Below, in pieces: positions 1 to 64,000 of a DNA stretch of 64,000 nt (position 1 is its first letter; every line of letters begins with the position of its first letter). The notes beneath the pieces are model-generated. The model searched no databases, was not told the DNA's origin, and saw only the letters and a list, made by a program, of their open reading frames with translations. The DNA is from Phytoactinopolyspora alkaliphila (GTDB lineage Bacteria; Actinomycetota; Actinomycetes; Jiangellales; Jiangellaceae): NCBI RefSeq assembly GCF_010550695.1, contig NZ_JAAGOB010000013.1:62001-126000 (forward strand). Direction: 5' to 3'. Position numbers and translations under genes: made by a program.

Positions 1-111
1 CTGGTTGGTGGTCGGATCGAGCCTGCGTGGTTTCTCGGTCCCGCAGCTGAGATCTCGCAGCATGTTCGGACGGCCCGTTGGCCTGGCCATAACCCCGCAC
101 CAGATGTCGGG

Positions 112-1034
112 TCAGGCGGCCATCGCTTCCCAGGTAGCGAACGCCAGGCCAAGAGAGCGCTCGTCCCCCGGTGGTGGTGCCGGTCATCTTGTTCATGGTG
201 TAGGCCAGCGTCATGCCCGCGTCGAGATCGATGATCACCAGTGAGCCACCGTAACCGCCCCAGTACAGCGTGTTGGCGTTGGGCATGCCCGTACCGATGG
301 CGAAACCGAGCCCGAACCGGATCGGTATGTCGAGGACGAGGTCGCGCCCGTCGACCTGTGGCGTCAGCGCCTTGCGGCATCCCGCCTCGAGGCATCGGCA
401 ACGCCCGCTCGCTCGCCAAACTGCACGCGGCCAGCCCGATGTGGAAGTCGATGCCGAGAGGTTCGGCGAGTTGCTCACGGAAGACTGTGCCCACCGTCTG
501 CCCCGTGATCCGGCGGACCACCTCGCCCACAAGGTACCCCTGGGTGATGGCGTGGTAGCCCGAGGCCGTCCCCGGCTCCCAGAACGGAGCCTGCGCCGCC
601 AGCAGCGTCGTCACCTTCTCCCCATCCAGCAGGTCTTCGGCGGTGATCGGCATCTCCCAGCCGGACAGGCCGGACGAGTGGCTCATCACCTGCGCCACGG
701 TGACGTGCTCTTTGCCGTTGGCCGCGAACTCCGGCCAATAGCGCGCCACTGGCACATCGAAATCGAGCTCGCCATGGTCGGCTAGTAGCAGCGCAGTCAA
801 TGCTGTGACCGTCTTGGTGGTGGAGTAGACGCCCACGATTGTGTCCTGCAGCCACGGACGACTCTGGCCGTGGTCGGCGAATCCGCCCCACAGGTCGACG
901 ACGATGTCGCCTTCGACCGTCACACAGAACGACGCGCCCACGTCTCGTCCGGTGGCCAGGTTCTCCTCGAAGACCCGACGCGCCCCGTCGTAAGCGTCGT
1001 CGGTGAAGCCGTGCACGGAGATCTCGCTGGTCAC
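112..1034 (-). pseudogene. Broken serine hydrolase of the beta-lactamase/EstB fold
   Basis: Read from GTG 1034, the first 200 or so residues match class C-like beta-lactamase/EstB esterases: YSTTKT carries the catalytic Ser-x-x-Lys, followed by MSHSSGLSGW, the YHAIT region and EPLGIDFHIGL. The frame then fails. The C-terminal part (VDGRDLVLDIPIRFGLGF, WGGYGGS, MNKM) is in a second frame from about 355, and the last residues (GLAFATWEAMAA, stop at 112-114) are in a third frame from about 160. Between the first two blocks the family's motif GIGNARSLAKLHA is readable only on the plus strand at about 390-430, so a short piece appears inverted and flanking sequence lost. The total of about 307 codons is shorter than the roughly 380-400 usual for the family. 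It is very probably non-functional unless the assembly is wrong here. Confidence 0.75.
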
Positions 1035-1255
1035 ATGCGCTCCTCACGCTGGAATCGGCCGATGACCACGTCGCCGCACCCAATGATGCATGCGAACGGC
1101 ACGAGCCGCCAGGAGTTTCTTGTCCGCTCGAAGCCCGGGTGCTACGACAAGCCGATCGAGGGATCGCGCGGCTCGCAGGACAACGATCGGGTGTGTGTGG
1201 TCGTCTTTGTCTGTGACGGGACGTGACCGGCGGCCCGCATGGCGGTAGGAGCACA

Positions 1256-1807
1256 GTGACAGCCGAGGATGCGCTCGTTGTCGTGGCCGGCGAACGCCAC
1301 CGCGCGCTGGTCGGGTATGCCTATCTGCTGACCGCGGATCTGGCGGAAGCCGAGGACCTGGTCCAGGAGGCGATCGTGCGGACGTTCGCCCGGTCATTGC
1401 GCGGCCTGGAACTCCAGGATGCGGAAAGCTATGTGCGCCGTGCGGTCTTGCGGCTGTACGTCGATGGTCACCGGCGCTGGGGTCGCTGGCTCGGCGTCCG
1501 GCATCTGGTGGCCACGAGAAGCGACGATCGAGGAGCGCTGGCCGGCCCAGAACTCACCGACACTCAGATCGACGTGCGACGAGCGCTGGCCGATCTCCCT
1601 CGCCGGGAACGCGCCTGCGTGGTCCTGCGCTACTTCGAGGACTTGACCGTTCCGCAGATCGCGGACCGGTTGGGCGTGAGCGACGGATCGGTGAAGCGAT
1701 ACCTGAGCCAGGGTGTGCGGCGGCTGAGGACCGTGCTTGGCGCGGCGGTCCCCGCCGCCGACGACGGCGATCCCGCGCCCGGCGGCGTGGGCACGAAGGA
1801 GCGATGA
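1256..1807 (+). CDS. ECF RNA polymerase sigma factor (SigE family)
   Basis: This 183-residue protein has the two-domain layout of an ECF sigma factor. Sigma-2 spans about residues 10-80 with LTADLAEAEDLVQEAIVRTF, and sigma-4 spans about 115-165 with the helix-turn-helix LTVPQIADRLGVSDGSVKRY. It should direct core polymerase to a small regulon, probably under control of the membrane protein encoded next. The GTG at 1256 is preferred because AGGAG lies at 1247-1251; an in-frame GTG at 1223 lacks a ribosome site. The stop overlaps the next start, so the two are translationally coupled. The specific stimulus cannot be read from the sequence. Confidence 0.9.
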   Translation: MTAEDALVVVAGERHRALVGYAYLLTADLAEAEDLVQEAIVRTFARSLRGLELQDAESYVRRAVLRLYVDGHRRWGRWLGVRHLVATRSDDRGALAGPELTDTQIDVRRALADLPRRERACVVLRYFEDLTVPQIADRLGVSDGSVKRYLSQGVRRLRTVLGAAVPAADDGDPAPGGVGTKER

Positions 1808-3057
1808 TGACCGACGAACTGAGGCAGCGGCTCCAGGAGATCGCAACCGCGGCAGGGAGCGCTGCCCGCGACGGTGACATCGCCGGGATGCGTGCGCGGG
1901 TGCGCAAGGGTCGACGGCGCCGGATGGTCGCGGCTACGGGCATCGGCGTGATGGTTGCCGCGGCGAGCGTCGGCGTGGTTGTGGCGCTCGACGGTTCTCC
2001 CGAGCCATCGGTTGCTGGTGGGGCGTGGGAAGCGTGTGGGCAGGAAGTCGAGACCGCCGCCGCTGGAGCGTTCGGTAACGCCGACGTCTTCGCCGACGAC
2101 GGTCCGGTCAGCCTCCGACTCGATCCGCTCAATGCGACTGGTTCCGGGGAGGTGTACGTCGCCGCGGAGATGACCTACGCGGCCAGCGGCGTAGACAGGT
2201 TCGCTGTCGTGAACGCGGGTGGATCACCGCTGGCCCTGTGGGTGGTCGACGCCGGCGGGCGAGTCGTCGGCACTGCGCGCCCGGTAGGAACCTATCCGGA
2301 CGATCTGGTGATCATGCCGCAGGACTCCACCTGGATGGATGTCGGGTTCGAGGTGCGCTCGTGCGGTGACGCCGGCGGAACAGCGCGCGGGGAGGTGCTC
2401 CCGTCCGGGGACTACGACGTCGTCGGGGCTGTGGGCGTCGCCCCGGCGCCGGCGGGCCAGTCCGACGAGCCCACCCGGGCTGTCGCCGTCGTGCTGGCAT
2501 CGTCGGTGCTCACGGTGGGGGAGAAGGGCGACGGCCCGGCAGTCGATTCGCAGTGCGAGGCCGCCTGGCCGCAGGACGCCGTCCCGTCCACGGACGGTCA
2601 CGAGCTGGGCCTGCGGATCGAAGGTCCCGCCGACCTCGGCGAGGTGGCGCCACAGGATCCGGACGACGGCGACCCGCCGGGTGCCGCGTTCACCGTGACC
2701 GCCACCAATACGGGCGCCGACCTGGAAGGCTGGACCGGGCACCCGTGGATCGTGGTGGTCCGGGACGGGGTCGTCGTGGGAACAACCGGTGGGATGGACG
2801 ACATGGGGCTGGATGCCAGCATGGCGGCAGGCGCGTCCATCGAGTACGACGCGTGGGTGCCGTTGCATGACTGCGCGACAGTGGGGGTGGGTGAGCATGC
2901 CGATACCGGCGGCGGTGAGCCTCTGCCCGCGGGAACGTACGAGTTGTACGCGGAGATGGAGTTCTTCTTCACCACCCCGCCCGGCGACGACGGGCCTGAG
3001 CAGGACCGTACCGACGTCACTGCCATAGGTGGTCCCTGGGCCGTCACCGTTCCCTGA
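1807..3057 (+). CDS. Membrane-anchored partner of the ECF sigma factor, unknown function
   Basis: A 416-residue protein with a short basic cytoplasmic N-terminus (about residues 1-38, ending RKGRRRR), one membrane segment (about 40-61) and a long acidic extracytoplasmic part. The outer part looks like two related beta-sandwich modules; each contains phrases such as LRLDPLNATGSGEVYV and LGLRIEGPADLGEV, and each ends in a 'PAGTY/SGDYDV' strand. It is coupled to the sigma factor, the usual arrangement for a regulator that holds its sigma factor at the membrane. The cytoplasmic part is too short for a full anti-sigma domain, so the anti-sigma role is inference. ATG 1807 is favoured over ATG 1804 because AAGGAG at 1796-1801 is better spaced. 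Confidence 0.75.
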   Translation: MTDELRQRLQEIATAAGSAARDGDIAGMRARVRKGRRRRMVAATGIGVMVAAASVGVVVALDGSPEPSVAGGAWEACGQEVETAAAGAFGNADVFADDGPVSLRLDPLNATGSGEVYVAAEMTYAASGVDRFAVVNAGGSPLALWVVDAGGRVVGTARPVGTYPDDLVIMPQDSTWMDVGFEVRSCGDAGGTARGEVLPSGDYDVVGAVGVAPAPAGQSDEPTRAVAVVLASSVLTVGEKGDGPAVDSQCEAAWPQDAVPSTDGHELGLRIEGPADLGEVAPQDPDDGDPPGAAFTVTATNTGADLEGWTGHPWIVVVRDGVVVGTTGGMDDMGLDASMAAGASIEYDAWVPLHDCATVGVGEHADTGGGEPLPAGTYELYAEMEFFFTTPPGDDGPEQDRTDVTAIGGPWAVTVP

Positions 3058-3089
3058 CCGTCCTCGCCCCGCCAGAGCACCGTCGTGAA

Positions 3090-3141
3090 TGATCATTGCC
3101 GAGTCACTACCCGCCCAGGGGTAGTAACTCGGCGGTGATCA
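3090..3141. terminator. Long intergenic hairpin after the sigma/partner operon
   Basis: TGATCA at 3090-3095 and 3136-3141 close a nearly perfect stem: TGATCATTGCCGAGT pairs with its right-hand copy, then ACTACC pairs with GGTAGT, around a GCCCA-containing loop. There is no U-run, as is usual for actinobacterial terminators. It separates the operon ending at 3057 from the LacI promoter at 3235. Confidence 0.65.
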
Positions 3142-3234
3142 GCGGGCGGGCGCGTCAGCGACGGGGCGTCGCGAACTCCTCATGTCCCAGGACCGCGAGC
3201 GCTCCGACCGAGAACGGGAGATCCCATCCAGGTC

Positions 3235-3264
3235 TTGTAACCGGTATCAGATACCGGTTACATT
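3235..3264 (+). promoter_or_regulatory. LacI promoter with a perfect operator in its spacer
   Basis: TTGTAA (3235-3240) and TACATT (3259-3264) are separated by 18 bp and form a plausible -35/-10 pair. The 13-bp arm TGTAACCGGTATC (3236-3248) and its exact complement (3250-3262) are centred on A3249 and cover the promoter. This is the geometry of an autoregulated LacI-family operator, and the downstream gene encodes such a repressor. Confidence 0.8.
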
Positions 3265-3295
3265 GATCTGTACCAACGACAGCGAGGAGGCTGGC

Positions 3296-4318
3296 GTGGC
3301 GGTATCCACCGGTGAGGGCGTGACGATCCGCGATGTGGCGGCACGCGCGGGTGTGTCGATCGCCACGGTTTCGCGGGTCCTCCGGGGCAATATTCCGGTC
3401 TCGGAGCCCACCAAGGAACGCGTCCTCACGGTCGTGTCGGAGCTCGGATACCGTCCGAGCGTGCTCGGCCGATCGCTCGCCGAAGGCCGGCACGCGGCCA
3501 ACGGCATCGTCTTCCCGGACCTCTCCGGCCCGTACTACGCGGAGGTCGTGCTCGGCTACGAAGAAGCCGCGGGCGAGCTGGGTCGATCGGTGCTGATCCT
3601 GTCCACTCATGGTCGTGACGCCGCGCCGGAGATGGTCCGGGAGCTGGCCAGGCGTGTCGACGGCATGGTCGTGCTGGGCCGTACCGTCAGCGACGAGGTG
3701 GTTCAGGAAATCGCCGCACGCGGCCTTCCGATCGTCCTGCTCGCCCGGTCTGCGGCCGGTGAAGTCGATTCGGTGAACGCCGAGAACGTCGCGAGCGCCA
3801 TCCGGCTGACCGAGCATCTGATCGACCACGGACACCGGACGTTCGCCGTGGTCGGCGGCGCCGAAAGCTCGCCGGACACCATGGAGCGCTGGGCAGGGGT
3901 CCGCACGGCACTGCTGCGGGCCGGACTCACCCCACCTGCCGAGCCGGTTCCGGCCGGGTTGCGCGAAGAGGAGGGCACACGCGTCGCCGAGGACCTGCTC
4001 GTGGCCGGTGTTCCCGACGCTGTCGTCTGTGCCAACGACGAGCTCGCCCTCGGCGTCATCACCGGCCTGCGTGCCGCGGGAATCGACGTGCCGGGGCAGG
4101 TGGCCGTCACCGGCTGGGACGACGTGATGGCCGCACGCTACGCCGGACTGACGACGGTCCGGCAGCCGATGCGCGAGCTTGGAGTACGCGCGGCGCGAAT
4201 GCTCGATTTGCGGATCCGCGGCGACGCCGGGCCGGCGCGCCACGAGGTCCTGCCCACCAACCTGGTGGTCCGGAACAGTTGCGGCCGGCATGAGCCGCCT
4301 GACCTGGACCGCCGCTGA
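3296..4318 (+). CDS. LacI-family transcriptional repressor of sugar locus A
   Basis: A 340-residue regulator. The N-terminal helix-turn-helix is at about residues 9-30 (VTIRDVAARAGVSIATVSRVL), followed by the hinge and a periplasmic-binding-protein-like ligand domain with typical phrases (GIVFPDLSGPYYAEV, GHRTFAVVGG, PDAVVCANDELALGV, VAVTGWDDVMAARY). It should bind the palindrome just upstream and release it on binding a sugar or oligosaccharide. GTG 3296 is chosen because GAGGAGG lies at 3284-3290; an upstream in-frame ATG would place the operator inside the coding region. The next genes encode a sugar ABC importer and two glycoside hydrolases, its likely regulon. Confidence 0.92.
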   Translation: MAVSTGEGVTIRDVAARAGVSIATVSRVLRGNIPVSEPTKERVLTVVSELGYRPSVLGRSLAEGRHAANGIVFPDLSGPYYAEVVLGYEEAAGELGRSVLILSTHGRDAAPEMVRELARRVDGMVVLGRTVSDEVVQEIAARGLPIVLLARSAAGEVDSVNAENVASAIRLTEHLIDHGHRTFAVVGGAESSPDTMERWAGVRTALLRAGLTPPAEPVPAGLREEEGTRVAEDLLVAGVPDAVVCANDELALGVITGLRAAGIDVPGQVAVTGWDDVMAARYAGLTTVRQPMRELGVRAARMLDLRIRGDAGPARHEVLPTNLVVRNSCGRHEPPDLDRR

Positions 4319-4361
4319 TCGCCGGGCGGCGAACGCCGTCCGGCTCGCGAGAGAGGTGTCT

Positions 4362-5636
4362 GTGCCGATGAAGACCAGAACACTCGTGAGTGGAGCGCTC
4401 GTGGCCGCCGTGATGCTGGCCGCGTGTGGACGCGATGACGGCGGGGACGGCGGTGATGCGCCAGGGGACGCCGCTCCCGCGCCGGAGGTCACCGGACCGG
4501 TCGAGGGTGAGATCTCGGTCTGGGCGATGGGGACCGAAGGTGAGCACCTCGATGTGCTGGCCGACGAGTTCATGGCGGAGCATCCGGAGGTGACCGTGTC
4601 GGTCACCGCCGTGCCGTGGGATGCCGCCCACGATCGCATCGTCAACGCCATCGCCGGTGGCCAGGTTCCAGACGTCAGCCAGATCGGCACCACCTGGATG
4701 GGTGAGTTTGCCGCCATCGGCGGTCTGGAACGCACGCCGGACAGTATCGATCCCGGTCAGTTCTTCGAAGGCGCGTGGGACACGACGGTCGTCGACGGGG
4801 TGAGCTATGGGGTTCCGTGGTACGTCGAGACGCGCCTGCTCTATTACCGCACCGACCTGGCCGAGGAGGCCGGCTTTACTGAGCCGCCCACCTCGTGGGA
4901 TGAGCTCAAACAGATGGCCGAGGGGATGACGGACGCCGGGGCCCAGTACGGACTCAACCTGCAGCCCGGCGGTGCTGGTGCGTGGCAGATGTTCATGCCG
5001 TTCTTCTGGCAGCAGGGCGGCGAGATCGTCGACGACAGCGGAGCGTTCACCCTCGACTCGCCGGCCTGTGTCGACGCTATGACGTACTACAACTCCTACT
5101 TCGAGGAGGAGCTGACGCCCCGGCAGGAGAGCGACGTGCCGATCGAGAGCCAGTTCGCCGACGGGGAGGTGGGTGCGTTCATCAGTGGCCCGTGGATGGT
5201 CGGCATCGTCGACGAGGCGGGCGCCGATCCCGACGCCTGGACCGTCGCGCACCAGCCCGTCGAGCAGTCGGGCACGTCGTTCGTTGGCGGCGCGAACCTG
5301 GGTGTCTTCTCCGACAGCGACAACAAGCCGGCAGCGTGGGCGTTCGTCGAGTACGTCAGCCAGCCCGAGGTACAGGCGACATGGTACGAGACCGTGAACG
5401 CGCTGCCGGCCGTGCAGGCCGCGTGGGACGATCCCGCGCTGAGTGGTGACGAGTTGCTGACCGCTTTCGGTGACCAACTCGAGGACGCCAAGGCGCCGCC
5501 GGCGATTCCGAACTGGGAGCAGGTAGCCTCGGCGATCGACAGTCAGATCGAGCAGGTCGCGGTAGGCGGCGTGGCACCGGAGGACTCCTGCGCCGCCATG
5601 CAACAGGAGGCAGAGGCGATCGGCACCGGGCTCTGA
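4362..5636 (+). CDS. Sugar ABC transporter substrate-binding lipoprotein (CUT1 type)
   Basis: A 424-residue extracellular solute-binding protein of family 1. The signal peptide ends in the lipobox LAAC, with the lipidated cysteine at about residue 22, followed by an acidic Gly/Asp linker. The mature domain begins VEGEISVWAMGTEGEHLDVLADEF and contains IAGGQVPDVSQIGTTWMGEF and YGVPWYVETRLLYYRTDL, typical of oligosaccharide binders. It delivers ligand to the two permeases encoded next. GTG 4362 has GAGAGG five bases upstream; ATG 4368 is an alternative giving the same mature protein. The sugar bound cannot be named; the downstream hydrolases suggest a beta-linked oligosaccharide. Confidence 0.9.
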   Translation: MPMKTRTLVSGALVAAVMLAACGRDDGGDGGDAPGDAAPAPEVTGPVEGEISVWAMGTEGEHLDVLADEFMAEHPEVTVSVTAVPWDAAHDRIVNAIAGGQVPDVSQIGTTWMGEFAAIGGLERTPDSIDPGQFFEGAWDTTVVDGVSYGVPWYVETRLLYYRTDLAEEAGFTEPPTSWDELKQMAEGMTDAGAQYGLNLQPGGAGAWQMFMPFFWQQGGEIVDDSGAFTLDSPACVDAMTYYNSYFEEELTPRQESDVPIESQFADGEVGAFISGPWMVGIVDEAGADPDAWTVAHQPVEQSGTSFVGGANLGVFSDSDNKPAAWAFVEYVSQPEVQATWYETVNALPAVQAAWDDPALSGDELLTAFGDQLEDAKAPPAIPNWEQVASAIDSQIEQVAVGGVAPEDSCAAMQQEAEAIGTGL

Positions 5637-5640
5637 GCCG

Positions 5641-6582
5641 ATGACCTCGCGAACTGCTTCCAGCCGAGCGCATCGGACGGACGTGAGACGCCGTCCGATG
5701 CGGCCCGGCCGAGCCCGCGAAGGCCTGGTGGGGTGGAGTTTCGCGCTGCCCTTCGTGGTCTTCTTCACCGTGTTCATGGCGGGGCCGATCCTTGCGGCGC
5801 TGGTCACGAGCTTCACCGACCTTCGGGTCACGGACATCCGAAGCCCGTTCAGCGTCGATATCGTCGGCGTCGACAACTACGTCGCCGTCCTGCAGGACCC
5901 GATCTTCCATCGCGCGGCCGTCAACACCGCCATCTTCGTGCTCGTGGGCATCCCGCTGACCATGGTTCTCGGGCTGCTCACCGCGGTAGGGCTGAACTCG
6001 GCCATCGTGAAGTTCCGCACCCTGTTCCGAGTCGGCTACTACATGCCCGTGGTGACCAGCATCGCGGCCGTCGCGGTGGTATGGCGGATGGTCCTGGGCG
6101 CCGAGATCGGTCTGGTCAACGGCATTCTCTCTGTCTTCGGAATCACCGGGCCGGGCTGGCTCACCAGCTCGTCGCTCGCCCTTGGGTCGCTCATCGTGAT
6201 GGCGGCCTGGCGGAACATGGGCTTTCTCATGATCATCTTTCTCGCGGGGTTGCAGACCATCCCGCGGGATCTCTACGAGGCAGCGGAGGTGGACGGATCC
6301 AGCCGGTGGCAACAGTTCCGGCATGTCACCCTGCCGTTGCTCCGCCCGACAATGCTTTTCGCGGCCGTCATCACGGGCATCGGCTACCTCCAGTTCTTCG
6401 AGGAGCCGTTCGTGATGACCCAGGGTGGCCCGTTGAACTCCACACTGTCGGTTGCCTATCACGCGTACAACCAGTTCAGCTTCGGAAACTACGGCTACAC
6501 CGCCGCGGCGTCATATGTGCTCTTCCTGGCGATCGCGCTGCTGACCGTGTTCTGGTTCCGGCTCTTCAGGCCGCAGACATGA
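5641..6582 (+). CDS. Sugar ABC transporter permease, MalF/UgpA type
   Basis: A 313-residue integral membrane protein with about six hydrophobic segments. The EAA loop that contacts the ATPase reads DLYEAAEVDGSSRWQQFRHVTLPLLRP at about residues 215-240, in the MalF-type position. It starts four bases after the stop of the binding-protein gene and its own stop overlaps the next permease in an ATGA. No ATPase gene lies in this locus, so the pair probably uses a shared MsiK-like ATPase encoded elsewhere, as is common in Streptomyces relatives. Confidence 0.93.
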   Translation: MTSRTASSRAHRTDVRRRPMRPGRAREGLVGWSFALPFVVFFTVFMAGPILAALVTSFTDLRVTDIRSPFSVDIVGVDNYVAVLQDPIFHRAAVNTAIFVLVGIPLTMVLGLLTAVGLNSAIVKFRTLFRVGYYMPVVTSIAAVAVVWRMVLGAEIGLVNGILSVFGITGPGWLTSSSLALGSLIVMAAWRNMGFLMIIFLAGLQTIPRDLYEAAEVDGSSRWQQFRHVTLPLLRPTMLFAAVITGIGYLQFFEEPFVMTQGGPLNSTLSVAYHAYNQFSFGNYGYTAAASYVLFLAIALLTVFWFRLFRPQT

Positions 6583-7460
6583 CCGCCCCAACGATCCCAC
6601 GGGGCAGCCATTCCCCGAGTCAGCCGACCGGACACAAGGGGCCTGGCCGAAGGCGCGGTTGGCTGCTGCACCTCGGCCTCCTCGGTGGCCTCATTCTGGT
6701 GGTCACGCCGTTCGTGTGGATGATCCTCGGCTCCTTCAAGACCACCGCGGAGCTGCGCAGAGTCCCGCCCACCTGGCTGCCTGAACAGATCACCCTGAGC
6801 AACTATCAGGATCTCTTCGAGCGTCTGGACTTCGGCCGCTACTTCTTCAACTCCGCTCTGGTGGCGACGGCGGTGACGGTCGGCAATCTGGTCTTCTGCT
6901 CGATGCTCGGCTACGCCCTGGCCAAGCTGCGCTTCCCGGGTCGCCGGCCGCTGTTCCTGCTGGTCCTGACGACGCTGATGGTGCCGGGACTGGTGACGTT
7001 CATGCCGCTGTTCGTCCTGGTGGCGAACATGGGATTGGTCAACACCCATGCCGGGCTGGCGTTGCCGTTCGTCGCGCAGGCATTCGGCGTCTTCCTGATG
7101 CGCCAGTTCATCATCGGCATCCCGGACGACCTGCTCGATGCCGCCAGGATCGATGGTGCGGGTGAGCATTACATCTTCTGGCGCATCGTGATTCCGCTGA
7201 CCGGACCGGCACTGGCGACGCTGGCCATCTTGATGTTCCTCGGAAGCTGGAACAACTTCCTCTGGCCGCTGGTGGTCGCGACGACGGAGGACATGTACAC
7301 CCTCCCGGTGGCGATCGCACTGTTCTCGACCGGCCAGCACGAGACCAATCTGGGGCTGCTCATGGCCGGGTCAGCTGCGGCCCTGGTCCCCGTACTCGTG
7401 GTGTTCGTCGCCTTGCAGCGCTTCTTCACCCAGGGCATCGCCATGACCGGCATCAAGTGA
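6579..7460 (+). CDS. Sugar ABC transporter permease, MalG type
   Basis: A 293-residue membrane protein with an N-terminal proline/glycine-rich tail, six predicted membrane segments and the EAA loop DDLLDAARIDGAGEHYIFWRIVIPL. The FLGSWNNFLWPLV motif near the C-terminus is typical of MalG-type subunits. It completes the importer channel with the MalF-type protein and overlaps that gene by four bases (ATGA). Confidence 0.93.
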   Translation: MTAPTIPRGSHSPSQPTGHKGPGRRRGWLLHLGLLGGLILVVTPFVWMILGSFKTTAELRRVPPTWLPEQITLSNYQDLFERLDFGRYFFNSALVATAVTVGNLVFCSMLGYALAKLRFPGRRPLFLLVLTTLMVPGLVTFMPLFVLVANMGLVNTHAGLALPFVAQAFGVFLMRQFIIGIPDDLLDAARIDGAGEHYIFWRIVIPLTGPALATLAILMFLGSWNNFLWPLVVATTEDMYTLPVAIALFSTGQHETNLGLLMAGSAAALVPVLVVFVALQRFFTQGIAMTGIK

Positions 7461-7497
7461 TTCACACCATTCCGACGGAGCTCATACGGAGGTAGTA

Positions 7498-9090
7498 GTG
7501 AGACGACTGATCGCGATCGCCATTGCGACGCTGCTCGCGGCCACGGTGAGCGTTGCCCAAGCCGCGGGGCCGCGTGATCGTCTGGTCGGCGACGACGCCA
7601 TCCTGTCCGATTACGCCGCCGACACGTGGCACTCGTTCGTCAAGCTCGTCGAGCCACGTACCGGCCTGCCCGCCGACAACATCGGCGGCGACCTGCATCC
7701 CCGGAGCCGGTCTGCCTACACCTCACCCACCAACATCGGCATGTACCTGTGGGCGACGCTGGCCGCGCGCGACATCGGGCTGGTGACCGAGAAGGAGGCA
7801 CGCGAGCGGATCGGCCGGACACTCGACAGCGTCGAGCGGCTTGAGCGACACGAGGCGTCGGGCCAGTTCTACAACTGGTACCACCCCACCACGCGGGAGC
7901 TTCTCACCACGTGGCCGGAACCTCCGGGACATCCCGTCTACCCCTTCCTGTCCAGTGTGGACAACGGCTGGCTGGCCGCTGCGCTGATCATGGTCTCGAA
8001 TGCCGTGCCGGAGCACCGCGACCAGGCATGGCAGCTCGCCACCAGCATGGACTTCAGCTGCTACTACGACCCCGACGCCAAGGGACCGGATGCCGGCGCG
8101 GGCCTGCTGAGAGGCGGTTTCTGGGTCGAGGGCGGGGCGCCTCCGGACAGCGACGGTTATCCGCGCGGCGACTACTGCGGCATGGCGGAGGACGTCGTCT
8201 ACACCGGTCACCACTACGGCGCCTTCAACACCGAGCCGAGGGTCGCGTCGTACATCGGCATCGCACTGGATCAGATACCCGCCGAGCACTACTTCGCCGG
8301 CTGGCGGACGTTCCCCGACACATGCGACTGGAACTGGCAGGGCGCGCAGCCGGTTGGAGAGTGGCGCACCTACCTTGGCATCGACGTCTTCGAAGGGACG
8401 TACCGGTACTCCGACAAGCTGGTGGTGCCGACCTGGGGCGGCAGCATGTTCGAGGCGATGATGGTGCCGCTGGTGGTTCCCGAGATCGAGTGGGGTCCGG
8501 ACAGCTGGGCGGTGACTCACCCGCTGTACGTCGAGGCGCAGATCGAGTTCGGACTGGAAGAGGCCGGATACGGCTACTGGGGATTCTCCCCGGCCAGCGA
8601 CCCGGCCGGTGGCTACCGGGAGTACGGCGTCGACGCCCTTGGCCTGGATCCCGACGGCTACGCCGCCGACGCCGAGGGGCTGACGCTGGTGGACACCGGC
8701 TGGGACGACCCGGACTGCCCACGTGAGCCGGCTCCCATCGACGAGTACGGCGAGGGCGTGGTGACACCGCACGCCGCGTTCCTGGCGCTGGAGGTCGCTC
8801 CGGACGCGACGCTGGCGAATCTGGCCAACCTCGCTGACGACTTCCCTGACCTGTATGGCCGCGGCGGCTTCAAGGACGCGGTCAACGTCGCCACCGGTCA
8901 GATTGCCGACCGCTACCTCGCGCTGGACCAGGGCATGGTGATCGCCGCCGTGGCCAACCACATGCTCGACGGCGGCCTGCGCGACTACCTGAGCGAGTCG
9001 CTGGAGCCGTCGCTGCGCCCGTTGATGGAGATGGAGCAGTTCGGGGCGACTCGCACGACGCCGAACGACGATATGAGAGGAGCGCGATGA
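7498..9090 (+). CDS. Secreted glucoamylase-like (PF10091/GH144-related) hydrolase
   Basis: A 530-residue protein with a Sec signal peptide (cleavage probably after AQA, about residue 22). The mature part carries the pattern of the glucoamylase-like alpha/alpha-barrel family, also found in cyclic beta-1,2-glucan synthases and endo-beta-1,2-glucanases: TSPTNIGMYLWATLAARDIG, then NWYHPTT, SSVDNGWLAAALIM, EPRVASYIGIALDQIP, WGGSMFEAMMVPLV, YGYWGFSPASDP and LDQGMVIAAVANHML. It probably cuts a polymer outside the cell to oligosaccharides for the importer encoded upstream. GGAGG just before GTG 7498 supports the start. The substrate is inference: beta-1,2-glucan is one candidate, but the fold family is broader. 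Confidence 0.75.
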   Translation: MRRLIAIAIATLLAATVSVAQAAGPRDRLVGDDAILSDYAADTWHSFVKLVEPRTGLPADNIGGDLHPRSRSAYTSPTNIGMYLWATLAARDIGLVTEKEARERIGRTLDSVERLERHEASGQFYNWYHPTTRELLTTWPEPPGHPVYPFLSSVDNGWLAAALIMVSNAVPEHRDQAWQLATSMDFSCYYDPDAKGPDAGAGLLRGGFWVEGGAPPDSDGYPRGDYCGMAEDVVYTGHHYGAFNTEPRVASYIGIALDQIPAEHYFAGWRTFPDTCDWNWQGAQPVGEWRTYLGIDVFEGTYRYSDKLVVPTWGGSMFEAMMVPLVVPEIEWGPDSWAVTHPLYVEAQIEFGLEEAGYGYWGFSPASDPAGGYREYGVDALGLDPDGYAADAEGLTLVDTGWDDPDCPREPAPIDEYGEGVVTPHAAFLALEVAPDATLANLANLADDFPDLYGRGGFKDAVNVATGQIADRYLALDQGMVIAAVANHMLDGGLRDYLSESLEPSLRPLMEMEQFGATRTTPNDDMRGAR

Positions 9091-10934
9091 CATCCGCGAG
9101 CCGCGATGCACGGACCGACTGGGAGAGCCGGATCGGACGCCACACGGATGTGCGGACGTACCGGCCACCGGCGCTTGAGGCGCCTGCTGGGCTCGAGGCG
9201 ACGCCCGGCCGGGGACAGGTGACCCTCACCTGGGACCCGGTGGACGGGGCGGTCGGCTACCTCGTCCAGCGCGCGGATGCTCCTGATGGCGCCTACCGGC
9301 CGGTGGAGGTGGGGGAGCCGCTGGTTCGCGCGGTTCCGCACCCCCCGTTCACCGACACGACGGTGGTTCCCGGGCGGCCCGTGTGGTACCGGGTGTCCGC
9401 CGTCGGCGCCGTCGACGATCACGAGCAGCCCGCGTGCAGCCCGGTTCCCGCGACGCCGGCCGCTGACGGAGCCGCTCGCTGCATGGTCGCGGTAGACGCG
9501 GCGGCAGCCCTGGGCCCCGTCCACCGGCCATGGCGGCCGATGATCGGATCGGAACACCTGAGCCAGCTCGGCTACGGTGCCGGCCCCGGCGGCAGGCACA
9601 TCGGCGACGAGTTCGCCGAGGCGTTGCGTATGGCACACGAGGATCTCGGCGTGCGTGCGGCGCGGGCGCATGCGATCCTCCACGACGAGCTCGGCGTCTA
9701 CCGGGAGGTCGACGGCCAGCCGGTTCATGACTTCAGCGGCATCGACCAGATCTATGATCAGCTGCTCGAGATTGGCCTGCGCCCCATCGTCGAGATCGGA
9801 TTCATGCCCCGTGACCTGGCTCGGGACCCGTCGAAGACGGTGTTCGAATACGACGCGATCATCTCGCCGCCCCGAGACTGGGAACGTTGGGAATCGCTGG
9901 TGGCCGACCTCACTGCTCACCTGGTGGACCGGTACGGGCTCGAGGAGGTGCGCACGTGGGGCTTCGAAGTATGGAACGAGGCCAACCTCGAAGTCTTCTG
10001 GGCGGGAACACCCGAGGAGTATCTGCGGCTCTACGACGTCACCGCCCGTGCCGTGAAGGGTGTGGATGCGCAGCTGCCCGTGGGCGGTCCGGCATCCGCG
10101 GCGGCCGGCTGGCTGGATCTGTTCCTGGAGCACGCGAGCAGTACGGGCTCCCCGGTCGATTTCCTCTCCACGCACACCTACGGCAACGCCCCACTGGACC
10201 TGCGTGCACTGGCGGCCAGGCACGGCTTTCCCGGCTTGCCGCTGTGGTGGACGGAATGGGGCGCCCACGCCAGCCACTTCAACGGTGCCCACGACTCGGT
10301 GTGGAGCGCGGCGTACCTGGTCCGCGGCATGGTGAGCGCGATGGGCCGGCTGGACGCACTGGCGTACTGGACGGTGTCGGACCACTTCGAAGAGCTGGGC
10401 CGGGCGCCTTCCCTGCTGCATGGTGGATTTGGGCTGCTCAGCGTGGGGAATCTCCGCAAGCCGCGGTGGTGGGGCCTATGGATGCTGGAGCAGCTGAAAG
10501 AGGAACGAGTGGCCGCGGACGTCACCGGTGACGGCGCCGGTGACATGGTGGACGCCATCGCGTCGCGCAGCCCGGACGGCAGCGTCACCGTCGTCGTCTG
10601 GAACGGCACGGCCGACGTCACGAAATCTATCGGGGAGCCGTTGCTCGACCGGCAGGTGGAACTCACCGTGACTGGGATACCCACCGGCCGGTACGAGCTG
10701 CGGCATCGCCGGCTGGACGAGCGCCACTCCAATCTGAACGGCGCGTGGGCCGCGGTCAGCCAGGGACGCGACTGGCCGGACGACGAGGACGAGTGGGCCG
10801 AGCTGCGCCGCTCCGACCGGCTGCAGGACCTCGAACCGCCGGCCACTGTCGAGGCCGGTGACGATCCCATCACCATGACGTTCGAGATGCCGATGCCGGC
10901 GGTGTCGCTGATCGAACTCCGGCCCATCGCCTAG
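9087..10934 (+). CDS. GH39-family glycosidase with N-terminal fibronectin-type domain
   Basis: A 615-residue protein without a signal peptide, probably cytoplasmic. Residues about 30-115 form a fibronectin type III-like module (PAGLEATPGRGQVTLTWDPV, VWYRVSAVG). The following TIM barrel resembles GH39 enzymes such as beta-xylosidases: FEVWNEANLEVFW places the acid/base Glu at residue 298, and LWWTEWG places the nucleophile Glu at residue 390. A beta-sandwich C-terminal domain ends with VSLIELRP. It overlaps the preceding hydrolase gene by four bases and has GAGAGGAG before its ATG. It would cleave the imported oligosaccharide; whether the substrate is a xyloside, arabinoside or another sugar cannot be decided here. 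Confidence 0.85.
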   Translation: MTSASRDARTDWESRIGRHTDVRTYRPPALEAPAGLEATPGRGQVTLTWDPVDGAVGYLVQRADAPDGAYRPVEVGEPLVRAVPHPPFTDTTVVPGRPVWYRVSAVGAVDDHEQPACSPVPATPAADGAARCMVAVDAAAALGPVHRPWRPMIGSEHLSQLGYGAGPGGRHIGDEFAEALRMAHEDLGVRAARAHAILHDELGVYREVDGQPVHDFSGIDQIYDQLLEIGLRPIVEIGFMPRDLARDPSKTVFEYDAIISPPRDWERWESLVADLTAHLVDRYGLEEVRTWGFEVWNEANLEVFWAGTPEEYLRLYDVTARAVKGVDAQLPVGGPASAAAGWLDLFLEHASSTGSPVDFLSTHTYGNAPLDLRALAARHGFPGLPLWWTEWGAHASHFNGAHDSVWSAAYLVRGMVSAMGRLDALAYWTVSDHFEELGRAPSLLHGGFGLLSVGNLRKPRWWGLWMLEQLKEERVAADVTGDGAGDMVDAIASRSPDGSVTVVVWNGTADVTKSIGEPLLDRQVELTVTGIPTGRYELRHRRLDERHSNLNGAWAAVSQGRDWPDDEDEWAELRRSDRLQDLEPPATVEAGDDPITMTFEMPMPAVSLIELRPIA

Positions 10935-10964
10935 GGACGCTGACTCGGACCACCCGCTCGTCTA

Positions 10965-11000
10965 CCGACATTGTCCGGGTGATGACCCGGACAATGTCGG
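10965..11000. terminator. Bidirectional terminator between convergent sugar loci
   Basis: CCGACATTGTCCGGGT (10965-10980) is followed by the loop GATG and the exact reverse complement (10985-11000). It lies between the stops of the convergent GH39 and GH3 genes and should serve both. A related hairpin is at 27716-27760. Confidence 0.85.
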
Positions 11001-11018
11001 TTCGTCGGTCTCGACCCG

Positions 11019-13472
11019 TCAGCAGCGGGCGACGCTCACCTTGACCACACGCTCGTCCCCTGGCGTGACGACGTGCGACTCGCCAGTCACCGCGATGGTC
11101 GCACGCTGCGAGACGTCGCCGTCATCGGCGCCGGCCACTGCCTGCGGTTCGGACTCCGCCTGGGCGATGCCGTCGGCGCGCGGGCGCGACCGGTTGCCGG
11201 CCGCGGAACGGCCGACCCACACCACGACGTCGCCTGGTTCGACGACGCGGACCATGCGGCGGCCGGTGAAGGCCAGCCGAGTGGTGGGCACCTCGAAGCG
11301 CACGACGGCCGACTCACCGGCGTCGAGGAGAACCCGGTGGTACCCCAGAAGCTGGACCGTCGGCCGGGTGACACTGGCCACGAGATCTCGCCCGTACAGC
11401 TGTACCACGTCAGCGCCGGCGCGGTCGCCGGTGTTCGTGACCCGGACAGACGCCACGAATGCGCCACTGGCGATCACCGCGGGATCGACGGTGAAGTCGT
11501 CGTAGGCGAACGTCGTATACGACATGCCGTGCCCGAACGGCCTGACCGGAGTGGTGTCTGCGGTGGTGACGTCGTTCGGGCCGCCGAGCGGCGGGTGCAG
11601 ATACGTGTACGGCTGGGCTCCGGCCGAGCGTGGCATCGAGACGGGAAGCCGCCCGGACGGATTGACCCGCCCGGAAAGCACCCCGGCGACGGCCGTGCCG
11701 CCCTCCTCGCCGGGGAAGAATGCCTGGAGCACCGCGCTGGCGGCGTCCGGTCCGTCCAGCGCCCAGTCGATCGCGTACGGGCGCCCGGTGATGAGGACGA
11801 GCACGGTCGGGGTGCCGGTGGCCCGCACCGCTTCGACGAGATCCCGCTGGACACCGGGCAGTTCGAGACTCTCGACGTCGTTGCCCTCCCCCACGGTCCC
11901 TCGCCCGAAGAGTCCGGCTTGGTCTCCGGCGACGACCACCGCGACGTCGGCGTCACGCGCCACGTCGGTCGCCGCGGCGAACCCGGAACGGTCGGCGCCC
12001 TCGACGTCACACCCACGCACGACGACGATCTCCGCCCCGGCGAGCGCGCCCGTGGCTGATTCCTGGCGGAGCCCGTCCACGACGGTGGGTATCTCGATCC
12101 CGACCGGGACATCGGGTCGGTGCGCGAGCACATGGTTGACGAACGAGTAGCAGCCCAGCAATGCCTCGGCGCGGTCGGCGTTGGGGCCGATCACCGCGAT
12201 ACGGCGCGGCGTCGTCCGGCCGGGACCGCCCAGCGGAAGCACGCCGTCGTTCGACAGCAGCACGATCGATTCCTCGGCCAGCCGCCGGGCGAGATCCCGG
12301 TGCTCCGAGGAGTCCAGGTCAACCGGCGCCGGCGGGTCGCCTTCGAAGGTCTCGTCGAGCAGGCCGAGCTCCTCCTTCTGGGCAAGCGCGCGCAGCACCG
12401 CGCGGTCGACGAGCTTCTCGTCGACCAGCCCGGCACGCACCCGTTCGGCGAGCGGTCCGAGGTAGGCGTCGCCGGTCGGCAGCTCGATGTCGACGCCGGC
12501 CGTGAGCGCCTGTGCGGCCGCGTCGCCGCGGTCCGCGGCCACTGCGTGCAACAGGGTCAGGAACGCGACGGAGAAGTAGTCCGACACCACCGTCCCCGTG
12601 AATCCCCATTGCTCCCGGAGCAGGCCGGTCAGCAGGTCGGCGTCGGCCGCCACCGGGACGCCGTCGATCTCGGCGTAGGAGTTCATGACCGAGCGGGCGC
12701 CTCCGTCGAACAGGGCCATCTCGAACGGCGGCAACAAGAGATCGACCAGCTCACGCGGCCCCGCGTGCACCGGGGCGTGGTTGCGCCCGGCCTGGGACGC
12801 CGAGTAGCCGACGAAGTGCTTGAGGGTCGCGTGCACGCCGGCCGACTGCAGCCCCCGCACGTACGACGTGCCCAGCGTCGCGACCACGTACGGGTCCTCG
12901 GCGATGCACTCGTCCACGCGGCCCCAACGCGGATCCCGGATCACATCGAGAACCGGCGCGAGCCCTTGGTGGATGCCGAGCGCCCGCATCGACGAGCCGA
13001 TCACTCTGCCCATCTGCTCGACGAGGTCCGGGTCGAACGACGCCCCCCAGGCGAGCGGCGTCGGGAACGTCGCGGCCTGCCACGCGGCCAGACCGGTCAG
13101 GCACTCCTCATGCACTAGTGCGGGGATGCCGAGGCGGGTGTCCGAGCGCAGCCGGCGCTGCTGGTTCCACAGCCAGTCCGCGCGTTTGACCGGGTCGACC
13201 GGATGGGTTCCGTATACCCGGGTCAGGTGGCCGATGCCATGCCGGATGGCATCCCCGAAGGGCTGCTGTGATGCGGTTGCGGTCATCTCTTCCTGCATCG
13301 GCGCGACCTCACCTGGGTGGTCCTGGCTGTCGCTGCTGGCGCCGCGATCCTGGTCCACCCAGTAGCCGACCAGCTGTGCGAGCTTCTCCTCGAGCGTCAT
13401 CCGGGCGAGCAGATCGCGGACGCGCCGGGACGCGCGGGGCGGTGGTGGAATGGCGGCGTCGACGTCAGTCAC
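11019..13472 (-). CDS. GH3-family beta-glycosidase
   Basis: An 817-residue glycoside hydrolase family 3 enzyme, cytoplasmic by absence of a signal peptide. The N-terminal barrel begins RVRDLLARMTLEEKLAQLVGYW and contains VLDVIRDPRWGRVDECIAEDP and LKHFVGYSA; VVSDYF gives the nucleophile Asp at residue 298. The alpha/beta sandwich domain (RRIAVIGPNADRAEALLGCY, LVLITGRPYAIDWAL) and a C-terminal fibronectin III-like domain (VRVTNTGDRAGADVVQLY) follow. It probably releases glucose or xylose from oligosaccharides imported by the permeases upstream. GTG 13472 is preferred because AAGAAGGAG lies nine bases before it; ATG 13499 has no ribosome site. Confidence 0.93.
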   Translation of the reverse strand: MTDVDAAIPPPPRASRRVRDLLARMTLEEKLAQLVGYWVDQDRGASSDSQDHPGEVAPMQEEMTATASQQPFGDAIRHGIGHLTRVYGTHPVDPVKRADWLWNQQRRLRSDTRLGIPALVHEECLTGLAAWQAATFPTPLAWGASFDPDLVEQMGRVIGSSMRALGIHQGLAPVLDVIRDPRWGRVDECIAEDPYVVATLGTSYVRGLQSAGVHATLKHFVGYSASQAGRNHAPVHAGPRELVDLLLPPFEMALFDGGARSVMNSYAEIDGVPVAADADLLTGLLREQWGFTGTVVSDYFSVAFLTLLHAVAADRGDAAAQALTAGVDIELPTGDAYLGPLAERVRAGLVDEKLVDRAVLRALAQKEELGLLDETFEGDPPAPVDLDSSEHRDLARRLAEESIVLLSNDGVLPLGGPGRTTPRRIAVIGPNADRAEALLGCYSFVNHVLAHRPDVPVGIEIPTVVDGLRQESATGALAGAEIVVVRGCDVEGADRSGFAAATDVARDADVAVVVAGDQAGLFGRGTVGEGNDVESLELPGVQRDLVEAVRATGTPTVLVLITGRPYAIDWALDGPDAASAVLQAFFPGEEGGTAVAGVLSGRVNPSGRLPVSMPRSAGAQPYTYLHPPLGGPNDVTTADTTPVRPFGHGMSYTTFAYDDFTVDPAVIASGAFVASVRVTNTGDRAGADVVQLYGRDLVASVTRPTVQLLGYHRVLLDAGESAVVRFEVPTTRLAFTGRRMVRVVEPGDVVVWVGRSAAGNRSRPRADGIAQAESEPQAVAGADDGDVSQRATIAVTGESHVVTPGDERVVKVSVARC

Positions 13473-13516
13473 GAAAGTGGGCTCCTTCTTCGGGGTCATC
13501 GGGGGTCATGCGGGCC

Positions 13517-14404
13517 TCATCCTTTGACCGCGCCTTGCAGGCCCCCGACGATGCGCTTCTGGAACACCAGGAAAAGCACAAGGGCAGGCAGCATGGACAG
13601 CGAGGTGAAAGCGAACACACCGGCGATGTCGGCGGAGTACTCCGAGGAGTAGTCCGCGACACCGAGCGGGAGCGTGCGCATGTCGCCTTGCAGGAGCAGC
13701 AGCGGTAGCAGGTAGGCATGCCAGGACTGGACGAACGCCACCACTCCGACCGTGACCATCGCCGGCCAGCAGAGTGGAATGACGATCCGCCAGAAGAAGC
13801 CGATGCGCGATGAACCGTCGACCATCGCCGCGTCCTCCAGCTCGTTCGGCAACGCGGCGATGAACGGGCGCAGGATGACGACGCTCAGCGGCAGCGTGAA
13901 CGCCGCTTGGGGCAGCGCGATTCCCCACCAGGTGTTGCTGAGCCCCATGTTCTGGCTGACGAGGATGAACAGCGGGATCGCCGCGACAGTCGCGGGAAAC
14001 AGCAACCCGGCGACGAACACCGTGAACAGCGCCTCGCGCCCCCGGAACCGATAGCGCGCCAACGGGTAGGCCGCCATCATCCCGAAGACCACGACCACCA
14101 CCGTGGTGATGGCGCCGATGGCCAGCGAGTTTCCGGTGAACTGCCAGAACGCCGGGTTAGTGAACGCGTCCCGATAGTTGAAGAGCACCCACGGGTCCGG
14201 CCAGCCGCCTGGGTTCTGCGCGAGTTGGGCGTTCGTCCGGAAGCCGCCGAGCACGGCGATCAGTACCGGCCCGAGCGATGCCGCGGCGATGACGAGCGCG
14301 AGCACGTAGACGAGGGGATTGCCGCCGGAATAGGCATCGCGGCGGCCCCGTTGACGTCCGGTGGCGGGCTCGGCGGGTGGCGCGAGCACAGTCGGGGTTG
14401 TCAT
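13517..14404 (-). CDS. Sugar ABC transporter permease, MalG type (locus B)
   Basis: A 295-residue protein with six predicted membrane segments and the EAA loop NELEDAAMVDGSSRIGFFWRIVIPL. It pairs with the MalF-type subunit upstream, whose stop it overlaps (ATGA at 14401-14404). The N-terminus is a basic/Pro-rich cytoplasmic tail. It is similar in layout to the locus A permease but clearly a different sequence, so the two loci are not a recent duplication. Confidence 0.93.
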   Translation of the reverse strand: MTTPTVLAPPAEPATGRQRGRRDAYSGGNPLVYVLALVIAAASLGPVLIAVLGGFRTNAQLAQNPGGWPDPWVLFNYRDAFTNPAFWQFTGNSLAIGAITTVVVVVFGMMAAYPLARYRFRGREALFTVFVAGLLFPATVAAIPLFILVSQNMGLSNTWWGIALPQAAFTLPLSVVILRPFIAALPNELEDAAMVDGSSRIGFFWRIVIPLCWPAMVTVGVVAFVQSWHAYLLPLLLLQGDMRTLPLGVADYSSEYSADIAGVFAFTSLSMLPALVLFLVFQKRIVGGLQGAVKG

Positions 14405-15393
14405 CGTCCGGCCTCCTTCGTGTCCCGCCGCAGGAAGATCCGCTGGTAGGTGATCGCCATGACGAGCGCGATTACGAAGAGGATCACCGAAGCCGCGCCG
14501 GCGATGCCGTAGTTGCCGCGCTCGGTGCCCTGGTTGACGAGGAACGTCACCATGGTGGTCGTCGAGTTGGCGGGGCCTCCGCGGGTGAGGACCCACACCA
14601 TGTCGAACAACTGCAGTGATCCGATCATGGACAGGAACGCCCATGTCCGCATCGTCGGGCCGAGCAGCGGGATGGTGATCTTGCGTTGTGTCTGCCACCA
14701 GGTGGCGCCGTCGAGTTGCGCGGCTTCGTACAGCTCTTCTGAGATGCTCTGCAGCCCGGCGAGGAACAGCAGGATCGGCAGGCCGAGGTACTTCCAGGTC
14801 AGTACGATCAGGATGGTCCACAGGGCGAAGTCGCGATCACCCAGCCAGCCTTGCGGAGGTCCGGTGAGCCCGACGGCCTCCAGCAGCGTGTCGATGACCC
14901 CGTAGCGTGGTTGCAGCAGCTGGAACCAGATGACTCCAGCGATGACCTCGGACAGGACGAAGGGCACGAACACGATGGTTCGCAGCAGACCCTGGCCCTT
15001 CATCTTGCGATTGAGGAGCAGTGCTATCCCGAGACCGAGCGGCAACTGGAGGAGGATCGACCCCACGACGATCGTCATGGTGTGACCGACGGCGCCTTGG
15101 AAGACGTCGTTGGTCAACACCGACGCGTAATTCCTGAACCCGACGAAGTCCTCGAGCGGACCGAAACCACGCCACCGGTACACGGACATCTGCACCGCCG
15201 TGAGTACCGGCACGATCACGAACAGAGCGAACAGCGCGAGCGCGGGCGTGACGAAGAACAAGATCTCCGCGGCCTTACGCCAGTCGCGCCGGGATCCCCG
15301 GCCCTTTCGGGTGGTGGCACCCGTGAGTGGAGGTTCCGCTGGCGGCTTCATCGGGTGGCGGCCGCCAGCGGAACCGGCTAGTGCCTTCGTCAC
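14401..15393 (-). CDS. Sugar ABC transporter permease, MalF type (locus B)
   Basis: A 330-residue membrane protein. After a cytoplasmic tail rich in Gly, Pro and Arg, the first membrane segment is at about residues 45-65 (EILFFVTPALALFALFVIVPV), and the EAA loop reads EELYEAAQLDGATWWQTQRKITIPLLGP. GTG 15393 overlaps the stop of the binding-protein gene; an internal ATG 14 codons later is possible but has no better ribosome site. It forms the channel with the following MalG-type subunit. Confidence 0.92.
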   Translation of the reverse strand: MTKALAGSAGGRHPMKPPAEPPLTGATTRKGRGSRRDWRKAAEILFFVTPALALFALFVIVPVLTAVQMSVYRWRGFGPLEDFVGFRNYASVLTNDVFQGAVGHTMTIVVGSILLQLPLGLGIALLLNRKMKGQGLLRTIVFVPFVLSEVIAGVIWFQLLQPRYGVIDTLLEAVGLTGPPQGWLGDRDFALWTILIVLTWKYLGLPILLFLAGLQSISEELYEAAQLDGATWWQTQRKITIPLLGPTMRTWAFLSMIGSLQLFDMVWVLTRGGPANSTTTMVTFLVNQGTERGNYGIAGAASVILFVIALVMAITYQRIFLRRDTKEAGR

Positions 15394-16757
15394 TGCTCGG
15401 CTTCGTACGCTTCTCGGATGGCGTCGACGACGTCCTGCGGCGTGGCGTCGCCGGCGAACATCTCCACGATCTTGTCGTTCATCGCGCCACCGATCGACTC
15501 CCCGAACTGGGTGTCGAAGTAGAGCATGTTGTACGGAGCGGCGGAGAGCGGCTCGATCAGCGCGGCCAGTGCCGGGTCGGCCACCGAGTCCGAAGCTGCC
15601 GCGTTGACCGGCAGACCCATGTTGTTCTCGGCGAACGTCTGCTGCATCTCGTCGGAGACCAAGTACGAGATGAAGTCAGCCGCTACATCAGGGGCGTTCG
15701 CCGACAGCGCCCACGCGTCACCGCCACCGATCAGCGCGCCCGGCGCGCCTTCCTGTCCCGGGATCTCCGGGAACGGGAACCAGCCGAGGTTGCCTGCCAG
15801 GCCCTGGCCGTCCTCGGTCAGACCCTCCATGACGCCGGGTTCCCAGTGTCCCGCCAGTTCCATGGCCACCCGCTCGGTCGCCAGCAGACCTGAGGCCGAC
15901 GTCGGACCCTCCTGTGCCGGTGTCGCCAGGAACCCGGCGTTGAACGGCTCGGCCGCGATGATCTCCTGCAGCGTCTCACCTGCGCGCAGGAAGCAGGGGT
16001 CAGGGTCGGAGAAGTCGAGCGTGTTGACCGCCTCGGTCAAGACCTCCTCGGAGCACTGCCGCAGCGCGGTGTAGTACCAGTAGTGCGCGGCCGGCCAGCC
16101 GTCGCGGGCGCCGACGGCGACAGGCTCGATGTCCGCAGCCTTGAGCGCATCGACCGCGGCGAACCAGTCGTCCAGATCCTGCGGCGGATCGGTGATGCCG
16201 GCCTCCTCGAAGAGCGACGTGTTATACCAGAAGCCGACCGCACCTGCCGTGAACGGCAGCGCGTACGCACGGCCTTCCACCTCGTAGGTGGAGCCCACAC
16301 CGCCGAGGTTTGCGATCGCGTCGGCCGCGAGATCGGTGATGTCTTTGGTCAGGCCCGCCTCGACGTGGGCGGTGAGTTCCCCGCCGCCGCGTTCCATGTA
16401 GATGTCGGGCATGTCACCGCTCTGGAACGCGGCATTGAGACGCGTGAGCATGTCTTCGTGCTCCTGCGCCGTGATCTCGATCGTGACGTTCGGGTTGGCC
16501 TCCATGAAATCGGCCGCCGCCTGTTCGTATACCCCTCTGCCTGGCTCATTGTTCGAGTTGTGCCACCACGCGAGGGTGATCGGCTCGTCGCTGTTGCCCT
16601 CATCGGTGCCCTGATCGCCGCCACTGTCATTGTCGTCAGCGGTGTCCGCGCCGTTGTCGTTGTTGTCGGAGTCGCCGCCCTGCCCTGCGCAAGCGGTAGC
16701 AAAGAGCGCACCTGCCACCACGAGTAGCAGAGCCTGCTTCCGTGTTCTGTGAGTCAT
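15390..16757 (-). CDS. Sugar ABC transporter substrate-binding lipoprotein (locus B)
   Basis: A 455-residue family 1 solute-binding protein. The signal peptide ends in FATAC with the lipidated cysteine at residue 23. A long Asn/Asp/Gly/Glu-rich linker of about 45 residues separates the anchor from the binding domain, which begins EPITLAWWHNSNNEPGRGVYEQ. Motifs such as AFQSGDMPDIYMERGGGELTAHV and YALPFTAGAVGFWYNTSLFEEAG fit oligosaccharide or arabinose/xylose-type binders. ATG 16757 has a GAAGGGC-type ribosome site upstream. It is the first gene of an operon running through both permeases to the GH3 enzyme, and its promoter lies beside the LacI operators. Confidence 0.92.
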   Translation of the reverse strand: MTHRTRKQALLLVVAGALFATACAGQGGDSDNNDNGADTADDNDSGGDQGTDEGNSDEPITLAWWHNSNNEPGRGVYEQAAADFMEANPNVTIEITAQEHEDMLTRLNAAFQSGDMPDIYMERGGGELTAHVEAGLTKDITDLAADAIANLGGVGSTYEVEGRAYALPFTAGAVGFWYNTSLFEEAGITDPPQDLDDWFAAVDALKAADIEPVAVGARDGWPAAHYWYYTALRQCSEEVLTEAVNTLDFSDPDPCFLRAGETLQEIIAAEPFNAGFLATPAQEGPTSASGLLATERVAMELAGHWEPGVMEGLTEDGQGLAGNLGWFPFPEIPGQEGAPGALIGGGDAWALSANAPDVAADFISYLVSDEMQQTFAENNMGLPVNAAASDSVADPALAALIEPLSAAPYNMLYFDTQFGESIGGAMNDKIVEMFAGDATPQDVVDAIREAYEAEQ

Positions 16758-16796
16758 CTCGGTGCCCTTCCAGTCGTCCCTGACGGAATGTGCCGG

Positions 16797-16871
16797 AGTC
16801 TGGCAGCCCGGTCGGAAGGGTGTCAATCGTTATCGACATCGATATCGACAACGGTATCGATATCGTTATCG
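16797..16871 (-). promoter_or_regulatory. Locus B promoter with two overlapping LacI operators
   Basis: On the minus strand, TTGACA (complement of 16821-16826) and CAGACT (complement of 16797-16802) are 18 bp apart and precede the binding-protein gene. Immediately upstream are two overlapping near-palindromes. One is centred at 16840/16841 (16828-16853, two mismatched pairs); the other is centred at 16858/16859 (16846-16871, two mismatched pairs). Both are built on ATCGAT and TATCGATA cores. The divergent LacI gene starts at 16926, so one site can control both directions. Confidence 0.75.
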
Positions 16872-16925
16872 AGTCATGCCGTCGATCAATATGCCGCGGG
16901 CACGCCGGCACGCTACTGTCATGTC

Positions 16926-17927
16926 ATGCAGCCCACGGGAAGGGTGACCATCGGCGACGTCGCGAGGACCGCAAAGGTCTCGGTCGCGACGGTGTCGAAG
17001 GTGATCAACGGCCGGTACGGCGTCGCGCCGGCCACCGAGCTACGGGTCCAAGAGGTCATCAAGCAACTCGGATACGAGTCGTCACTCGTGGCTCGGAGTC
17101 TCCGCAGCCGCCGCACGAACGTCATCGGCATTCTTCTCGCGGAATTCGAGCCGTTCTCCACCGAACTGCTGAAGGGCATCTCTGAGGCCGTGGACGGGAC
17201 CGGCTATGAGCTGATGGCCTACACCGGCGGTCTCGGCCGGCATGATCGGGTGGGCTGGGAGAATCGCTATCTGACCCGCCTGGCAGGCACGCTGATCGAC
17301 GGCGCCGTGCTCGTCACGCCCACCGTGAGCATCGAGCACGAGACGATTCCCGTCGTCGCCGTCGACCCGCACGCCGGACCGTCCGGCACCCCGACCATCG
17401 ACGCGGACAGCCTCGCCGGCGCTACGGCGGCGACTCAGCATCTGATCTCGCTCGGACACACCCGTATCGGCTTCCTCGGCGGCCGCGTCGACCTCGAATC
17501 GGCGAGGCTTCGGGAGCAGGGCTACCGCTCGGCGCTGGAGAAAGCCGGAATCAAGACCGATCCCGCTCTGATGCGGATCGGCGGTTACCGCCCAGACCTG
17601 GCCGATGCCCCCGCCCATGAGTTGCTGTCGATGCCTGATCGCCCGACGGCGATCTTCGCGGCCAACGACCTCTCCGCGATCCGCACCATGGAGATCGCTC
17701 GTGAGCTCGGGCTTCGCGTCCCGGAAGACATTTCAGTGATCGGCTTCGACAACGTGCCGGAGTCGGCGCTGACCGACCCTCCGCTCACCACCGTCGCCCA
17801 GCCCATCCATGAGATGGGGGCGGAAGCCCTGGGCATGGTCATCGATCTGATCAACGGCGAGTCCCGTTCGCCGCACGTCCGGCTGCCGACAAGCCTGATT
17901 ACACGCGCCAGCTGTCGCCCGCTGTGA
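16926..17927 (+). CDS. LacI-family transcriptional regulator of sugar locus B
   Basis: A 333-residue LacI-type regulator. The helix-turn-helix (VTIGDVARTAKVSVATVSKVINGRYGV) is at about residues 7-30, then the ligand domain with IGILLAEFEPFSTELLKGI, GHTRIGFLGGRVDLESARLREQGY, PTAIFAANDLSAIRTMEIA and ISVIGFDNVPESALTDPPLTTV. It faces the locus B operon and probably binds the ATCGAT-type operators between them. ATG 16926 has no clear ribosome site, so translation may be leaderless or weak. The operator sequence differs from that of the locus A repressor, so the two loci should respond to different regulators. Confidence 0.92.
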   Translation: MQPTGRVTIGDVARTAKVSVATVSKVINGRYGVAPATELRVQEVIKQLGYESSLVARSLRSRRTNVIGILLAEFEPFSTELLKGISEAVDGTGYELMAYTGGLGRHDRVGWENRYLTRLAGTLIDGAVLVTPTVSIEHETIPVVAVDPHAGPSGTPTIDADSLAGATAATQHLISLGHTRIGFLGGRVDLESARLREQGYRSALEKAGIKTDPALMRIGGYRPDLADAPAHELLSMPDRPTAIFAANDLSAIRTMEIARELGLRVPEDISVIGFDNVPESALTDPPLTTVAQPIHEMGAEALGMVIDLINGESRSPHVRLPTSLITRASCRPL

Positions 17928-18011
17928 GCGAACAGGACCAGCAGCGCTTGCTCGCTGGCATGATGGTGACTCTCGCCTCAGCTCGAAGCGGAATCGCAAG
18001 GGGAGGAACCT

Positions 18012-19031
18012 GTGCTCGACATCAGCGCACTCACCTGGGCTGTCACCATTGGGTTGATCATCGCGCTGCTGACGGTCGATCTGGCCCTGGCCGCGGCCCG
18101 GCCCCACCGGGTCGGGTTCGCGGAGGCGACCGCCTGGTCGGTGTTCTACATCGCTGTCGCCGTGGGCTTCGGAGTGTGGTTCACCCTCCAACACGGCGGC
18201 CGGTACGGCACGGAGTACTTCGCCGGCTACATCGTCGAGAAAAGCTTGTCGGTGGACAACCTCTTCGTCTTCGTCATCATCATCGCCACCTTCGCCGTGC
18301 CGGAGAAACACCAGCACAAGGTGCTCACCTTCGGCATCGTGCTCGCGCTGATCATGCGTGCGATCTTCATCGCGCTCGGTGCGACGTTGCTGGCGCTGTT
18401 CTCGTTCATGTTCCTGCTGTTCGGCCTGCTGCTCGTGTACACCGCTGTGCAGCTGTTCCGGCACCGCCATGAGGACCCTGACGTCGAGAACAACGTCATG
18501 GTCAAGACTGCCCAGCGGGTCCTGCCGATCACGACGGAGTACGTCGGCGGCAAACTCGTCGCCCGCCTCGGTGGGCGCCGCGTATTCACGCCGCTGTTCG
18601 TCGTCTTGATCGCGATCGGCAGCGTCGACCTGCTCTTCGCCATGGACTCCATCCCGGCGGTGTTCGGTGTCACCGAGGAGCCCTACATCGTCTTCACGGC
18701 CAACGCATTCGCGCTCCTTGGCTTGCGCGCTCTGTTCTTCCTGGTGAAGGGACTTCTCGAACGACTGGTCTACTTGTCGGCCGGACTGGCGCTGATCCTC
18801 GCGTTCATCGGTGTCAAGCTCATCCTGCACTGGGCCCACGTCGATCTGGACGATCGCGTCCCAGAGATCTCCACGCCAGTCAGCCTGATAGTGATCGTTG
18901 CCGTACTCGCGGTCGTCACCGTCGCAAGCCTGATCAAGACCCGGCGCGACCCTTCCGCGAAGGCCCACCCGGGCGCGCTGCGCGCACACTCGGGCCGCAC
19001 AAAGAAGACCGACGACGGCCACACACCCTGA
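18012..19031 (+). CDS. TerC-family integral membrane protein
   Basis: A 339-residue TerC/Alx-type protein with about nine membrane segments and the two signature stretches SLSVDNLFVFVIII and AMDSIPAVFGVT, whose Asp residues are thought to handle metal ions (manganese in Alx and its relatives). The C-terminal 40 residues are basic and cytoplasmic. GTG 18012 has GGGGAGG at 17999-18005. It stands alone, three bases from the convergent DUF1801 gene, with no other tellurium-resistance genes nearby. A yybP-ykoY riboswitch was looked for in the 84-base leader and not seen. Confidence 0.92.
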   Translation: MLDISALTWAVTIGLIIALLTVDLALAAARPHRVGFAEATAWSVFYIAVAVGFGVWFTLQHGGRYGTEYFAGYIVEKSLSVDNLFVFVIIIATFAVPEKHQHKVLTFGIVLALIMRAIFIALGATLLALFSFMFLLFGLLLVYTAVQLFRHRHEDPDVENNVMVKTAQRVLPITTEYVGGKLVARLGGRRVFTPLFVVLIAIGSVDLLFAMDSIPAVFGVTEEPYIVFTANAFALLGLRALFFLVKGLLERLVYLSAGLALILAFIGVKLILHWAHVDLDDRVPEISTPVSLIVIVAVLAVVTVASLIKTRRDPSAKAHPGALRAHSGRTKKTDDGHTP

Positions 19032-19033
19032 CG

Positions 19034-19462
19034 TCACATCCTCTGGCCCGGCAGATTGCTGGCCTGCTCGATCCAGGACCGGAGCTGATCCTCGTCGAGC
19101 TCGTCGTCCTCGTGGATGTCGAGGTAGCGCACCTCGTCGTGCTTGGACGCCTTCGGTGGCATGGGATCGAGCGACGCCCCTCTGAGGAACTGCAGTTGCA
19201 CGTAGTTCGTGTAGCAACGGAACGACAGATGCCCGTCCTCACCGTTGAGACCGTAGAACGGCTGGTTCCACTTCACGGCCTTGTGACCATCGGAGACCGT
19301 GCGCACGATGAGGTCGTCGAGGCGTTTCCCGACGTCGCGTTTCCATCCCGGCATGGCAGCGATGTAGTCCTGCACTGGCCCGTTCCCCTCGCCCTTGGGG
19401 ATCTGCGGATTGCCGCCCGAGAGCAGCTTCGGCCCTGCGTCGTTCTTCTTGCGATCGGTCAT
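19034..19462 (-). CDS. DUF1801 domain protein
   Basis: A 142-residue soluble protein of the DUF1801 family (YdhG-like fold, related to frataxin-like and YjbR proteins). Characteristic parts are PVQDYIAAMPGWKRDVGKRLDDLI near residue 30 and HKAVKWNQPFYGL near 60. The C-terminus matches the usual ending with an Asp/Glu-rich stretch (DIHEDDELDEDQLRSWI). The molecular function of the family is unsettled. ATG 19462 is chosen because AGGA lies upstream; earlier in-frame starts have none. Confidence 0.85.
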   Translation of the reverse strand: MTDRKKNDAGPKLLSGGNPQIPKGEGNGPVQDYIAAMPGWKRDVGKRLDDLIVRTVSDGHKAVKWNQPFYGLNGEDGHLSFRCYTNYVQLQFLRGASLDPMPPKASKHDEVRYLDIHEDDELDEDQLRSWIEQASNLPGQRM

Positions 19463-19653
19463 GGCATGACATCCTGGATGCGGTCCGTGACAGCCGGCGA
19501 GCTGATTCGCGAGCGCGGCGACGTGAAATTGTAGCCCGACGTGATCCCGGCTCGGCACGCGCCGACTCGCGCGGACAGCGCGGGGCCTACTCGTACGCAC
19601 TGAGCCTCGTGCAGGCAGAAAGGTCGTGGCTCGCGACGCGAGCTCAGGTACCG

Positions 19654-20280
19654 GTGACGGACAGAATCGATTTCAAGCGGCAGCTCGACGCGTACCGCGC
19701 GAAGAAGGGGCAGACCCGGATCGTGGATGTGCCCGATCTGCAGTACCTCATGATCGACGGGCATGGCGACCCCAACTCGTCTCCGGCCTTCTCCGACGCT
19801 GCACAGGCGCTCTACCCCCTGGCGTACACGCTGAAGTTCGCCAGCAAGCGAGTCCTTGGGCGCGACTACGTCGTCATGCCCCTGGAGGGCTTGTGGTGGG
19901 CCGACGACATGGAGGCGTTCACGACGTCACGTGACAAGTCCCAGTGGGACTGGACGCTAATGATCATGATCCCCGACTGGATCGACCAAAACATGTTCGC
20001 CGGCGCCGTCGAGCAGGTCGAGGCCAAGGATGGCCCACGGCGCCTCCACGAGGTCCGACTGGACTCCCTGTCCGAGGGCCGCTGTGTGCAGACCCTGCAT
20101 GTCGGCTCCTACGACGACGAGGCCGAGGTGCTGGCGCGGATACACCGCGAGTTCATCCCGGACAACGGGCTGCGGATGGTCGGCAAGCATCATGAGATCT
20201 ACCTCAGCGACTCCCGCAAGGTGGCGCCCGAGAAGCTGCGCACCATCCTCAGGCAGCCAGTCACCGCGTCAGCCTTGTGA
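19654..20280 (+). CDS. GyrI-like small-molecule-binding domain protein
   Basis: A 208-residue stand-alone GyrI-like (AraC/GyrI effector-binding fold) protein. It begins with the family's usual phrase RIDFKRQLDAYRAKKGQTRIVDVPDLQYLMIDGHGDPN and contains MPLEGLWWAD, WDWTLMIMIPDWI and VQTLHVGSYDDEAEVLARIHREF. Such proteins bind hydrophobic or cationic ligands and may act as toxin-sequestering or hydrolytic proteins. GTG 19654 matches the usual N-terminus better than GTG 19609, although neither has a strong ribosome site. It is flanked by the DUF1801 gene (divergent) and the serine hydrolase (convergent). Confidence 0.88.
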   Translation: MTDRIDFKRQLDAYRAKKGQTRIVDVPDLQYLMIDGHGDPNSSPAFSDAAQALYPLAYTLKFASKRVLGRDYVVMPLEGLWWADDMEAFTTSRDKSQWDWTLMIMIPDWIDQNMFAGAVEQVEAKDGPRRLHEVRLDSLSEGRCVQTLHVGSYDDEAEVLARIHREFIPDNGLRMVGKHHEIYLSDSRKVAPEKLRTILRQPVTASAL

Positions 20281-20333
20281 ACCGGCGGAGGATCCGGTCG
20301 AGTGGGCCGGGCGAGGTGCGCGCCGCATTTCGA

Positions 20334-21389
20334 TCATCGGACGTGAGCCACGAGCCGCAACAGGAGGCGGTGGGCCAGGCTGCGGGGGCGCATCTGGTTG
20401 ACGGTTGCGGCCACGTAGACGTCCCGTTCCGGGAGGTAATAGAGCACGTTCCCGAACGCGCCAGAGTGACCGATCATCGCCGGGAAAGGTGTGAACGGCG
20501 ACTGCCAGCGGGGCAATTTGAACCGCATGATACCGATGCCGTAGTCCATGGCGTCGAGGCGGGAGAAGATCGGGTTCCAGTGCGCGGTCATCTCGGTCAG
20601 GTACTGCGCAGGGAACAACTCACCCGTGATGAAGGCACGAAGAAGTCGCACCTGGTCGGCCGAGGTCGACACCACGGCGCCATCCGGAGGGAACGAAGCG
20701 ATTGCCTTCGGGACGTGCACAGGGGTGGGGCCGTGCAGGACCGGTGCGGCCTCGCCGTAGCGACTCAGCGTCTGCGGTGTGAACAGCCACGTGTGGCGCA
20801 GTCCGAGTTTGTCGATAATCCGGCTGCGGATGGCGTCGTCGTAACTGCCTGATGTGGCGACCTCGACGATGCGTCCGAGCAGTTGGTAGTTGGTGTCGCC
20901 GTACTGCGCCTTACCTGGTGTCGACGGGGCGAACCGGCTAGGCACGGCCCGTGCCATCTCGATGAAATCCTCGAAGGTCCACGCGGCGTCGGTGCGGAGC
21001 ATGTCATCGAGGAAGGTGGTGCCGTCGGGGCGCTTCTGCTCGAAGTAGTCCGGTATCCCTGAGGTCTGCGCCAGCAGCTCGCGCACGGTGATCGCCGGAC
21101 CGTAGTCGTGGCCGTTGTGCACGTTCAACCCGCTCATGGTGTCCTCACCGAGCAGCTCGGCGACGCGCGTGTCGAGTGTCAGGACGTTCTCCTCGCGAAG
21201 CTGCATGATCATCGCGGTGGTGTACAGCTTGGTGATGCTGGCGACGAAGTACGGCTGGCCGGTGTCGCCGTATCCCCAGGAGAATCCGGTGGACGGTTGC
21301 TCGATCGCCACGCTCATCGACGAGACCTTCGGCTTCGCGGCGTAGCGGGCGGCGACTCGATCGAGCTTGGCCGAGATGGGCAGACTCAT
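20334..21389 (-). CDS. Serine hydrolase, beta-lactamase/D-aminopeptidase fold
   Basis: A 351-residue protein with SITKL placing the nucleophile Ser51 and Lys54, YGDTNYQLLG in the position of the Tyr-x-Asn motif (here Tyr-Gly-Asp), and GHSGAFGN in the place of the third motif. No signal peptide is seen, so it is probably intracellular: an esterase, or a beta-lactamase-like hydrolase of small esters or amides. It overlaps the upstream PadR gene by four bases, so it is co-transcribed with and probably controlled by that repressor. Confidence 0.9.
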   Translation of the reverse strand: MSLPISAKLDRVAARYAAKPKVSSMSVAIEQPSTGFSWGYGDTGQPYFVASITKLYTTAMIMQLREENVLTLDTRVAELLGEDTMSGLNVHNGHDYGPAITVRELLAQTSGIPDYFEQKRPDGTTFLDDMLRTDAAWTFEDFIEMARAVPSRFAPSTPGKAQYGDTNYQLLGRIVEVATSGSYDDAIRSRIIDKLGLRHTWLFTPQTLSRYGEAAPVLHGPTPVHVPKAIASFPPDGAVVSTSADQVRLLRAFITGELFPAQYLTEMTAHWNPIFSRLDAMDYGIGIMRFKLPRWQSPFTPFPAMIGHSGAFGNVLYYLPERDVYVAATVNQMRPRSLAHRLLLRLVAHVR

Positions 21390-21916
21390 GGCGTGATCCG
21401 TTCGAGTTGTCGTTGTGTTGAGGCCAACCAGTCGAGCTCAGCCCTGGCATGGGCGATGCCGTTGGCGAGCGTCGCCGAACGGAGTACCTGGCCGGCCTCG
21501 GTAGCGTTCGCCGGAACGGCGATCGCCTCCAGCGCCGCCAGTTGTTCGGCTACTTCCTGCCGGCGGGTGTCCACCAGCTTCTGGATGCGGTCCGCCGGCA
21601 ACCTGTCCGCGAAGAACAGCCGCGCCAGGAACGGCTCGCGGATCGGCGGTGTCTGCAACGGTGAGGCGAGCCATGTGTCCAGTTCGGCCAAGCCGCGGTC
21701 GGTCGCGCTGTGCAGATGCAGGTTGGGCCGATCCTCCTGCACCACAGTGCGGCGGGACGCCAGGCCGTCGTCCACCAGAGTACTGAGCGTGCGGTACACC
21801 TGCGACTGATCCGCCGTCCAGAAGTGCCCGACGCTCTCGTCGATGACCTTCTTCAGCTCATAGCCGCTCATCGGCTGAATGGACAGGAGCCCGAGGATCG
21901 CGTGCCGTAAGGACAT
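21386..21916 (-). CDS. PadR-family transcriptional repressor
   Basis: A 176-residue regulator with the PadR winged helix at about residues 1-80 (LRHAILGLLSIQPMSGYELKKVIDESVGHFW, then QVYRTLSTLVDDGLA) and a C-terminal dimerisation coiled region (residues about 95-175, LADRIQKLVDTRRQEVAEQLAALEAI-like). It would repress its own operon with the serine hydrolase through the long palindrome immediately upstream, and release it on binding a phenolic acid or other lipophilic compound. ATG 21916 is chosen as it starts the conserved MSLRHAILGLL block. Confidence 0.92.
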   Translation of the reverse strand: MSLRHAILGLLSIQPMSGYELKKVIDESVGHFWTADQSQVYRTLSTLVDDGLASRRTVVQEDRPNLHLHSATDRGLAELDTWLASPLQTPPIREPFLARLFFADRLPADRIQKLVDTRRQEVAEQLAALEAIAVPANATEAGQVLRSATLANGIAHARAELDWLASTQRQLERITP

Positions 21917-21923
21917 GGATAGA

Positions 21924-21965
21924 TGATAGCGCACATATGTGTATTGACATATATGTGCGCTATCA
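21924..21965 (-). promoter_or_regulatory. PadR operator
   Basis: The 15-bp arm TGATAGCGCACATAT (21924-21938) and its exact complement (21951-21965) are separated by 12 bp. The site contains the ATGT/ACAT half-sites usual for PadR-family boxes and ends eight bases upstream of the PadR start codon. Confidence 0.8.
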
Positions 21966-21999
21966 CTCGATGGGGCTCGGTGCCGTTACATTGCCTGCG

Positions 22000-24153
22000 T
22001 CACGTGCTCGTGAGGATGACGAGCTGCTGGGTAGCCCGGGTCATGGCGACGTAGCGGTCGACGGCTCCCTCGTGGCCAGTGCCGAATGCTTCCGGGTCGA
22101 TGAGGATCACCAGGTCGAACTCGAGCCCCTTCGAGTGTTCCGGGGCCAGGGAGCGCACGCGCGGTGACGGCTCGAACGTGCCGGATTCGATGTCAGCAGT
22201 GCCGATGACGCAGGCTGTGCCTTCGGCGTGCGTGGCAAGCCAGGTGTCGAGGATCGATCCCAGATCCGACGTCGAGCCGTGGACGACGGGGACGTCGCTG
22301 CTGCGGATGGAGGTTGGCACGTTGGCGTTCGGGAGCACCGCCCGGATGACGGGCTCGGCTTCCGCCATGACCTCCTCCGGCGTCCGGTAGTTGATATTCA
22401 ACGAGGCCAGGTTGACCCGGTCGAGCCCGATCCGCGTGAGCCGTTCCTGCCACAACTCCGTGAACCCGTGCCTGGCCTGGGCCCGGTCACCGACGATGGT
22501 GAAGCTACGGGACGGGCAGCGCAGCAGCAGCATCTGCCATTCGGCATCGGTCAGCTCCTGGGCCTCGTCCACGACGATGTGCGCGAAGGGGCCGGCGAGC
22601 TGGTCGGAGACATCCTCGGGCAGGGCGCCCTCGTCGACGAGAGCGTCGCGGATGCCCTCCTGGCTCAACTGGGCGATCATGCCGTCTTCGTCGTCGACCT
22701 GCAGGAGCGCGTCGACGACCCGGTCCATCTGCTCTCGTTCGGCGTCGGCCGCCCTCTTCTGCCGTCGCTTCCGGCGTGAGGCCTCCGGGTCACCAAGCCG
22801 TTGCCGGGCGGCGTCCAGCAGTGGGAGATCCGACACCGTCCAGGCGTTGGGATCCTCGCGTCGTAGCTTCCCCACCTCGTCGGGGGTGAGCCAGGGAGCG
22901 CACATGCGCAGGTAGGCGGGCACCGACCACAGGTCTCCCACGATGTCTGCTGCTTCGAGCAACGGCCATGCCCTGCTGAAGACCCTGGTCAGTTCCCTGT
23001 TCTGCACGAGCGAGCGGCGCAGCAGGTGGGCCGGCACATCCTCGCCGTCGTGCTTGTCGATCAGGATGGCCAGCAACTCCTCCCAGACCTGGTCACGAGC
23101 CTCGTTGTGCGCAGTGCCCGGGTCCGGAGCCTCGAACGCCTCGGCCCAGTCGGCGGCACTGAGCGAGATGTCGGACCAGTGAGTCTGGACGGTCATCCCC
23201 GTGGTGGGCGGTTCCTCGTACAGCCTGACCGCAGGCTCGATCACCTTCACCATGGCCGCGGAGGACTTCAGACGCGCCACGTCCGGGTCTGTCTCGGTCC
23301 TCGCGGAGGCTCCTTCGGAGACGAGATCGCGCAGCGTGCAGGTCCGCACGCCTTCCTCACCGAGGCTGGGAAGGATGTCGGCGACGTAGGCCAGATAGGC
23401 CTGGTGTGGACCGACGAACAGCACGCCACCCCTGCCGTCACGAAGGCGAGGGTCGGAGTAGAGCAGATAGGCAGCGCGGTGCAGAGCGACGACCGTCTTC
23501 CCCGTGCCCGGACCGCCGTCGACGACGAGAGCACCGCGCGAACTCGCACGGATGATCGCGTCCTGATCGGCTTGGATGGTGCCGAGCACATCTCGCATCC
23601 GGGGCGACCGGCTGCTGCCGAGACTGGCGATGAACGCGGACTGGTCGTCTAGCGCGGCGTGGCCTTCCAGCCCGTCAGCGGCGAAGACCTCCTCCCAGTA
23701 GTCGCTGATCCGGCCGCGGGTCCAGCGGTACCTGCGGCGGCTTATCAGACCCATCGGATTGGCATGCGTGGCGGCGAAGAACGGCTCGGCCGCCGGGGCG
23801 CGCCAGTCGACCAGCAGCCGACGACCCTCGCTGTCGGTCAGGCCGAGCCGCCCGATGTAGACCGGCTCGGGATCGTCTGCGCTGACCATGCGTCCCAGGC
23901 ACAGATCCAGGCCGAAGCGTCGCAAGAGGTGCAGGCGGGCGGTCAGCCGGTGGACCTCCAGGTCTCGGTCCATCGCCGCCTGGCCCGTGCCGCCAGGGGC
24001 CTTCCGCTGGACGTCGAGGCGGTCGGCGAGGTCGGCGATCTGTTGCCGGAGCCTGTCCGCGACGGCGGCGAAATGCTGCTCGTCGGCGGCGATCAGGGCC
24101 GGGTCGCCCTTGGCGGAGAGATGTTCAGGCAGGTTGAACGCACTAGTGGTCAT
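22000..24153 (-). CDS. helR: HelR-type RNA polymerase-associated helicase (rifamycin protection)
   Basis: A 717-residue UvrD-like superfamily 1 ATPase of the HelD/HelR family. The N-terminal coiled-coil arm is at about residues 10-70. Walker A is GGPGTGKT at about 210, the DEAQELTD motif (Walker B) is in the middle, and conserved motifs VGDRAQARHGF, NLASLNINYRTPEE and HSKGLEFDLVILIDPE lie in the C-terminal third. HelD proteins load onto RNA polymerase and recycle stalled complexes; HelR homologues displace rifamycins. The rifamycin-associated element at 24221-24249 upstream supports the HelR assignment over general HelD. ATG 24153 starts the conserved part; further upstream the frame runs through the element. 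Confidence 0.85.
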   Translation of the reverse strand: MTTSAFNLPEHLSAKGDPALIAADEQHFAAVADRLRQQIADLADRLDVQRKAPGGTGQAAMDRDLEVHRLTARLHLLRRFGLDLCLGRMVSADDPEPVYIGRLGLTDSEGRRLLVDWRAPAAEPFFAATHANPMGLISRRRYRWTRGRISDYWEEVFAADGLEGHAALDDQSAFIASLGSSRSPRMRDVLGTIQADQDAIIRASSRGALVVDGGPGTGKTVVALHRAAYLLYSDPRLRDGRGGVLFVGPHQAYLAYVADILPSLGEEGVRTCTLRDLVSEGASARTETDPDVARLKSSAAMVKVIEPAVRLYEEPPTTGMTVQTHWSDISLSAADWAEAFEAPDPGTAHNEARDQVWEELLAILIDKHDGEDVPAHLLRRSLVQNRELTRVFSRAWPLLEAADIVGDLWSVPAYLRMCAPWLTPDEVGKLRREDPNAWTVSDLPLLDAARQRLGDPEASRRKRRQKRAADAEREQMDRVVDALLQVDDEDGMIAQLSQEGIRDALVDEGALPEDVSDQLAGPFAHIVVDEAQELTDAEWQMLLLRCPSRSFTIVGDRAQARHGFTELWQERLTRIGLDRVNLASLNINYRTPEEVMAEAEPVIRAVLPNANVPTSIRSSDVPVVHGSTSDLGSILDTWLATHAEGTACVIGTADIESGTFEPSPRVRSLAPEHSKGLEFDLVILIDPEAFGTGHEGAVDRYVAMTRATQQLVILTST

Positions 24154-24220
24154 GGGGTTCACGTCGTCAGCTCCGATATCGAGGCAGTGGCTTCGAGGCC
24201 GGAGACTGATTCTGCACCCC

Positions 24221-24249
24221 ACCCGGGGTCTTGCGGCAAGGCCCCGGGT
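24221..24249 (-). promoter_or_regulatory. Rifamycin-associated element (RAE)-like inverted repeat
   Basis: ACCCGGGG, T, CTTG, CGG, CAAG, G, CCCCGGGT form an inverted repeat with one mismatched pair, 68 bp before the helR start. Its core closely matches the published rifamycin-associated element (GGGGCTTGCGGCAAG type), which drives induction of rifamycin-resistance genes in actinomycetes. Confidence 0.8.
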
Positions 24250-24281
24250 GCGCTATAGCTTAAGAGTGGGAGGAACGGCTA

Positions 24282-24899
24282 TCAGCGTGTGCGGTCGTAG
24301 ACCATAGCCATCTCACCCAGCTCCCCGGTCTCCTGGTGTGTGAGCTTCCACGTCGAAGGCGGCAGGCCGTCGTCGAACAGTTGCTGTCCGCCTCCGGTGA
24401 TCTCGGGACTGATCATGAGATACAGCCGGTCGAGCAGGTCGGCGGCGAGTACCGCCTTGATGATGCTGGCGCTGCTGTTGACGAGTATGTCGCCCTCGCC
24501 GGTTGCCTTGAGCTCGTTGACGACGTCCGCGGTGGGGGCGTTCACCACACGGGTGCGTTCCCACGGCGCCTCGGTCAGGGTGGTCGAGAGGACCACCTTC
24601 TCGGTGTCGACCAGCCACGTGGCGTATCCCCGATCACGTGGATCGGCATTCTTGTCGTCGGCGACTGACGGCCAGAATCCGAGGAATCCTTCGGCGTTGA
24701 GCCGGCCGAGCAGCGCCGTGGTCGCGTTCTGCCAGATGCGGGAGAGGTGGTCGCGCGCGACCTCGGTGACGGCGTACGGGACGATGGCGCCCAAATCGCC
24801 CGGTCCGCCGGGACCGTTGTAACGCCCGTCGAGGGTGAGATTGATGTTGGCGGTCACCCTGCGGCTGGTCGAGCTGGTCGAGCTGGTCGAGCTGGTCAT
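24282..24899 (-). CDS. Dihydrofolate reductase-like (RibD C-terminal fold) protein
   Basis: A 205-residue protein of the DHFR/RibD family (YwjB/YyaP type): RRVTANINLTLDGRYNGPGG at the start, then TALLGRLNAEGFLGFW, KVVLSTTLTEAPWERTRVV, a glycine-rich DILVNSSASIIKAVLAADLLDRL and EITGGGQQLFDDG. It is expected to be an NADPH-dependent reductase of unknown substrate. The N-terminus contains a run of Ser-Ser-Thr triplets encoded by four tandem 9-bp units. ATG 24899 has GGAAGGGA at better spacing than ATG 24908, which overlaps the upstream gene. It forms an operon with the ArsR-AHSA1 gene. Confidence 0.88.
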   Translation of the reverse strand: MTSSTSSTSSTSRRVTANINLTLDGRYNGPGGPGDLGAIVPYAVTEVARDHLSRIWQNATTALLGRLNAEGFLGFWPSVADDKNADPRDRGYATWLVDTEKVVLSTTLTEAPWERTRVVNAPTADVVNELKATGEGDILVNSSASIIKAVLAADLLDRLYLMISPEITGGGQQLFDDGLPPSTWKLTHQETGELGEMAMVYDRTR

Positions 24900-24904
24900 G
24901 ATGG

Positions 24905-25735
24905 TCATTCCCTTCCCGTGGTGGGTGAGTGGGTGGTTCGCTGCGATGCGCCCACGGCCTCGGCGAGGTTGTCCAGTACCTGGCCCCAGCCCGTTGTGAT
25001 CCCGGCGATGTAGGGGACGGCTTCAACTGTCGTGTCGGTGGTGGTCAGGTCGACCCGCAGCCGGGTGCCTTCCGCTACCGCGGTGAGCATCACGTCGTAG
25101 TGGCCGGTGAACGAGACCCCGCCGGTCGCGTCCAGCACCGAGAGGTCGAAGGTGAGATGCGCAGGCTCCTGCGCGGCGTGGACCTGGCCCTCGGAGCGAT
25201 ACCGCCCCTCGGCGTCGCGGTACTCGAGAACGGCACGCCCACCCGCTCGTGGCTCAAGAGTGCAGTCGGTGACCGTCATCGACGGTGGAACCCACCAGGC
25301 CGCCAGCAGGTCAGGGTCGACCCAGTACCGCCAGACGGCCTCCGGAGGCGCGGCCAGCACGCGCTCGAAGGAGGAGGTGCGACCGTCCGCCCACCGGTCT
25401 CGGTCCGCGACCTTGGAATCGGCTTCGATGGCGGCGCGGTACCGCGCGATGACGTCCCGCTCGCCCTCGTGTGCCTCCGTGGCCTCAATCAGTTCTTGTA
25501 GCCGCCTCGCGAGAGCGACCAGCGGCGCTGTCTCGACTGCGTAGACGCGACGTTGCCCGAGCGGGAAGACGGTGACAAGGCCGGCTCGAGCCAGGGTCTG
25601 GAGGTGTTTGGTGGTCTGCGGCTGCCGTAAACCGGTCAGTTCGGCCAGCTCACCGACTGACCGGGGCCGCTCGGCAAGCAATTCCACGATGCGCCACCGC
25701 GCACCGTCCCCGAGAGCTGACGTGATCCGATCCAT
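24905..25735 (-). CDS. ArsR-type HTH fused to an AHSA1/SRPBCC domain
   Basis: A 276-residue two-domain protein. Residues about 1-85 are a winged helix of the ArsR family (ALGDGARWRIVELLAERPRSVGELAELTGLRQPQTTKHLQTL). Residues about 125-265 are an AHSA1/SRPBCC lipid- or ligand-binding domain (FERVLAAPPEAVWRYWVDPDLLAAWWVPPSMTVTDC, GGRAVLEYRDAEGRYRSEG, GWGQVLDNLAEAV). This combines sensor and repressor in one chain; the downstream reductase gene is its likely target. A near-consensus promoter ends about seven bases before the ATG, so the mRNA is probably leaderless. Confidence 0.92.
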   Translation of the reverse strand: MDRITSALGDGARWRIVELLAERPRSVGELAELTGLRQPQTTKHLQTLARAGLVTVFPLGQRRVYAVETAPLVALARRLQELIEATEAHEGERDVIARYRAAIEADSKVADRDRWADGRTSSFERVLAAPPEAVWRYWVDPDLLAAWWVPPSMTVTDCTLEPRAGGRAVLEYRDAEGRYRSEGQVHAAQEPAHLTFDLSVLDATGGVSFTGHYDVMLTAVAEGTRLRVDLTTTDTTVEAVPYIAGITTGWGQVLDNLAEAVGASQRTTHSPTTGRE

Positions 25736-25742
25736 GGAGCAG

Positions 25743-25772
25743 AGTATTCACGTAGACGAATATTCGTGTCAA
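25743..25772 (-). promoter_or_regulatory. Leaderless promoter with spacer palindrome
   Basis: On the minus strand TTGACA (complement of 25767-25772) and AATACT (complement of 25743-25748) are 18 bp apart. The predicted start site is at or one base before the ATG at 25735. The spacer contains the perfect palindrome CGAATATTCG (25757-25766), and an outer ATTCAC/GACGAAT pair suggests an ArsR operator. Confidence 0.75.
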
Positions 25773-25805
25773 GGAATATTTTGCCCCATCGGGTTGGAGA
25801 GCTGA

Positions 25806-26144
25806 TCAACCTCTTTCCCGTCCGGCGTACTCCAGCGTGACGCCCACCCAGAATTCGAGGTCTTCCTGGGTTGCGACGGCTGCGTCGTCAATCGCGATCC
25901 AGCCCTTCCCCATGTTCCGTCCGGTGCCCATGTCGGCGGGGCGTGCGCCATCGGCGGTGAGCAACTCGTCCGCCCGCTCCGGGGCAGCGCGTATCAGAAG
26001 GCTGCCGTCGCCCATCACACTCAGAATCATTCGCTCGTTCACCATGAACGCGAGACCACCGAACATGCGCACTTCACGGAATGACCTTTGAGTTGTGAGT
26101 GATTCACGAATGCGGGCCGCAAGTGCGTTCCGTCGATTCACCAC
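25806..26144 (-). CDS. TfoX N-terminal domain protein
   Basis: A 112-residue protein with the TfoX N-terminal fold: REVRMFGGLAFMVNERMILSVMGDGSLLIRA, then GRNMGKGWIAIDDAAVATQEDLEFWV. Proteins of this size lack the C-terminal half of the competence activator TfoX/Sxy and have no known role in DNA uptake in actinobacteria. GTG 26144 has AAAGGAG six bases upstream. It is oriented like the flanking genes but separated by small gaps. Confidence 0.88.
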   Translation of the reverse strand: MVNRRNALAARIRESLTTQRSFREVRMFGGLAFMVNERMILSVMGDGSLLIRAAPERADELLTADGARPADMGTGRNMGKGWIAIDDAAVATQEDLEFWVGVTLEYAGRERG

Positions 26145-26234
26145 CAGCAACTCCTTTCTGAATTACCGGCGAGGCCGCGCCGCATGGCTGTCAACCGCTG
26201 TGCGGCGCGGCCTGAGTGCACCGCCTCCGCCCTC

Positions 26235-26606
26235 CTACTGCTGCTGTGGTGGAGCGTACGAGAGGCGATCGAAGATGAGCAGACTCTCCACGATCTGCCC
26301 CTCACGAACAGTGAAATGTTCGGCGGCAGGTGCGGTGCTGGTCGTTGCCGTGTGCGGATAGTAGAACAACAGCGCACGTTCGCCGTCGCCGAGCGCCGCG
26401 ACATCCGTCAAACCAGTAAAGACCTGGAGAAAGCCGCCCAGGTACTCGCGGTACGCGTCCTTTCCCTTGATGTCTTCGCCAGGCGCCCGGCAGAAGATGT
26501 CCGCGGCGACATACGCTATCGCCGCATCGAGGTCGCCACTGGTCCACGCTCGGTGGTACGCCAGTGCCGTCCGGAGTGCGGGGCTGGGGCTGATCTCGTC
26601 GATCAT
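26235..26606 (-). CDS. SnoaL-like (NTF2-fold) protein
   Basis: A 123-residue cone-shaped NTF2/SnoaL-like protein: ALRTALAYHRAWTSGDLDAAIAYVAADIFCRAPGEDIKGKDAYREYLGGF and EHFTVREGQIVESLLIFDRLSYA. Members are ketosteroid isomerase-like enzymes or ligand binders. It is transcribed divergently from an ECF sigma factor that carries its own SnoaL-like tail, so they may sense or process the same ligand. ATG 26606 has GAAGGGA upstream. Confidence 0.88.
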   Translation of the reverse strand: MIDEISPSPALRTALAYHRAWTSGDLDAAIAYVAADIFCRAPGEDIKGKDAYREYLGGFLQVFTGLTDVAALGDGERALLFYYPHTATTSTAPAAEHFTVREGQIVESLLIFDRLSYAPPQQQ

Positions 26607-26712
26607 GTCGATCCCTTCGCGTTGTGTGGACTTCACATTGGTAGGACACCGGCGAACAGCGAAACGGAACGGTCTGAGTGGATATTCGCCAGCGCTGTGA
26701 GACGATGCCTCG

Positions 26713-27738
26713 GTGAGCGAGGCCGTCTTCGATCAGGCCCGGACTGGTGATGAGCAGGCATTTCGTGAGCTCACGGACCCCTACCGAGCCGAACTGCAAC
26801 TGCACTGCTACCGGATCCTCGGATCGCTGACCGACGCCGAGGACATGCTGCAAGAGACGCTGCTGGCCGCCTGGCGCAACTTGGACAGTGTCACCAGCCA
26901 CTCATCGTTGCGGGCGTGGCTTTACCGCATCGCCACCAACCGCTGTCTCAACGAGTTGCGAGCTGCCAAGCGACGAGGGCCACCCGAGCCTGTCCCGCCG
27001 TTTCAGCCGCCGGAGCCCACGCACCGCTCGGACGTGACCTGGTTGCAGCCCTGCCCCGACACCCTGCTTGCCGGTGTGTCCGAGGCGGCACCCGGGCCCG
27101 AAGACGTGTACGACGCCAAGGAGACGGTTCGGCTGGCGTTCATCTCCAGCCTCCAGCACCTTCCGCCCCGCCAGGCGGCGGTGCTGGTGCTCCGTGACGT
27201 CCTCGGCTACCCCCTGGGCGACGTTGCGGCGATGCTCGAGGTGACCACTACGGCAGCCAAGGGTGCGCTACAGCGAGCGCGGGCGGCGCTCGCCCGGCGC
27301 CGTCAGGCCGATGCTGTGAGGCCGGCGTCGGCGGATGAGCTGGAGAACGGCATCAGCGAGCGGTTCGCCGAAGCATTCACCAGCGACGACATCGAGGGCG
27401 TGGTCGCCCTGCTCACGGATGACGCGTGGCTGGCGATGCCGCCCGCACCGCACCAGTACCACGGCGCCGCAGCGATCGGCGCGTTCCTCCGGACCAGTGC
27501 CGCGTGGCGTGGAGAACGGCACTTTCTGTTGCTGCCCACCCGCGCGAACCGGCAGCCGGCGTTCGGTTGCTATCTTCCCCGGCCCGACGAGCGGACCGCG
27601 GACGCCGTCGGCATCGTCGTCCTCACGCTCTCCGGAGACCGGATTCACGGCATCACGCACTTTCTCGGCGCAGGCCTGCACGAGCGTTTCGGGCTGCCGG
27701 ACTCGATCGACCCCGGGTTACCGACATCATCAGGGTGA
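26713..27738 (+). CDS. ECF sigma factor with C-terminal SnoaL-like domain
   Basis: A 341-residue sigma factor. Sigma-2 is at about residues 10-75 (ELQLHCYRILGSLTDAEDMLQETLLAAWRNL), sigma-4 at about 135-190 (LPPRQAAVLVLRDVLGYPLGDVAAMLEVTTTAAKGALQRARAAL), followed by an NTF2/SnoaL-like domain at about 210-335 (FAEAFTSDDIEGVVALLTDDAWLAMPPAP). In ECF groups with such tails (ECF41 and SigG-like groups) the extension controls activity in place of an anti-sigma factor. GTG 26713 has no ribosome site. The divergent SnoaL-like gene is the natural partner. Confidence 0.9.
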   Translation: MSEAVFDQARTGDEQAFRELTDPYRAELQLHCYRILGSLTDAEDMLQETLLAAWRNLDSVTSHSSLRAWLYRIATNRCLNELRAAKRRGPPEPVPPFQPPEPTHRSDVTWLQPCPDTLLAGVSEAAPGPEDVYDAKETVRLAFISSLQHLPPRQAAVLVLRDVLGYPLGDVAAMLEVTTTAAKGALQRARAALARRRQADAVRPASADELENGISERFAEAFTSDDIEGVVALLTDDAWLAMPPAPHQYHGAAAIGAFLRTSAAWRGERHFLLLPTRANRQPAFGCYLPRPDERTADAVGIVVLTLSGDRIHGITHFLGAGLHERFGLPDSIDPGLPTSSG

Positions 27739-27760
27739 TCATCCGGACGATGTCGGTACC
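27716..27760. terminator. Bidirectional hairpin between sigma factor and carboxylase genes
   Basis: GGTTACCGACAT (from 27716) pairs with ATGTCGGTACC (to 27760), with inner mismatches around a TGATCA-containing loop. It overlaps the last codons of the sigma factor and faces the convergent carboxylase stop at 27796. It shares the CCGACAT/ATGTCGG arms with the hairpin at 10965-11000. Confidence 0.7.
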
Positions 27761-27795
27761 CTCGCCTGAAGCTTGCCACCCTCAAGCCGCCACAA

Positions 27796-33285
<5,490 letters not shown>

Positions 33286-33439
33286 GAAACGAGCCTCACA
33301 AAGTGGACGACAGGCGAACACGGCCTTGCGGCCGCTCATCCAGCATCTCGCTTACCGGCCGGTAGGGGCATGGTTCGTCGCATGACGTGCTGAGGCGCAA
33401 TTTTCGTGGGAACCCGCCAAACACGCTCCGTGAAACCGG

Positions 33440-34726
33440 TCAGCCGAGGCCGGTCAGCTTGCGCCTGAGCACGGTGCGTTCACGCTCGTTGCCGCACAGC
33501 TGTGTCGCCCGCTCCAGCTCGGTGCGCGCCTCGTCGGTGCGACCCAGGCGGATGAGGAGCTCCCCTCGAACACTCGGCAGGAGGTGTGAACCCGGCAGCG
33601 CTCCGTCCGTAGCCAACTCGTCCACAATGTGCAGTGCGGCCACTGGTCCACGGGCCATGGAGACGGCCACCGCACGGTTGAGCTCGACCACCGGTGACGG
33701 CGCGAGCCTGCCGAGTGCCTCGTACAGCAGCACGACGCGCTCCCAGTCGGTCTGGTCGACGGACGGGGCGACGGCGTGACACTCGGCGATCGCCGCCTGC
33801 AAACCGTAGGCGCCCAGTCCCTGGCCGGCCTGTGCCGCCCGGGCGAGGGCGGCTCGTCCCCGGCGGATCGCCGGGCGGTCCCAGCGGCGTCGGTCCTGGT
33901 GCTCCAGCAGCACCGGCTCCCCGTCCGGCCCGGTGCGGGCCGGGAAGCGAGCCGCGGTCAGTTCCAGCAGCGCCAGCAGGCCGTGGACCTCCGGTTCGCC
34001 GGGCATCAGCCGAGCCAGGATCCGAGCCAGCCGCTGTGCCTCGCTCGCGAGATCAAGGCGGATCAGCTCCTCACCGGAACTCGCCAATGTGGCCTCGGTG
34101 AAGACGACGTAGACCACATTGAGTACCGAGCCGAGCCGCTCGGCCCGCTCGTCGGCGGACGGCACCGCGAACGGCACCCGGGCTGCGCCGAGGGTTTTCT
34201 TCGCCCGAGTGATCCTGGCCTGCACGGTGGCAGTGGGAATGAGGAACGCCCGTGCGATCTCGTCGCTCGTCAAGCCACCGACCACCCGCAGCGTCAATGC
34301 GATCCTCGACTCCCGGGAGAGCATCGGATGGCAGGAGATGAACATCAACGCGAGTACGTCGTCGTCGATCTGATCCGGGTCCCAGAGCCCATCGTCGGCG
34401 CTCTGGACCGGATCGGCAGGCGCGCTGCCGGAGGCGACGCCGCCTTCGCCCAGGTTGTGGGCGAGTGCGGCGTATCTCTCGTTGAGGGCCGCACGCCGGC
34501 GGAACGCGTCGATCGCGCGCCGCCGGCCCACGGTGAGCAGCCACCCGGCCGGGTTGCGGGGGACGCCGTCGCGTGGCCAGGTCACGAGCGCCTCGGCCAG
34601 TGCTTCCTGGGCGAGATCCTCCGCCAGCGAGAAGTCACCGCAGTACCGCGCGAGCGCGCCGACGATCCGTGCGGACTCGATCCGCCAGACCGCGGCGACG
34701 GCCTCACGGCCGGTCGGGTCGGCCAT
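33440..34726 (-). CDS. ECF42-like sigma factor with C-terminal TPR-like extension
   Basis: A 428-residue sigma factor. Sigma-2 is at about residues 10-80 (CGDFSLAEDLAQEALAEALVTWPRDGVPRNPAGWLLTVGRRRAIDAFRRR) and sigma-4 at about 125-185 (REGRIALTLRVVGGLTSDEIARAFLIPTATVQARITRAKKTL-like). The extension of about 230 residues (LRLDLASEAQRLARILARLMPGEPEVHGLLALLEL, VAVSMARGPVAALHIVDEL) is the TPR-like domain that defines group ECF42. It directly follows a YCII/DGPF-domain gene, the standard partner of this group. ATG 34726 has GGAG nine bases upstream; a GTG at 34741 abuts the upstream stop. Confidence 0.93.
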   Translation of the reverse strand: MADPTGREAVAAVWRIESARIVGALARYCGDFSLAEDLAQEALAEALVTWPRDGVPRNPAGWLLTVGRRRAIDAFRRRAALNERYAALAHNLGEGGVASGSAPADPVQSADDGLWDPDQIDDDVLALMFISCHPMLSRESRIALTLRVVGGLTSDEIARAFLIPTATVQARITRAKKTLGAARVPFAVPSADERAERLGSVLNVVYVVFTEATLASSGEELIRLDLASEAQRLARILARLMPGEPEVHGLLALLELTAARFPARTGPDGEPVLLEHQDRRRWDRPAIRRGRAALARAAQAGQGLGAYGLQAAIAECHAVAPSVDQTDWERVVLLYEALGRLAPSPVVELNRAVAVSMARGPVAALHIVDELATDGALPGSHLLPSVRGELLIRLGRTDEARTELERATQLCGNERERTVLRRKLTGLG

Positions 34727-34741
34727 GTGCTGTGGCTCCAC

Positions 34742-35161
34742 TCAGAGCTGGCCCGTGGCCTCGCGCCATGCTCGCTCTTTCTGGATCCATTCGTTGTCCT
34801 GCGGAAACTCGTCGATCGAGGTGACCCGGCGAATCTCGGTCTTGAAGCCGGGGCCGGTCATCGGCATCCGCTTGGCCCATTCGACGGCTTCCTCTTTCGA
34901 CGATACGTTGAGGATGTAGAAGCCGGCGAACAACTCTTTGGTTTCGCCGTACGGGCCGTCCGTGACCACGGGAGGCTCGGAGGAGTAGTCGACGACGACG
35001 CCCTGCTCGGCATCGTCGAGGCCCTCCGCGGCGACCAGGACGCCGGCCCGGATCAACTCGTCGTTGTACTTGCCGACGGTCTCGATGATCTCGTTGAAAT
35101 CGGTGTCCGACATCCCGGCGAACGCCTCGTCCGTGGCCCGCATGGTCAGCATGTACTTCAT
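34742..35161 (-). CDS. YCII-related DGPF-domain protein
   Basis: A 139-residue protein of the YCII/DGPF family: MKYMLTMRATDEAFAG at the start, VVTDGPYGETKELFAGFYIL as the signature and VEWAKRMPMTGPGFKTEIRRV near the end. These are small dimeric alpha/beta proteins encoded beside ECF42 sigma factors, probably as partners in sensing. The gene ends just ahead of the sigma-factor gene. Confidence 0.92.
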   Translation of the reverse strand: MKYMLTMRATDEAFAGMSDTDFNEIIETVGKYNDELIRAGVLVAAEGLDDAEQGVVVDYSSEPPVVTDGPYGETKELFAGFYILNVSSKEEAVEWAKRMPMTGPGFKTEIRRVTSIDEFPQDNEWIQKERAWREATGQL

Positions 35162-35338
35162 GGTGCTGCTCCTTGGTGTGTCCCGGGGCCCGCTTCTCGG
35201 ACCCTCTCGCCCCTAGGTCGAACGGGGAATGCCGTGGATCGACACACTCGCGGATTTTATTGCACGGCGCATGCTTACGCGGGCTCGTGCCGTCCGCTCG
35301 GGTCGTGGTTGTGCGCCCCGCCGCATAGTGTGAGAGGC

Positions 35339-37321
35339 ATGGGAAAACACACACCGACGATCGTCGTGATCGATGACTCCGCCGAGGTGCGCTCCCTGAT
35401 CAAGGCGCGGCTCCGCCTGTCCGGTCTGCTGGACGTCGTCGCCGACGGATCGGACGGAGCGGAGGCTGTGGGCCTCGCCTACCAGCATGAGCCGGATTTG
35501 CTCCTTCTTGACATGTCCATGCCGACCATGGACGGCCTCGACGCGCTGCGCGGCATTCTCGCGGTCTCGCCGGACACGCGCGTCATCGTGTACAGCGGCT
35601 TCGACGGCCATGGCATTGCCGAGCGGGCTCGCGAACTTGGCGCTGTTGCGTTTTTCGAGAAGTCCGTTCCGGTCGACGAGCTGGCCGGCAAGATCATGGC
35701 CGTCTGGTCTTCCGCCGAAAGCCGGAAGAGCGGTACGACGCCGCCCCCGCAGCGGCGACTGGCGGTTGTGAACGAGGCCGCACAGTTGCCGGATGATCTG
35801 CGGCAGAACGATGAGCAGAACATCGTGGGTGAGCACCTGGAGCGTTTTCGCGAGGTCTTCGACGGGGCGGCCATCGGCATGGCGGTCATGACCCTGACCG
35901 GGAGCATCGTCCGAGCCAATCGTGCGTTGGGTGCCCTGATACAGGCCAAGCACGAGGACCTCGTCGGTCTCGACTACGGCGTACTCACCTCCGGGCGCGG
36001 CGACGAGCTCGACGCCGCGCTGCGCGAGGTCAATGAGAACGACACCGATCTCGTCCACATCGAGCACGACGTCGGCACGGGATCCGAGGTGCGGAAAGTC
36101 CTTGCCACCCTGGCTCCGGTGCGTGACTCCAGGGGCCAAGCGCTCTACGTCTTTCTCCAGGTCCAGGACATCACGGCGCAGAGAGCGGCTGAGGACGAGC
36201 TGCGCCTGAGCGAAGAGAGATTCCGGCTCCTGGTCGAGGCGGTCGGCGACTACGCGATCTTCATGCTGGATCCTGAGGGCCACGTCGTCAGCTGGAACAC
36301 CGGTGCGCAGCGCAGCAAGGGGTACGCGTCGGACGAGATCATCGGTCAGCACTTCCGCGTCTTCTACGGTCCGGAGGATCAGGCACGTCGCCACCCGGAG
36401 GAGGAACTGGAGATCGCGCTGCGTGAAGGGCGCTATGAGGAAGAAGGGTGGCGGCTGCGCAAGGATGGAGGGCGATTCTGGGCGAATGTGTTGATCACAG
36501 CGGTCTTCAACGAGGCGGGCGAGCACATCGGATTCGCCAAGGTCACGCGGGACACCACCGAACGTAAAATGGCAGAGCAAGAGCGCGAGAGGGTGGACGA
36601 AGCGCTCCGGGCCGCCAACACCTCCCTCGAGAAGCTCAACGACCGGCTCCGTCAAGCTGCCGCGGATCAGGCGCAGTACCTCGCGGTAATCGCGCACGAG
36701 CTTCGCACCCCTGCCACCGTTCTCGGTGGTTCGGCGGACACATTGTCGAAGCATTGGAGCGAGATGAGCGCCGGGGAAGTCGGTGAATTGCTGGACGGGA
36801 TGGCGGCCAGCGCGGGTCGTCTACGGCGGTTGCTGTCGGATCTGCTGATCGTGTCCAGGCTGGAAGCCAACTCGCTGCAACTGAAGAAGGTGCCGACCAA
36901 TCTCTCCACTGTGGTGGAGAACACCGCGGACTCGGCTCGCACGGCGAATCCCGGCGCGGAGATTCTGGTCGAGATGGACACCGATGTCGAGGCGATGACT
37001 GATCCCGACCGCGTCGCCCAGGCTCTCGACAACCTGATCGGCAATGCTCTGCGATATGGCGCGTCGCCCGTGCGGGTAACGCTCAGGCAGGAAGGTGGAA
37101 TGGCGGTCATCCGCGTCGCCGACGAGGGACGCGGGGTGGCCCCGGAACTTCAGCCTCGTCTCTTCGAGCGGTTCGCCACGGGGATGGCGTCGGGAGGCAC
37201 CGGTCTCGGCCTGTTCATCGTGCGAGAACTCGCCCGCGCCCACGGTGGTGACGCCGCCTACGAGCCGGGCACGGTTGAGAATCCGGCCGGCGCGTTCGTG
37301 TTCTCCATCCCGCTGGGATGA
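35339..37321 (+). CDS. Hybrid sensor: receiver, PAS/PAC and histidine kinase
   Basis: A 660-residue cytoplasmic protein. The receiver domain at about residues 5-120 has the acidic pair Asp12-Asp13, phospho-acceptor Asp58 (LLLLDMSMP), Ser86 and Lys108. Two PAS domains follow (about 170-285 and 290-410, the second with LDPEGHVVSWNTGAQRSKGY and EHIGFAKVTRDTTERK). The HisKA helix carries AVIAHELRTP with His453. The ATPase domain has DNLIGNALRYG, ADEGRGVAPELQPRLFERFATG and GGTGLGLFIVRELARAHGG. It lacks a DNA-binding output and probably phosphorylates an unlinked response regulator. ATG 35339 starts the conserved receiver. The frame is open much further upstream, but only antisense to the sigma factor. 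Confidence 0.9.
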   Translation: MGKHTPTIVVIDDSAEVRSLIKARLRLSGLLDVVADGSDGAEAVGLAYQHEPDLLLLDMSMPTMDGLDALRGILAVSPDTRVIVYSGFDGHGIAERARELGAVAFFEKSVPVDELAGKIMAVWSSAESRKSGTTPPPQRRLAVVNEAAQLPDDLRQNDEQNIVGEHLERFREVFDGAAIGMAVMTLTGSIVRANRALGALIQAKHEDLVGLDYGVLTSGRGDELDAALREVNENDTDLVHIEHDVGTGSEVRKVLATLAPVRDSRGQALYVFLQVQDITAQRAAEDELRLSEERFRLLVEAVGDYAIFMLDPEGHVVSWNTGAQRSKGYASDEIIGQHFRVFYGPEDQARRHPEEELEIALREGRYEEEGWRLRKDGGRFWANVLITAVFNEAGEHIGFAKVTRDTTERKMAEQERERVDEALRAANTSLEKLNDRLRQAAADQAQYLAVIAHELRTPATVLGGSADTLSKHWSEMSAGEVGELLDGMAASAGRLRRLLSDLLIVSRLEANSLQLKKVPTNLSTVVENTADSARTANPGAEILVEMDTDVEAMTDPDRVAQALDNLIGNALRYGASPVRVTLRQEGGMAVIRVADEGRGVAPELQPRLFERFATGMASGGTGLGLFIVRELARAHGGDAAYEPGTVENPAGAFVFSIPLG

Positions 37322-37431
37322 CCATGCCCGAGCGTGCGGCGGCCACGGGCCTTCCGGTGACCGCGATCGTCTTCACTGGCGTGATGGTCGGCGCTATAGC
37401 CAGGCTGGTGGCGTGGGCGGTTGCCCCGTGA
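37318..37431 (+). CDS. Possible 37-residue single-pass membrane peptide
   Basis: The ATG at 37318 overlaps the kinase stop in an ATGA and opens 37 codons: MTMPERAAATGLPVTAIVFT, then a hydrophobic run to about residue 36, ending Ala-Val-Ala-Pro. The single hydrophobic segment (about 14-36) with a short N-terminus looks like a small membrane protein, possibly an accessory to the kinase. No family was recognised and there is no separate ribosome site, so it would depend on coupling to the kinase gene. Confidence 0.35.
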   Translation: MTMPERAAATGLPVTAIVFTGVMVGAIARLVAWAVAP

Positions 37432-37470
37432 CCGGCCGGAGCCGGTAACACGACAGGTATCCTGCCGGAC

Positions 37471-38286
37471 ATGCAGGGCGATGTGCATGGACTGCCTGGG
37501 CACAGATTCCGCGTCGGTGGTGGAGCGGCCGGTATCGAGCGGCTCGAGGCTACATTGCTGGGCGAGGCGTTCGCGCCCCACCGGCACGACACCTATGCGG
37601 TCGGTATCACGCTGGCCGGTGTGCAGACATTCCGCTACCGCGGCGAGCGACGGCATTGCTTGCCGGGGCAGTGGCACGTGCTGCATCCGGACGAGGTGCA
37701 CGACGGCGCGCCGGCGAACGACGACGGCTTCAGCTACCGCATCATCTACCTCGACCCAGCTCTGGTTCTGGACGCTCTTGGCGCCGGAACGCTGCCGTTC
37801 GTCGCCGATCCGGTGATCAGCGCTCCGACGATGCCCTTGGCGCTGTCCGCATTCCTGACCCGCATCGACGAGCCGCTGGACGAGCTTGAAGCCGCCGAGG
37901 TGACCACGGTGGTGGCGGACGCTTTACATGCTCATGCCGACGCACCGCTCCGCACCGGCACGGTCATCGATGTCATGGCCATGCGCCGGGTGCGGGAGCT
38001 GCTGATGAGCGAGCCCACCCGGCGGTACCGTGCCGACGAGATCGAGACGGTCACAGGCATGAACCGCTGGTCGGCCGCCCGCCAGTTCCGGGCCGCCTTC
38101 GGCACGAGCCCCAGCCGGTTCCGGACGATGCGGCAGCTCGACCTGGCTCGGACGCTGATCCGCGGCGGTCACCGGCTGGCCGACGTCGCCAGCATGGCCG
38201 GCTTCGCTGATCAAGCCCATCTGACCCGAATGTTCAAGCAGGCCTATGGGTTGACGCCGGCAGTCTGGTCCGCGGCGGTGGCGTGA
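37471..38286 (+). CDS. AraC-family transcriptional regulator with cupin sensor
   Basis: A 271-residue regulator. The N-terminal cupin-like AraC binding domain (about residues 20-130) has [30 protein letters not shown] and [12 protein letters not shown]. The two C-terminal helix-turn-helices (about 175-270) have [45 protein letters not shown] and [31 protein letters not shown]. It converges with and overlaps the 3' end of the oxidoreductase gene by 43 bases. Confidence 0.92.
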
Positions 38287-39215
38287 TTCCCCGTTCTCCC
38301 GGCCCGGTCCTGGGCCCGGGTCCGGGTCCGGGTCCGGGATCGGGATCGGGTCCGGGACCGTAGGGCGTGCACGACGGCGGCCATGTCGGCGCGGGCGTGG
38401 CCCAGCTCGAGGGTCTCCCGGTAGAGAGCGAGGCACGCGTCCGTCAGTGGAGACGCGGCGCCGCGATCGTCCGCCGCGTCTGCGATGAGCTGGTTGTTCT
38501 TCAGCACGTCGGCGATGGCGGCCTGCACCTCGAAGTCCGCGTCGACCAGCTTGGCGATCTTCGCCCGGGATACGGCTGACGCCATCGGTCCGGCGTCGAG
38601 GATCTGCCGCAGTGTCGCCGGATCGAGTCCGTGCTCCTCGGCGAAGTGGAAGGACTCGGCGAGCCCGGTCACCAGGGTGATCAGGAACAGGTTCACCGCG
38701 AACTTCATCTCCAGCGCCGACGGCACGTCACCGCAGCGAAACGAGTTCGCGCACATGGGCTGGAGCAAGGGCCGCACCCGCTCGACGTCCCCGGGCTGGC
38801 CGGCGAGAATCGCGATTAACTCGCCCTTCTCGGCAGGACCGCGTGACCCGGAGACCGGAGCCTCGACGTAGCCGCCTCCGGCCGCTGTGACGTCGACGGC
38901 CAGCCCGCGGGAGTACGACGCTCCGAGCGTGCCCATCTGCACCAGCGTGCGGCCGCGGATCATGGACGCGAACCGTGGTGTCCGGCGGGCCAGGATCGCG
39001 TCGACGGCCGGCTCGTCGGCGAGCATGAGCAGAACGACATCGGCTCGCCGGAACACCTCGGCCGGGTCGGCGGCGCGTTGTGCGCCCGCCGTCACGACGG
39101 GGTCGCAGCGCGACTCCGTCCGGTTCCACACCACCAGCGGTACGCCGGCCCGGGCCAGGTTCAGCGCCATCGGCTGGCCCATTACTCCAAGCCCAATGAA
39201 TCCCACGGTCTCCAC
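38244..39215 (-). CDS. NAD(P)-dependent beta-hydroxyacid dehydrogenase-like oxidoreductase
   Basis: A 323-residue 3-hydroxyisobutyrate dehydrogenase/6-phosphogluconate dehydrogenase family protein. It starts [27 protein letters not shown] with the Rossmann glycine motif, then [23 protein letters not shown] and [30 protein letters not shown], where the catalytic lysine is expected. The conserved part ends near residue 280. The remaining ~40 residues are an Arg/Ser/Thr-rich tail encoded by hexanucleotide repeats and not part of the family. GTG 39215 has GAGGG five bases upstream and starts at the Rossmann fold. Confidence 0.9.
38317..38360 (+). repeat. Hexanucleotide repeat CGGGTC, about seven copies
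   Basis: The 6-bp period (CGGGTC, with CGGGAT and CGGGAC variants) runs for seven copies inside the 3' end of the oxidoreductase gene and codes on the minus strand for alternating Arg and Ser/Thr. A change in copy number would lengthen or shorten the tail without shifting the frame. Confidence 0.85.
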
Positions 39216-39358
39216 GGCATCCCTCGTCTCCACGGCAACGTCAGCGCGCCAACCGGACGCGCCGGTGATCTTGCTGACGTTTCTATTCGGACCAGGGCAC
39301 ACGGGTCTTGAACGATTGTGCGAGGTGGTCCGGCGAGCCGGGACGGCCGGGTGGCAAG

Positions 39359-39515
39359 TCAGGCGAGGATGCGGAAGGCCTTGGTCATGATCGCTGACGC
39401 GTCCTCCCAGGTGGGCAGGGCGTCGATCTCAACGATGGTGTGCCTGAGCGGCTCGGTGTCGTACAGTTCGACCCGCCAGCCGTTGCTGTCGTGGTCGAGA
39501 ATCCCCCGGATCACG
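39359..39515 (-). pseudogene. Small protein remnant with one-base frameshift
   Basis: From GTG 39515 (AAGGGA just upstream) the frame reads VIRGILDHDSNG. The coherent continuation WRVELYDTEPLRHT-, then [25 protein letters not shown] with its stop at 39359-39361, is in the next frame. Removing one G at about 39480 (CGGGC to CGGC on the coding strand) would restore about 51 codons. I do not recognise the family. It could be a decayed gene or a base-calling error. Confidence 0.45.
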
Positions 39516-39737
39516 CTGGTTCCCTTCAGACTCGGTATGGCGAACGATCAGCCAACGTGAATTGTGTCACTTTCCGGGCCGAGTGTCGCGTCGAAATCAT
39601 CGGCCGTTCAGGTGATTCTTCGCATGGGCCGCGCGGTGGAGCCGATGCCTGGCCGGCCGCGTCGTACGCGCGATCGCGTTCTCGCGGAACCACTTCCTCG
39701 GCGAGCGGACGACCGCGACGATGGCCGGGAGCTCCGA

Positions 39738-40268
39738 TCAGGCGGCCAGGCGAGCGCCACGCGCGCGATGCCGCCGGACCGCTGCGCGGTTTCCACAGGA
39801 TGGGGAGCAATAACGCTGGCGCCCGTTGCGTGAGACATCGGCATACACTCGCCCGCACCCGGCGGCGGAGCACCGCCCGAGACGATCCATCCCCCGCCCG
39901 GTGAGATGCAAGGCGGTGCCCGCTGCGATGAGCGCGCACACCTGCCGGTCCACTGGGAGATCGTCCTCCCGGAAATGTAGGTGCCATCCCGTACCCGCGT
40001 GGTCGGTGAGCTGCGGAGCTTCGGCGTGCTCTCGCAGGAGCACGTTGAGCCGGGATGCTCGCTCCTGGTTCTCGGCACTGTCGATCACCTCGGCCCATCG
40101 CTGGAGAAAAGAGCTGACGGCTGTGAGGTCCTGCTCGCGCGCTCGACGCTCCAACACAAGGCCGGCGTCGGCGCATCGCTGCTCAAGGTCGACAATGCTG
40201 AGTGGCGGGCTGTTGAGCAGGCTCACCCCCAGCAGGACCGCGTCGCGGCCGTAAGGGTTGAAATGCAT
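39738..40268 (-). CDS. CGNR zinc-finger (ABATE-domain) protein
   Basis: A 176-residue protein with an N-terminal ABATE-type region (AVLLGVSLLNSPPLSIVDLEQRCADAGLVLERRA) and a C-terminal CGNR zinc finger: CSAAGCGRVYADVSRNGRQRYCSPSCGNRAAVRRHRARG. Such proteins are thought to bind nucleic acid and act as stress-related regulators. There is no ribosome site before ATG 40268, and a TAATAG-like -10 lies close upstream, so it may be leaderless. It is divergent from the next small zinc-binding gene. Confidence 0.88.
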   Translation of the reverse strand: MHFNPYGRDAVLLGVSLLNSPPLSIVDLEQRCADAGLVLERRAREQDLTAVSSFLQRWAEVIDSAENQERASRLNVLLREHAEAPQLTDHAGTGWHLHFREDDLPVDRQVCALIAAGTALHLTGRGMDRLGRCSAAGCGRVYADVSRNGRQRYCSPSCGNRAAVRRHRARGARLAA

Positions 40269-40293
40269 AAAGCTATTACATCAAGCTCAGCGC

Positions 40294-40473
40294 ATGACAT
40301 GCAATGAAAGGCATCTCTGGGGGACCGACTCAACCCACGCCACCAGTGAAGGGCTGGTGAGTTACCAGCGTTGCCCGTGTGGTCTTCGACGCGTGATCCT
40401 GACGCATCTGCATCGGGACCCGATGGCCGTCACCGAGACGGTGGCATCCTTCCATCATGAGGCGGATGCTTGA
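40294..40473 (+). CDS. Small cysteine/histidine protein, possible zinc ribbon
   Basis: A 59-residue ORF from ATG 40294: MTCNERHLWGTDSTHATSEG, followed by LVSYQRCPCGLRRV and a C-terminal helix. Cys3 and His7 are followed by the pair CPC (about residues 27-29), with Trp and Arg residues spaced as in small actinobacterial proteins with a 'SEGLVRYQRC-CG' pattern. It may be a zinc-bound regulator. It is divergent from the CGNR gene. Confidence 0.6.
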   Translation: MTCNERHLWGTDSTHATSEGLVSYQRCPCGLRRVILTHLHRDPMAVTETVASFHHEADA

Positions 40474-40483
40474 AGGAGGCGGC

Positions 40484-40542
40484 AAGCCGTGCAGTCTTCA
40501 AGCCGTGCAGTCTTCAAGCCGTGCAGTCTTCAAGCCGTGCAG
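40484..40542 (+). repeat. 16-bp tandem repeat, about 3.7 copies
   Basis: AAGCCGTGCAGTCTTC is repeated directly three times and then partly a fourth time, with no changes, between the small zinc-type gene and the 3' end of the HNH gene. The perfect copies suggest recent expansion. No gene was found within it. Confidence 0.9.
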
Positions 40543-40593
40543 CCTTCCCATCTGGACAGCCCAGCCCGGTGAACGAACCCTCTATCCTGGGCA

Positions 40594-43443
40594 TTAGAAC
40601 GGTGCTGGGTCTGTGCGCTGAAGGTCTGCGTCGACGTTGGGGTAGGCATATCGAGCGGCGCGGGCGCGGTCATGCATGTGGGCACTGGTATGACAAGCTG
40701 CGGGCCTTGGCTGGCTCATGGCGCGTTTGGCGGCAGGGCTCGTCGGCGCCGGTCGCATGATCGGCATGCAGCGGCAGACGTACTGACAGCCGCATGCCAG
40801 ATACCGGCGCGTCTCCTCGCCGGATCTAGGCATCGGTACCGAGAACGGAGACCAGATTTCACCTTCGCGAATGCCCTGTTCCGCGGTGGGATTGGAGCCG
40901 GAACAGGGACCAGCGTCGACTCCCGTGCCGGTGCGTGGGCCGGGTAGCGCGGGCATCACCACGGGTGTCCGATTCACGTATGTGTGACCGAGCGGGCTGC
41001 GCCAGACAGTGATCTCGGGCGATGGTTTGCTCACTTTCCATGCGCCGTCGTGCTTGAGCCGATGATCGTGCCGGCAGCAGCAGGCGAGATTCGAAGCGGT
41101 GGTGAGGCCGCCGTCGGCGTGGTCTACCACGTGATCTTGATCGGTGCGAGATGCGGGCGCTCGGCAGGCGGGATGAGCGCAGGAGCGATCCCGGATCTGA
41201 ATCAGCCGTCGCAACCGTGCTCCGGCGGTGCGCCGCGCCGCGTCTCTCATGTCCGTGCCCACGCTGGTGCTGGCTGCAGTGGCAGGGGCAGGGCCGGTGG
41301 CTGCAGTGGCAGGGGCAGAGACGGTGGTGGTGGCGTCGTCGGTGTCGCTGTCGATGACATTCCGGTGATGCTGGGCAGCGATGTCCGCGATCACCTCCGA
41401 CCACGTACCTAGGTGCGTCGGGTCGCGGGTGAATTGCTTCAGTTCGCTCTCCTTGATGTGAAGCTCGACAATCGAGTGACGGCGATGTCTTGCGGGCACC
41501 TCACCCTGCTTCCGCTCCCGGTTCTGGCCGCGATGCCCATACCCGTGCCCATGGCCGTTCCCATACCCGTGCGGATCTCGGTGCCGAGCCTGTCGCCGGG
41601 TGGTGACCCCGCAGTCGATGGGGCGTCCGTCGGCGCCGCAGATCACCCAGCGCCACTCCGCGCCCGCCATGGTTTCGATGACGTCGCGGGCCAACGAGGC
41701 TGGGACGAAGTCCCAGCCGACGATCTCGGCAGGGTGTTCGTTCGTGCCGAGCAGGGCGGCGATCTCCACACGCATCTCCCGTACCGGCCAGGCGCCCGAG
41801 CGGTTCTTCGCTGTCGCTGCGATGTGCCCGCGGGTCGTCTGCTGCGCTGGGCGGTCGCCACGGCGCCCGTCGCAAGGACTTCCGTCGCCGCTGCCGTCAC
41901 CGAGGTTGCCGGCAACCTTCGCAGCCAGGCCGTCGCCGCTGCCGCTGGGCTTGCCGGGACTACTAGGCCCGCGAGGCGGCCCGCCGGGTTCGTCTGGTGG
42001 GTTGGGCTCGTCTGGTGGGTTGGGCTCGTCTGGTGGGTTGGGTTCGCCTGGTGCGTTGGGCTCGTCTCGGCCGTCGGTCTCATCCGGTCCGTCGTGCTCG
42101 TCGCGGCCTTCGGGTTCGTCCGGTGCGTCGTGCTCGTCGCGGCCTTCGGGTTCGTCCGGTGCGTCGTGCTCGCCTGGTCCGTTGAAATCATCCCGACCGG
42201 CAGGTTCGTCCGGTCGGTTGTGCACGTCGTGGTGGTATGTGCCTGCGTCGCTGGCTCCACCGTTCCTGTCGCTGTGGTCTCCGGCGCCGGCATCGGGGGT
42301 GCTGTGCCCGGCGTTTGGGGCGCTGTACCCGGCGTTGGGGGACTGGGCGCTGTCCTCGCTGCTGAACCGGCTGCTGCCCGTTCTGTTCGCCGCACGGATG
42401 TGGTCCGTGGCCGGCGCTCCGGATTGGGAGCTTGGGCTCCCTGGTTCGGCGAACGGGTGGGCGAGGACGTGGGCGATGATCTCGTCGTCGGTCATGAATT
42501 CGAAGGTCGCGTCGAGCATGCCGAGGAACACGTCGGCCCGGACGTGCGCGATCCGGCGTCTGTCTCCGGCCCGTTTGCATGCCCTGGCGAGGACGTCTAC
42601 CCGGTCACATGCGGCCGCGACTCTGTCCACCGGCAAATCCAGACCACTGAGGTTCGCCGTGCCATCGTCGTTGCGCGACCCTTCGACCCTGCGCCCTTTG
42701 ACCGCCGCACGGTAGCGCTTCTCCGCCCAGTCTGGGTCGATCGCGATGGCGAGGCGCTTAATCTTGTCGATCAGCTCTCCGACAAGCAATCCGGGAGCGA
42801 GCGGAAGCAGGTCAGCGATGATCTGTGCGGCTTGATCGTCGCTCAGCCCGGTGGTCCACTGCGTGAACGCGCGGGCTCGGGCTTCGTCCAGGTTTCCGGC
42901 GTACATAGCCTCGCCGAGCATCGGCAGCCGCCGGTGCACGTCCCACGCCAGAGCGAAGGTGGTGTCGGACCGGCGGCGGGACCATACAAGCGCGGCGCGG
43001 GCTTCCTCGGCGGCGAACTTCCCTGGATGTTCCAGACGCGACACCCTGTCCGCCGACTGGTCCCTGCGAAGCCCGGACTCCAGCACCGCTGCCAAGAACG
43101 CCGCGTATTCGTGCCCCGCCTGTCGGTAGGTGGCCTTCATCACCTCGACAACGTCGCCGCCACGAACACGACTGATCGGCAGCTCCGCCAGCACCGCGGC
43201 CAGCTTCGGCCCTGGTGGGTACGACGCCAAACCGTCCGGCGCCCGCATCGGTTCGTGCTGATCAGACTCGTGCTCGTGGGACGTGTGCTGGCCGGACGTG
43301 TTCGGGTGGGGCGCGCGTGGGCTAGGCGCGTCCCGAGTCGTGTGATCCGGGCCAGGTGTTCCCTGCGGGGGTGCGGGCGCGTCATCAGCCTGCCAAGGCA
43401 CGGCGGGGAGGTGATCACCGTCCCACCCGGCGGCGTCTGCCAC
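40594..43443 (-). CDS. DUF222/HNH endonuclease (13E12 family) with expanded linker
   Basis: A 949-residue protein. DUF222 covers about residues 75-335 (PKLAAVLAELPISRVRGGDVVEVMK, DTTFALAWDVHRRLPMLGEAMY, WAEKRYRAAVKGRRVEG). The HNH domain near residue 810 has RDRSCAHPACRAPASRTDQDHVVDHADGGL, then NLACCCRHDHRLKH. Between them, about residues 420-490, is a low-complexity Asp/Glu/Pro linker. The family includes the mycobacterial REP13E12 proteins; a nuclease role at damaged or mobile DNA is suspected but not shown. GTG 43443 has AAGGAGGTG upstream, and a LexA-type box lies 114 bp before the start. The C-terminal 90 residues are unusual and Cys-rich. Confidence 0.88.
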   Translation of the reverse strand: MADAAGWDGDHLPAVPWQADDAPAPPQGTPGPDHTTRDAPSPRAPHPNTSGQHTSHEHESDQHEPMRAPDGLASYPPGPKLAAVLAELPISRVRGGDVVEVMKATYRQAGHEYAAFLAAVLESGLRRDQSADRVSRLEHPGKFAAEEARAALVWSRRRSDTTFALAWDVHRRLPMLGEAMYAGNLDEARARAFTQWTTGLSDDQAAQIIADLLPLAPGLLVGELIDKIKRLAIAIDPDWAEKRYRAAVKGRRVEGSRNDDGTANLSGLDLPVDRVAAACDRVDVLARACKRAGDRRRIAHVRADVFLGMLDATFEFMTDDEIIAHVLAHPFAEPGSPSSQSGAPATDHIRAANRTGSSRFSSEDSAQSPNAGYSAPNAGHSTPDAGAGDHSDRNGGASDAGTYHHDVHNRPDEPAGRDDFNGPGEHDAPDEPEGRDEHDAPDEPEGRDEHDGPDETDGRDEPNAPGEPNPPDEPNPPDEPNPPDEPGGPPRGPSSPGKPSGSGDGLAAKVAGNLGDGSGDGSPCDGRRGDRPAQQTTRGHIAATAKNRSGAWPVREMRVEIAALLGTNEHPAEIVGWDFVPASLARDVIETMAGAEWRWVICGADGRPIDCGVTTRRQARHRDPHGYGNGHGHGYGHRGQNRERKQGEVPARHRRHSIVELHIKESELKQFTRDPTHLGTWSEVIADIAAQHHRNVIDSDTDDATTTVSAPATAATGPAPATAASTSVGTDMRDAARRTAGARLRRLIQIRDRSCAHPACRAPASRTDQDHVVDHADGGLTTASNLACCCRHDHRLKHDGAWKVSKPSPEITVWRSPLGHTYVNRTPVVMPALPGPRTGTGVDAGPCSGSNPTAEQGIREGEIWSPFSVPMPRSGEETRRYLACGCQYVCRCMPIMRPAPTSPAAKRAMSQPRPAACHTSAHMHDRARAARYAYPNVDADLQRTDPAPF
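41986..42185 (-). repeat. Tandem repeats coding an acidic/proline linker
   Basis: 18-bp units (GGGTTGGGCTCGTCTGGT and variants) followed by two 36-bp units (from 42091 and 42127) code on the minus strand for alternating Pro/Asp/Glu blocks such as NPPDEPNPPDEP and EGRDEHDAPDEP. All unit lengths are multiples of three, so copy-number change alters linker length without breaking the frame. Confidence 0.85.
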
Positions 43444-43556
43444 GGCGGCCACCTCCTTCTTATAGTTTCCGGGGCGAGTGCACCTCACTGCGCCCGTGCA
43501 GATCAGGCCGGTGATGGTGTGTCCTGCCAGAATTGATCAACTGACTCCATCATAGA

Positions 43557-43572
43557 TCGAATCTATGTTCGA
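43557..43572 (-). promoter_or_regulatory. LexA/SOS box before the HNH gene
   Basis: TCGAATCTATGTTCGA matches the actinobacterial LexA consensus TCGAAC-N4-GTTCGA except for one base (T for C at position 6). It is 114 bp upstream of the HNH gene start, in the expected orientation-independent palindromic form. Confidence 0.72.
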
Positions 43573-43875
43573 TTCAATGCTTGTGACATGGAGAAATGAG
43601 GGAATTAGATGTCAATCCGGATTTGACGACGCCAGCCGGAGGGCCGGTAATCAGCGGCCCGGGAGGGGCTTGCGCCTCGACGCTGGCGCGGTCTCCGCGA
43701 AAACTCCCGACGTGCTACCGGTGCCGCCGAACCCACCCGGCATTCCGGGGTGCGTCTCCCCGCTAGCCCCGGGGAGCCGGCCCTGAAACGCCCCGTCGCC
43801 GGGCGGTACGGCGCGATGTCCGGCCCGTGGTTGATCGATGAAAGCAATCCTTCATGGCCCCGCTGGGCCGCGCCG
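43573..43875. other. Intergenic stretch with no gene recognised
   Basis: About 300 bases between the SOS box and the resistance-gene promoter. Both strands were read: only weak, overlapping frames without family signal or ribosome sites. GC-rich inverted segments are present (CCGGTAATCAGCGGCCCGG and CCCCGCTAGCCCCGGGG near 43760) but none is a clear terminator. Confidence 0.5.
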
Positions 43876-43913
43876 AAAATCCGTTGTCCGCCGCACTCCT
43901 GGCCTGCTGTAAT
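43876..43913 (+). promoter_or_regulatory. WhiB7-like promoter for the ribosomal protection gene
   Basis: TTGTCC (43884-43889) and TGTAAT (43908-43913) are 18 bp apart. The AT-rich block AAAAT (43876-43880) sits just ahead of the -35 box, the hallmark of WhiB7-dependent actinobacterial promoters. Transcription would start near 43920, ahead of a short leader ORF and the resistance gene. Confidence 0.55.
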
Positions 43914-43948
43914 CGCCGGGTCGGCCGACGATCCCGAGGAGACGTGTT

Positions 43949-44059
43949 ATGCGAGGAACGTTCATGTCCATTCAGAACGGCATCCGGACCTATCCAGAGG
44001 ACATGACACCTCGTGACCACACTCAACCTTGGGATTCTGGCGCATGTAGACGCCGGTAA
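43949..44059 (+). CDS. Leader peptide (upstream ORF) of the ribosomal protection gene
   Basis: From ATG 43949, with GAGGAG at 43936-43941, 36 codons read MRGTFMSIQNGIRTYPEDMT and then PRDHTQPWDSGACRRR before TAA at 44057-44059. It overlaps the first 47 bases of the ribosomal protection gene in another frame. Translation of leader peptides controls tet(M) and whiB7 expression by attenuation, so this short ORF probably senses ribosome stalling. A second in-frame ATG at 43964 is also possible. Confidence 0.65.
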   Translation: MRGTFMSIQNGIRTYPEDMTPRDHTQPWDSGACRRR

Positions 44060-46000
44060 GACGAGCCTGACCGAGCGGCTGCTCTATGCCGCCGGTGTCA
44101 TCGACGAGGTCGGCAGCGTCGACGACGGCAGTACCCAGACCGACTCTCTCGCGTTGGAACGCCAGCGCGGAATCACAATCAAGTCCGCGGTCGTCTCGTT
44201 CACGATCGACGACGTCACCGTCAACCTGATCGACACACCCGGCCACCCGGACTTCATCGCAGAGGTGGAGCGCGTCCTGTCCGTGCTCGACGGCGCGGTC
44301 CTCGTGCTCTCGGCCGTGGAAGGTGTGCAGGCACAGACGCGGGTCCTTATGCGGACCCTCCAGCGGCTGGGCATACCCACGCTGATCTTCGTCAACAAGA
44401 TCGACCGCCGCGGTGCGCGCCAGGACGATGTTCTGCGCTCCATCGCGCAGCGGTTGACCTCCGCCGTCGTCTCGATGGGATCGGTGCAGGACATCGGATC
44501 CCGCGCCGCTCGCTTCACGGCGTACTCCACCGCCGACCCGGTATTCACCGCCGCACTCATCGAGACCCTGGCTGATCACGACGACGCGCTCCTGGCGGCC
44601 TATGTCGACGACGAAGGGGCACTGTCCGGGGATTGCCTCCATGCGCAGCTCACCGCGCAGGTCAGGAAAGCCCTGATTCACCCGGTGTACTTCGGCTCGG
44701 CCATCACGGGTGCGGGTGGCGGCTCCCTGATGCGTGGAATCGCGGAGCTGCTTCCCGCGGCCGGCCAGGACGCCGGCGGGCCTGTCTCGGGCACGGTGTT
44801 CAAGATCGAGCGTGGGGCGGCCGGGGAACGGATCGCCTACATCCGGATGTTCAGCGGAACTCTGCGCGTCCGGGACCGGGTCCAGGTGGGCCGTGACCGG
44901 GAGGGCAAGGTCACCGGGATCCGCGTCTTCGACCGCGGCTCGACCGAGGAGCGGGAGACGGTGTCCGCGGGGCGGATCGCGATGCTCCGCGGTCTCAGCG
45001 ACGTTCAGATCGGCGACGTCGTCGGTGATTCGGGGCTGGTGGCGCCAGGCGGTGGCTACTTCGCCCCACCGACGTTGGAGACCGTCGTCGTTCCTCGAAA
45101 CCTCTCCGACAAGGGCGCCCTGCACCTTGCCCTCACCCAGCTCGCCGAGCAAGACCCACTGATCGATGTGCGCCAGGACGACGTTCGCCAGGAGATCTCC
45201 GTCTCGCTCTACGGCGAGGTGCAGAAGGAGATCATCCAGGCGACGATTCGCGACGACTACGGCATAGACGTCGACTTCGAGGAGACCACCACGGTGTGCA
45301 TCGAGCGGCCGCTCGGCACCGGGGAAGCGGTCGAGTTCATCTACACGGACTCGAACCCGTTCCTCGCCACAGTAGGCCTGCGCATCGAACCGGCGTCGAT
45401 CGGGACCGGCGTCGAGTTCGCGCTCGGCGTGGAGCTCGGATCGCTGCCGCGCGCCTTCATGACGGCGATCCAGGACACCATCACCACGACGTTGCGCCAG
45501 GGCCTGTACGGCTGGCAGGTCACCGACTGCACGGTCGCGCTGACACACTCGGGTTACGCGCCCCGCCAGAGCCACGCTCATCAGGGCTTTGACAAGAGCA
45601 TGTCGAGCACCGGCGAGGATTTCCGGTTCCTCACGCCGCTGGTGCTTCTCGCGGCGCTGAAGCGAGCGGGCAGCAGGGTCTGCGAACCGATGCACCGGTA
45701 CCGCGTCGAGATCCCGGCGGACGTGTTCGGATCGGTGGTGCCGGCTCTGGCCCGTCTGGATGCGGCTCCCCGCACGTCCGTGACGCACGGTTCGTCGTGC
45801 ACGCTGGAGGGCGACATACCGGCGGCCAGGGTGCACGAGCTGCAGCAGCAGCTGCCCGGCATGACCAGTGGCGAAGGTGTCCTGGAGACCTCCTTCGACC
45901 ACTACCGGCCGGTCCGCGGGCCGGCTCCGTCCCGGACCCGGACGGACCACAACCCCTCAACCGGCGGGAGTACCTCTTGCACGTGCAACGCCGTGTCTGA
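44013..46000 (+). CDS. OtrA/Tet(M)-like ribosomal protection GTPase, frameshifted near its end
   Basis: An elongation factor G-like GTPase that removes tetracycline from ribosomes. G motifs are AHVDAGKTSLTERLLY (G1), DTPGHPDF (G3) and NKIDRRGA (G4), followed by domains II-V, with LPGMTSGEGVLETSFDHYRPV near the C-terminus. The family ends 'DHNPLNRREYLLHV'. Here the frame keeps DHN, then loses a C in AACCCC-TC (45951-45958), and PLNRREYLLHVQRRV with stop at 45998-46000 is in the next frame. With that base restored it would be about 662 residues, close to OtrA. As it stands the original frame runs on into exonuclease III. GTG 44013 lies in the leader ORF and is probably coupled to it. Confidence 0.85.
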
Positions 46001-46022
46001 GCGCTCCGCTACGGTGGTTGGC

Positions 46023-46883
46023 GTGAGAGTGGCGACGTGGAACGTGAACTCGGTCAAGCAGCGGGTGCCGCGGCTTCTGCCGTGGCTGGATGAACGCCGC
46101 CCGGACGTGGTCTGCCTTCAGGAGACCAAGCTTAGCGACGACGCTTTCGCCACGTTGCTCGGTGACGAGCTCGCCGGGCGCGGCTACCAGTACGCGGTAC
46201 ACGGTCAGGCGCAATGGAACGGTGTGGCCATCCTGTCCCGGGTCGGGCTCGAGGATGCGGTGCCGGGACTCGATGGCGGCCCCGGGTTCCCAGACCCCGA
46301 GGCGCGGGCGGTCTCCGCCACCTGTGCGGGGATCCGGGTGCACTCGGTGTACGTGCCGAACGGACGGACTCCCGATTCGGACCACTACCACTACAAGCTG
46401 GCATGGCTGGCTGCCCTGCGCGACGTCGTCGCTACTGGTCCCGAAGAGGTGCTGGTGTGCGGCGACGTCAACATTGCGCCGGCCGACGCGGACGTGTTCG
46501 ATCCGGACGCGTACATCGGGCAGACCCACGTCACGCCGCCCGAGCGGGCGGCGCTCGCTGAGCTTCAGGCTGTCGGATTGCGAGACGTGGTGCGTGACCG
46601 ATGGCCCCACGAGCGGGTGTTCACGTACTGGGACTACCGCGCCGGGATGTTTCACAAGGACCTCGGGATGCGCATCGATCTGGTGCTGGCGGCGAATCCG
46701 GTGGCCGAACGGGTCCAGGCGGCATGGGTAGACCGGCATGCCCGCAAGGGCACCGGACCCAGTGACCACGCTCCGGTGATCGTCGACCTCGACGACGCGC
46801 CCGACGGCGACATCGGGCCCGTGGTGCCCCCGCCGTCCGCGCGTCCGGCCAAGCGCGGCTCCGCCAGGCTGCCGCAGACCTAG
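46023..46883 (+). CDS. xth: Exodeoxyribonuclease III (Xth)
   Basis: A 286-residue endonuclease/exonuclease/phosphatase-fold DNA repair enzyme: VRVATWNVNSVKQRVPRLLPWL, DVVCLQETKLSD with catalytic Glu, SVYVPNGRT, VCGDVNIAPAD, YWDYRAGMF and GPSDHAPVIVDL with the catalytic His. It removes AP sites and 3' blocks. It starts at GTG 46023 in a short gap after the resistance gene; only the one-base frameshift upstream makes the two appear fused. Confidence 0.95.
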   Translation: MRVATWNVNSVKQRVPRLLPWLDERRPDVVCLQETKLSDDAFATLLGDELAGRGYQYAVHGQAQWNGVAILSRVGLEDAVPGLDGGPGFPDPEARAVSATCAGIRVHSVYVPNGRTPDSDHYHYKLAWLAALRDVVATGPEEVLVCGDVNIAPADADVFDPDAYIGQTHVTPPERAALAELQAVGLRDVVRDRWPHERVFTYWDYRAGMFHKDLGMRIDLVLAANPVAERVQAAWVDRHARKGTGPSDHAPVIVDLDDAPDGDIGPVVPPPSARPAKRGSARLPQT

Positions 46884-47068
46884 AGTCATCTCTCGAGAAC
46901 CCGCGAGGGCGCGCTTGGCGGGAAGATTCCCCGGGAAGGTGTCCGATCGGGCGGTCTGCCGATCGTCAGATCAGTAGGAGGGCAAGCCTCATCGGATTCT
47001 CGGTTCGCTGAGCCTGCCGGTGGGCTGCTCCTCCGCGTCAGGCACATCCCACCAAGGAGGATCGGCAG

Positions 47069-47554
47069 ATGACATCGACCACCCCTCAACCCATCCCGGA
47101 CACGTACCGACGGATCACGCCCTGCCTCGTAGTGCGTGGCGCCGGCAAGGCGCTGGAGTTCTACGCCGAGGTGTTCCACGCCACTGAGCGCATGCGCTTC
47201 CCCGGCCCGAACGGGACCATCGCCCACGCCGAGGTCCAGATCGGTGACTCGGTGCTCATCGTGGAAGACGAGTCTCCGCACATGGGCACGTCGGCGCCAC
47301 CGCCGGAAGGCATCAGCGGCTCGCCGTCGTTCCTGTTCATCTACGTGGATAACGTCGACGACGTTGTCGCGCATGCCGCGGAACTGGGCGCCAGCGTGCG
47401 GCGCGCCCCCGAGGACCAGTTCTATGGTGACCGGGACGCTCACGTCGTGGACCCGTTCGGGCACCACTGGAACATCGCGACGCACGTGGAAGACGTGGAA
47501 CCGGACGAGTTGACGCGGCGGCTGGCCGCGTTCCAGGAAACAATGGCTTCCTAG
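47069..47554 (+). CDS. VOC-family (glyoxalase/bleomycin resistance fold, PhnB-like) protein
   Basis: A 161-residue VOC protein similar to PhnB: CLVVRGAGKALEFYAEVFHATERMRFPGPNGTIAHAEVQIGDSVLIVEDE, then the second half with SFLFIYVDNVDDVVAHAAELGASV and HVVDPFGHHWNIATHVEDV. The two repeated halves build the metal-binding cup; the exact substrate is unknown. AAGGAGG lies before ATG 47069. It is followed in the same direction by the YCII/ECF42-like pair. Confidence 0.9.
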   Translation: MTSTTPQPIPDTYRRITPCLVVRGAGKALEFYAEVFHATERMRFPGPNGTIAHAEVQIGDSVLIVEDESPHMGTSAPPPEGISGSPSFLFIYVDNVDDVVAHAAELGASVRRAPEDQFYGDRDAHVVDPFGHHWNIATHVEDVEPDELTRRLAAFQETMAS

Positions 47555-47572
47555 CCGAGGAAGGTGGGGCAG

Positions 47573-47914
47573 ATGAAGTACGTGCTGTTGTTCGTCGACA
47601 CCGAGCAGTTCGCGAACGACCTGGAAGCCATGGGTCAGGATGAGCGGGACCGGGCGTTCCAGCGAGTCAACGAGTGGTTCGCTGAGCATGCCGGCAAGAT
47701 CAGGGGCGGAAGCAAGCTGCAGCCCGCCGACACTGCTACCACGGTGCGGCTGGAGGGCGGCGATCCGGTGATCACGGACGGCCCCTTCGTGGAGGGCAAA
47801 GAAGTGGTCAGCGGATACGCCGAGATCGAGGTCGCCGACCTGGACGAGGCAATGCGGATGGTCAAAAGCTGGCCAGGCTGCCCGGTGGTCGAGATCCGCC
47901 CGCTGGAGTCATGA
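47573..47914 (+). CDS. YCII-related DGPF-domain protein (second copy)
   Basis: A 113-residue DGPF protein: MKYVLLFVDTEQFANDLEAM, DPVITDGPFVEGKEVVSGYAEIEVADLDEAM and KSWPGCPVVEIRPL. It overlaps the following sigma-factor gene by four bases (ATGA at 47911-47914). Its sequence differs widely from the copy at 34742-35161, so the two are independent modules rather than a local duplication. GAGGAAGG supports ATG 47573. Confidence 0.92.
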   Translation: MKYVLLFVDTEQFANDLEAMGQDERDRAFQRVNEWFAEHAGKIRGGSKLQPADTATTVRLEGGDPVITDGPFVEGKEVVSGYAEIEVADLDEAMRMVKSWPGCPVVEIRPLES

Positions 47915-49113
47915 CGCCCGCGGAGCAACCGTCGCACGCCGAGCTGGCCCGTGTGGTCCGTGAGCACGCGGGCCGGCTCGCCACGTCCCTGGTGCATGTG
48001 ATCGGTGATTTTTCCGCCGCTGAGGACCTCGTCCAGGATGCCGTGCTGGCCGCCCTCGAACGATGGCCCGCCGACGGCATCCCGGACCGGCCCGATGCCT
48101 GGCTGTTCACCGTGGCCCGGCGCCGTGGCCTGGACGTCCTGCGTCGGGAGAGCAATTACCGCAGGAAGCTGGCACGGCTGCAGTGGCCGGTGCAAGCCGA
48201 GCCCGACGATCGGTTGCGGCTGATCTTCACGTGCTGCCACCCCGCGTTGGCGCGCTCCGCGCAGATCGCGCTGACGCTGCGGGTAGTGTGCGGGCTGACC
48301 ACCGCCCAGATCGCGCGAGCGTTCCTCACCACGGAGAGCGCCGTCGCCCGCCGGATCACCCGCGCCAAGCGCAAGATCACCGACGCCGGTGTTCCGTACC
48401 GGATTCCAGGCGATGACGAACTCCCCGGACGGTTGAATGACGTCCTTACCGTGATCTACCTGCTGCTGAACGAAGGCTACGTCTCGACCAGCGAGCACGC
48501 GCATTCCCGTGACCTCGTGGAAGACGCCGAATGGCTGGCCGCGCTGCTGCACGCGCTCATGCCTGCCGAGGTGGAGGTCGCCGGGTTGCTCGCGCTGATC
48601 CGGCTGCATCGGGCGCGGGTGGCCGCCCGTTTCGACCCGGATGGCGCGATCGTGTTGCTGCGGGATCAGGACCGGTCGCTGTGGGACCGGCAGGCGATTG
48701 CCGAGGCCACGCGGCTACTCGCGCAAGCCGCCCGGCGGCGTGATCCTGGCCCGTATCAGCTTCAGGCCGCGATCGTCGCCTGTCACGCCGAGGCCGAAAG
48801 CTGGCAGGCCACCGACTGGGAACAGATCGTAGTGCTGTACGACATGCTGCTCCACCTCGCACCGTCTCCGGTCATCCGCCTGCACCGAGCCATCGCCGTG
48901 CGATACGTGGAAGGACTGCATGCCGCAATGGCCGAATTGGGGTCACTCGGCGAGGAACTGGACCGCTATCACCTGTACCACGCCACCCGTGCCGACTTGT
49001 TGCGAGAACTCGGCGACGCCGACCAGGCTCGTGCCGCGGATCGCCGTGCCTTGGAGCTGACTGCCAACCCGGCCGAACAGGCGGTGCTCCGCGGGCGCCT
49101 CGCCTGGGATTAG
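47911..49113 (+). CDS. ECF42-like sigma factor with C-terminal TPR-like extension (second copy)
   Basis: A 400-residue sigma factor. Sigma-2 is at about residues 10-80 (DFSAAEDLVQDAVLAALERWPADGIPDRPDAWLFTVARRR), and sigma-4 at about 115-165 (SAQIALTLRVVCGLTTAQIARAFLTTESAVARRITRAKRKI). The long extension (about 180-395) includes VLTVIYLLLNEGYVSTSEH, DWEQIVVLYDMLLHLAPSPV and a TPR-like helical C-terminus. The preceding overlapping YCII gene is its standard partner. Together with 33440-35161 this makes two ECF42-type modules within 16 kb. Confidence 0.93.
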   Translation: MTPAEQPSHAELARVVREHAGRLATSLVHVIGDFSAAEDLVQDAVLAALERWPADGIPDRPDAWLFTVARRRGLDVLRRESNYRRKLARLQWPVQAEPDDRLRLIFTCCHPALARSAQIALTLRVVCGLTTAQIARAFLTTESAVARRITRAKRKITDAGVPYRIPGDDELPGRLNDVLTVIYLLLNEGYVSTSEHAHSRDLVEDAEWLAALLHALMPAEVEVAGLLALIRLHRARVAARFDPDGAIVLLRDQDRSLWDRQAIAEATRLLAQAARRRDPGPYQLQAAIVACHAEAESWQATDWEQIVVLYDMLLHLAPSPVIRLHRAIAVRYVEGLHAAMAELGSLGEELDRYHLYHATRADLLRELGDADQARAADRRALELTANPAEQAVLRGRLAWD

Positions 49114-49190
49114 CCGGCAGCGACCTATGCTGAGGACACCGGTCACGTGCGGAACGGGCCGAGTACTTCGTTGCCGGAAGGGGAGGCCAC

Positions 49191-49496
49191 GTGAGTGGAG
49201 CCACAGAATACGCCAAGGTAGTGCGCAACGATTCCGGCCACAGGTACGAGATCTGGGTGGGGGAGACGCTTGCGGGAGCAAGCCACTATCGTGAGTCCAG
49301 CGAGCACATCGTCTTCACTCACACCAAGGTCGACGACTCGTTCTCCGGGCAAGGGCTCGGCAGCACACTTGTCCACGGCGCGCTCGAAGACGCGAACGAG
49401 CGCGGCAAGCAGATTGTCCCGGTGTGCCCGTTCGTGGCGTCGTTCATCCGCGAGAATCCTGAGTTCGTCCCCCACGTGCGCTGGCCCGATATCTAA
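49191..49496 (+). CDS. YjdJ-type GNAT acetyltransferase
   Basis: A 101-residue short acetyltransferase: RYEIWVGETLAGASHYRESSEHIVFTHTKVDDSFSGQGLGSTLVHGALEDANERGKQIVPVCPFVASFIRENPEFV, with the acetyl-CoA motif QGLGS. Members of this small GNAT subfamily act on unknown amines. It starts at GTG 49191 after a GGAAGGGGAGG-like ribosome site. Confidence 0.9.
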   Translation: MSGATEYAKVVRNDSGHRYEIWVGETLAGASHYRESSEHIVFTHTKVDDSFSGQGLGSTLVHGALEDANERGKQIVPVCPFVASFIRENPEFVPHVRWPDI

Positions 49497-49531
49497 GCCT
49501 GAGGCTCTGATTCCGCAGCTATCATCGCTGG

Positions 49532-50152
49532 GTGACGACGACTACCAATCGGCCTCTGACGCGCAAAAGCACCCGCCTCTTCGCCGTGTTCACCACGACG
49601 GCCCTGACGTGTCTCCTCAGTGCGTGCGGCATGGCGCCGTGGGGCGCGTTCGCTCCCGGTCCGGACGTCGAGTATTCACCGGAGTCGTTGCTGGAGCCTC
49701 CGCCGATACCGGAGACTCCAGCCCCGGTTTCCGACTGCCCGGAATCCGGCCTGATGCTCTCTGCGGGCGTCGCCGACGCCGCGAGCGGTCTGCGTGTGCA
49801 GGACATTCAGGCGGTCAATTGCGGATCCGAGCCCCTTGAGCTGGAGGGCTATCCGGAGATCACGGTGCTCGACGCCGGCTGGCAGGTCCTCGACATCACG
49901 GTCAACCACGGGACGACGTCGATCGAGTCGCCGGAGCCTGCACCGGTCACGCTTGCCCCGGGCGAGACCGCGAGGGTCACCCTGGTCTGGAGAAACACGG
50001 TGACCACCACGGAATCCTCGGAGATTCTCGAAGGCGCCGTGGTTGAGATCGCGTCCGCCGTGGGCGAGCCGGCCCAGATGGTGATGCTGGAGTACCCGAT
50101 CGATCTGGGCAACACTGGTCAGCTGGACGTCACCGCTTGGAGTCTCTTCTGA
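49532..50152 (+). CDS. DUF4232-like lipoprotein
   Basis: A 206-residue lipoprotein: signal peptide ending LLSAC with lipid anchor at Cys32, a short Pro-rich linker, and a beta-sandwich domain of the DUF4232 type (LMLSAGVADAASGLRVQDIQAVNCGSEPLELEGYPEITVLDAG, LAPGETARVTLVWRN). The role of this family is unknown. GTG 49532 opens the predicted signal peptide. Confidence 0.85.
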   Translation: MTTTTNRPLTRKSTRLFAVFTTTALTCLLSACGMAPWGAFAPGPDVEYSPESLLEPPPIPETPAPVSDCPESGLMLSAGVADAASGLRVQDIQAVNCGSEPLELEGYPEITVLDAGWQVLDITVNHGTTSIESPEPAPVTLAPGETARVTLVWRNTVTTTESSEILEGAVVEIASAVGEPAQMVMLEYPIDLGNTGQLDVTAWSLF

Positions 50153-50270
50153 CCACCTGAGGGTCAAAATGCACAAGCCCTCGCCAGTACGGCCATGGTG
50201 ACAGCGATCCAGTGGCCGTACTGTCGGGTCAGAAGTAACATGATCCGGTATCTGCGAGGGAGGACTCGTC

Positions 50271-51188
50271 GTGAGTTCAGTCGCCACTGCGAGCCGGGCG
50301 CCGGTCGCCTCGGCTGGAACGCTGCACGCCCGCGAGGTCACACTCGACGCGACTCACCTGGGTGAGCTGCGCCGGACCGAACCGGACAGGGACCCCACCG
50401 ATCTCCAGCGACGCCTGGCCGACGACGGCTACCTGTACCTTCCGGGGTTCCACGACACGGACCATGTCCGCGCTGTGCGCGCCGACGTGGGGGCCAGGTT
50501 CGCCGCCGACGGCCTTCTGGAGCCGGGCCCGCTGCCCGACCGGCTCGTCGCGACGGAGTCGTTGCGCTCTTCCACGGTCAGGGCGGGCATCGCCCGTGCC
50601 AGCTCCGCGCTGACCGGCCTGCTCTACGGCGGGCGAATGGTTTCCTTGCACGAGGCGCTCCTGGGTGAGCCGATCGTCCATTTCACCTACACGTGGCTGC
50701 GGGTGGTCCCGCCTGGTCTGGGCACGGCTCCCCACGGTGACGGTGTCTTCATGAACCGCGGATCGCAACGCCTGCGGACCACCTGGACGCCGTTGGTGGA
50801 CACCAGCTTCGACCTCGGCGGCCTGATCATCCTGGAGGGAAGCCACCGGCTGCCGGAGATCACCGACGACTACGGGCGGCGCGACGTCGACACCTTTTGC
50901 CGGAACACGGGGGAGACACCTGGCTCCTGGGACGGAGCGCTCTCGCACGACCCCGCAGAACTGCGGGACCGGCTCGGCGGTCGCTGGCTGACGGCTGACT
51001 TCCGCGCCGGCGACGTCATCGTCTTCGGGATGTTCACGGTGCACGGAAGCCTGGACAACACCTCTGACCAGGTGCGGATGTCTACGGATTCGCGGTATCA
51101 GCCGGCCAGCGAACCTACCGACGAGCGCTGGATAGGTCCGGAGCCGATCGCGCACGGGCCCGACGCCAAGAAGGGGCTCATCTGCTGA
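50271..51188 (+). CDS. PhyH-family non-heme iron dioxygenase
   Basis: A 305-residue Fe(II)/2-oxoglutarate dioxygenase of the phytanoyl-CoA dioxygenase family. The N-terminal half has DLQRRLADDGYLYLPGFHDTDHV. The metal site is APHGDGVF (His-x-Asp) and the distal His in FGMFTVHGSLDN, followed by the Arg in VRMSTDSRY that holds 2-oxoglutarate. It may hydroxylate a small molecule. An AraC-type regulator follows in the same direction after a strong hairpin, and an Opp importer is convergent. Confidence 0.92.
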   Translation: MSSVATASRAPVASAGTLHAREVTLDATHLGELRRTEPDRDPTDLQRRLADDGYLYLPGFHDTDHVRAVRADVGARFAADGLLEPGPLPDRLVATESLRSSTVRAGIARASSALTGLLYGGRMVSLHEALLGEPIVHFTYTWLRVVPPGLGTAPHGDGVFMNRGSQRLRTTWTPLVDTSFDLGGLIILEGSHRLPEITDDYGRRDVDTFCRNTGETPGSWDGALSHDPAELRDRLGGRWLTADFRAGDVIVFGMFTVHGSLDNTSDQVRMSTDSRYQPASEPTDERWIGPEPIAHGPDAKKGLIC

Positions 51189-51250
51189 ACCCGCACGACG
51201 CGGCAGAGCCGGGTACCGCTCAGCCCGAGTCCGCTCCGCCTGACGCCGCT

Positions 51251-51295
51251 CAGCCGGATACCGGCAGGCCCACACGGCCTGCCGGTATCCGGCTG
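51251..51295. repeat. 20-bp perfect inverted repeat ending at the AraC start
   Basis: CAGCCGGATACCGGCAGGCC (51251-51270) and its exact complement (51276-51295) flank the loop CACAC. The right arm ends directly before the likely GTG start at 51296, so the ribosome site would be in a stem. It may stop transcription of the dioxygenase gene or control translation of the regulator. Confidence 0.8.
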
Positions 51296-52102
51296 GTGCG
51301 CGGCGCCACGGACGACGCGTCCCTGGGACGGGTGTTCCTGTCCGGGGCCATCCCCGACGGCGCCGGGCTCGGCGGCACGCGGGTGCTGGGCGTCTACGCG
51401 TTCGTCTATCTGGTCAGCGGCGCCGGACGATACCGGGACGAGCGGGGGGCCGATCACCGGCTCGTCGGCGGCAGCACGATCACCGTGTTTCCCGGCCTCA
51501 AACACGACTACGGTCCGTCTCCGGGGGAGCCCTGGACCGAGCGTTACGTGCTGTTCGACGGGGCGCTCCCGCGGATGCTGGAGGAGCGGGGAATCCTGGA
51601 CCGTTCACGGCCGGTCGGGCGGCTCGTCCCCGTGGAGAGCTGGGTGCCGCAGATGGAATCGATCACCGAGCCAGGCGCCGGCGGTGTGCGCTCGGCCTTG
51701 ATGGAACTGTCTCGGCTGCAAGTCCTCCTGTCCGCCGCGCGGATGAGCGCGGAGCGGCCCGGCGAGCATCCCTCCTGGTTCCGCGAGGCGTGCGTGCTGC
51801 TGCGGCACGAGCCGGCGTTGAGCCTGGACCGGGTAGCCGGCGCCGTGGGGATGTCCTACCACCGCTTCCGTAAGGCGTTCACGATGGTAGCCGGCGAGCC
51901 GCCCGGCCGATGGCGGACGCGGCACCGGATGGACGACGCCGCCCGGATGCTGCAAGGCGGCTCGACCATCCGGCAGATAGCGCTGGAGCTGGGGTTCTGT
52001 GACGAGTATGCGTTCTCGAGGCGGTTCAAAGAGGTCTTCGGCGTCCCGCCGTCCACGTTCCGCGCGGAACTCCCGAAGGTCCGCCCCGCCGTCTCGGAAT
52101 GA
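51296..52102 (+). CDS. AraC-family transcriptional regulator
   Basis: A 268-residue regulator. The N-terminal arm and cupin-like domain (YAFVYLVSGAGRYRDERG, TVFPGLKHDYGPSPGEPWTERYVLFDG) are followed by two helix-turn-helices at about residues 170-265 (LSLDRVAGAVGMSYHRFRKAFTMVAGEPPGRWRTRHRMDDAARML, IRQIALELGFCDEYAFSRRFKEVFGVPPSTFR). The start is uncertain. GTG 51296 lies at the end of a strong stem with no visible ribosome site. The frame is open upstream to a CTG near 51182 preceded by AAGGGG, overlapping the dioxygenase stop. It probably controls the dioxygenase gene or the Opp locus. Confidence 0.85.
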   Translation: MRGATDDASLGRVFLSGAIPDGAGLGGTRVLGVYAFVYLVSGAGRYRDERGADHRLVGGSTITVFPGLKHDYGPSPGEPWTERYVLFDGALPRMLEERGILDRSRPVGRLVPVESWVPQMESITEPGAGGVRSALMELSRLQVLLSAARMSAERPGEHPSWFREACVLLRHEPALSLDRVAGAVGMSYHRFRKAFTMVAGEPPGRWRTRHRMDDAARMLQGGSTIRQIALELGFCDEYAFSRRFKEVFGVPPSTFRAELPKVRPAVSE

Positions 52103-52183
52103 TCACGTAAACCATGTTTCTTCGTGCGATACCAGGCCTGCAGGCATGGTGAAGCACGAGAAAGCATGGTTTACATGATCATT
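52098..52183. terminator. Bidirectional terminator between AraC and the Opp operon
   Basis: AATGATCACGTAAACCATG (from 52098) pairs, with a few mismatches, to CATGGTTTACATGATCATT (to 52183), giving arms of about 29 bp. It spans the stops of both convergent genes and should end transcription from both sides. Confidence 0.8.
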
Positions 52184-53252
52184 TTGGAGGGGGCGGGGTG
52201 GCGACGCCGCGCAGATTGAGCTCCTCAGAAAAGTGGCAGGCGGCGAAGGTGCCGTCGCCCACGTCACGCAACGGCGGCTGCTCCTCCGCGCAGATCGGTT
52301 TCGCGTACCGGCACCTGGGGTGGAAGTAACAGCCGCTGGGCGGATCGGACGGGTCGGCGACGTCACCGGAGAGCACGATCCGGTCCCGTCGGTCCCTCAG
52401 CAGCGGGTCCGGCTTCGGCACAGCGGACAGCAGCGCTTCGGTGTAGGGGTGTTTCGGGTTCGCGAACAGTGTCGCCGTGTCCGCCATCTCGACGACCTTG
52501 CCGACGTACATGACGGCGACCCGGTCGCACAGGTACTCGACTACGGAGAGATCGTGCGAGATGAACAGGTAGGTCAGCTGGTGCTCCACCTGCAGATCCT
52601 GCAGCAGGTTCAGGATCTGCGCACGCACCGAGACATCGAGCGCGGAGACCGCCTCGTCGGCGACGACCAGCCGAGGGTTCAGGCTCAGCGCCCGGGCGAT
52701 CCCCACCCGCTGCCGCTCGCCTCCGGAGAACGCGTGCGGGTACCGGCTCATGTACTCGGGGCGCAGGCCGACGTCGCGCAGCAGGGCGCCGACGCGGTCC
52801 TCGAGCTCACTGCCGGAGGCGATGCCGTGGATCTTCAGCGGCTCGCCGATGATGTCGCGCAGCGTCATCCGCGGGTTCAGGGAGGACTGCGGGTCCTGGA
52901 AGATCATCCGGATGTCGCGCCGGTACCGCTTGAGGTCGCTACCTTCGACCGTGGCGATGTCCACGGGATCGGAACCCTTCGCGTGGTACGCGATCCGGCC
53001 GCCAGTAGGCTGGTGGGACCGGACAATGCACCGCCCGGTGGAGGTCTTCCCGCAGCCGGACTCGCCGACAAGACCCAATGTCTCGCCCTCGCGAATGAAG
53101 AAGCTCACGCCGTCGACGGCGCGCACGTGACCCGTGGTACGGCGGAGAAACCCTTCCTTGATAGGGAAGTGCAGCTGAAGCTCCTCCACGTTCAGCAGCA
53201 CCCGGTCCTGTGGCCCGGCCAGCGAACCGGTGGGGAGAGTCTCGGTGCTCAT
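52179..53252 (-). CDS. Oligopeptide/dipeptide-type ABC transporter ATPase (OppF-like)
   Basis: A 357-residue ATPase with Walker [11 protein letters not shown]-loop [15 protein letters not shown], signature [15 protein letters not shown], Walker [13 protein letters not shown] and H-loop [27 protein letters not shown]. The C-terminal OppD/F-type extension has [22 protein letters not shown], including cysteines of a possible Fe-S site. It starts inside the stop overlap with OppD and completes the importer. Confidence 0.95.
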
Positions 53253-54361
53253 CGGGTGTCCTCCTCGGCGCCGCCGTGCAGCAGGCAGCGCACCTCGCGC
53301 CGGTCGCCGAACTGGATCGGCGGCGGTACGATCCGGTCGCAGGTGCCGGGCATGAACTCGTCGCAGCGGTTGTGGAACGGGCAGCCGGCGGGCCGGTTGT
53401 AGGGATCGGGGACCATTCCCCGGATCGTGTCCAGCCGGGTCCGCGGGCCCGTGCGGGCACCGAGTCCGAGCTTGGGTATCGAGCGCAGCAGCGCCCGGGT
53501 GTACGGGTGTTGCGGGTTGTGGAAGATCGACCTCACGTCGCCCCGTTCCACCGCCAGCCCCAGATACATCACGACGACGTCGTCGGCCATCTCGGCGACC
53601 ACCCCGAGGTCGTGAGTGATGAACATGATGGCCATGCCGTAGTCCGCTTGCAGCTCGTGCATCAGCTCCAGGATCTGCGCCTGGGTGGTGACGTCGAGAG
53701 CCGTGGTCGGCTCGTCGGCGATGAGGAGGACGGGGTTGCAGACCAGCGCCATCGCGATCATGGCACGCTGCCGCAGGCCGCCGCTGAGCTGGAACGGGTA
53801 GGAGTCGAAGCGCTGCTTCGGCTTCGGCACCCCGACGCGCTGGAGAACGTCGACGGCGCGGTCCTTCGCCTCGGCCTTGGAGAGGTTCTCGTGCACGTGT
53901 ACGGCCTCGACGATCTGGTCACCGATGGTGTGCACCGGGCTGAGCGACGTCATCGGCTCCTGGAAGATCATCGCGATGTCGCGGCCCCGGATGTCGCGGA
54001 TCTCGGCACCCTTCGGGTCCAGCTTGGCCAGATCGACGATCTCCTCCTCACCGGTGAGGGCGGAACCGTTGCGCAGCCGGCGGCGGAACAGCATCTCACC
54101 GCCGACGACGCGGCCCGGCCGGTCGACGATCTGCAGGATGGACCGGGCCGTGACACTCTTTCCGCACCCGCTCTCGCCGACGACGCACAGGGTCGACCCG
54201 CGGCGGATCTCGAAGCTGGCTCCGTCCACGGCCTTCACCAGCCCCTGGTCGACCGGGAACTGCGTCTTCAATGACCGGACCGACAGCAGCGAGTCCTGCG
54301 CGAGATCCGCTCCGACGGCGGCTTGCATGCTCTTCGTCCCCACTGGTTCACCCGAGCCCAT
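53249..54361 (-). CDS. Oligopeptide/dipeptide-type ABC transporter ATPase (OppD-like)
   Basis: A 370-residue ATPase: Walker [11 protein letters not shown]-loop [19 protein letters not shown], signature [15 protein letters not shown], Walker [13 protein letters not shown] and [22 protein letters not shown], then a C-terminal extension with [18 protein letters not shown]. It overlaps OppF by four bases and the OppC stop by one. ATG 54361 is the earliest start; a second ATG 11 codons later would also keep the ATPase intact. Confidence 0.95.
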
Positions 54362-55599
54362 CACTTGTTGTAGGGGTCTGCGGCGTCCCGCAGCCCGTCG
54401 CCGAGGAAGTTCAACGCCAGCACCGTGCTCACGACCGCCGTCGCGGGCACGATCAGCACCCAAGGGGTGTGCGCTATGGACGGGATGTTTTGCGCCTCTC
54501 TGAGCAGCACGCCCCAGCTCACCGTCGGTTCGGTGAGTCCCAGCCCGAGGAAGCTCAGCGCGGTCTCGGCCAGGATCATCGCCGGGATCGCCAGCGTCAC
54601 CGCCGCCACGATGTGGCTGGTGAACGACGGCAGCATGTGCCGGAAGATGATCCTGGGCCGGCTCGCGCCGTCGAGGACGGCCGCCGTGACGAAATCCTCC
54701 TCACGCAGTGAGAAGAACCGGCCGCGCACGACCCGCGCCAGGGTTGTCCAGCCGACGATCGAGAGGATCACCGTGATCGCGAAGTACACCTGAACCTGTG
54801 ACCATGACCGAGGCAGGGCGGCAGTCAGTGCCATCCAGAGTGGTATCTCCGGAATCGAGCGCAGGAACTCGATGACCCGCTGGATCGCCGAGTCGATCCA
54901 TCCGCCGAAGTAGCCGGAGATCCCGCCGAGAATCACGCCGAGAACCAGTGCCATGACCACGCCGATCAAGCCGATGGACATGGAGATCCTGGTGCCGTAG
55001 ATGACCCGGCTCAGCACGTCACGCCCCAGCCGGTCGGCGCCGAGCAGATACATAGGCGCCTCCGGATCGGTGGTCCCGAAGAGGTGGATGTCCGTGGTGA
55101 ACAATCCGAACAGTTCGTACTCGTGCCCGCGTACGAAGAACCGCACCGGGTAGACCTGCTCCTCGTCGGGGCTGAACGATCGCCGCCAGGTCTCCTCGTC
55201 AGTCTCATACTCCAGGCCCTTGACGTGCGGATTGAACCGCGATCCGTCGGGGGTCTCCTCGAACAGGTGCAGCCGCTGCGGCGGCGCGTGCTGGTAGGCG
55301 GCGTTGTGGTCGGACGAGTGGTACGGCGCGATGAACTCCGCGAAGACGAGCAGCACGTAGACCAGGAGAATGAAGATCCCGCTGGCCATCGCGAGCTTGT
55401 GCTTGCGGAACCGCCACCACATCAGCCGCCACTGGGAGGCGGTGTACAGGTTCCCACCGGACCCCGCGTTGCCGGCCTCGGCGATGCCCTTCCCGGGGCC
55501 GGTGGGCGATCCCACCGGCGAGCTCGCCGGCGGCGCGGCGCCGAGCGGCGTCGTCTCCGCGAGCGGATCGGTCTGGGAAGAGGGTTCGATGTGCGTCAT
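54361..55599 (-). CDS. Oligopeptide/dipeptide-type ABC transporter permease (OppC-like)
   Basis: A 412-residue permease with a Pro/Gly-rich cytoplasmic N-terminus, one membrane segment near 70-90, an extended outer loop (about residues 95-180) and five further segments. The EAA-type loop is DFVTAAVLDGASRPRIIFRHMLPSFTSHIV. The large insert between the first and second segments (RLHLFEETPDGSRFNPHVKG) is seen in OppC-type subunits next to large binding proteins. It overlaps OppB by four bases. Confidence 0.94.
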   Translation of the reverse strand: MTHIEPSSQTDPLAETTPLGAAPPASSPVGSPTGPGKGIAEAGNAGSGGNLYTASQWRLMWWRFRKHKLAMASGIFILLVYVLLVFAEFIAPYHSSDHNAAYQHAPPQRLHLFEETPDGSRFNPHVKGLEYETDEETWRRSFSPDEEQVYPVRFFVRGHEYELFGLFTTDIHLFGTTDPEAPMYLLGADRLGRDVLSRVIYGTRISMSIGLIGVVMALVLGVILGGISGYFGGWIDSAIQRVIEFLRSIPEIPLWMALTAALPRSWSQVQVYFAITVILSIVGWTTLARVVRGRFFSLREEDFVTAAVLDGASRPRIIFRHMLPSFTSHIVAAVTLAIPAMILAETALSFLGLGLTEPTVSWGVLLREAQNIPSIAHTPWVLIVPATAVVSTVLALNFLGDGLRDAADPYNK

Positions 55600-56597
55600 C
55601 GGCTCCCCACCTTGTCGTACTGAATGCGCGGATCAAGCCAGGCCAGCAGGATGTCGGAGAGCAACGTTCCGATCAGCGTCAGCACGCCGAGCATCAGGAT
55701 GAAGCTGCCCGCCAGGTACATGTCTTGGCTGCGCAGGGCCCGCAGGAGCAACGGCCCAGTGGTTGGCAGGTCCAGCACCACGGACACGATGATCTCACCG
55801 GAGATCAACGTAGGGAGGGTCCAGCCGACCGTGCTGATGAACGGGTTCAGTGCCAGCCGCACCGGGTACTTGGCGATCAGCCGCCATTCCTGCATCCCCT
55901 TCGCCCGGGCCGTCGTCGTGTACGGCCGGTGCAGCTCGTCGAGCAGGTTGGCTCGCATGATGCGGATGGTGCCCGCGGCACCCGCGGTGGCGATCACGAT
56001 CACCGGAATCCACATGTGCTGGAACAGGTCCCACAGCTTGCCGATACTCCATGGGGCGTTCTGGTATTCGGGAGAGAACAGCCCGCCCACACTCTGCCCG
56101 AAGTACCGGAACGAGATGTACATCAGGACCAGCGCGAGCAGGAAGTTCGGGATGGCCAGCCCCACGAACCCGACGAAGGTCCAGAAGTAGTCGCCGATCG
56201 AGTACTGCCGGACCGCCGTGTAGGTGCCGATCAGGAACGCAACGAACCACATGAACAGGGTGGACACGACGGCCAGGAGCATGGTCAGGGTCAGCCGGTC
56301 CCAGATGAGGCTGGACACCGGGCGGCGCCACTCGAAGGACTGCCCGAAATCGCCGCAGCACACGATGTTGGAGATCCATTGCCAGTACTGCACGTGGAAC
56401 GGCTGGTTGAGACCGTAGCGCTCCTCCAGCGCGGCCAGATGCTCTCGCGCAACAATCGCATCCTGCGCGCCCATGCCGGCCGCGTAGGTCGTCAGGAAGT
56501 CTCCCGGTGGGAGCTGGATGATGAAGAATGACGCCAGCGAGATCAGGAACAGCGTCGGGAGCATCACCAGCACGCGCCGGGCGATGTATCTGAGCAT
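55596..56597 (-). CDS. Oligopeptide/dipeptide-type ABC transporter permease (OppB-like)
   Basis: A 333-residue OppB-type permease with six membrane segments: the first is MLPTLFLISLASFFIIQLPPGDFL, then the EAA loop TTTARAKGMQEWRLIAKYPVRLALNP. It directly follows the binding-protein gene and overlaps OppC. With the three downstream genes it forms a full Opp/Dpp importer. Confidence 0.95.
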   Translation of the reverse strand: MLRYIARRVLVMLPTLFLISLASFFIIQLPPGDFLTTYAAGMGAQDAIVAREHLAALEERYGLNQPFHVQYWQWISNIVCCGDFGQSFEWRRPVSSLIWDRLTLTMLLAVVSTLFMWFVAFLIGTYTAVRQYSIGDYFWTFVGFVGLAIPNFLLALVLMYISFRYFGQSVGGLFSPEYQNAPWSIGKLWDLFQHMWIPVIVIATAGAAGTIRIMRANLLDELHRPYTTTARAKGMQEWRLIAKYPVRLALNPFISTVGWTLPTLISGEIIVSVVLDLPTTGPLLLRALRSQDMYLAGSFILMLGVLTLIGTLLSDILLAWLDPRIQYDKVGSR

Positions 56598-56699
56598 CTG
56601 GTGCCCGTCTCCTTACTCCAGGTAGACCGCTGCGAGGCGCTGAGACGGCGCCTCGCAGCGGTTCCGGCCGTGGTGCGGGCCGGTGGGTGGACTCGCCGT

Positions 56700-58679
56700 C
56701 TACTCCTCGATGAAGTACTGGATGGTGTTGGACGGGCCCGGCGTCGGCCAGGACGTGGAGTTGAACATCTGGTCCGGGACGTTGTGCATCTTGTTCGTCA
56801 CCACGCCGATGCCCTCCGGCGGGGAGCTGATCCCGATCGAGTAGAACTCGTCCTTGAGGATGTCCAGCAGGTCCCGCATCAACTCGACCTGCTGGTCCGG
56901 GTCCGCGGTGACCAGGATCTCGTCGTACAGCTCCATCTGCCGGCGCGGGCCCTCGGGCGGCTCCTCGGCCTTGGGGTTGTCCGGGTTCAGGTACCACTCG
57001 CCCCACGCGGAGGCGAAGTCGGCAGCCTGAGTCGACGGGAAGTACCAGTGGGTCTGCATGAACGGCACCAGCCCGCCGCTGCCGGTCCACACCGTGGCCT
57101 CATGCTCGCCGTTCTCCCGCACGATCTCGGTGTGCAGCGAGCGGCTGATCCCGTTGAGCTCCATCCGCACGCCGACCTCGTCCCAGTAGCCCTGCACGAG
57201 CTCGAGGGCGTCCGTCCAGTCGTCGTTCACGTCATTGGCGAAATCCATGGTGATGGTGATCGGCTCGCCGTCGGGACCGATCCGGCGGCCGTTGGAGTCC
57301 ATCTCGTAGCCGGCATCGTCGAGGTACTGATTGGCGAGGTCGACGTCGTACTCGGTGTACTGCTTGGCCAGCTCCTCGTCGTAGAAGAGCTCGGACGAGG
57401 GCGACATCTGGTAGGGCTCACCCTGACCGTAGAAGACGAGATCGATGATCTCCTGCCGGTTGATCGCGTGCGAAAGGCCGATCCGGAAGTCCTTGTTCCG
57501 GAAGATCTCCCGCTTGGTCTCGTCCGGCGTGGTCTGATTGAGGTGGATCGCCATCGTGTTCATGTGGTCGGGCTGCATGGTGACGACGTGGTAGTCGTTC
57601 TGCTCCGCGTTCTCCATCACCAGTGCCCGGTCCGCGGGGCCACCCACGGTGCGCTGGAAGTCCAGCTCGCCACTCATCGCCTGCAGCTTGATCAGCTCAC
57701 TGTCTTCCACCAGCTGGACGACGTGCTGGTCGATGTAAGGCAGCTGGTTGCCCTCCGGATCGACCTTCCAGTAGTACGGGTTGCGCTCGAACACCACGTC
57801 AGTGCCCTGGCCGAACGGCTGGGTGACTTTCCACGCGTAGATGACCGGCAGGTCTGGGTTGCGCATCGGGTCGGACTTGTCGACGAACAGGTCCACCCAG
57901 CTGCCGAGGCTGGACTCGGCGACCAGGTCGTCGAGATCGTCGTCGTTGTAGTCGGCATGGAACTGTTCCATGTAATGGCGGGGCATGGCGGTGAGCTTCT
58001 GGGTCGCCCACTCGGCGACACTCTGCAGGAACAGGCCGTGCGGCCGGCTGAAGGTGAACTTCACCGTGTAGTCGTCGATCGCCTCCACCTCGGGGGGCCC
58101 GCCGCTCACCAGGAGCCGTGGGTCCGCGTCCGCGGTGAGGTCCTCATGGAAGTAGTAGTCCTCCACCGCGAAGACGATGTCGTCCGCGGTGAACGGTTCG
58201 CCGTCCGACCAGCGGATGCCCTCGCGCAGGAAGAATGTGTACTCGGTGCCCTCGTCATTGACCTCGACGTCGGTGGCGATGTTCGGCGTCGTTTCGGACC
58301 CGCCTTCCCACTCCGGTGTCCAGTTGAACAGCCGCTCGTAGCCGATGTGCCGGCGCTCGGTGACCTCGAGCTCGTACACCTCGGACTCGGCGCGGCGCCA
58401 GGTGCCGCCGTAGACGCCGATGCGATCGACGACGTCGACCACCAGCGGGTCTGTGGGCAGCCGTTCTTCCAGGGGCGGAAGCTCGCCGTCCTCGACCATC
58501 TGGGCGAGTTCCGGTGCTTCGTGCTGCCCCTCGGCGACGGCGTCGTCTTGCTCAAGAGGAGGCAGGCTGTCGTCGCCGTCCCCGCCCGTACCCGGACTGC
58601 AGGCGGCGGCGAGAAGCGCTGCGGCCGGTATCAGCGCCAGGACGCGATACCAGCGTTTCGTGAAGGTCGTGGTCGTCAT
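56700..58679 (-). CDS. Family 5 extracellular solute-binding lipoprotein (oligopeptide/dipeptide type)
   Basis: A 659-residue SBP_bac_5 protein. The signal peptide ends LLAAAC with Cys27, followed by a long acidic linker. The mature protein has VYGGTWRRAESEVYELEVTERRHIGYERLFNWTPEW, YTFFLREGIRWSDGEPFTADDIVFAVEDYYFHEDLTADAD and ISHAINRQEIIDLVFYGQGEPYQMSPSSELFYDEEL. At 659 residues it is larger than typical OppA (about 540), a size class common near plant-polymer genes. It is the first gene of the Opp operon. The ligand (peptide or oligosaccharide) cannot be named. Confidence 0.92.
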   Translation of the reverse strand: MTTTTFTKRWYRVLALIPAAALLAAACSPGTGGDGDDSLPPLEQDDAVAEGQHEAPELAQMVEDGELPPLEERLPTDPLVVDVVDRIGVYGGTWRRAESEVYELEVTERRHIGYERLFNWTPEWEGGSETTPNIATDVEVNDEGTEYTFFLREGIRWSDGEPFTADDIVFAVEDYYFHEDLTADADPRLLVSGGPPEVEAIDDYTVKFTFSRPHGLFLQSVAEWATQKLTAMPRHYMEQFHADYNDDDLDDLVAESSLGSWVDLFVDKSDPMRNPDLPVIYAWKVTQPFGQGTDVVFERNPYYWKVDPEGNQLPYIDQHVVQLVEDSELIKLQAMSGELDFQRTVGGPADRALVMENAEQNDYHVVTMQPDHMNTMAIHLNQTTPDETKREIFRNKDFRIGLSHAINRQEIIDLVFYGQGEPYQMSPSSELFYDEELAKQYTEYDVDLANQYLDDAGYEMDSNGRRIGPDGEPITITMDFANDVNDDWTDALELVQGYWDEVGVRMELNGISRSLHTEIVRENGEHEATVWTGSGGLVPFMQTHWYFPSTQAADFASAWGEWYLNPDNPKAEEPPEGPRRQMELYDEILVTADPDQQVELMRDLLDILKDEFYSIGISSPPEGIGVVTNKMHNVPDQMFNSTSWPTPGPSNTIQYFIEE

Positions 58680-58990
58680 GGGCGTGCTCCTTGCCGATAT
58701 GCGTCGGGGACGAGTTGAAGAAACCGGACGACTCTGACGACATCGTCCTGTCGATCATGCTAGATGTCAATCGTTTGGAGAGATTTTCACGCAAAAACGC
58801 TCACCCGGTGATCAGGAAGTGGTCGGTCGATGGCCGCCGCGTTAACCGTGGATGACATGCGTTGACGCATGTTGTTTACGGGATGTCCGGTGGTGGGGCG
58901 CGTACGTGCGCCGTACTGGTCGAAGTGATCACTATCGTGCATACTGTGGGCGAACGGTGACCGTTTCGAGACGTGCCGCAGGAGGCTCTC
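58680..58990. other. Divergent intergenic region between the Opp operon and the phosphodiester locus
   Basis: 311 bases with no gene recognised on either strand. On the minus strand TTGACA (complement near 58766-58771) could be a -35 box for the binding-protein gene, but no convincing -10 follows. The stretch ATTTTCACGCAAAAACG near 58785 is AT-rich and partly symmetrical. The plus-strand gene start is set by AGGAGG at 58980-58985. Confidence 0.45.
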
Positions 58991-60457
58991 ATGATCACTG
59001 GAACCGTCCTCGATGTGATGGCCTTCAACATCTGGCACGGAGGCAATCTCGACAAGCTGCACGCGCACGGTTTCGCGGAACAGAACAAGAGCGAGCTGCT
59101 GGACTTCCTGGCACACGAGCGGCCCGACCTGATCTTTCTGGTCGAGACGTACGGGCTCGGGGAGCGCATCGAGAAGGCACTCAACCGCGACACCGGGGAC
59201 GGCCGGGTCTTCACCGGCGTACCGATCACCCGCGAGGCCGGCCAGGCGGCTGATCGAGACAATCTCTGGCTGTTCACCTGGCTGCCGGTCGAGGAGGTCT
59301 ACCCGGTGATCAGCCAGCCTCCGGTGACCTCGTTCAATTTCGGGGGCGCCCGGCTCGTGCTTCCTGGCGGCGGCCACCTCCACGCGTTCACGACGTGGAT
59401 CTCGCATCTCGCCAACTCCTGGGGGCCGCTGAACCAGACCGCGCTCGAAGCCGCCATGGGGCTGGAGCGCACGTACACCGACGCCGACCTCGCCGCCAGT
59501 GACGACGAGCGCCGGCGGGAGATGGCCAGGATCATCCTGGAGGACCGGTTGCCGCGCTACGTTCGCGACGACGCTCCGGTGCTGCTCGGCGGTGACTTCA
59601 ACACGCAGACGTCCCTGGACTGGACCGAGGCGCATGCCGGCGCGCCGCGCCACGAGGGTCTCGTCCTGCGCTGGCCGGTGATGGAGATGTTCGCCGAGGC
59701 GGGCTTCGCCGACACCTACCGGACGGCGCATCCCGACGCTGCGCGGTATCCGGGGCGCACCTGGACGGCCGGCCACTCGTTCATGTACGCGCCCATGCGG
59801 CTTGACTACCTGCTGGCCCGCGGTGACGTGGACGTGCTGGCGTCGTGGACCCGGACTCGCCGCCTGCCCGGGCACCGCGGTGGCGACCTCGACGAGCTGT
59901 ATCCCTTCTACTCCGATCACGGCGCCGTGGTCTCGCGCCTGCGCTTCGGCGGCGACCGGCAGGGCTACGAGCCGTCGCGTGAGCCGCTCGTCGAGCCGCC
60001 GGCACCGGAGATGGAGGCGATTCCCGCGCCGCCCGCCGGTACTCCGGTGCCCGTCACGGAGATGTCCGCCGAGGCGTCGAGCGCCGCGCGCGAGCATTCG
60101 GCAGCACTGGCCGTCGACGGTGACCCGAGGACCTACTGGCATTCCGGCGCAGGCCCCGAGACGCCGGAGCCGCACCCACACCACCTGACGCTGGATCTCG
60201 GGCGTGAGCGGACCATCGCGGCCGTGCGGTACCGCCCGCCGATGAGCACATACGAAGGGATCGTAACCCGGTACCAGTACCTGGTGAGCACGGACGGCAC
60301 GACCTTCGAGCCGGTGGCGTCGGGTTCGTGGGCTCGTGACTCACTCCCGAAGGACGTGACCGTGGCCGGCGGTGTGCGGGCTCGCTACCTGCGTCTGTCC
60401 GCGCACGCGGGAGTCGCAGGATTCACCGCGGTGGCCGAACTCACCACGTATGAATGA
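58991..60457 (+). CDS. EEP-fold phosphodiesterase/nuclease with C-terminal discoidin (F5/8) domain
   Basis: A 488-residue protein. The endonuclease/exonuclease/phosphatase domain (about residues 5-320) has VMAFNIWHGGNLD, RPDLIFLVETYG with the metal-binding Glu, LLGGDFNTQTSLDW, APMRLDYLLARG and FYSDHGAVVSRLRF with the catalytic His. A Pro-rich linker leads to a discoidin/F5/8 type C domain (about 355-488, SAEASSAAREHSAALAVDGDPRTYWHSGAG). Such fusions act on phosphodiesters, often at the surface, but no signal peptide is seen here, which is odd for a discoidin protein. ATG 58991 has AGGAGG five bases upstream. A secreted phosphodiesterase follows. Confidence 0.85.
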   Translation: MITGTVLDVMAFNIWHGGNLDKLHAHGFAEQNKSELLDFLAHERPDLIFLVETYGLGERIEKALNRDTGDGRVFTGVPITREAGQAADRDNLWLFTWLPVEEVYPVISQPPVTSFNFGGARLVLPGGGHLHAFTTWISHLANSWGPLNQTALEAAMGLERTYTDADLAASDDERRREMARIILEDRLPRYVRDDAPVLLGGDFNTQTSLDWTEAHAGAPRHEGLVLRWPVMEMFAEAGFADTYRTAHPDAARYPGRTWTAGHSFMYAPMRLDYLLARGDVDVLASWTRTRRLPGHRGGDLDELYPFYSDHGAVVSRLRFGGDRQGYEPSREPLVEPPAPEMEAIPAPPAGTPVPVTEMSAEASSAAREHSAALAVDGDPRTYWHSGAGPETPEPHPHHLTLDLGRERTIAAVRYRPPMSTYEGIVTRYQYLVSTDGTTFEPVASGSWARDSLPKDVTVAGGVRARYLRLSAHAGVAGFTAVAELTTYE

Positions 60458-60531
60458 CTGGTGGTCACGCGTCACTTGGACATTCGTTGACAGGTAGTGA
60501 GTGGTTTCGCTCGCTTACGCTCATCCAACCC

Positions 60532-60560
60532 TTGACCGATCAGAAAACCGCTCGTAGACT
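60532..60560 (+). promoter_or_regulatory. Promoter of the secreted phosphodiesterase gene
   Basis: TTGACC (60532-60537) and TAGACT (60555-60560) are 17 bp apart, a close match to the housekeeping consensus; transcription would start near 60567. A second TTGACA lies at 60488-60493 without a good -10. Confidence 0.7.
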
Positions 60561-60664
60561 CCCGAGCCAACACCCGAAAGTGAGTGTTTCTGCTCAGTAG
60601 CGACTGGATTCCGTCGCCGATCGACCCTGTGCGGAAAGCGCTCCACCGGTACGAGGAGGTACCC

Positions 60665-62533
60665 GTGCGGCTGCTTCGCGTTACGCTCCCCGCCCTCGCT
60701 GTCGTACCGCTGGCCGCGGCATTCGTCGCCGTCGCGCCAGCACCGGCAGTCACCGAAGATCTGGAGAAGCCAGAGGTGATCCTCGAGGAGGACTTCTCCG
60801 GCGACGGCATCCCAGAAGGCTGGAACCCAGTAGAAGGCGACTGGGAGGTGGTCGACGGGCGCCTGGTGGGGCACAGTCAATCATCCTCCCAGCAATCCCG
60901 GATCACGTTCGGATCGCACGAGCGGAACTTCCGCGTGGACGTGACGGTCCGCTTCGAGCAAGTGGTGAACGCTGCGCGCTGGACCGCCGTGGCGCTAGAC
61001 ATCGCGCCAGACGGCTCGACACCGTGGTGGATCGCGACCATGCGCAGCGGGACGTCGGCGCACAACGGCCTGGAGTTCGGCCAGCGCACCACGTCGGACT
61101 CGTGGAATGTGACCAACACGGCGCCAGCCCCCTTTGACGCGGGAGTGGGACAGGATGTCCAGGTGGCTGTCGAGGTACGTGGTAGCCGTGCCACCTGGAT
61201 CTTCGATGGCGTCCCGGTGATGAACACCTCGGCACTCCGACGATCGGAGGACGGCGTGCTGGGACTGATAGCGAACGGAGCAACAGTGTCCTTCGACGAC
61301 GTGGTCGTGACCCAACTGGACGACGAGCCGATCACTCGCCCCATCGGACCGGACTCCGTGCCGGCGGTTGTGGCCCATCGCGGCTACTCCGGCGTCAGTC
61401 CGGAGAACACGCTCGCGGCGATCGAGTCCGCGCTGCGCACGGGTGCCGAGTATGTGGAGATCGATGTCCACAGCAGCGCCGACGGAGTGCCTCTGCTCCT
61501 GCACGATGCCACGTTGGACCGCACGACCGACGGTAGCGGAGTGCTGGCCGAGGTGGACTCGGAGTACGTGTCCGGTCTGGACGCCGGTTCCTGGTTCTCC
61601 TCCGCGTTCGAGGGCCAGCCGGTCCCGACCTTCGCCGATGTCCTCGACTTGATGCGGGGCCGGGCGCCGACCCTGCTTCTGGAGATCAAGGGCCCTGAGA
61701 CCTACGACGAGCTGGTCACCATCATCGACGTCATCCGGGAACGGGACCAGCTCGACCAGGTGATCCTGCAGAGCTTCGACGAGCAGGTGCTGCGGGACTC
61801 CAGGGACATCGAGCCGGAGCTACGCCTTGCCCTGCTGCGCTCCACGCTGGACGCCGACCCCGTGGCGGTTGCCGAGGACTTCGGCGTGGTGGCCTACAAC
61901 CCGTCGTGGGCGCGGCTGCAGGAGCGGCCCGAGGTGATCGCTGATCTGCGTGAGGCGGGCATCGCGGTCATGCCGTACACGATCAACGATCCACACCAGT
62001 GGGAGATCCTGCGCGACCTCGGGGTCGACGGTGTCATCACCGATCATCCGGGCCGCCTGGTCGGCTGGAACGCGCGCCATGTGCAGACCGTTCCCGACGA
62101 GCCGTCAGTTCAGATCGCCTCTCCGGCGGACGGAGCCACCCTGACCAGAGGTGACGTCATCGTTCCGGCGGTGATTGCCGAGCGCGCCGACCACGTCGAG
62201 ATCACTCTTGGCGGCGAACCGGTCACCGAAGGCGCGGCCGTGGACGTCAACACTCTGGATCTGGGGGAACTCGTCGTCGCTGCCGAAGCGCGAGGCGTCG
62301 GTGGAGTGGCCGAGAGTTCGTCCTCGGTCACCATCGAGGCGTCGCCCGCTGGCCTGGTGCACCTTGTCACGGGCCCGGACATCCCCGCGCAGCTGCGTGA
62401 CCAGCTCCTGCGAGCGATCGATCGTGAGGACTGGGCGCGGGTCGCGACATTGGCCGAGAACGGTCAGGGCGGCCATCGGCTGCCAGAGGACATCGCGGAA
62501 CTCGTCGCCGGCGACGCCCGCGCACTCGGCTGA
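60665..62533 (+). CDS. Secreted glycerophosphodiester phosphodiesterase with adhesion-type domains
   Basis: A 622-residue exported protein. After the signal peptide (about residues 1-29) comes a beta-sandwich of the LamG/3-keto-glucoside hydrolase type (about 45-200: ILEEDFSGDGIPEGWNPVEGDWEVVDGRLVG). The GDPD domain (about 235-470) has VAHRGYSGVSPENTLAAIESALRTG with His238-Arg239, and EIDVHSSADGVPLLLHD with Glu265 and Asp267 for metal, ending HPGRLVGWNA. An Ig-like domain (about 490-565, SVQIASPADGATLTRGD) and a C-terminal FIMAH-like helical domain (about 570-622) follow. It hydrolyses glycerophosphodiesters outside the cell. GTG 60665 has GAGGAGG upstream. Confidence 0.9.
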   Translation: MRLLRVTLPALAVVPLAAAFVAVAPAPAVTEDLEKPEVILEEDFSGDGIPEGWNPVEGDWEVVDGRLVGHSQSSSQQSRITFGSHERNFRVDVTVRFEQVVNAARWTAVALDIAPDGSTPWWIATMRSGTSAHNGLEFGQRTTSDSWNVTNTAPAPFDAGVGQDVQVAVEVRGSRATWIFDGVPVMNTSALRRSEDGVLGLIANGATVSFDDVVVTQLDDEPITRPIGPDSVPAVVAHRGYSGVSPENTLAAIESALRTGAEYVEIDVHSSADGVPLLLHDATLDRTTDGSGVLAEVDSEYVSGLDAGSWFSSAFEGQPVPTFADVLDLMRGRAPTLLLEIKGPETYDELVTIIDVIRERDQLDQVILQSFDEQVLRDSRDIEPELRLALLRSTLDADPVAVAEDFGVVAYNPSWARLQERPEVIADLREAGIAVMPYTINDPHQWEILRDLGVDGVITDHPGRLVGWNARHVQTVPDEPSVQIASPADGATLTRGDVIVPAVIAERADHVEITLGGEPVTEGAAVDVNTLDLGELVVAAEARGVGGVAESSSSVTIEASPAGLVHLVTGPDIPAQLRDQLLRAIDREDWARVATLAENGQGGHRLPEDIAELVAGDARALG

Positions 62534-62642
62534 GTCTGGCGATCGTCGCCGCGTAGAGCGCCCTGAGCCACATGCCCAACGCGGCAACGACCACCAGAAC
62601 ACGTGACTTTCCGGCTGACGATTACCAAGAGGTAGGAGCCCC

Positions 62643-63677
62643 ATGAAGATCACACGTACGCTGCCGGCCGCGGCCGTCGCAGCAACCATGGGCCTGCTGC
62701 TCGCCGCCTGTGGCGGCTCGGGCGGCGGCGACGACGACATCGGCACCATCAGTTTCTACTCGCCCGAGACCGCGGACATGACCGAGGAGATCGCTGCCGC
62801 ATTCGAGGATCAGGTCGGCGGGAACGTGACGGTCACGTCGGGGGGAACGAACGAGATAGTCAACCGGATGCTGGCCGAGCAGGACAGCCCGCGCGGCGAC
62901 GTCTGGTACGGCGGCGGCGGGTTCATGCCGTTCGAGTTCGCCAAGGAGAACGGCCTGCTGGAGCCGTTCACTCCCGATGTCGTCGGGGATCTGGAGTTGT
63001 TCGACGGTCCGATCCAGATGCGCGAAGACGAGTGGCATTGGATCGGTGCCGACATCTTCGTGCTCGGGCTCGCCTACAACACCGAACTGGTGAGCGCGGA
63101 CGAGTTGCCTCAGACCTGGGAGGAGCTTGCGGACCCGCGGTGGAACGGCGAGATCCAGCTGCCGAACCCGGCAGCCTCGGGCACGGCCACGCTCTTCGTG
63201 CTCAGTCAAGTGATGTCGCAGGGCGAGGACGCGGCATGGGACTACTTCGACAGCGTCGTGGAGAACGCCAGCGCTATCCCGGACTCCGGAGCCGGTCCTA
63301 CCCAGGCCGTGGCGCAGGGTGAGGCCTCGCTCGGGGTTGCCTTCGAGTTCATGCCGTACCAACTGCAGGAGCAGCAGGGCGCGCCGGTGGATTTTCACAT
63401 CCCCGAGAACACTCCCGTCCTGGTCAACCCCATCGCGCTGATCGCCGACGGGCCGAACCCCGAAGGCGCCCAGCAGTTCGTTGAATGGTTCCTCAGCACT
63501 GAGGGGCAGCAGATCCGGGCAGACTGGCATTACCTCGTCGCCAATGACGAGGTCGATATGCGCATCCCGCTGACTCCGGCGGATGTCGCAGGACATGCGA
63601 TGGATCTCGACGTCGACTGGGTGTCGGAGAACTACGACAGCATCCGCAACGCCTGGGCGGACCGGTATGGCGGCTGA
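62643..63677 (+). CDS. Iron/organophosphate-type ABC transporter substrate-binding lipoprotein
   Basis: A 344-residue lipoprotein of the FbpA/AfuA-like class: signal ending LLAAC with Cys23, then IGTISFYSPETADMTEEIAAAFEDQVGGNVTVTSGGTNEIVNRMLAEQDSPRGDVWYGGGGFMPFEF, and QTWEELADPRWNGEIQLPNPAASGTATLFVLSQ. Members bind ferric iron, hexose phosphates, phosphoglycerol or 2-aminoethylphosphonate. The neighbouring phosphodiesterases favour an organophosphate here. GAGGTAGGAG lies before ATG 62643. Confidence 0.9.
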   Translation: MKITRTLPAAAVAATMGLLLAACGGSGGGDDDIGTISFYSPETADMTEEIAAAFEDQVGGNVTVTSGGTNEIVNRMLAEQDSPRGDVWYGGGGFMPFEFAKENGLLEPFTPDVVGDLELFDGPIQMREDEWHWIGADIFVLGLAYNTELVSADELPQTWEELADPRWNGEIQLPNPAASGTATLFVLSQVMSQGEDAAWDYFDSVVENASAIPDSGAGPTQAVAQGEASLGVAFEFMPYQLQEQQGAPVDFHIPENTPVLVNPIALIADGPNPEGAQQFVEWFLSTEGQQIRADWHYLVANDEVDMRIPLTPADVAGHAMDLDVDWVSENYDSIRNAWADRYGG

Positions 63678-64000
63678 TCGCGCGCTAGCCGTGGAGCCGG
63701 TCGGGGACATGAGCGCAGCGGACGCCGAAGGCTTCCTCGACTTGCGGAGGCTGACCAAGAAGTTCGACGACACGCTGGCCGTGGACGACGTGAGCGTCAG
63801 CATTCGGCGGGGTGAGTTCTTCGCGCTGCTCGGTCCATCTGGCTGCGGAAAGACAACCACGATGCGCTGTGTGGCCGGCTTCGAGGAGCCGACGTCGGGT
63901 GAGGTGCGCATCGCCGGGCGCGGTGTCACGGGCCTCTCGCCAGCGGAGCGGGACACCGGCATGGTGTTCCAGAACTATGCGTTGTTCCCGCACTACGACG
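63667..64000 (+). CDS. ABC transporter ATPase (PotA/FbpC/AfuC type), 3' end beyond window
   Basis: At least 111 residues. The N-terminal arm is followed by LRRLTKKFDDTLAVDDVSVSIRRGEFFALLGPSGCGKTTTMRCVAGFEEPTSGEV (Walker A) and DTGMVFQNYALFPHYD (Q-loop), where the window ends. It overlaps the binding-protein stop by 11 bases and is its ATPase; the permease should follow outside the window. An internal ATG at 63709 is an alternative start. Confidence 0.92.
   Translation, partial: MAADRALAVEPVGDMSAADAEGFLDLRRLTKKFDDTLAVDDVSVSIRRGEFFALLGPSGCGKTTTMRCVAGFEEPTSGEVRIAGRGVTGLSPAERDTGMVFQNYALFPHYD

Follow-up and report, generated by a model that had tools for sequence, protein, structure and literature searches.

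An SOS-boxed DUF222-HNH gene of Phytoactinopolyspora alkaliphila encodes a protein with an SSB-type C-terminal tip

DUF222 proteins occur widely, and in multiple copies, in the bacterial class from which the window (the whole 64,000-nucleotide stretch of Phytoactinopolyspora alkaliphila DNA analyzed here) comes: 67 of 98 sampled genomes of this class gave DUF222 matches at E <= 1e-20 and, among the candidates scored, one genome had at least 20 of them. The 13E12/REP13E12 proteins of M. tuberculosis we take to be members of the same family. HNH genes of the 13E12 family have been placed in the M. tuberculosis LexA regulon, that is, SOS control of mycobacterial DUF222 proteins is already in print (PMC4181829), and a passage in PMC13061034 describes the REP13E12 loci as being without a defined function. 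The DUF222-HNH gene of the window resembles these genes in its HNH domain, its multicopy state, and its apparent place in a LexA regulon (PMC4181829).

The first-pass annotation had described the locus as an SOS-boxed DUF222-HNH gene with the box 114 bp before the gene, and both statements were confirmed. An exact box lies in the promoter spacer, the distance holds with the GTG start at 43443 (an alternative start at 43488 gives the longest version of the ORF), and PF02720 matched the product with 33.1 bits, above its Pfam gathering cut-off of 24.4, which makes the query a DUF222 protein. The PF02720 match does not cover residues 549–625. The HNH model PF01844 gave 18.0 bits on the query, under the Pfam cut-off of 21.4; in seven tip-bearing relatives it gave 21.4–25.5 bits in three and 20.4 bits in one. 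C755, C760, D770, H771, N785, C789/C790, and H794 are intact in the query and invariant across five paralogues of its own genome. Since the zinc Cys and the H-N-H residues are all present, we read the query as an HNH nuclease with predicted cleavage activity. A search by sequence for a solved structure returned a single match (E 0.05), covering only the linker, and PADLOC gave no match to a defence system.

Table 1. Positions of the gene, its promoter elements, and its protein features within the window.
Feature	Positions	Strand	Basis or detail
SSB-type C-terminal tip DPAPF (clade consensus [DE]xPPF)	40597..40611	(-)	alignment, scans
Cys motif CGCQYVCRC, residues 884-892	40768..40794	(-)	read from translation
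HNH domain with Zn Cys, D770-H771, N785, H794	40936..41211	(-)	Pfam and paralogue alignment
DUF222 C-terminal half (putative), residues 549-625	41569..41799	(-)	inferred by alignment to paralogues
Net-acidic low-complexity linker splitting DUF222, residues ~332-549	41800..42450	(-)	repeats, alignment
Tandem repeat, 18/36-bp unit, encoding the linker's D/E/P repeats	41985..42172	(-)	repeat search
DUF222 N-terminal half, residues 124-310	42514..43074	(-)	PF02720
DUF222-HNH gene	40594..43443	(-)	949 aa, GTG start, TAA stop included
Ribosome-binding site AAGGAGG	43452..43458	(-)	8 nt upstream of GTG 43443, read directly
-10 hexamer TATGAT	43549..43554	(-)	promoter reading
LexA/SOS box TCGAACATAGATTCGA, located in the 17-bp spacer of the promoter	43557..43572	(-)	motif scan
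-35 hexamer TTGAAT	43572..43577	(-)	promoter reading; same position in paralogues

The box TCGAATCTATGTTCGA at 43557–43572 is the sole exact TCGAAN6TTCGA in the window, where 0.05 were expected and 4 of 100 shuffles contained one. When one mismatch was allowed, the window held four boxes against 1.42 expected, and 7 of 100 shuffles reached four; a loose box match alone is hence weak evidence. The composite TTGNNTCGAN7TTCGANNTANNNT, with at most one mismatch, occurred once in the window (0.00 expected). The 5.5-Mb genome held exactly three matches to a slightly looser composite, all of them at core copies of the DUF222-HNH gene (C5, which is the query; C7; and C32); the reversed control pattern was not found. 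Core members are here those with a score of 200 or more against a profile of DUF222 built from the five own copies. The core copies C23b and C30b miss the composite and carry the box in the same place with one and three mismatches, respectively.

Relatives with a readable upstream region provided 34 clade genes. In 25 of these, the -35/-10 spacer contained a box with no more than three mismatches, compared with none of 680 shuffles, which keep base composition only; other DUF222-HNH genes had a spacer box in 2 of 25 cases. Boxes of the same quality anywhere near the start were found in 30 of the 34 clade genes and also in 17 of 34 control stretches inside the gene, for which reason we rejected the loose box as evidence. 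With at most one mismatch, 12 clade genes and no control stretch had a box. Perfect boxes elsewhere near the start were present in 5 of the 25 other DUF222-HNH genes, so SOS boxes are not special to the core clade.

The lexA gene of the same genome (PF01726 and PF00717, Pfam) has two such boxes, and the query carries an actinobacterial SOS box placed where it would block the promoter. Taken together, the box inside the promoter, the boxes of lexA, the recurrence in the clade, and the regulon analysis of PMC4181829 support DNA-damage control of the gene through LexA, which would bind the operator. The suggestion made at first pass that the link to DNA damage is general, with mycobacterial 13E12 proteins under LexA, thus gains support from the 25 of 34 recurrence and from the published regulon.

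The same annotation had singled out a tandemly repeated Asp/Glu/Pro linker of variable length and a Cys-rich C-terminus, both held to be unusual for the family. The two features are real. The linker of ~217 residues is rich in D, E, P, and G (44 D/E and 18 K/R among 218 residues), and the repeats that encode it consist of a 36-bp unit present 3.7 times and an 18-bp unit present 10.4 times. Neither feature is unusual, however: a net-acidic linker, varying from 40 to 236 residues, sits in the same place in 30 of the 30 core members (of 34) in which it was reliably measured, four HMM-delimited values being left out as fit artefacts (L029, 519; L054, 0; L055, 461; L201, 309), and a CxC-x2-5-CxC motif occurs within the last 200 residues of 12 of the 34 core members. 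The latter count also led us to reject the Cys-rich tail as a clade trait. The linker sequence is without conservation across core members; being general in the clade and unconserved in sequence, it was rejected as the key novelty, and the linker and the tail are most plausibly spacers.

A further feature, absent from the earlier description of the gene, is the end of the protein. The query ends TDPAPF, with the acidic residue followed by P-F that marks proteins bearing an SSB-type C-terminus. The five core copies in its genome end DPAPF, EPVPY (C30b), DLPPF, DIPPF, and DVPPF, and 28 of the 34 core members end [DE]xPP[FY]; the six exceptions are TDPAPF (the query), TEPVPY, EEEPPV, HELPPS, APQRRT, and PETDAA. 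The tip of the query deviates from the consensus at −3. When one sequence was kept per 80% cluster of core members (25 clusters), F stood at −1 in 23, P at −2 in 24, P at −3 in 23, and D or E at −5 in all 25. Entropy was 0.24–0.90 bits at these four positions, 2.6 bits at −4, and 2.8–3.7 bits at every position from −6 to −30. By this alignment, the last five residues are the most conserved part of the tail and form an SSB-type tip.

The tip was also present in 14 of 18 named relatives, these 14 belonging to Jiangella, Phytoactinopolyspora, Microbispora, Planotetraspora, Rhizohabitans, and Actinomycetospora, with ends such as IDTPPF, DDEIPPF, DDIPPF, LEVPPF, WDAPPF, SDTPPF, and DDPPPF, so that tip-bearing members span Jiangellales, Streptosporangiales, and Pseudonocardiales. 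The remaining four were L049, which ends HELPPS; L056, without a tip; L052, truncated by a contig end; and L053, interrupted ahead of an HNH part that ends SEVPPF when read in its own frame. The SSB of the query's genome ends EEPPF. Indeed, the best-scoring SSB ended [DE]EPPF in 13 of 13 genomes examined, and the second SSB of one of them ended DEPPY. No such tip is present in the three SSB-like proteins of the own genome that scored lower.

How specific this end is was judged against other reading frames. Among 2,679 other ORFs of at least 100 residues in the same DNA, a set that includes spurious frames, seven ended P[FY] and three PP[FY]; one of these three was the SSB of the genome, and the other two turned out to be C-terminal parts of broken DUF222-HNH genes; after removal of all three, the PP[FY] end was found in 0 of 2,676. 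A first sample contained 27 HNH ORFs lacking a clade DUF222 score, and none of these had it either. A scan of all frames of the own genome for [DE]xPPF before a stop gave six matches, namely, four DUF222 copies (three intact and one, C30a, broken), the SSB, and one spurious 40-codon frame. The reversed control pattern also gave six, and the evidence therefore lies in the identity of the genes, not in the number of matches. The spurious frame runs antisense to a gene resembling sbcC.

In four congeneric genomes, the pattern matched 41 times, compared with 25 for the reversed pattern; five of the 41 read TGG, not stop (the DNA was inspected for 40 of the 41, the remaining one being a TGG match). 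The other 36 comprised 27 HNH proteins (by HMM, E <= 1e-3), two contig-edge fragments judged by eye to be HNH tails, four SSBs, one OLD-family AAA-TOPRIM protein, and two spurious frames. A Pfam spot-check of the HNH matches found DUF222 and/or HNH in six of seven; L253 matched nothing. Across the five scanned genomes, a strict [DE]xPPF end is thus almost confined to SSB and DUF222-HNH proteins.

The tip does not mark the whole DUF222-HNH family, a possibility that we rejected: many members are without it, and the family can therefore do without it. A larger set held 124 non-redundant HNH ORFs, of which 46 ended PP[FY], as did 4 of the 39 ORFs without a clade DUF222 score (the broken fragments L006 and L053, as well as L171 and L163). 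A quick tree was built from 117 HNH domains over 100 columns, with 51 of 113 inner branches unresolved; seven of the 124 rows had been dropped for an HNH score below 40 or a segment under 60 residues. By the wider tip definition used for the tree, which also counts PxP[FY] and PAF ends, all 48 tip-bearing rows fell inside one group of 91 (SH-aLRT 99), with none among the 26 rows outside; the core clade had the tip in 30 of 33 rows. The tree required 13 tip changes versus ~37 in shuffles, and the starred branches force at least five. In an expanded sister group, formed by three genomes with 11–18 matching stretches each, only 1 of 18 rows had the tip, and 14 of the tip-less rows ended PDEPAA or PDEPAV. 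We conclude from this tree that the tip belongs to a single branch, within which it was repeatedly lost or gained, and not to DUF222 as such.

We also considered the origin and fold of the protein. A phage or plasmid origin was rejected, as no relatives were found in viral contigs or phage records; one plasmid record matched the HNH part alone, 8% of the query. Models were predicted for a Jiangella homologue (pLDDT 61.7) and for its DUF222 N-terminal half (pLDDT 74.3). Foldseek found no match to either model at E <= 0.001 (best E 0.7–1). In a structural comparison, the top seven rows were all ParB/Noc/Spo0J proteins both times, with Z of 5.4–7.6 (below 8), followed by 4.2–4.4. The DUF222 N-terminal half may therefore contain a ParB/Noc-like DNA-binding domain, as a lead only, the scores being below the reliable range.

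The reading we prefer, with a probability of roughly 0.58, is that the query is an SOS-derepressed HNH nuclease whose tail mimics that of SSB and docks on SSB-partner proteins. LexA in the promoter spacer would block transcription of the chromosomal gene until DNA damage removes it. The helical DUF222 part would then bind DNA and the HNH domain would cut or nick it, with the long disordered acidic linker and the disordered tail displaying, at the C-terminus, a [DE]xPPF-type peptide as a mimic of the SSB tail. Through this peptide, the nuclease would dock on proteins with an SSB-tail pocket (of the RecO, RecG, PriA, or RecQ type), which would bring it to ssDNA gaps or stalled forks or let it compete there with SSB; alternatively, docking might free RecO-, RecG-, or PriA-type proteins from SSB. 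According to PMC10164576, SSB-tip receptors accommodate the last Phe in a hydrophobic pocket, its carboxylate at a basic lip, and the Asp residues along a basic ridge, and the conserved tip positions fit such a receptor. Counting against docking are the ends of the query (DPAPF) and C30b (EPVPY), the 6 of 34 core members that deviate from [DE]xPP[FY], and the HNH score below the Pfam cut-off.

Other explanations of the tip were weighed. For some ssDNA-binding proteins, an autoinhibitory role of the acidic tail has been proposed, and the acidic tip could in the same way cover the protein's own basic DNA-binding/HNH surface until DNA displaces it. The charges would allow this, the linker and most tips being net acidic and the HNH region basic (16 K/R versus 8 D/E among 100 residues). 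Only the D/E at −5 is fixed, however, and the remaining constraint falls on the terminal PPF, a pattern to be expected of a pocket that reads Phe and carboxylate rather than of general charge masking. The tip also agrees with that of SSB in the same genomes, and autoinhibition seems to us unlikely.

We hold it to be just as unlikely that the query is a plain SOS-regulated multicopy gene of the 13E12 type, possibly selfish or gene-converting, in which nothing docks and the tip is a relic of the lineage. Pfam does match 14 places in its genome (17 matches in all), and five of them are at contig ends; two contig-end copies are 99.4% identical over 518 bp, beginning ~25 bp upstream of the box, with different flanks, and REP13E12 loci are described in PMC13061034 as gene-conversion hotspots in M. 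tuberculosis. A relic would hardly explain why the tip is fixed over 25 clusters while the 25 positions before it drift, or why it is kept across three orders. Still less probable is a role in noncanonical mismatch repair, which PMC4181829 suggests for the 13E12 HNH proteins of M. tuberculosis along with RuvABC, DnaE2, and ImuA/B. A distant DUF222 paralogue in the own genome lies ~3 kb from a gene that by eye resembles imuA', and this neighbor had no Pfam match. Against this role, no mismatch-specific evidence was found, and the ORF at 44013–46883, with its Exo_endo_phos part (Pfam), is the sole repair-like neighbor of the query seen within 38.5–45.5 kb.

The docking nuclease would differ from the known systems closest to it. 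Unlike the 13E12/REP13E12 proteins, as known here from the literature, the query has a DUF222 domain split by a long acidic linker and an SSB-type tip. As in the bacterial SSB C-terminus, the clade's [DE]xPPF stands at the extreme end after a low-complexity stretch; unlike SSB, the query shares the tip only, with no Pfam match to the SSB domain (PF00436) at E <= 1. Phage Orf/DUF968-HNH proteins are likewise SSB-linked recombination proteins, some of them fused to HNH (PMC4118853), but they bind SSB, whereas the query nuclease carries the SSB-type peptide itself. Deinococcus DdrB is different, being an ssDNA-binding and annealing protein, and the account in PMC3834827 that its SSB-like tail motif is dispensable for radioresistance is a warning that such a tail can be dispensable. 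No report tying DUF222 or 13E12 to an SSB-type tail was found among open-licence PMC papers.

In a family that has no function assigned to it, an SSB-type tail allows a definite class of partners to be predicted. If the prediction is true, the tip would be a direct experimental handle on DUF222-HNH proteins, because hardly any other non-SSB protein of the five genomes that were scanned has a strict [DE]xPPF end. We think the chances slightly favor a large actinobacterial branch of DUF222-HNH proteins being damage-induced nucleases that mimic the SSB tail and so enter or hijack the SSB network. The SSB-like tail suggests how this family may find damaged DNA, and that competition for the pockets of SSB partners may belong to the actinobacterial response to DNA damage.

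The plus-strand open frame near the DUF222-HNH gene carries a complete set of EF-G/ribosomal-protection-type domains (PF00009, PF03144, PF14492, PF03764, and PF00679 in Pfam) and, in the same frame, an exonuclease-III-type domain (PF03372), making it a putative fusion.

Features in the window surroundings of the DUF222-HNH gene
Feature	Window position	Strand	Remarks
16-bp repeat unit CAAGCCGTGCAGTCTT	40483-40547		4.1 copies, 97%; directly downstream of the gene
CGNR zinc-finger protein	39738-40268	-	PF11706; downstream of the gene
EF-G/ribosomal-protection-type + Exo_endo_phos open frame	44013-46883	+	Pfam matches

Five DUF222 places of the same genome assembly (G000) lie at contig ends. Two of these copies, at the end of contig C1 (L031) and the start of C9 (L032), are 99.4% identical over a 518-bp stretch that sets in some 25 bp before the SOS box; their flanks are unrelated to each other, and both belong to a subfamily other than that of the window gene (40594-43443). 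In the 168.6-174.6 kb region of C3, a distant DUF222-HNH paralogue has an SOS box with one mismatch at 170588. About 3 kb from this paralogue is a gene with a perfect SOS box, which by eye looks like imuA' and had no match in a Pfam search.

In C30a, the broken DUF222-HNH copy on C30 (L023/L006), there appears to be a frameshift within HNH, and DPPPF ends the frame that continues past it. Outside DUF222, an OLD-family AAA-TOPRIM protein (PF20469, PF13304) of the congeneric genome G018 (L268:1700-3607, contig C2) terminates in TTADEPPF; this is an SSB-type tip on a nuclease-type family unrelated to DUF222-HNH.
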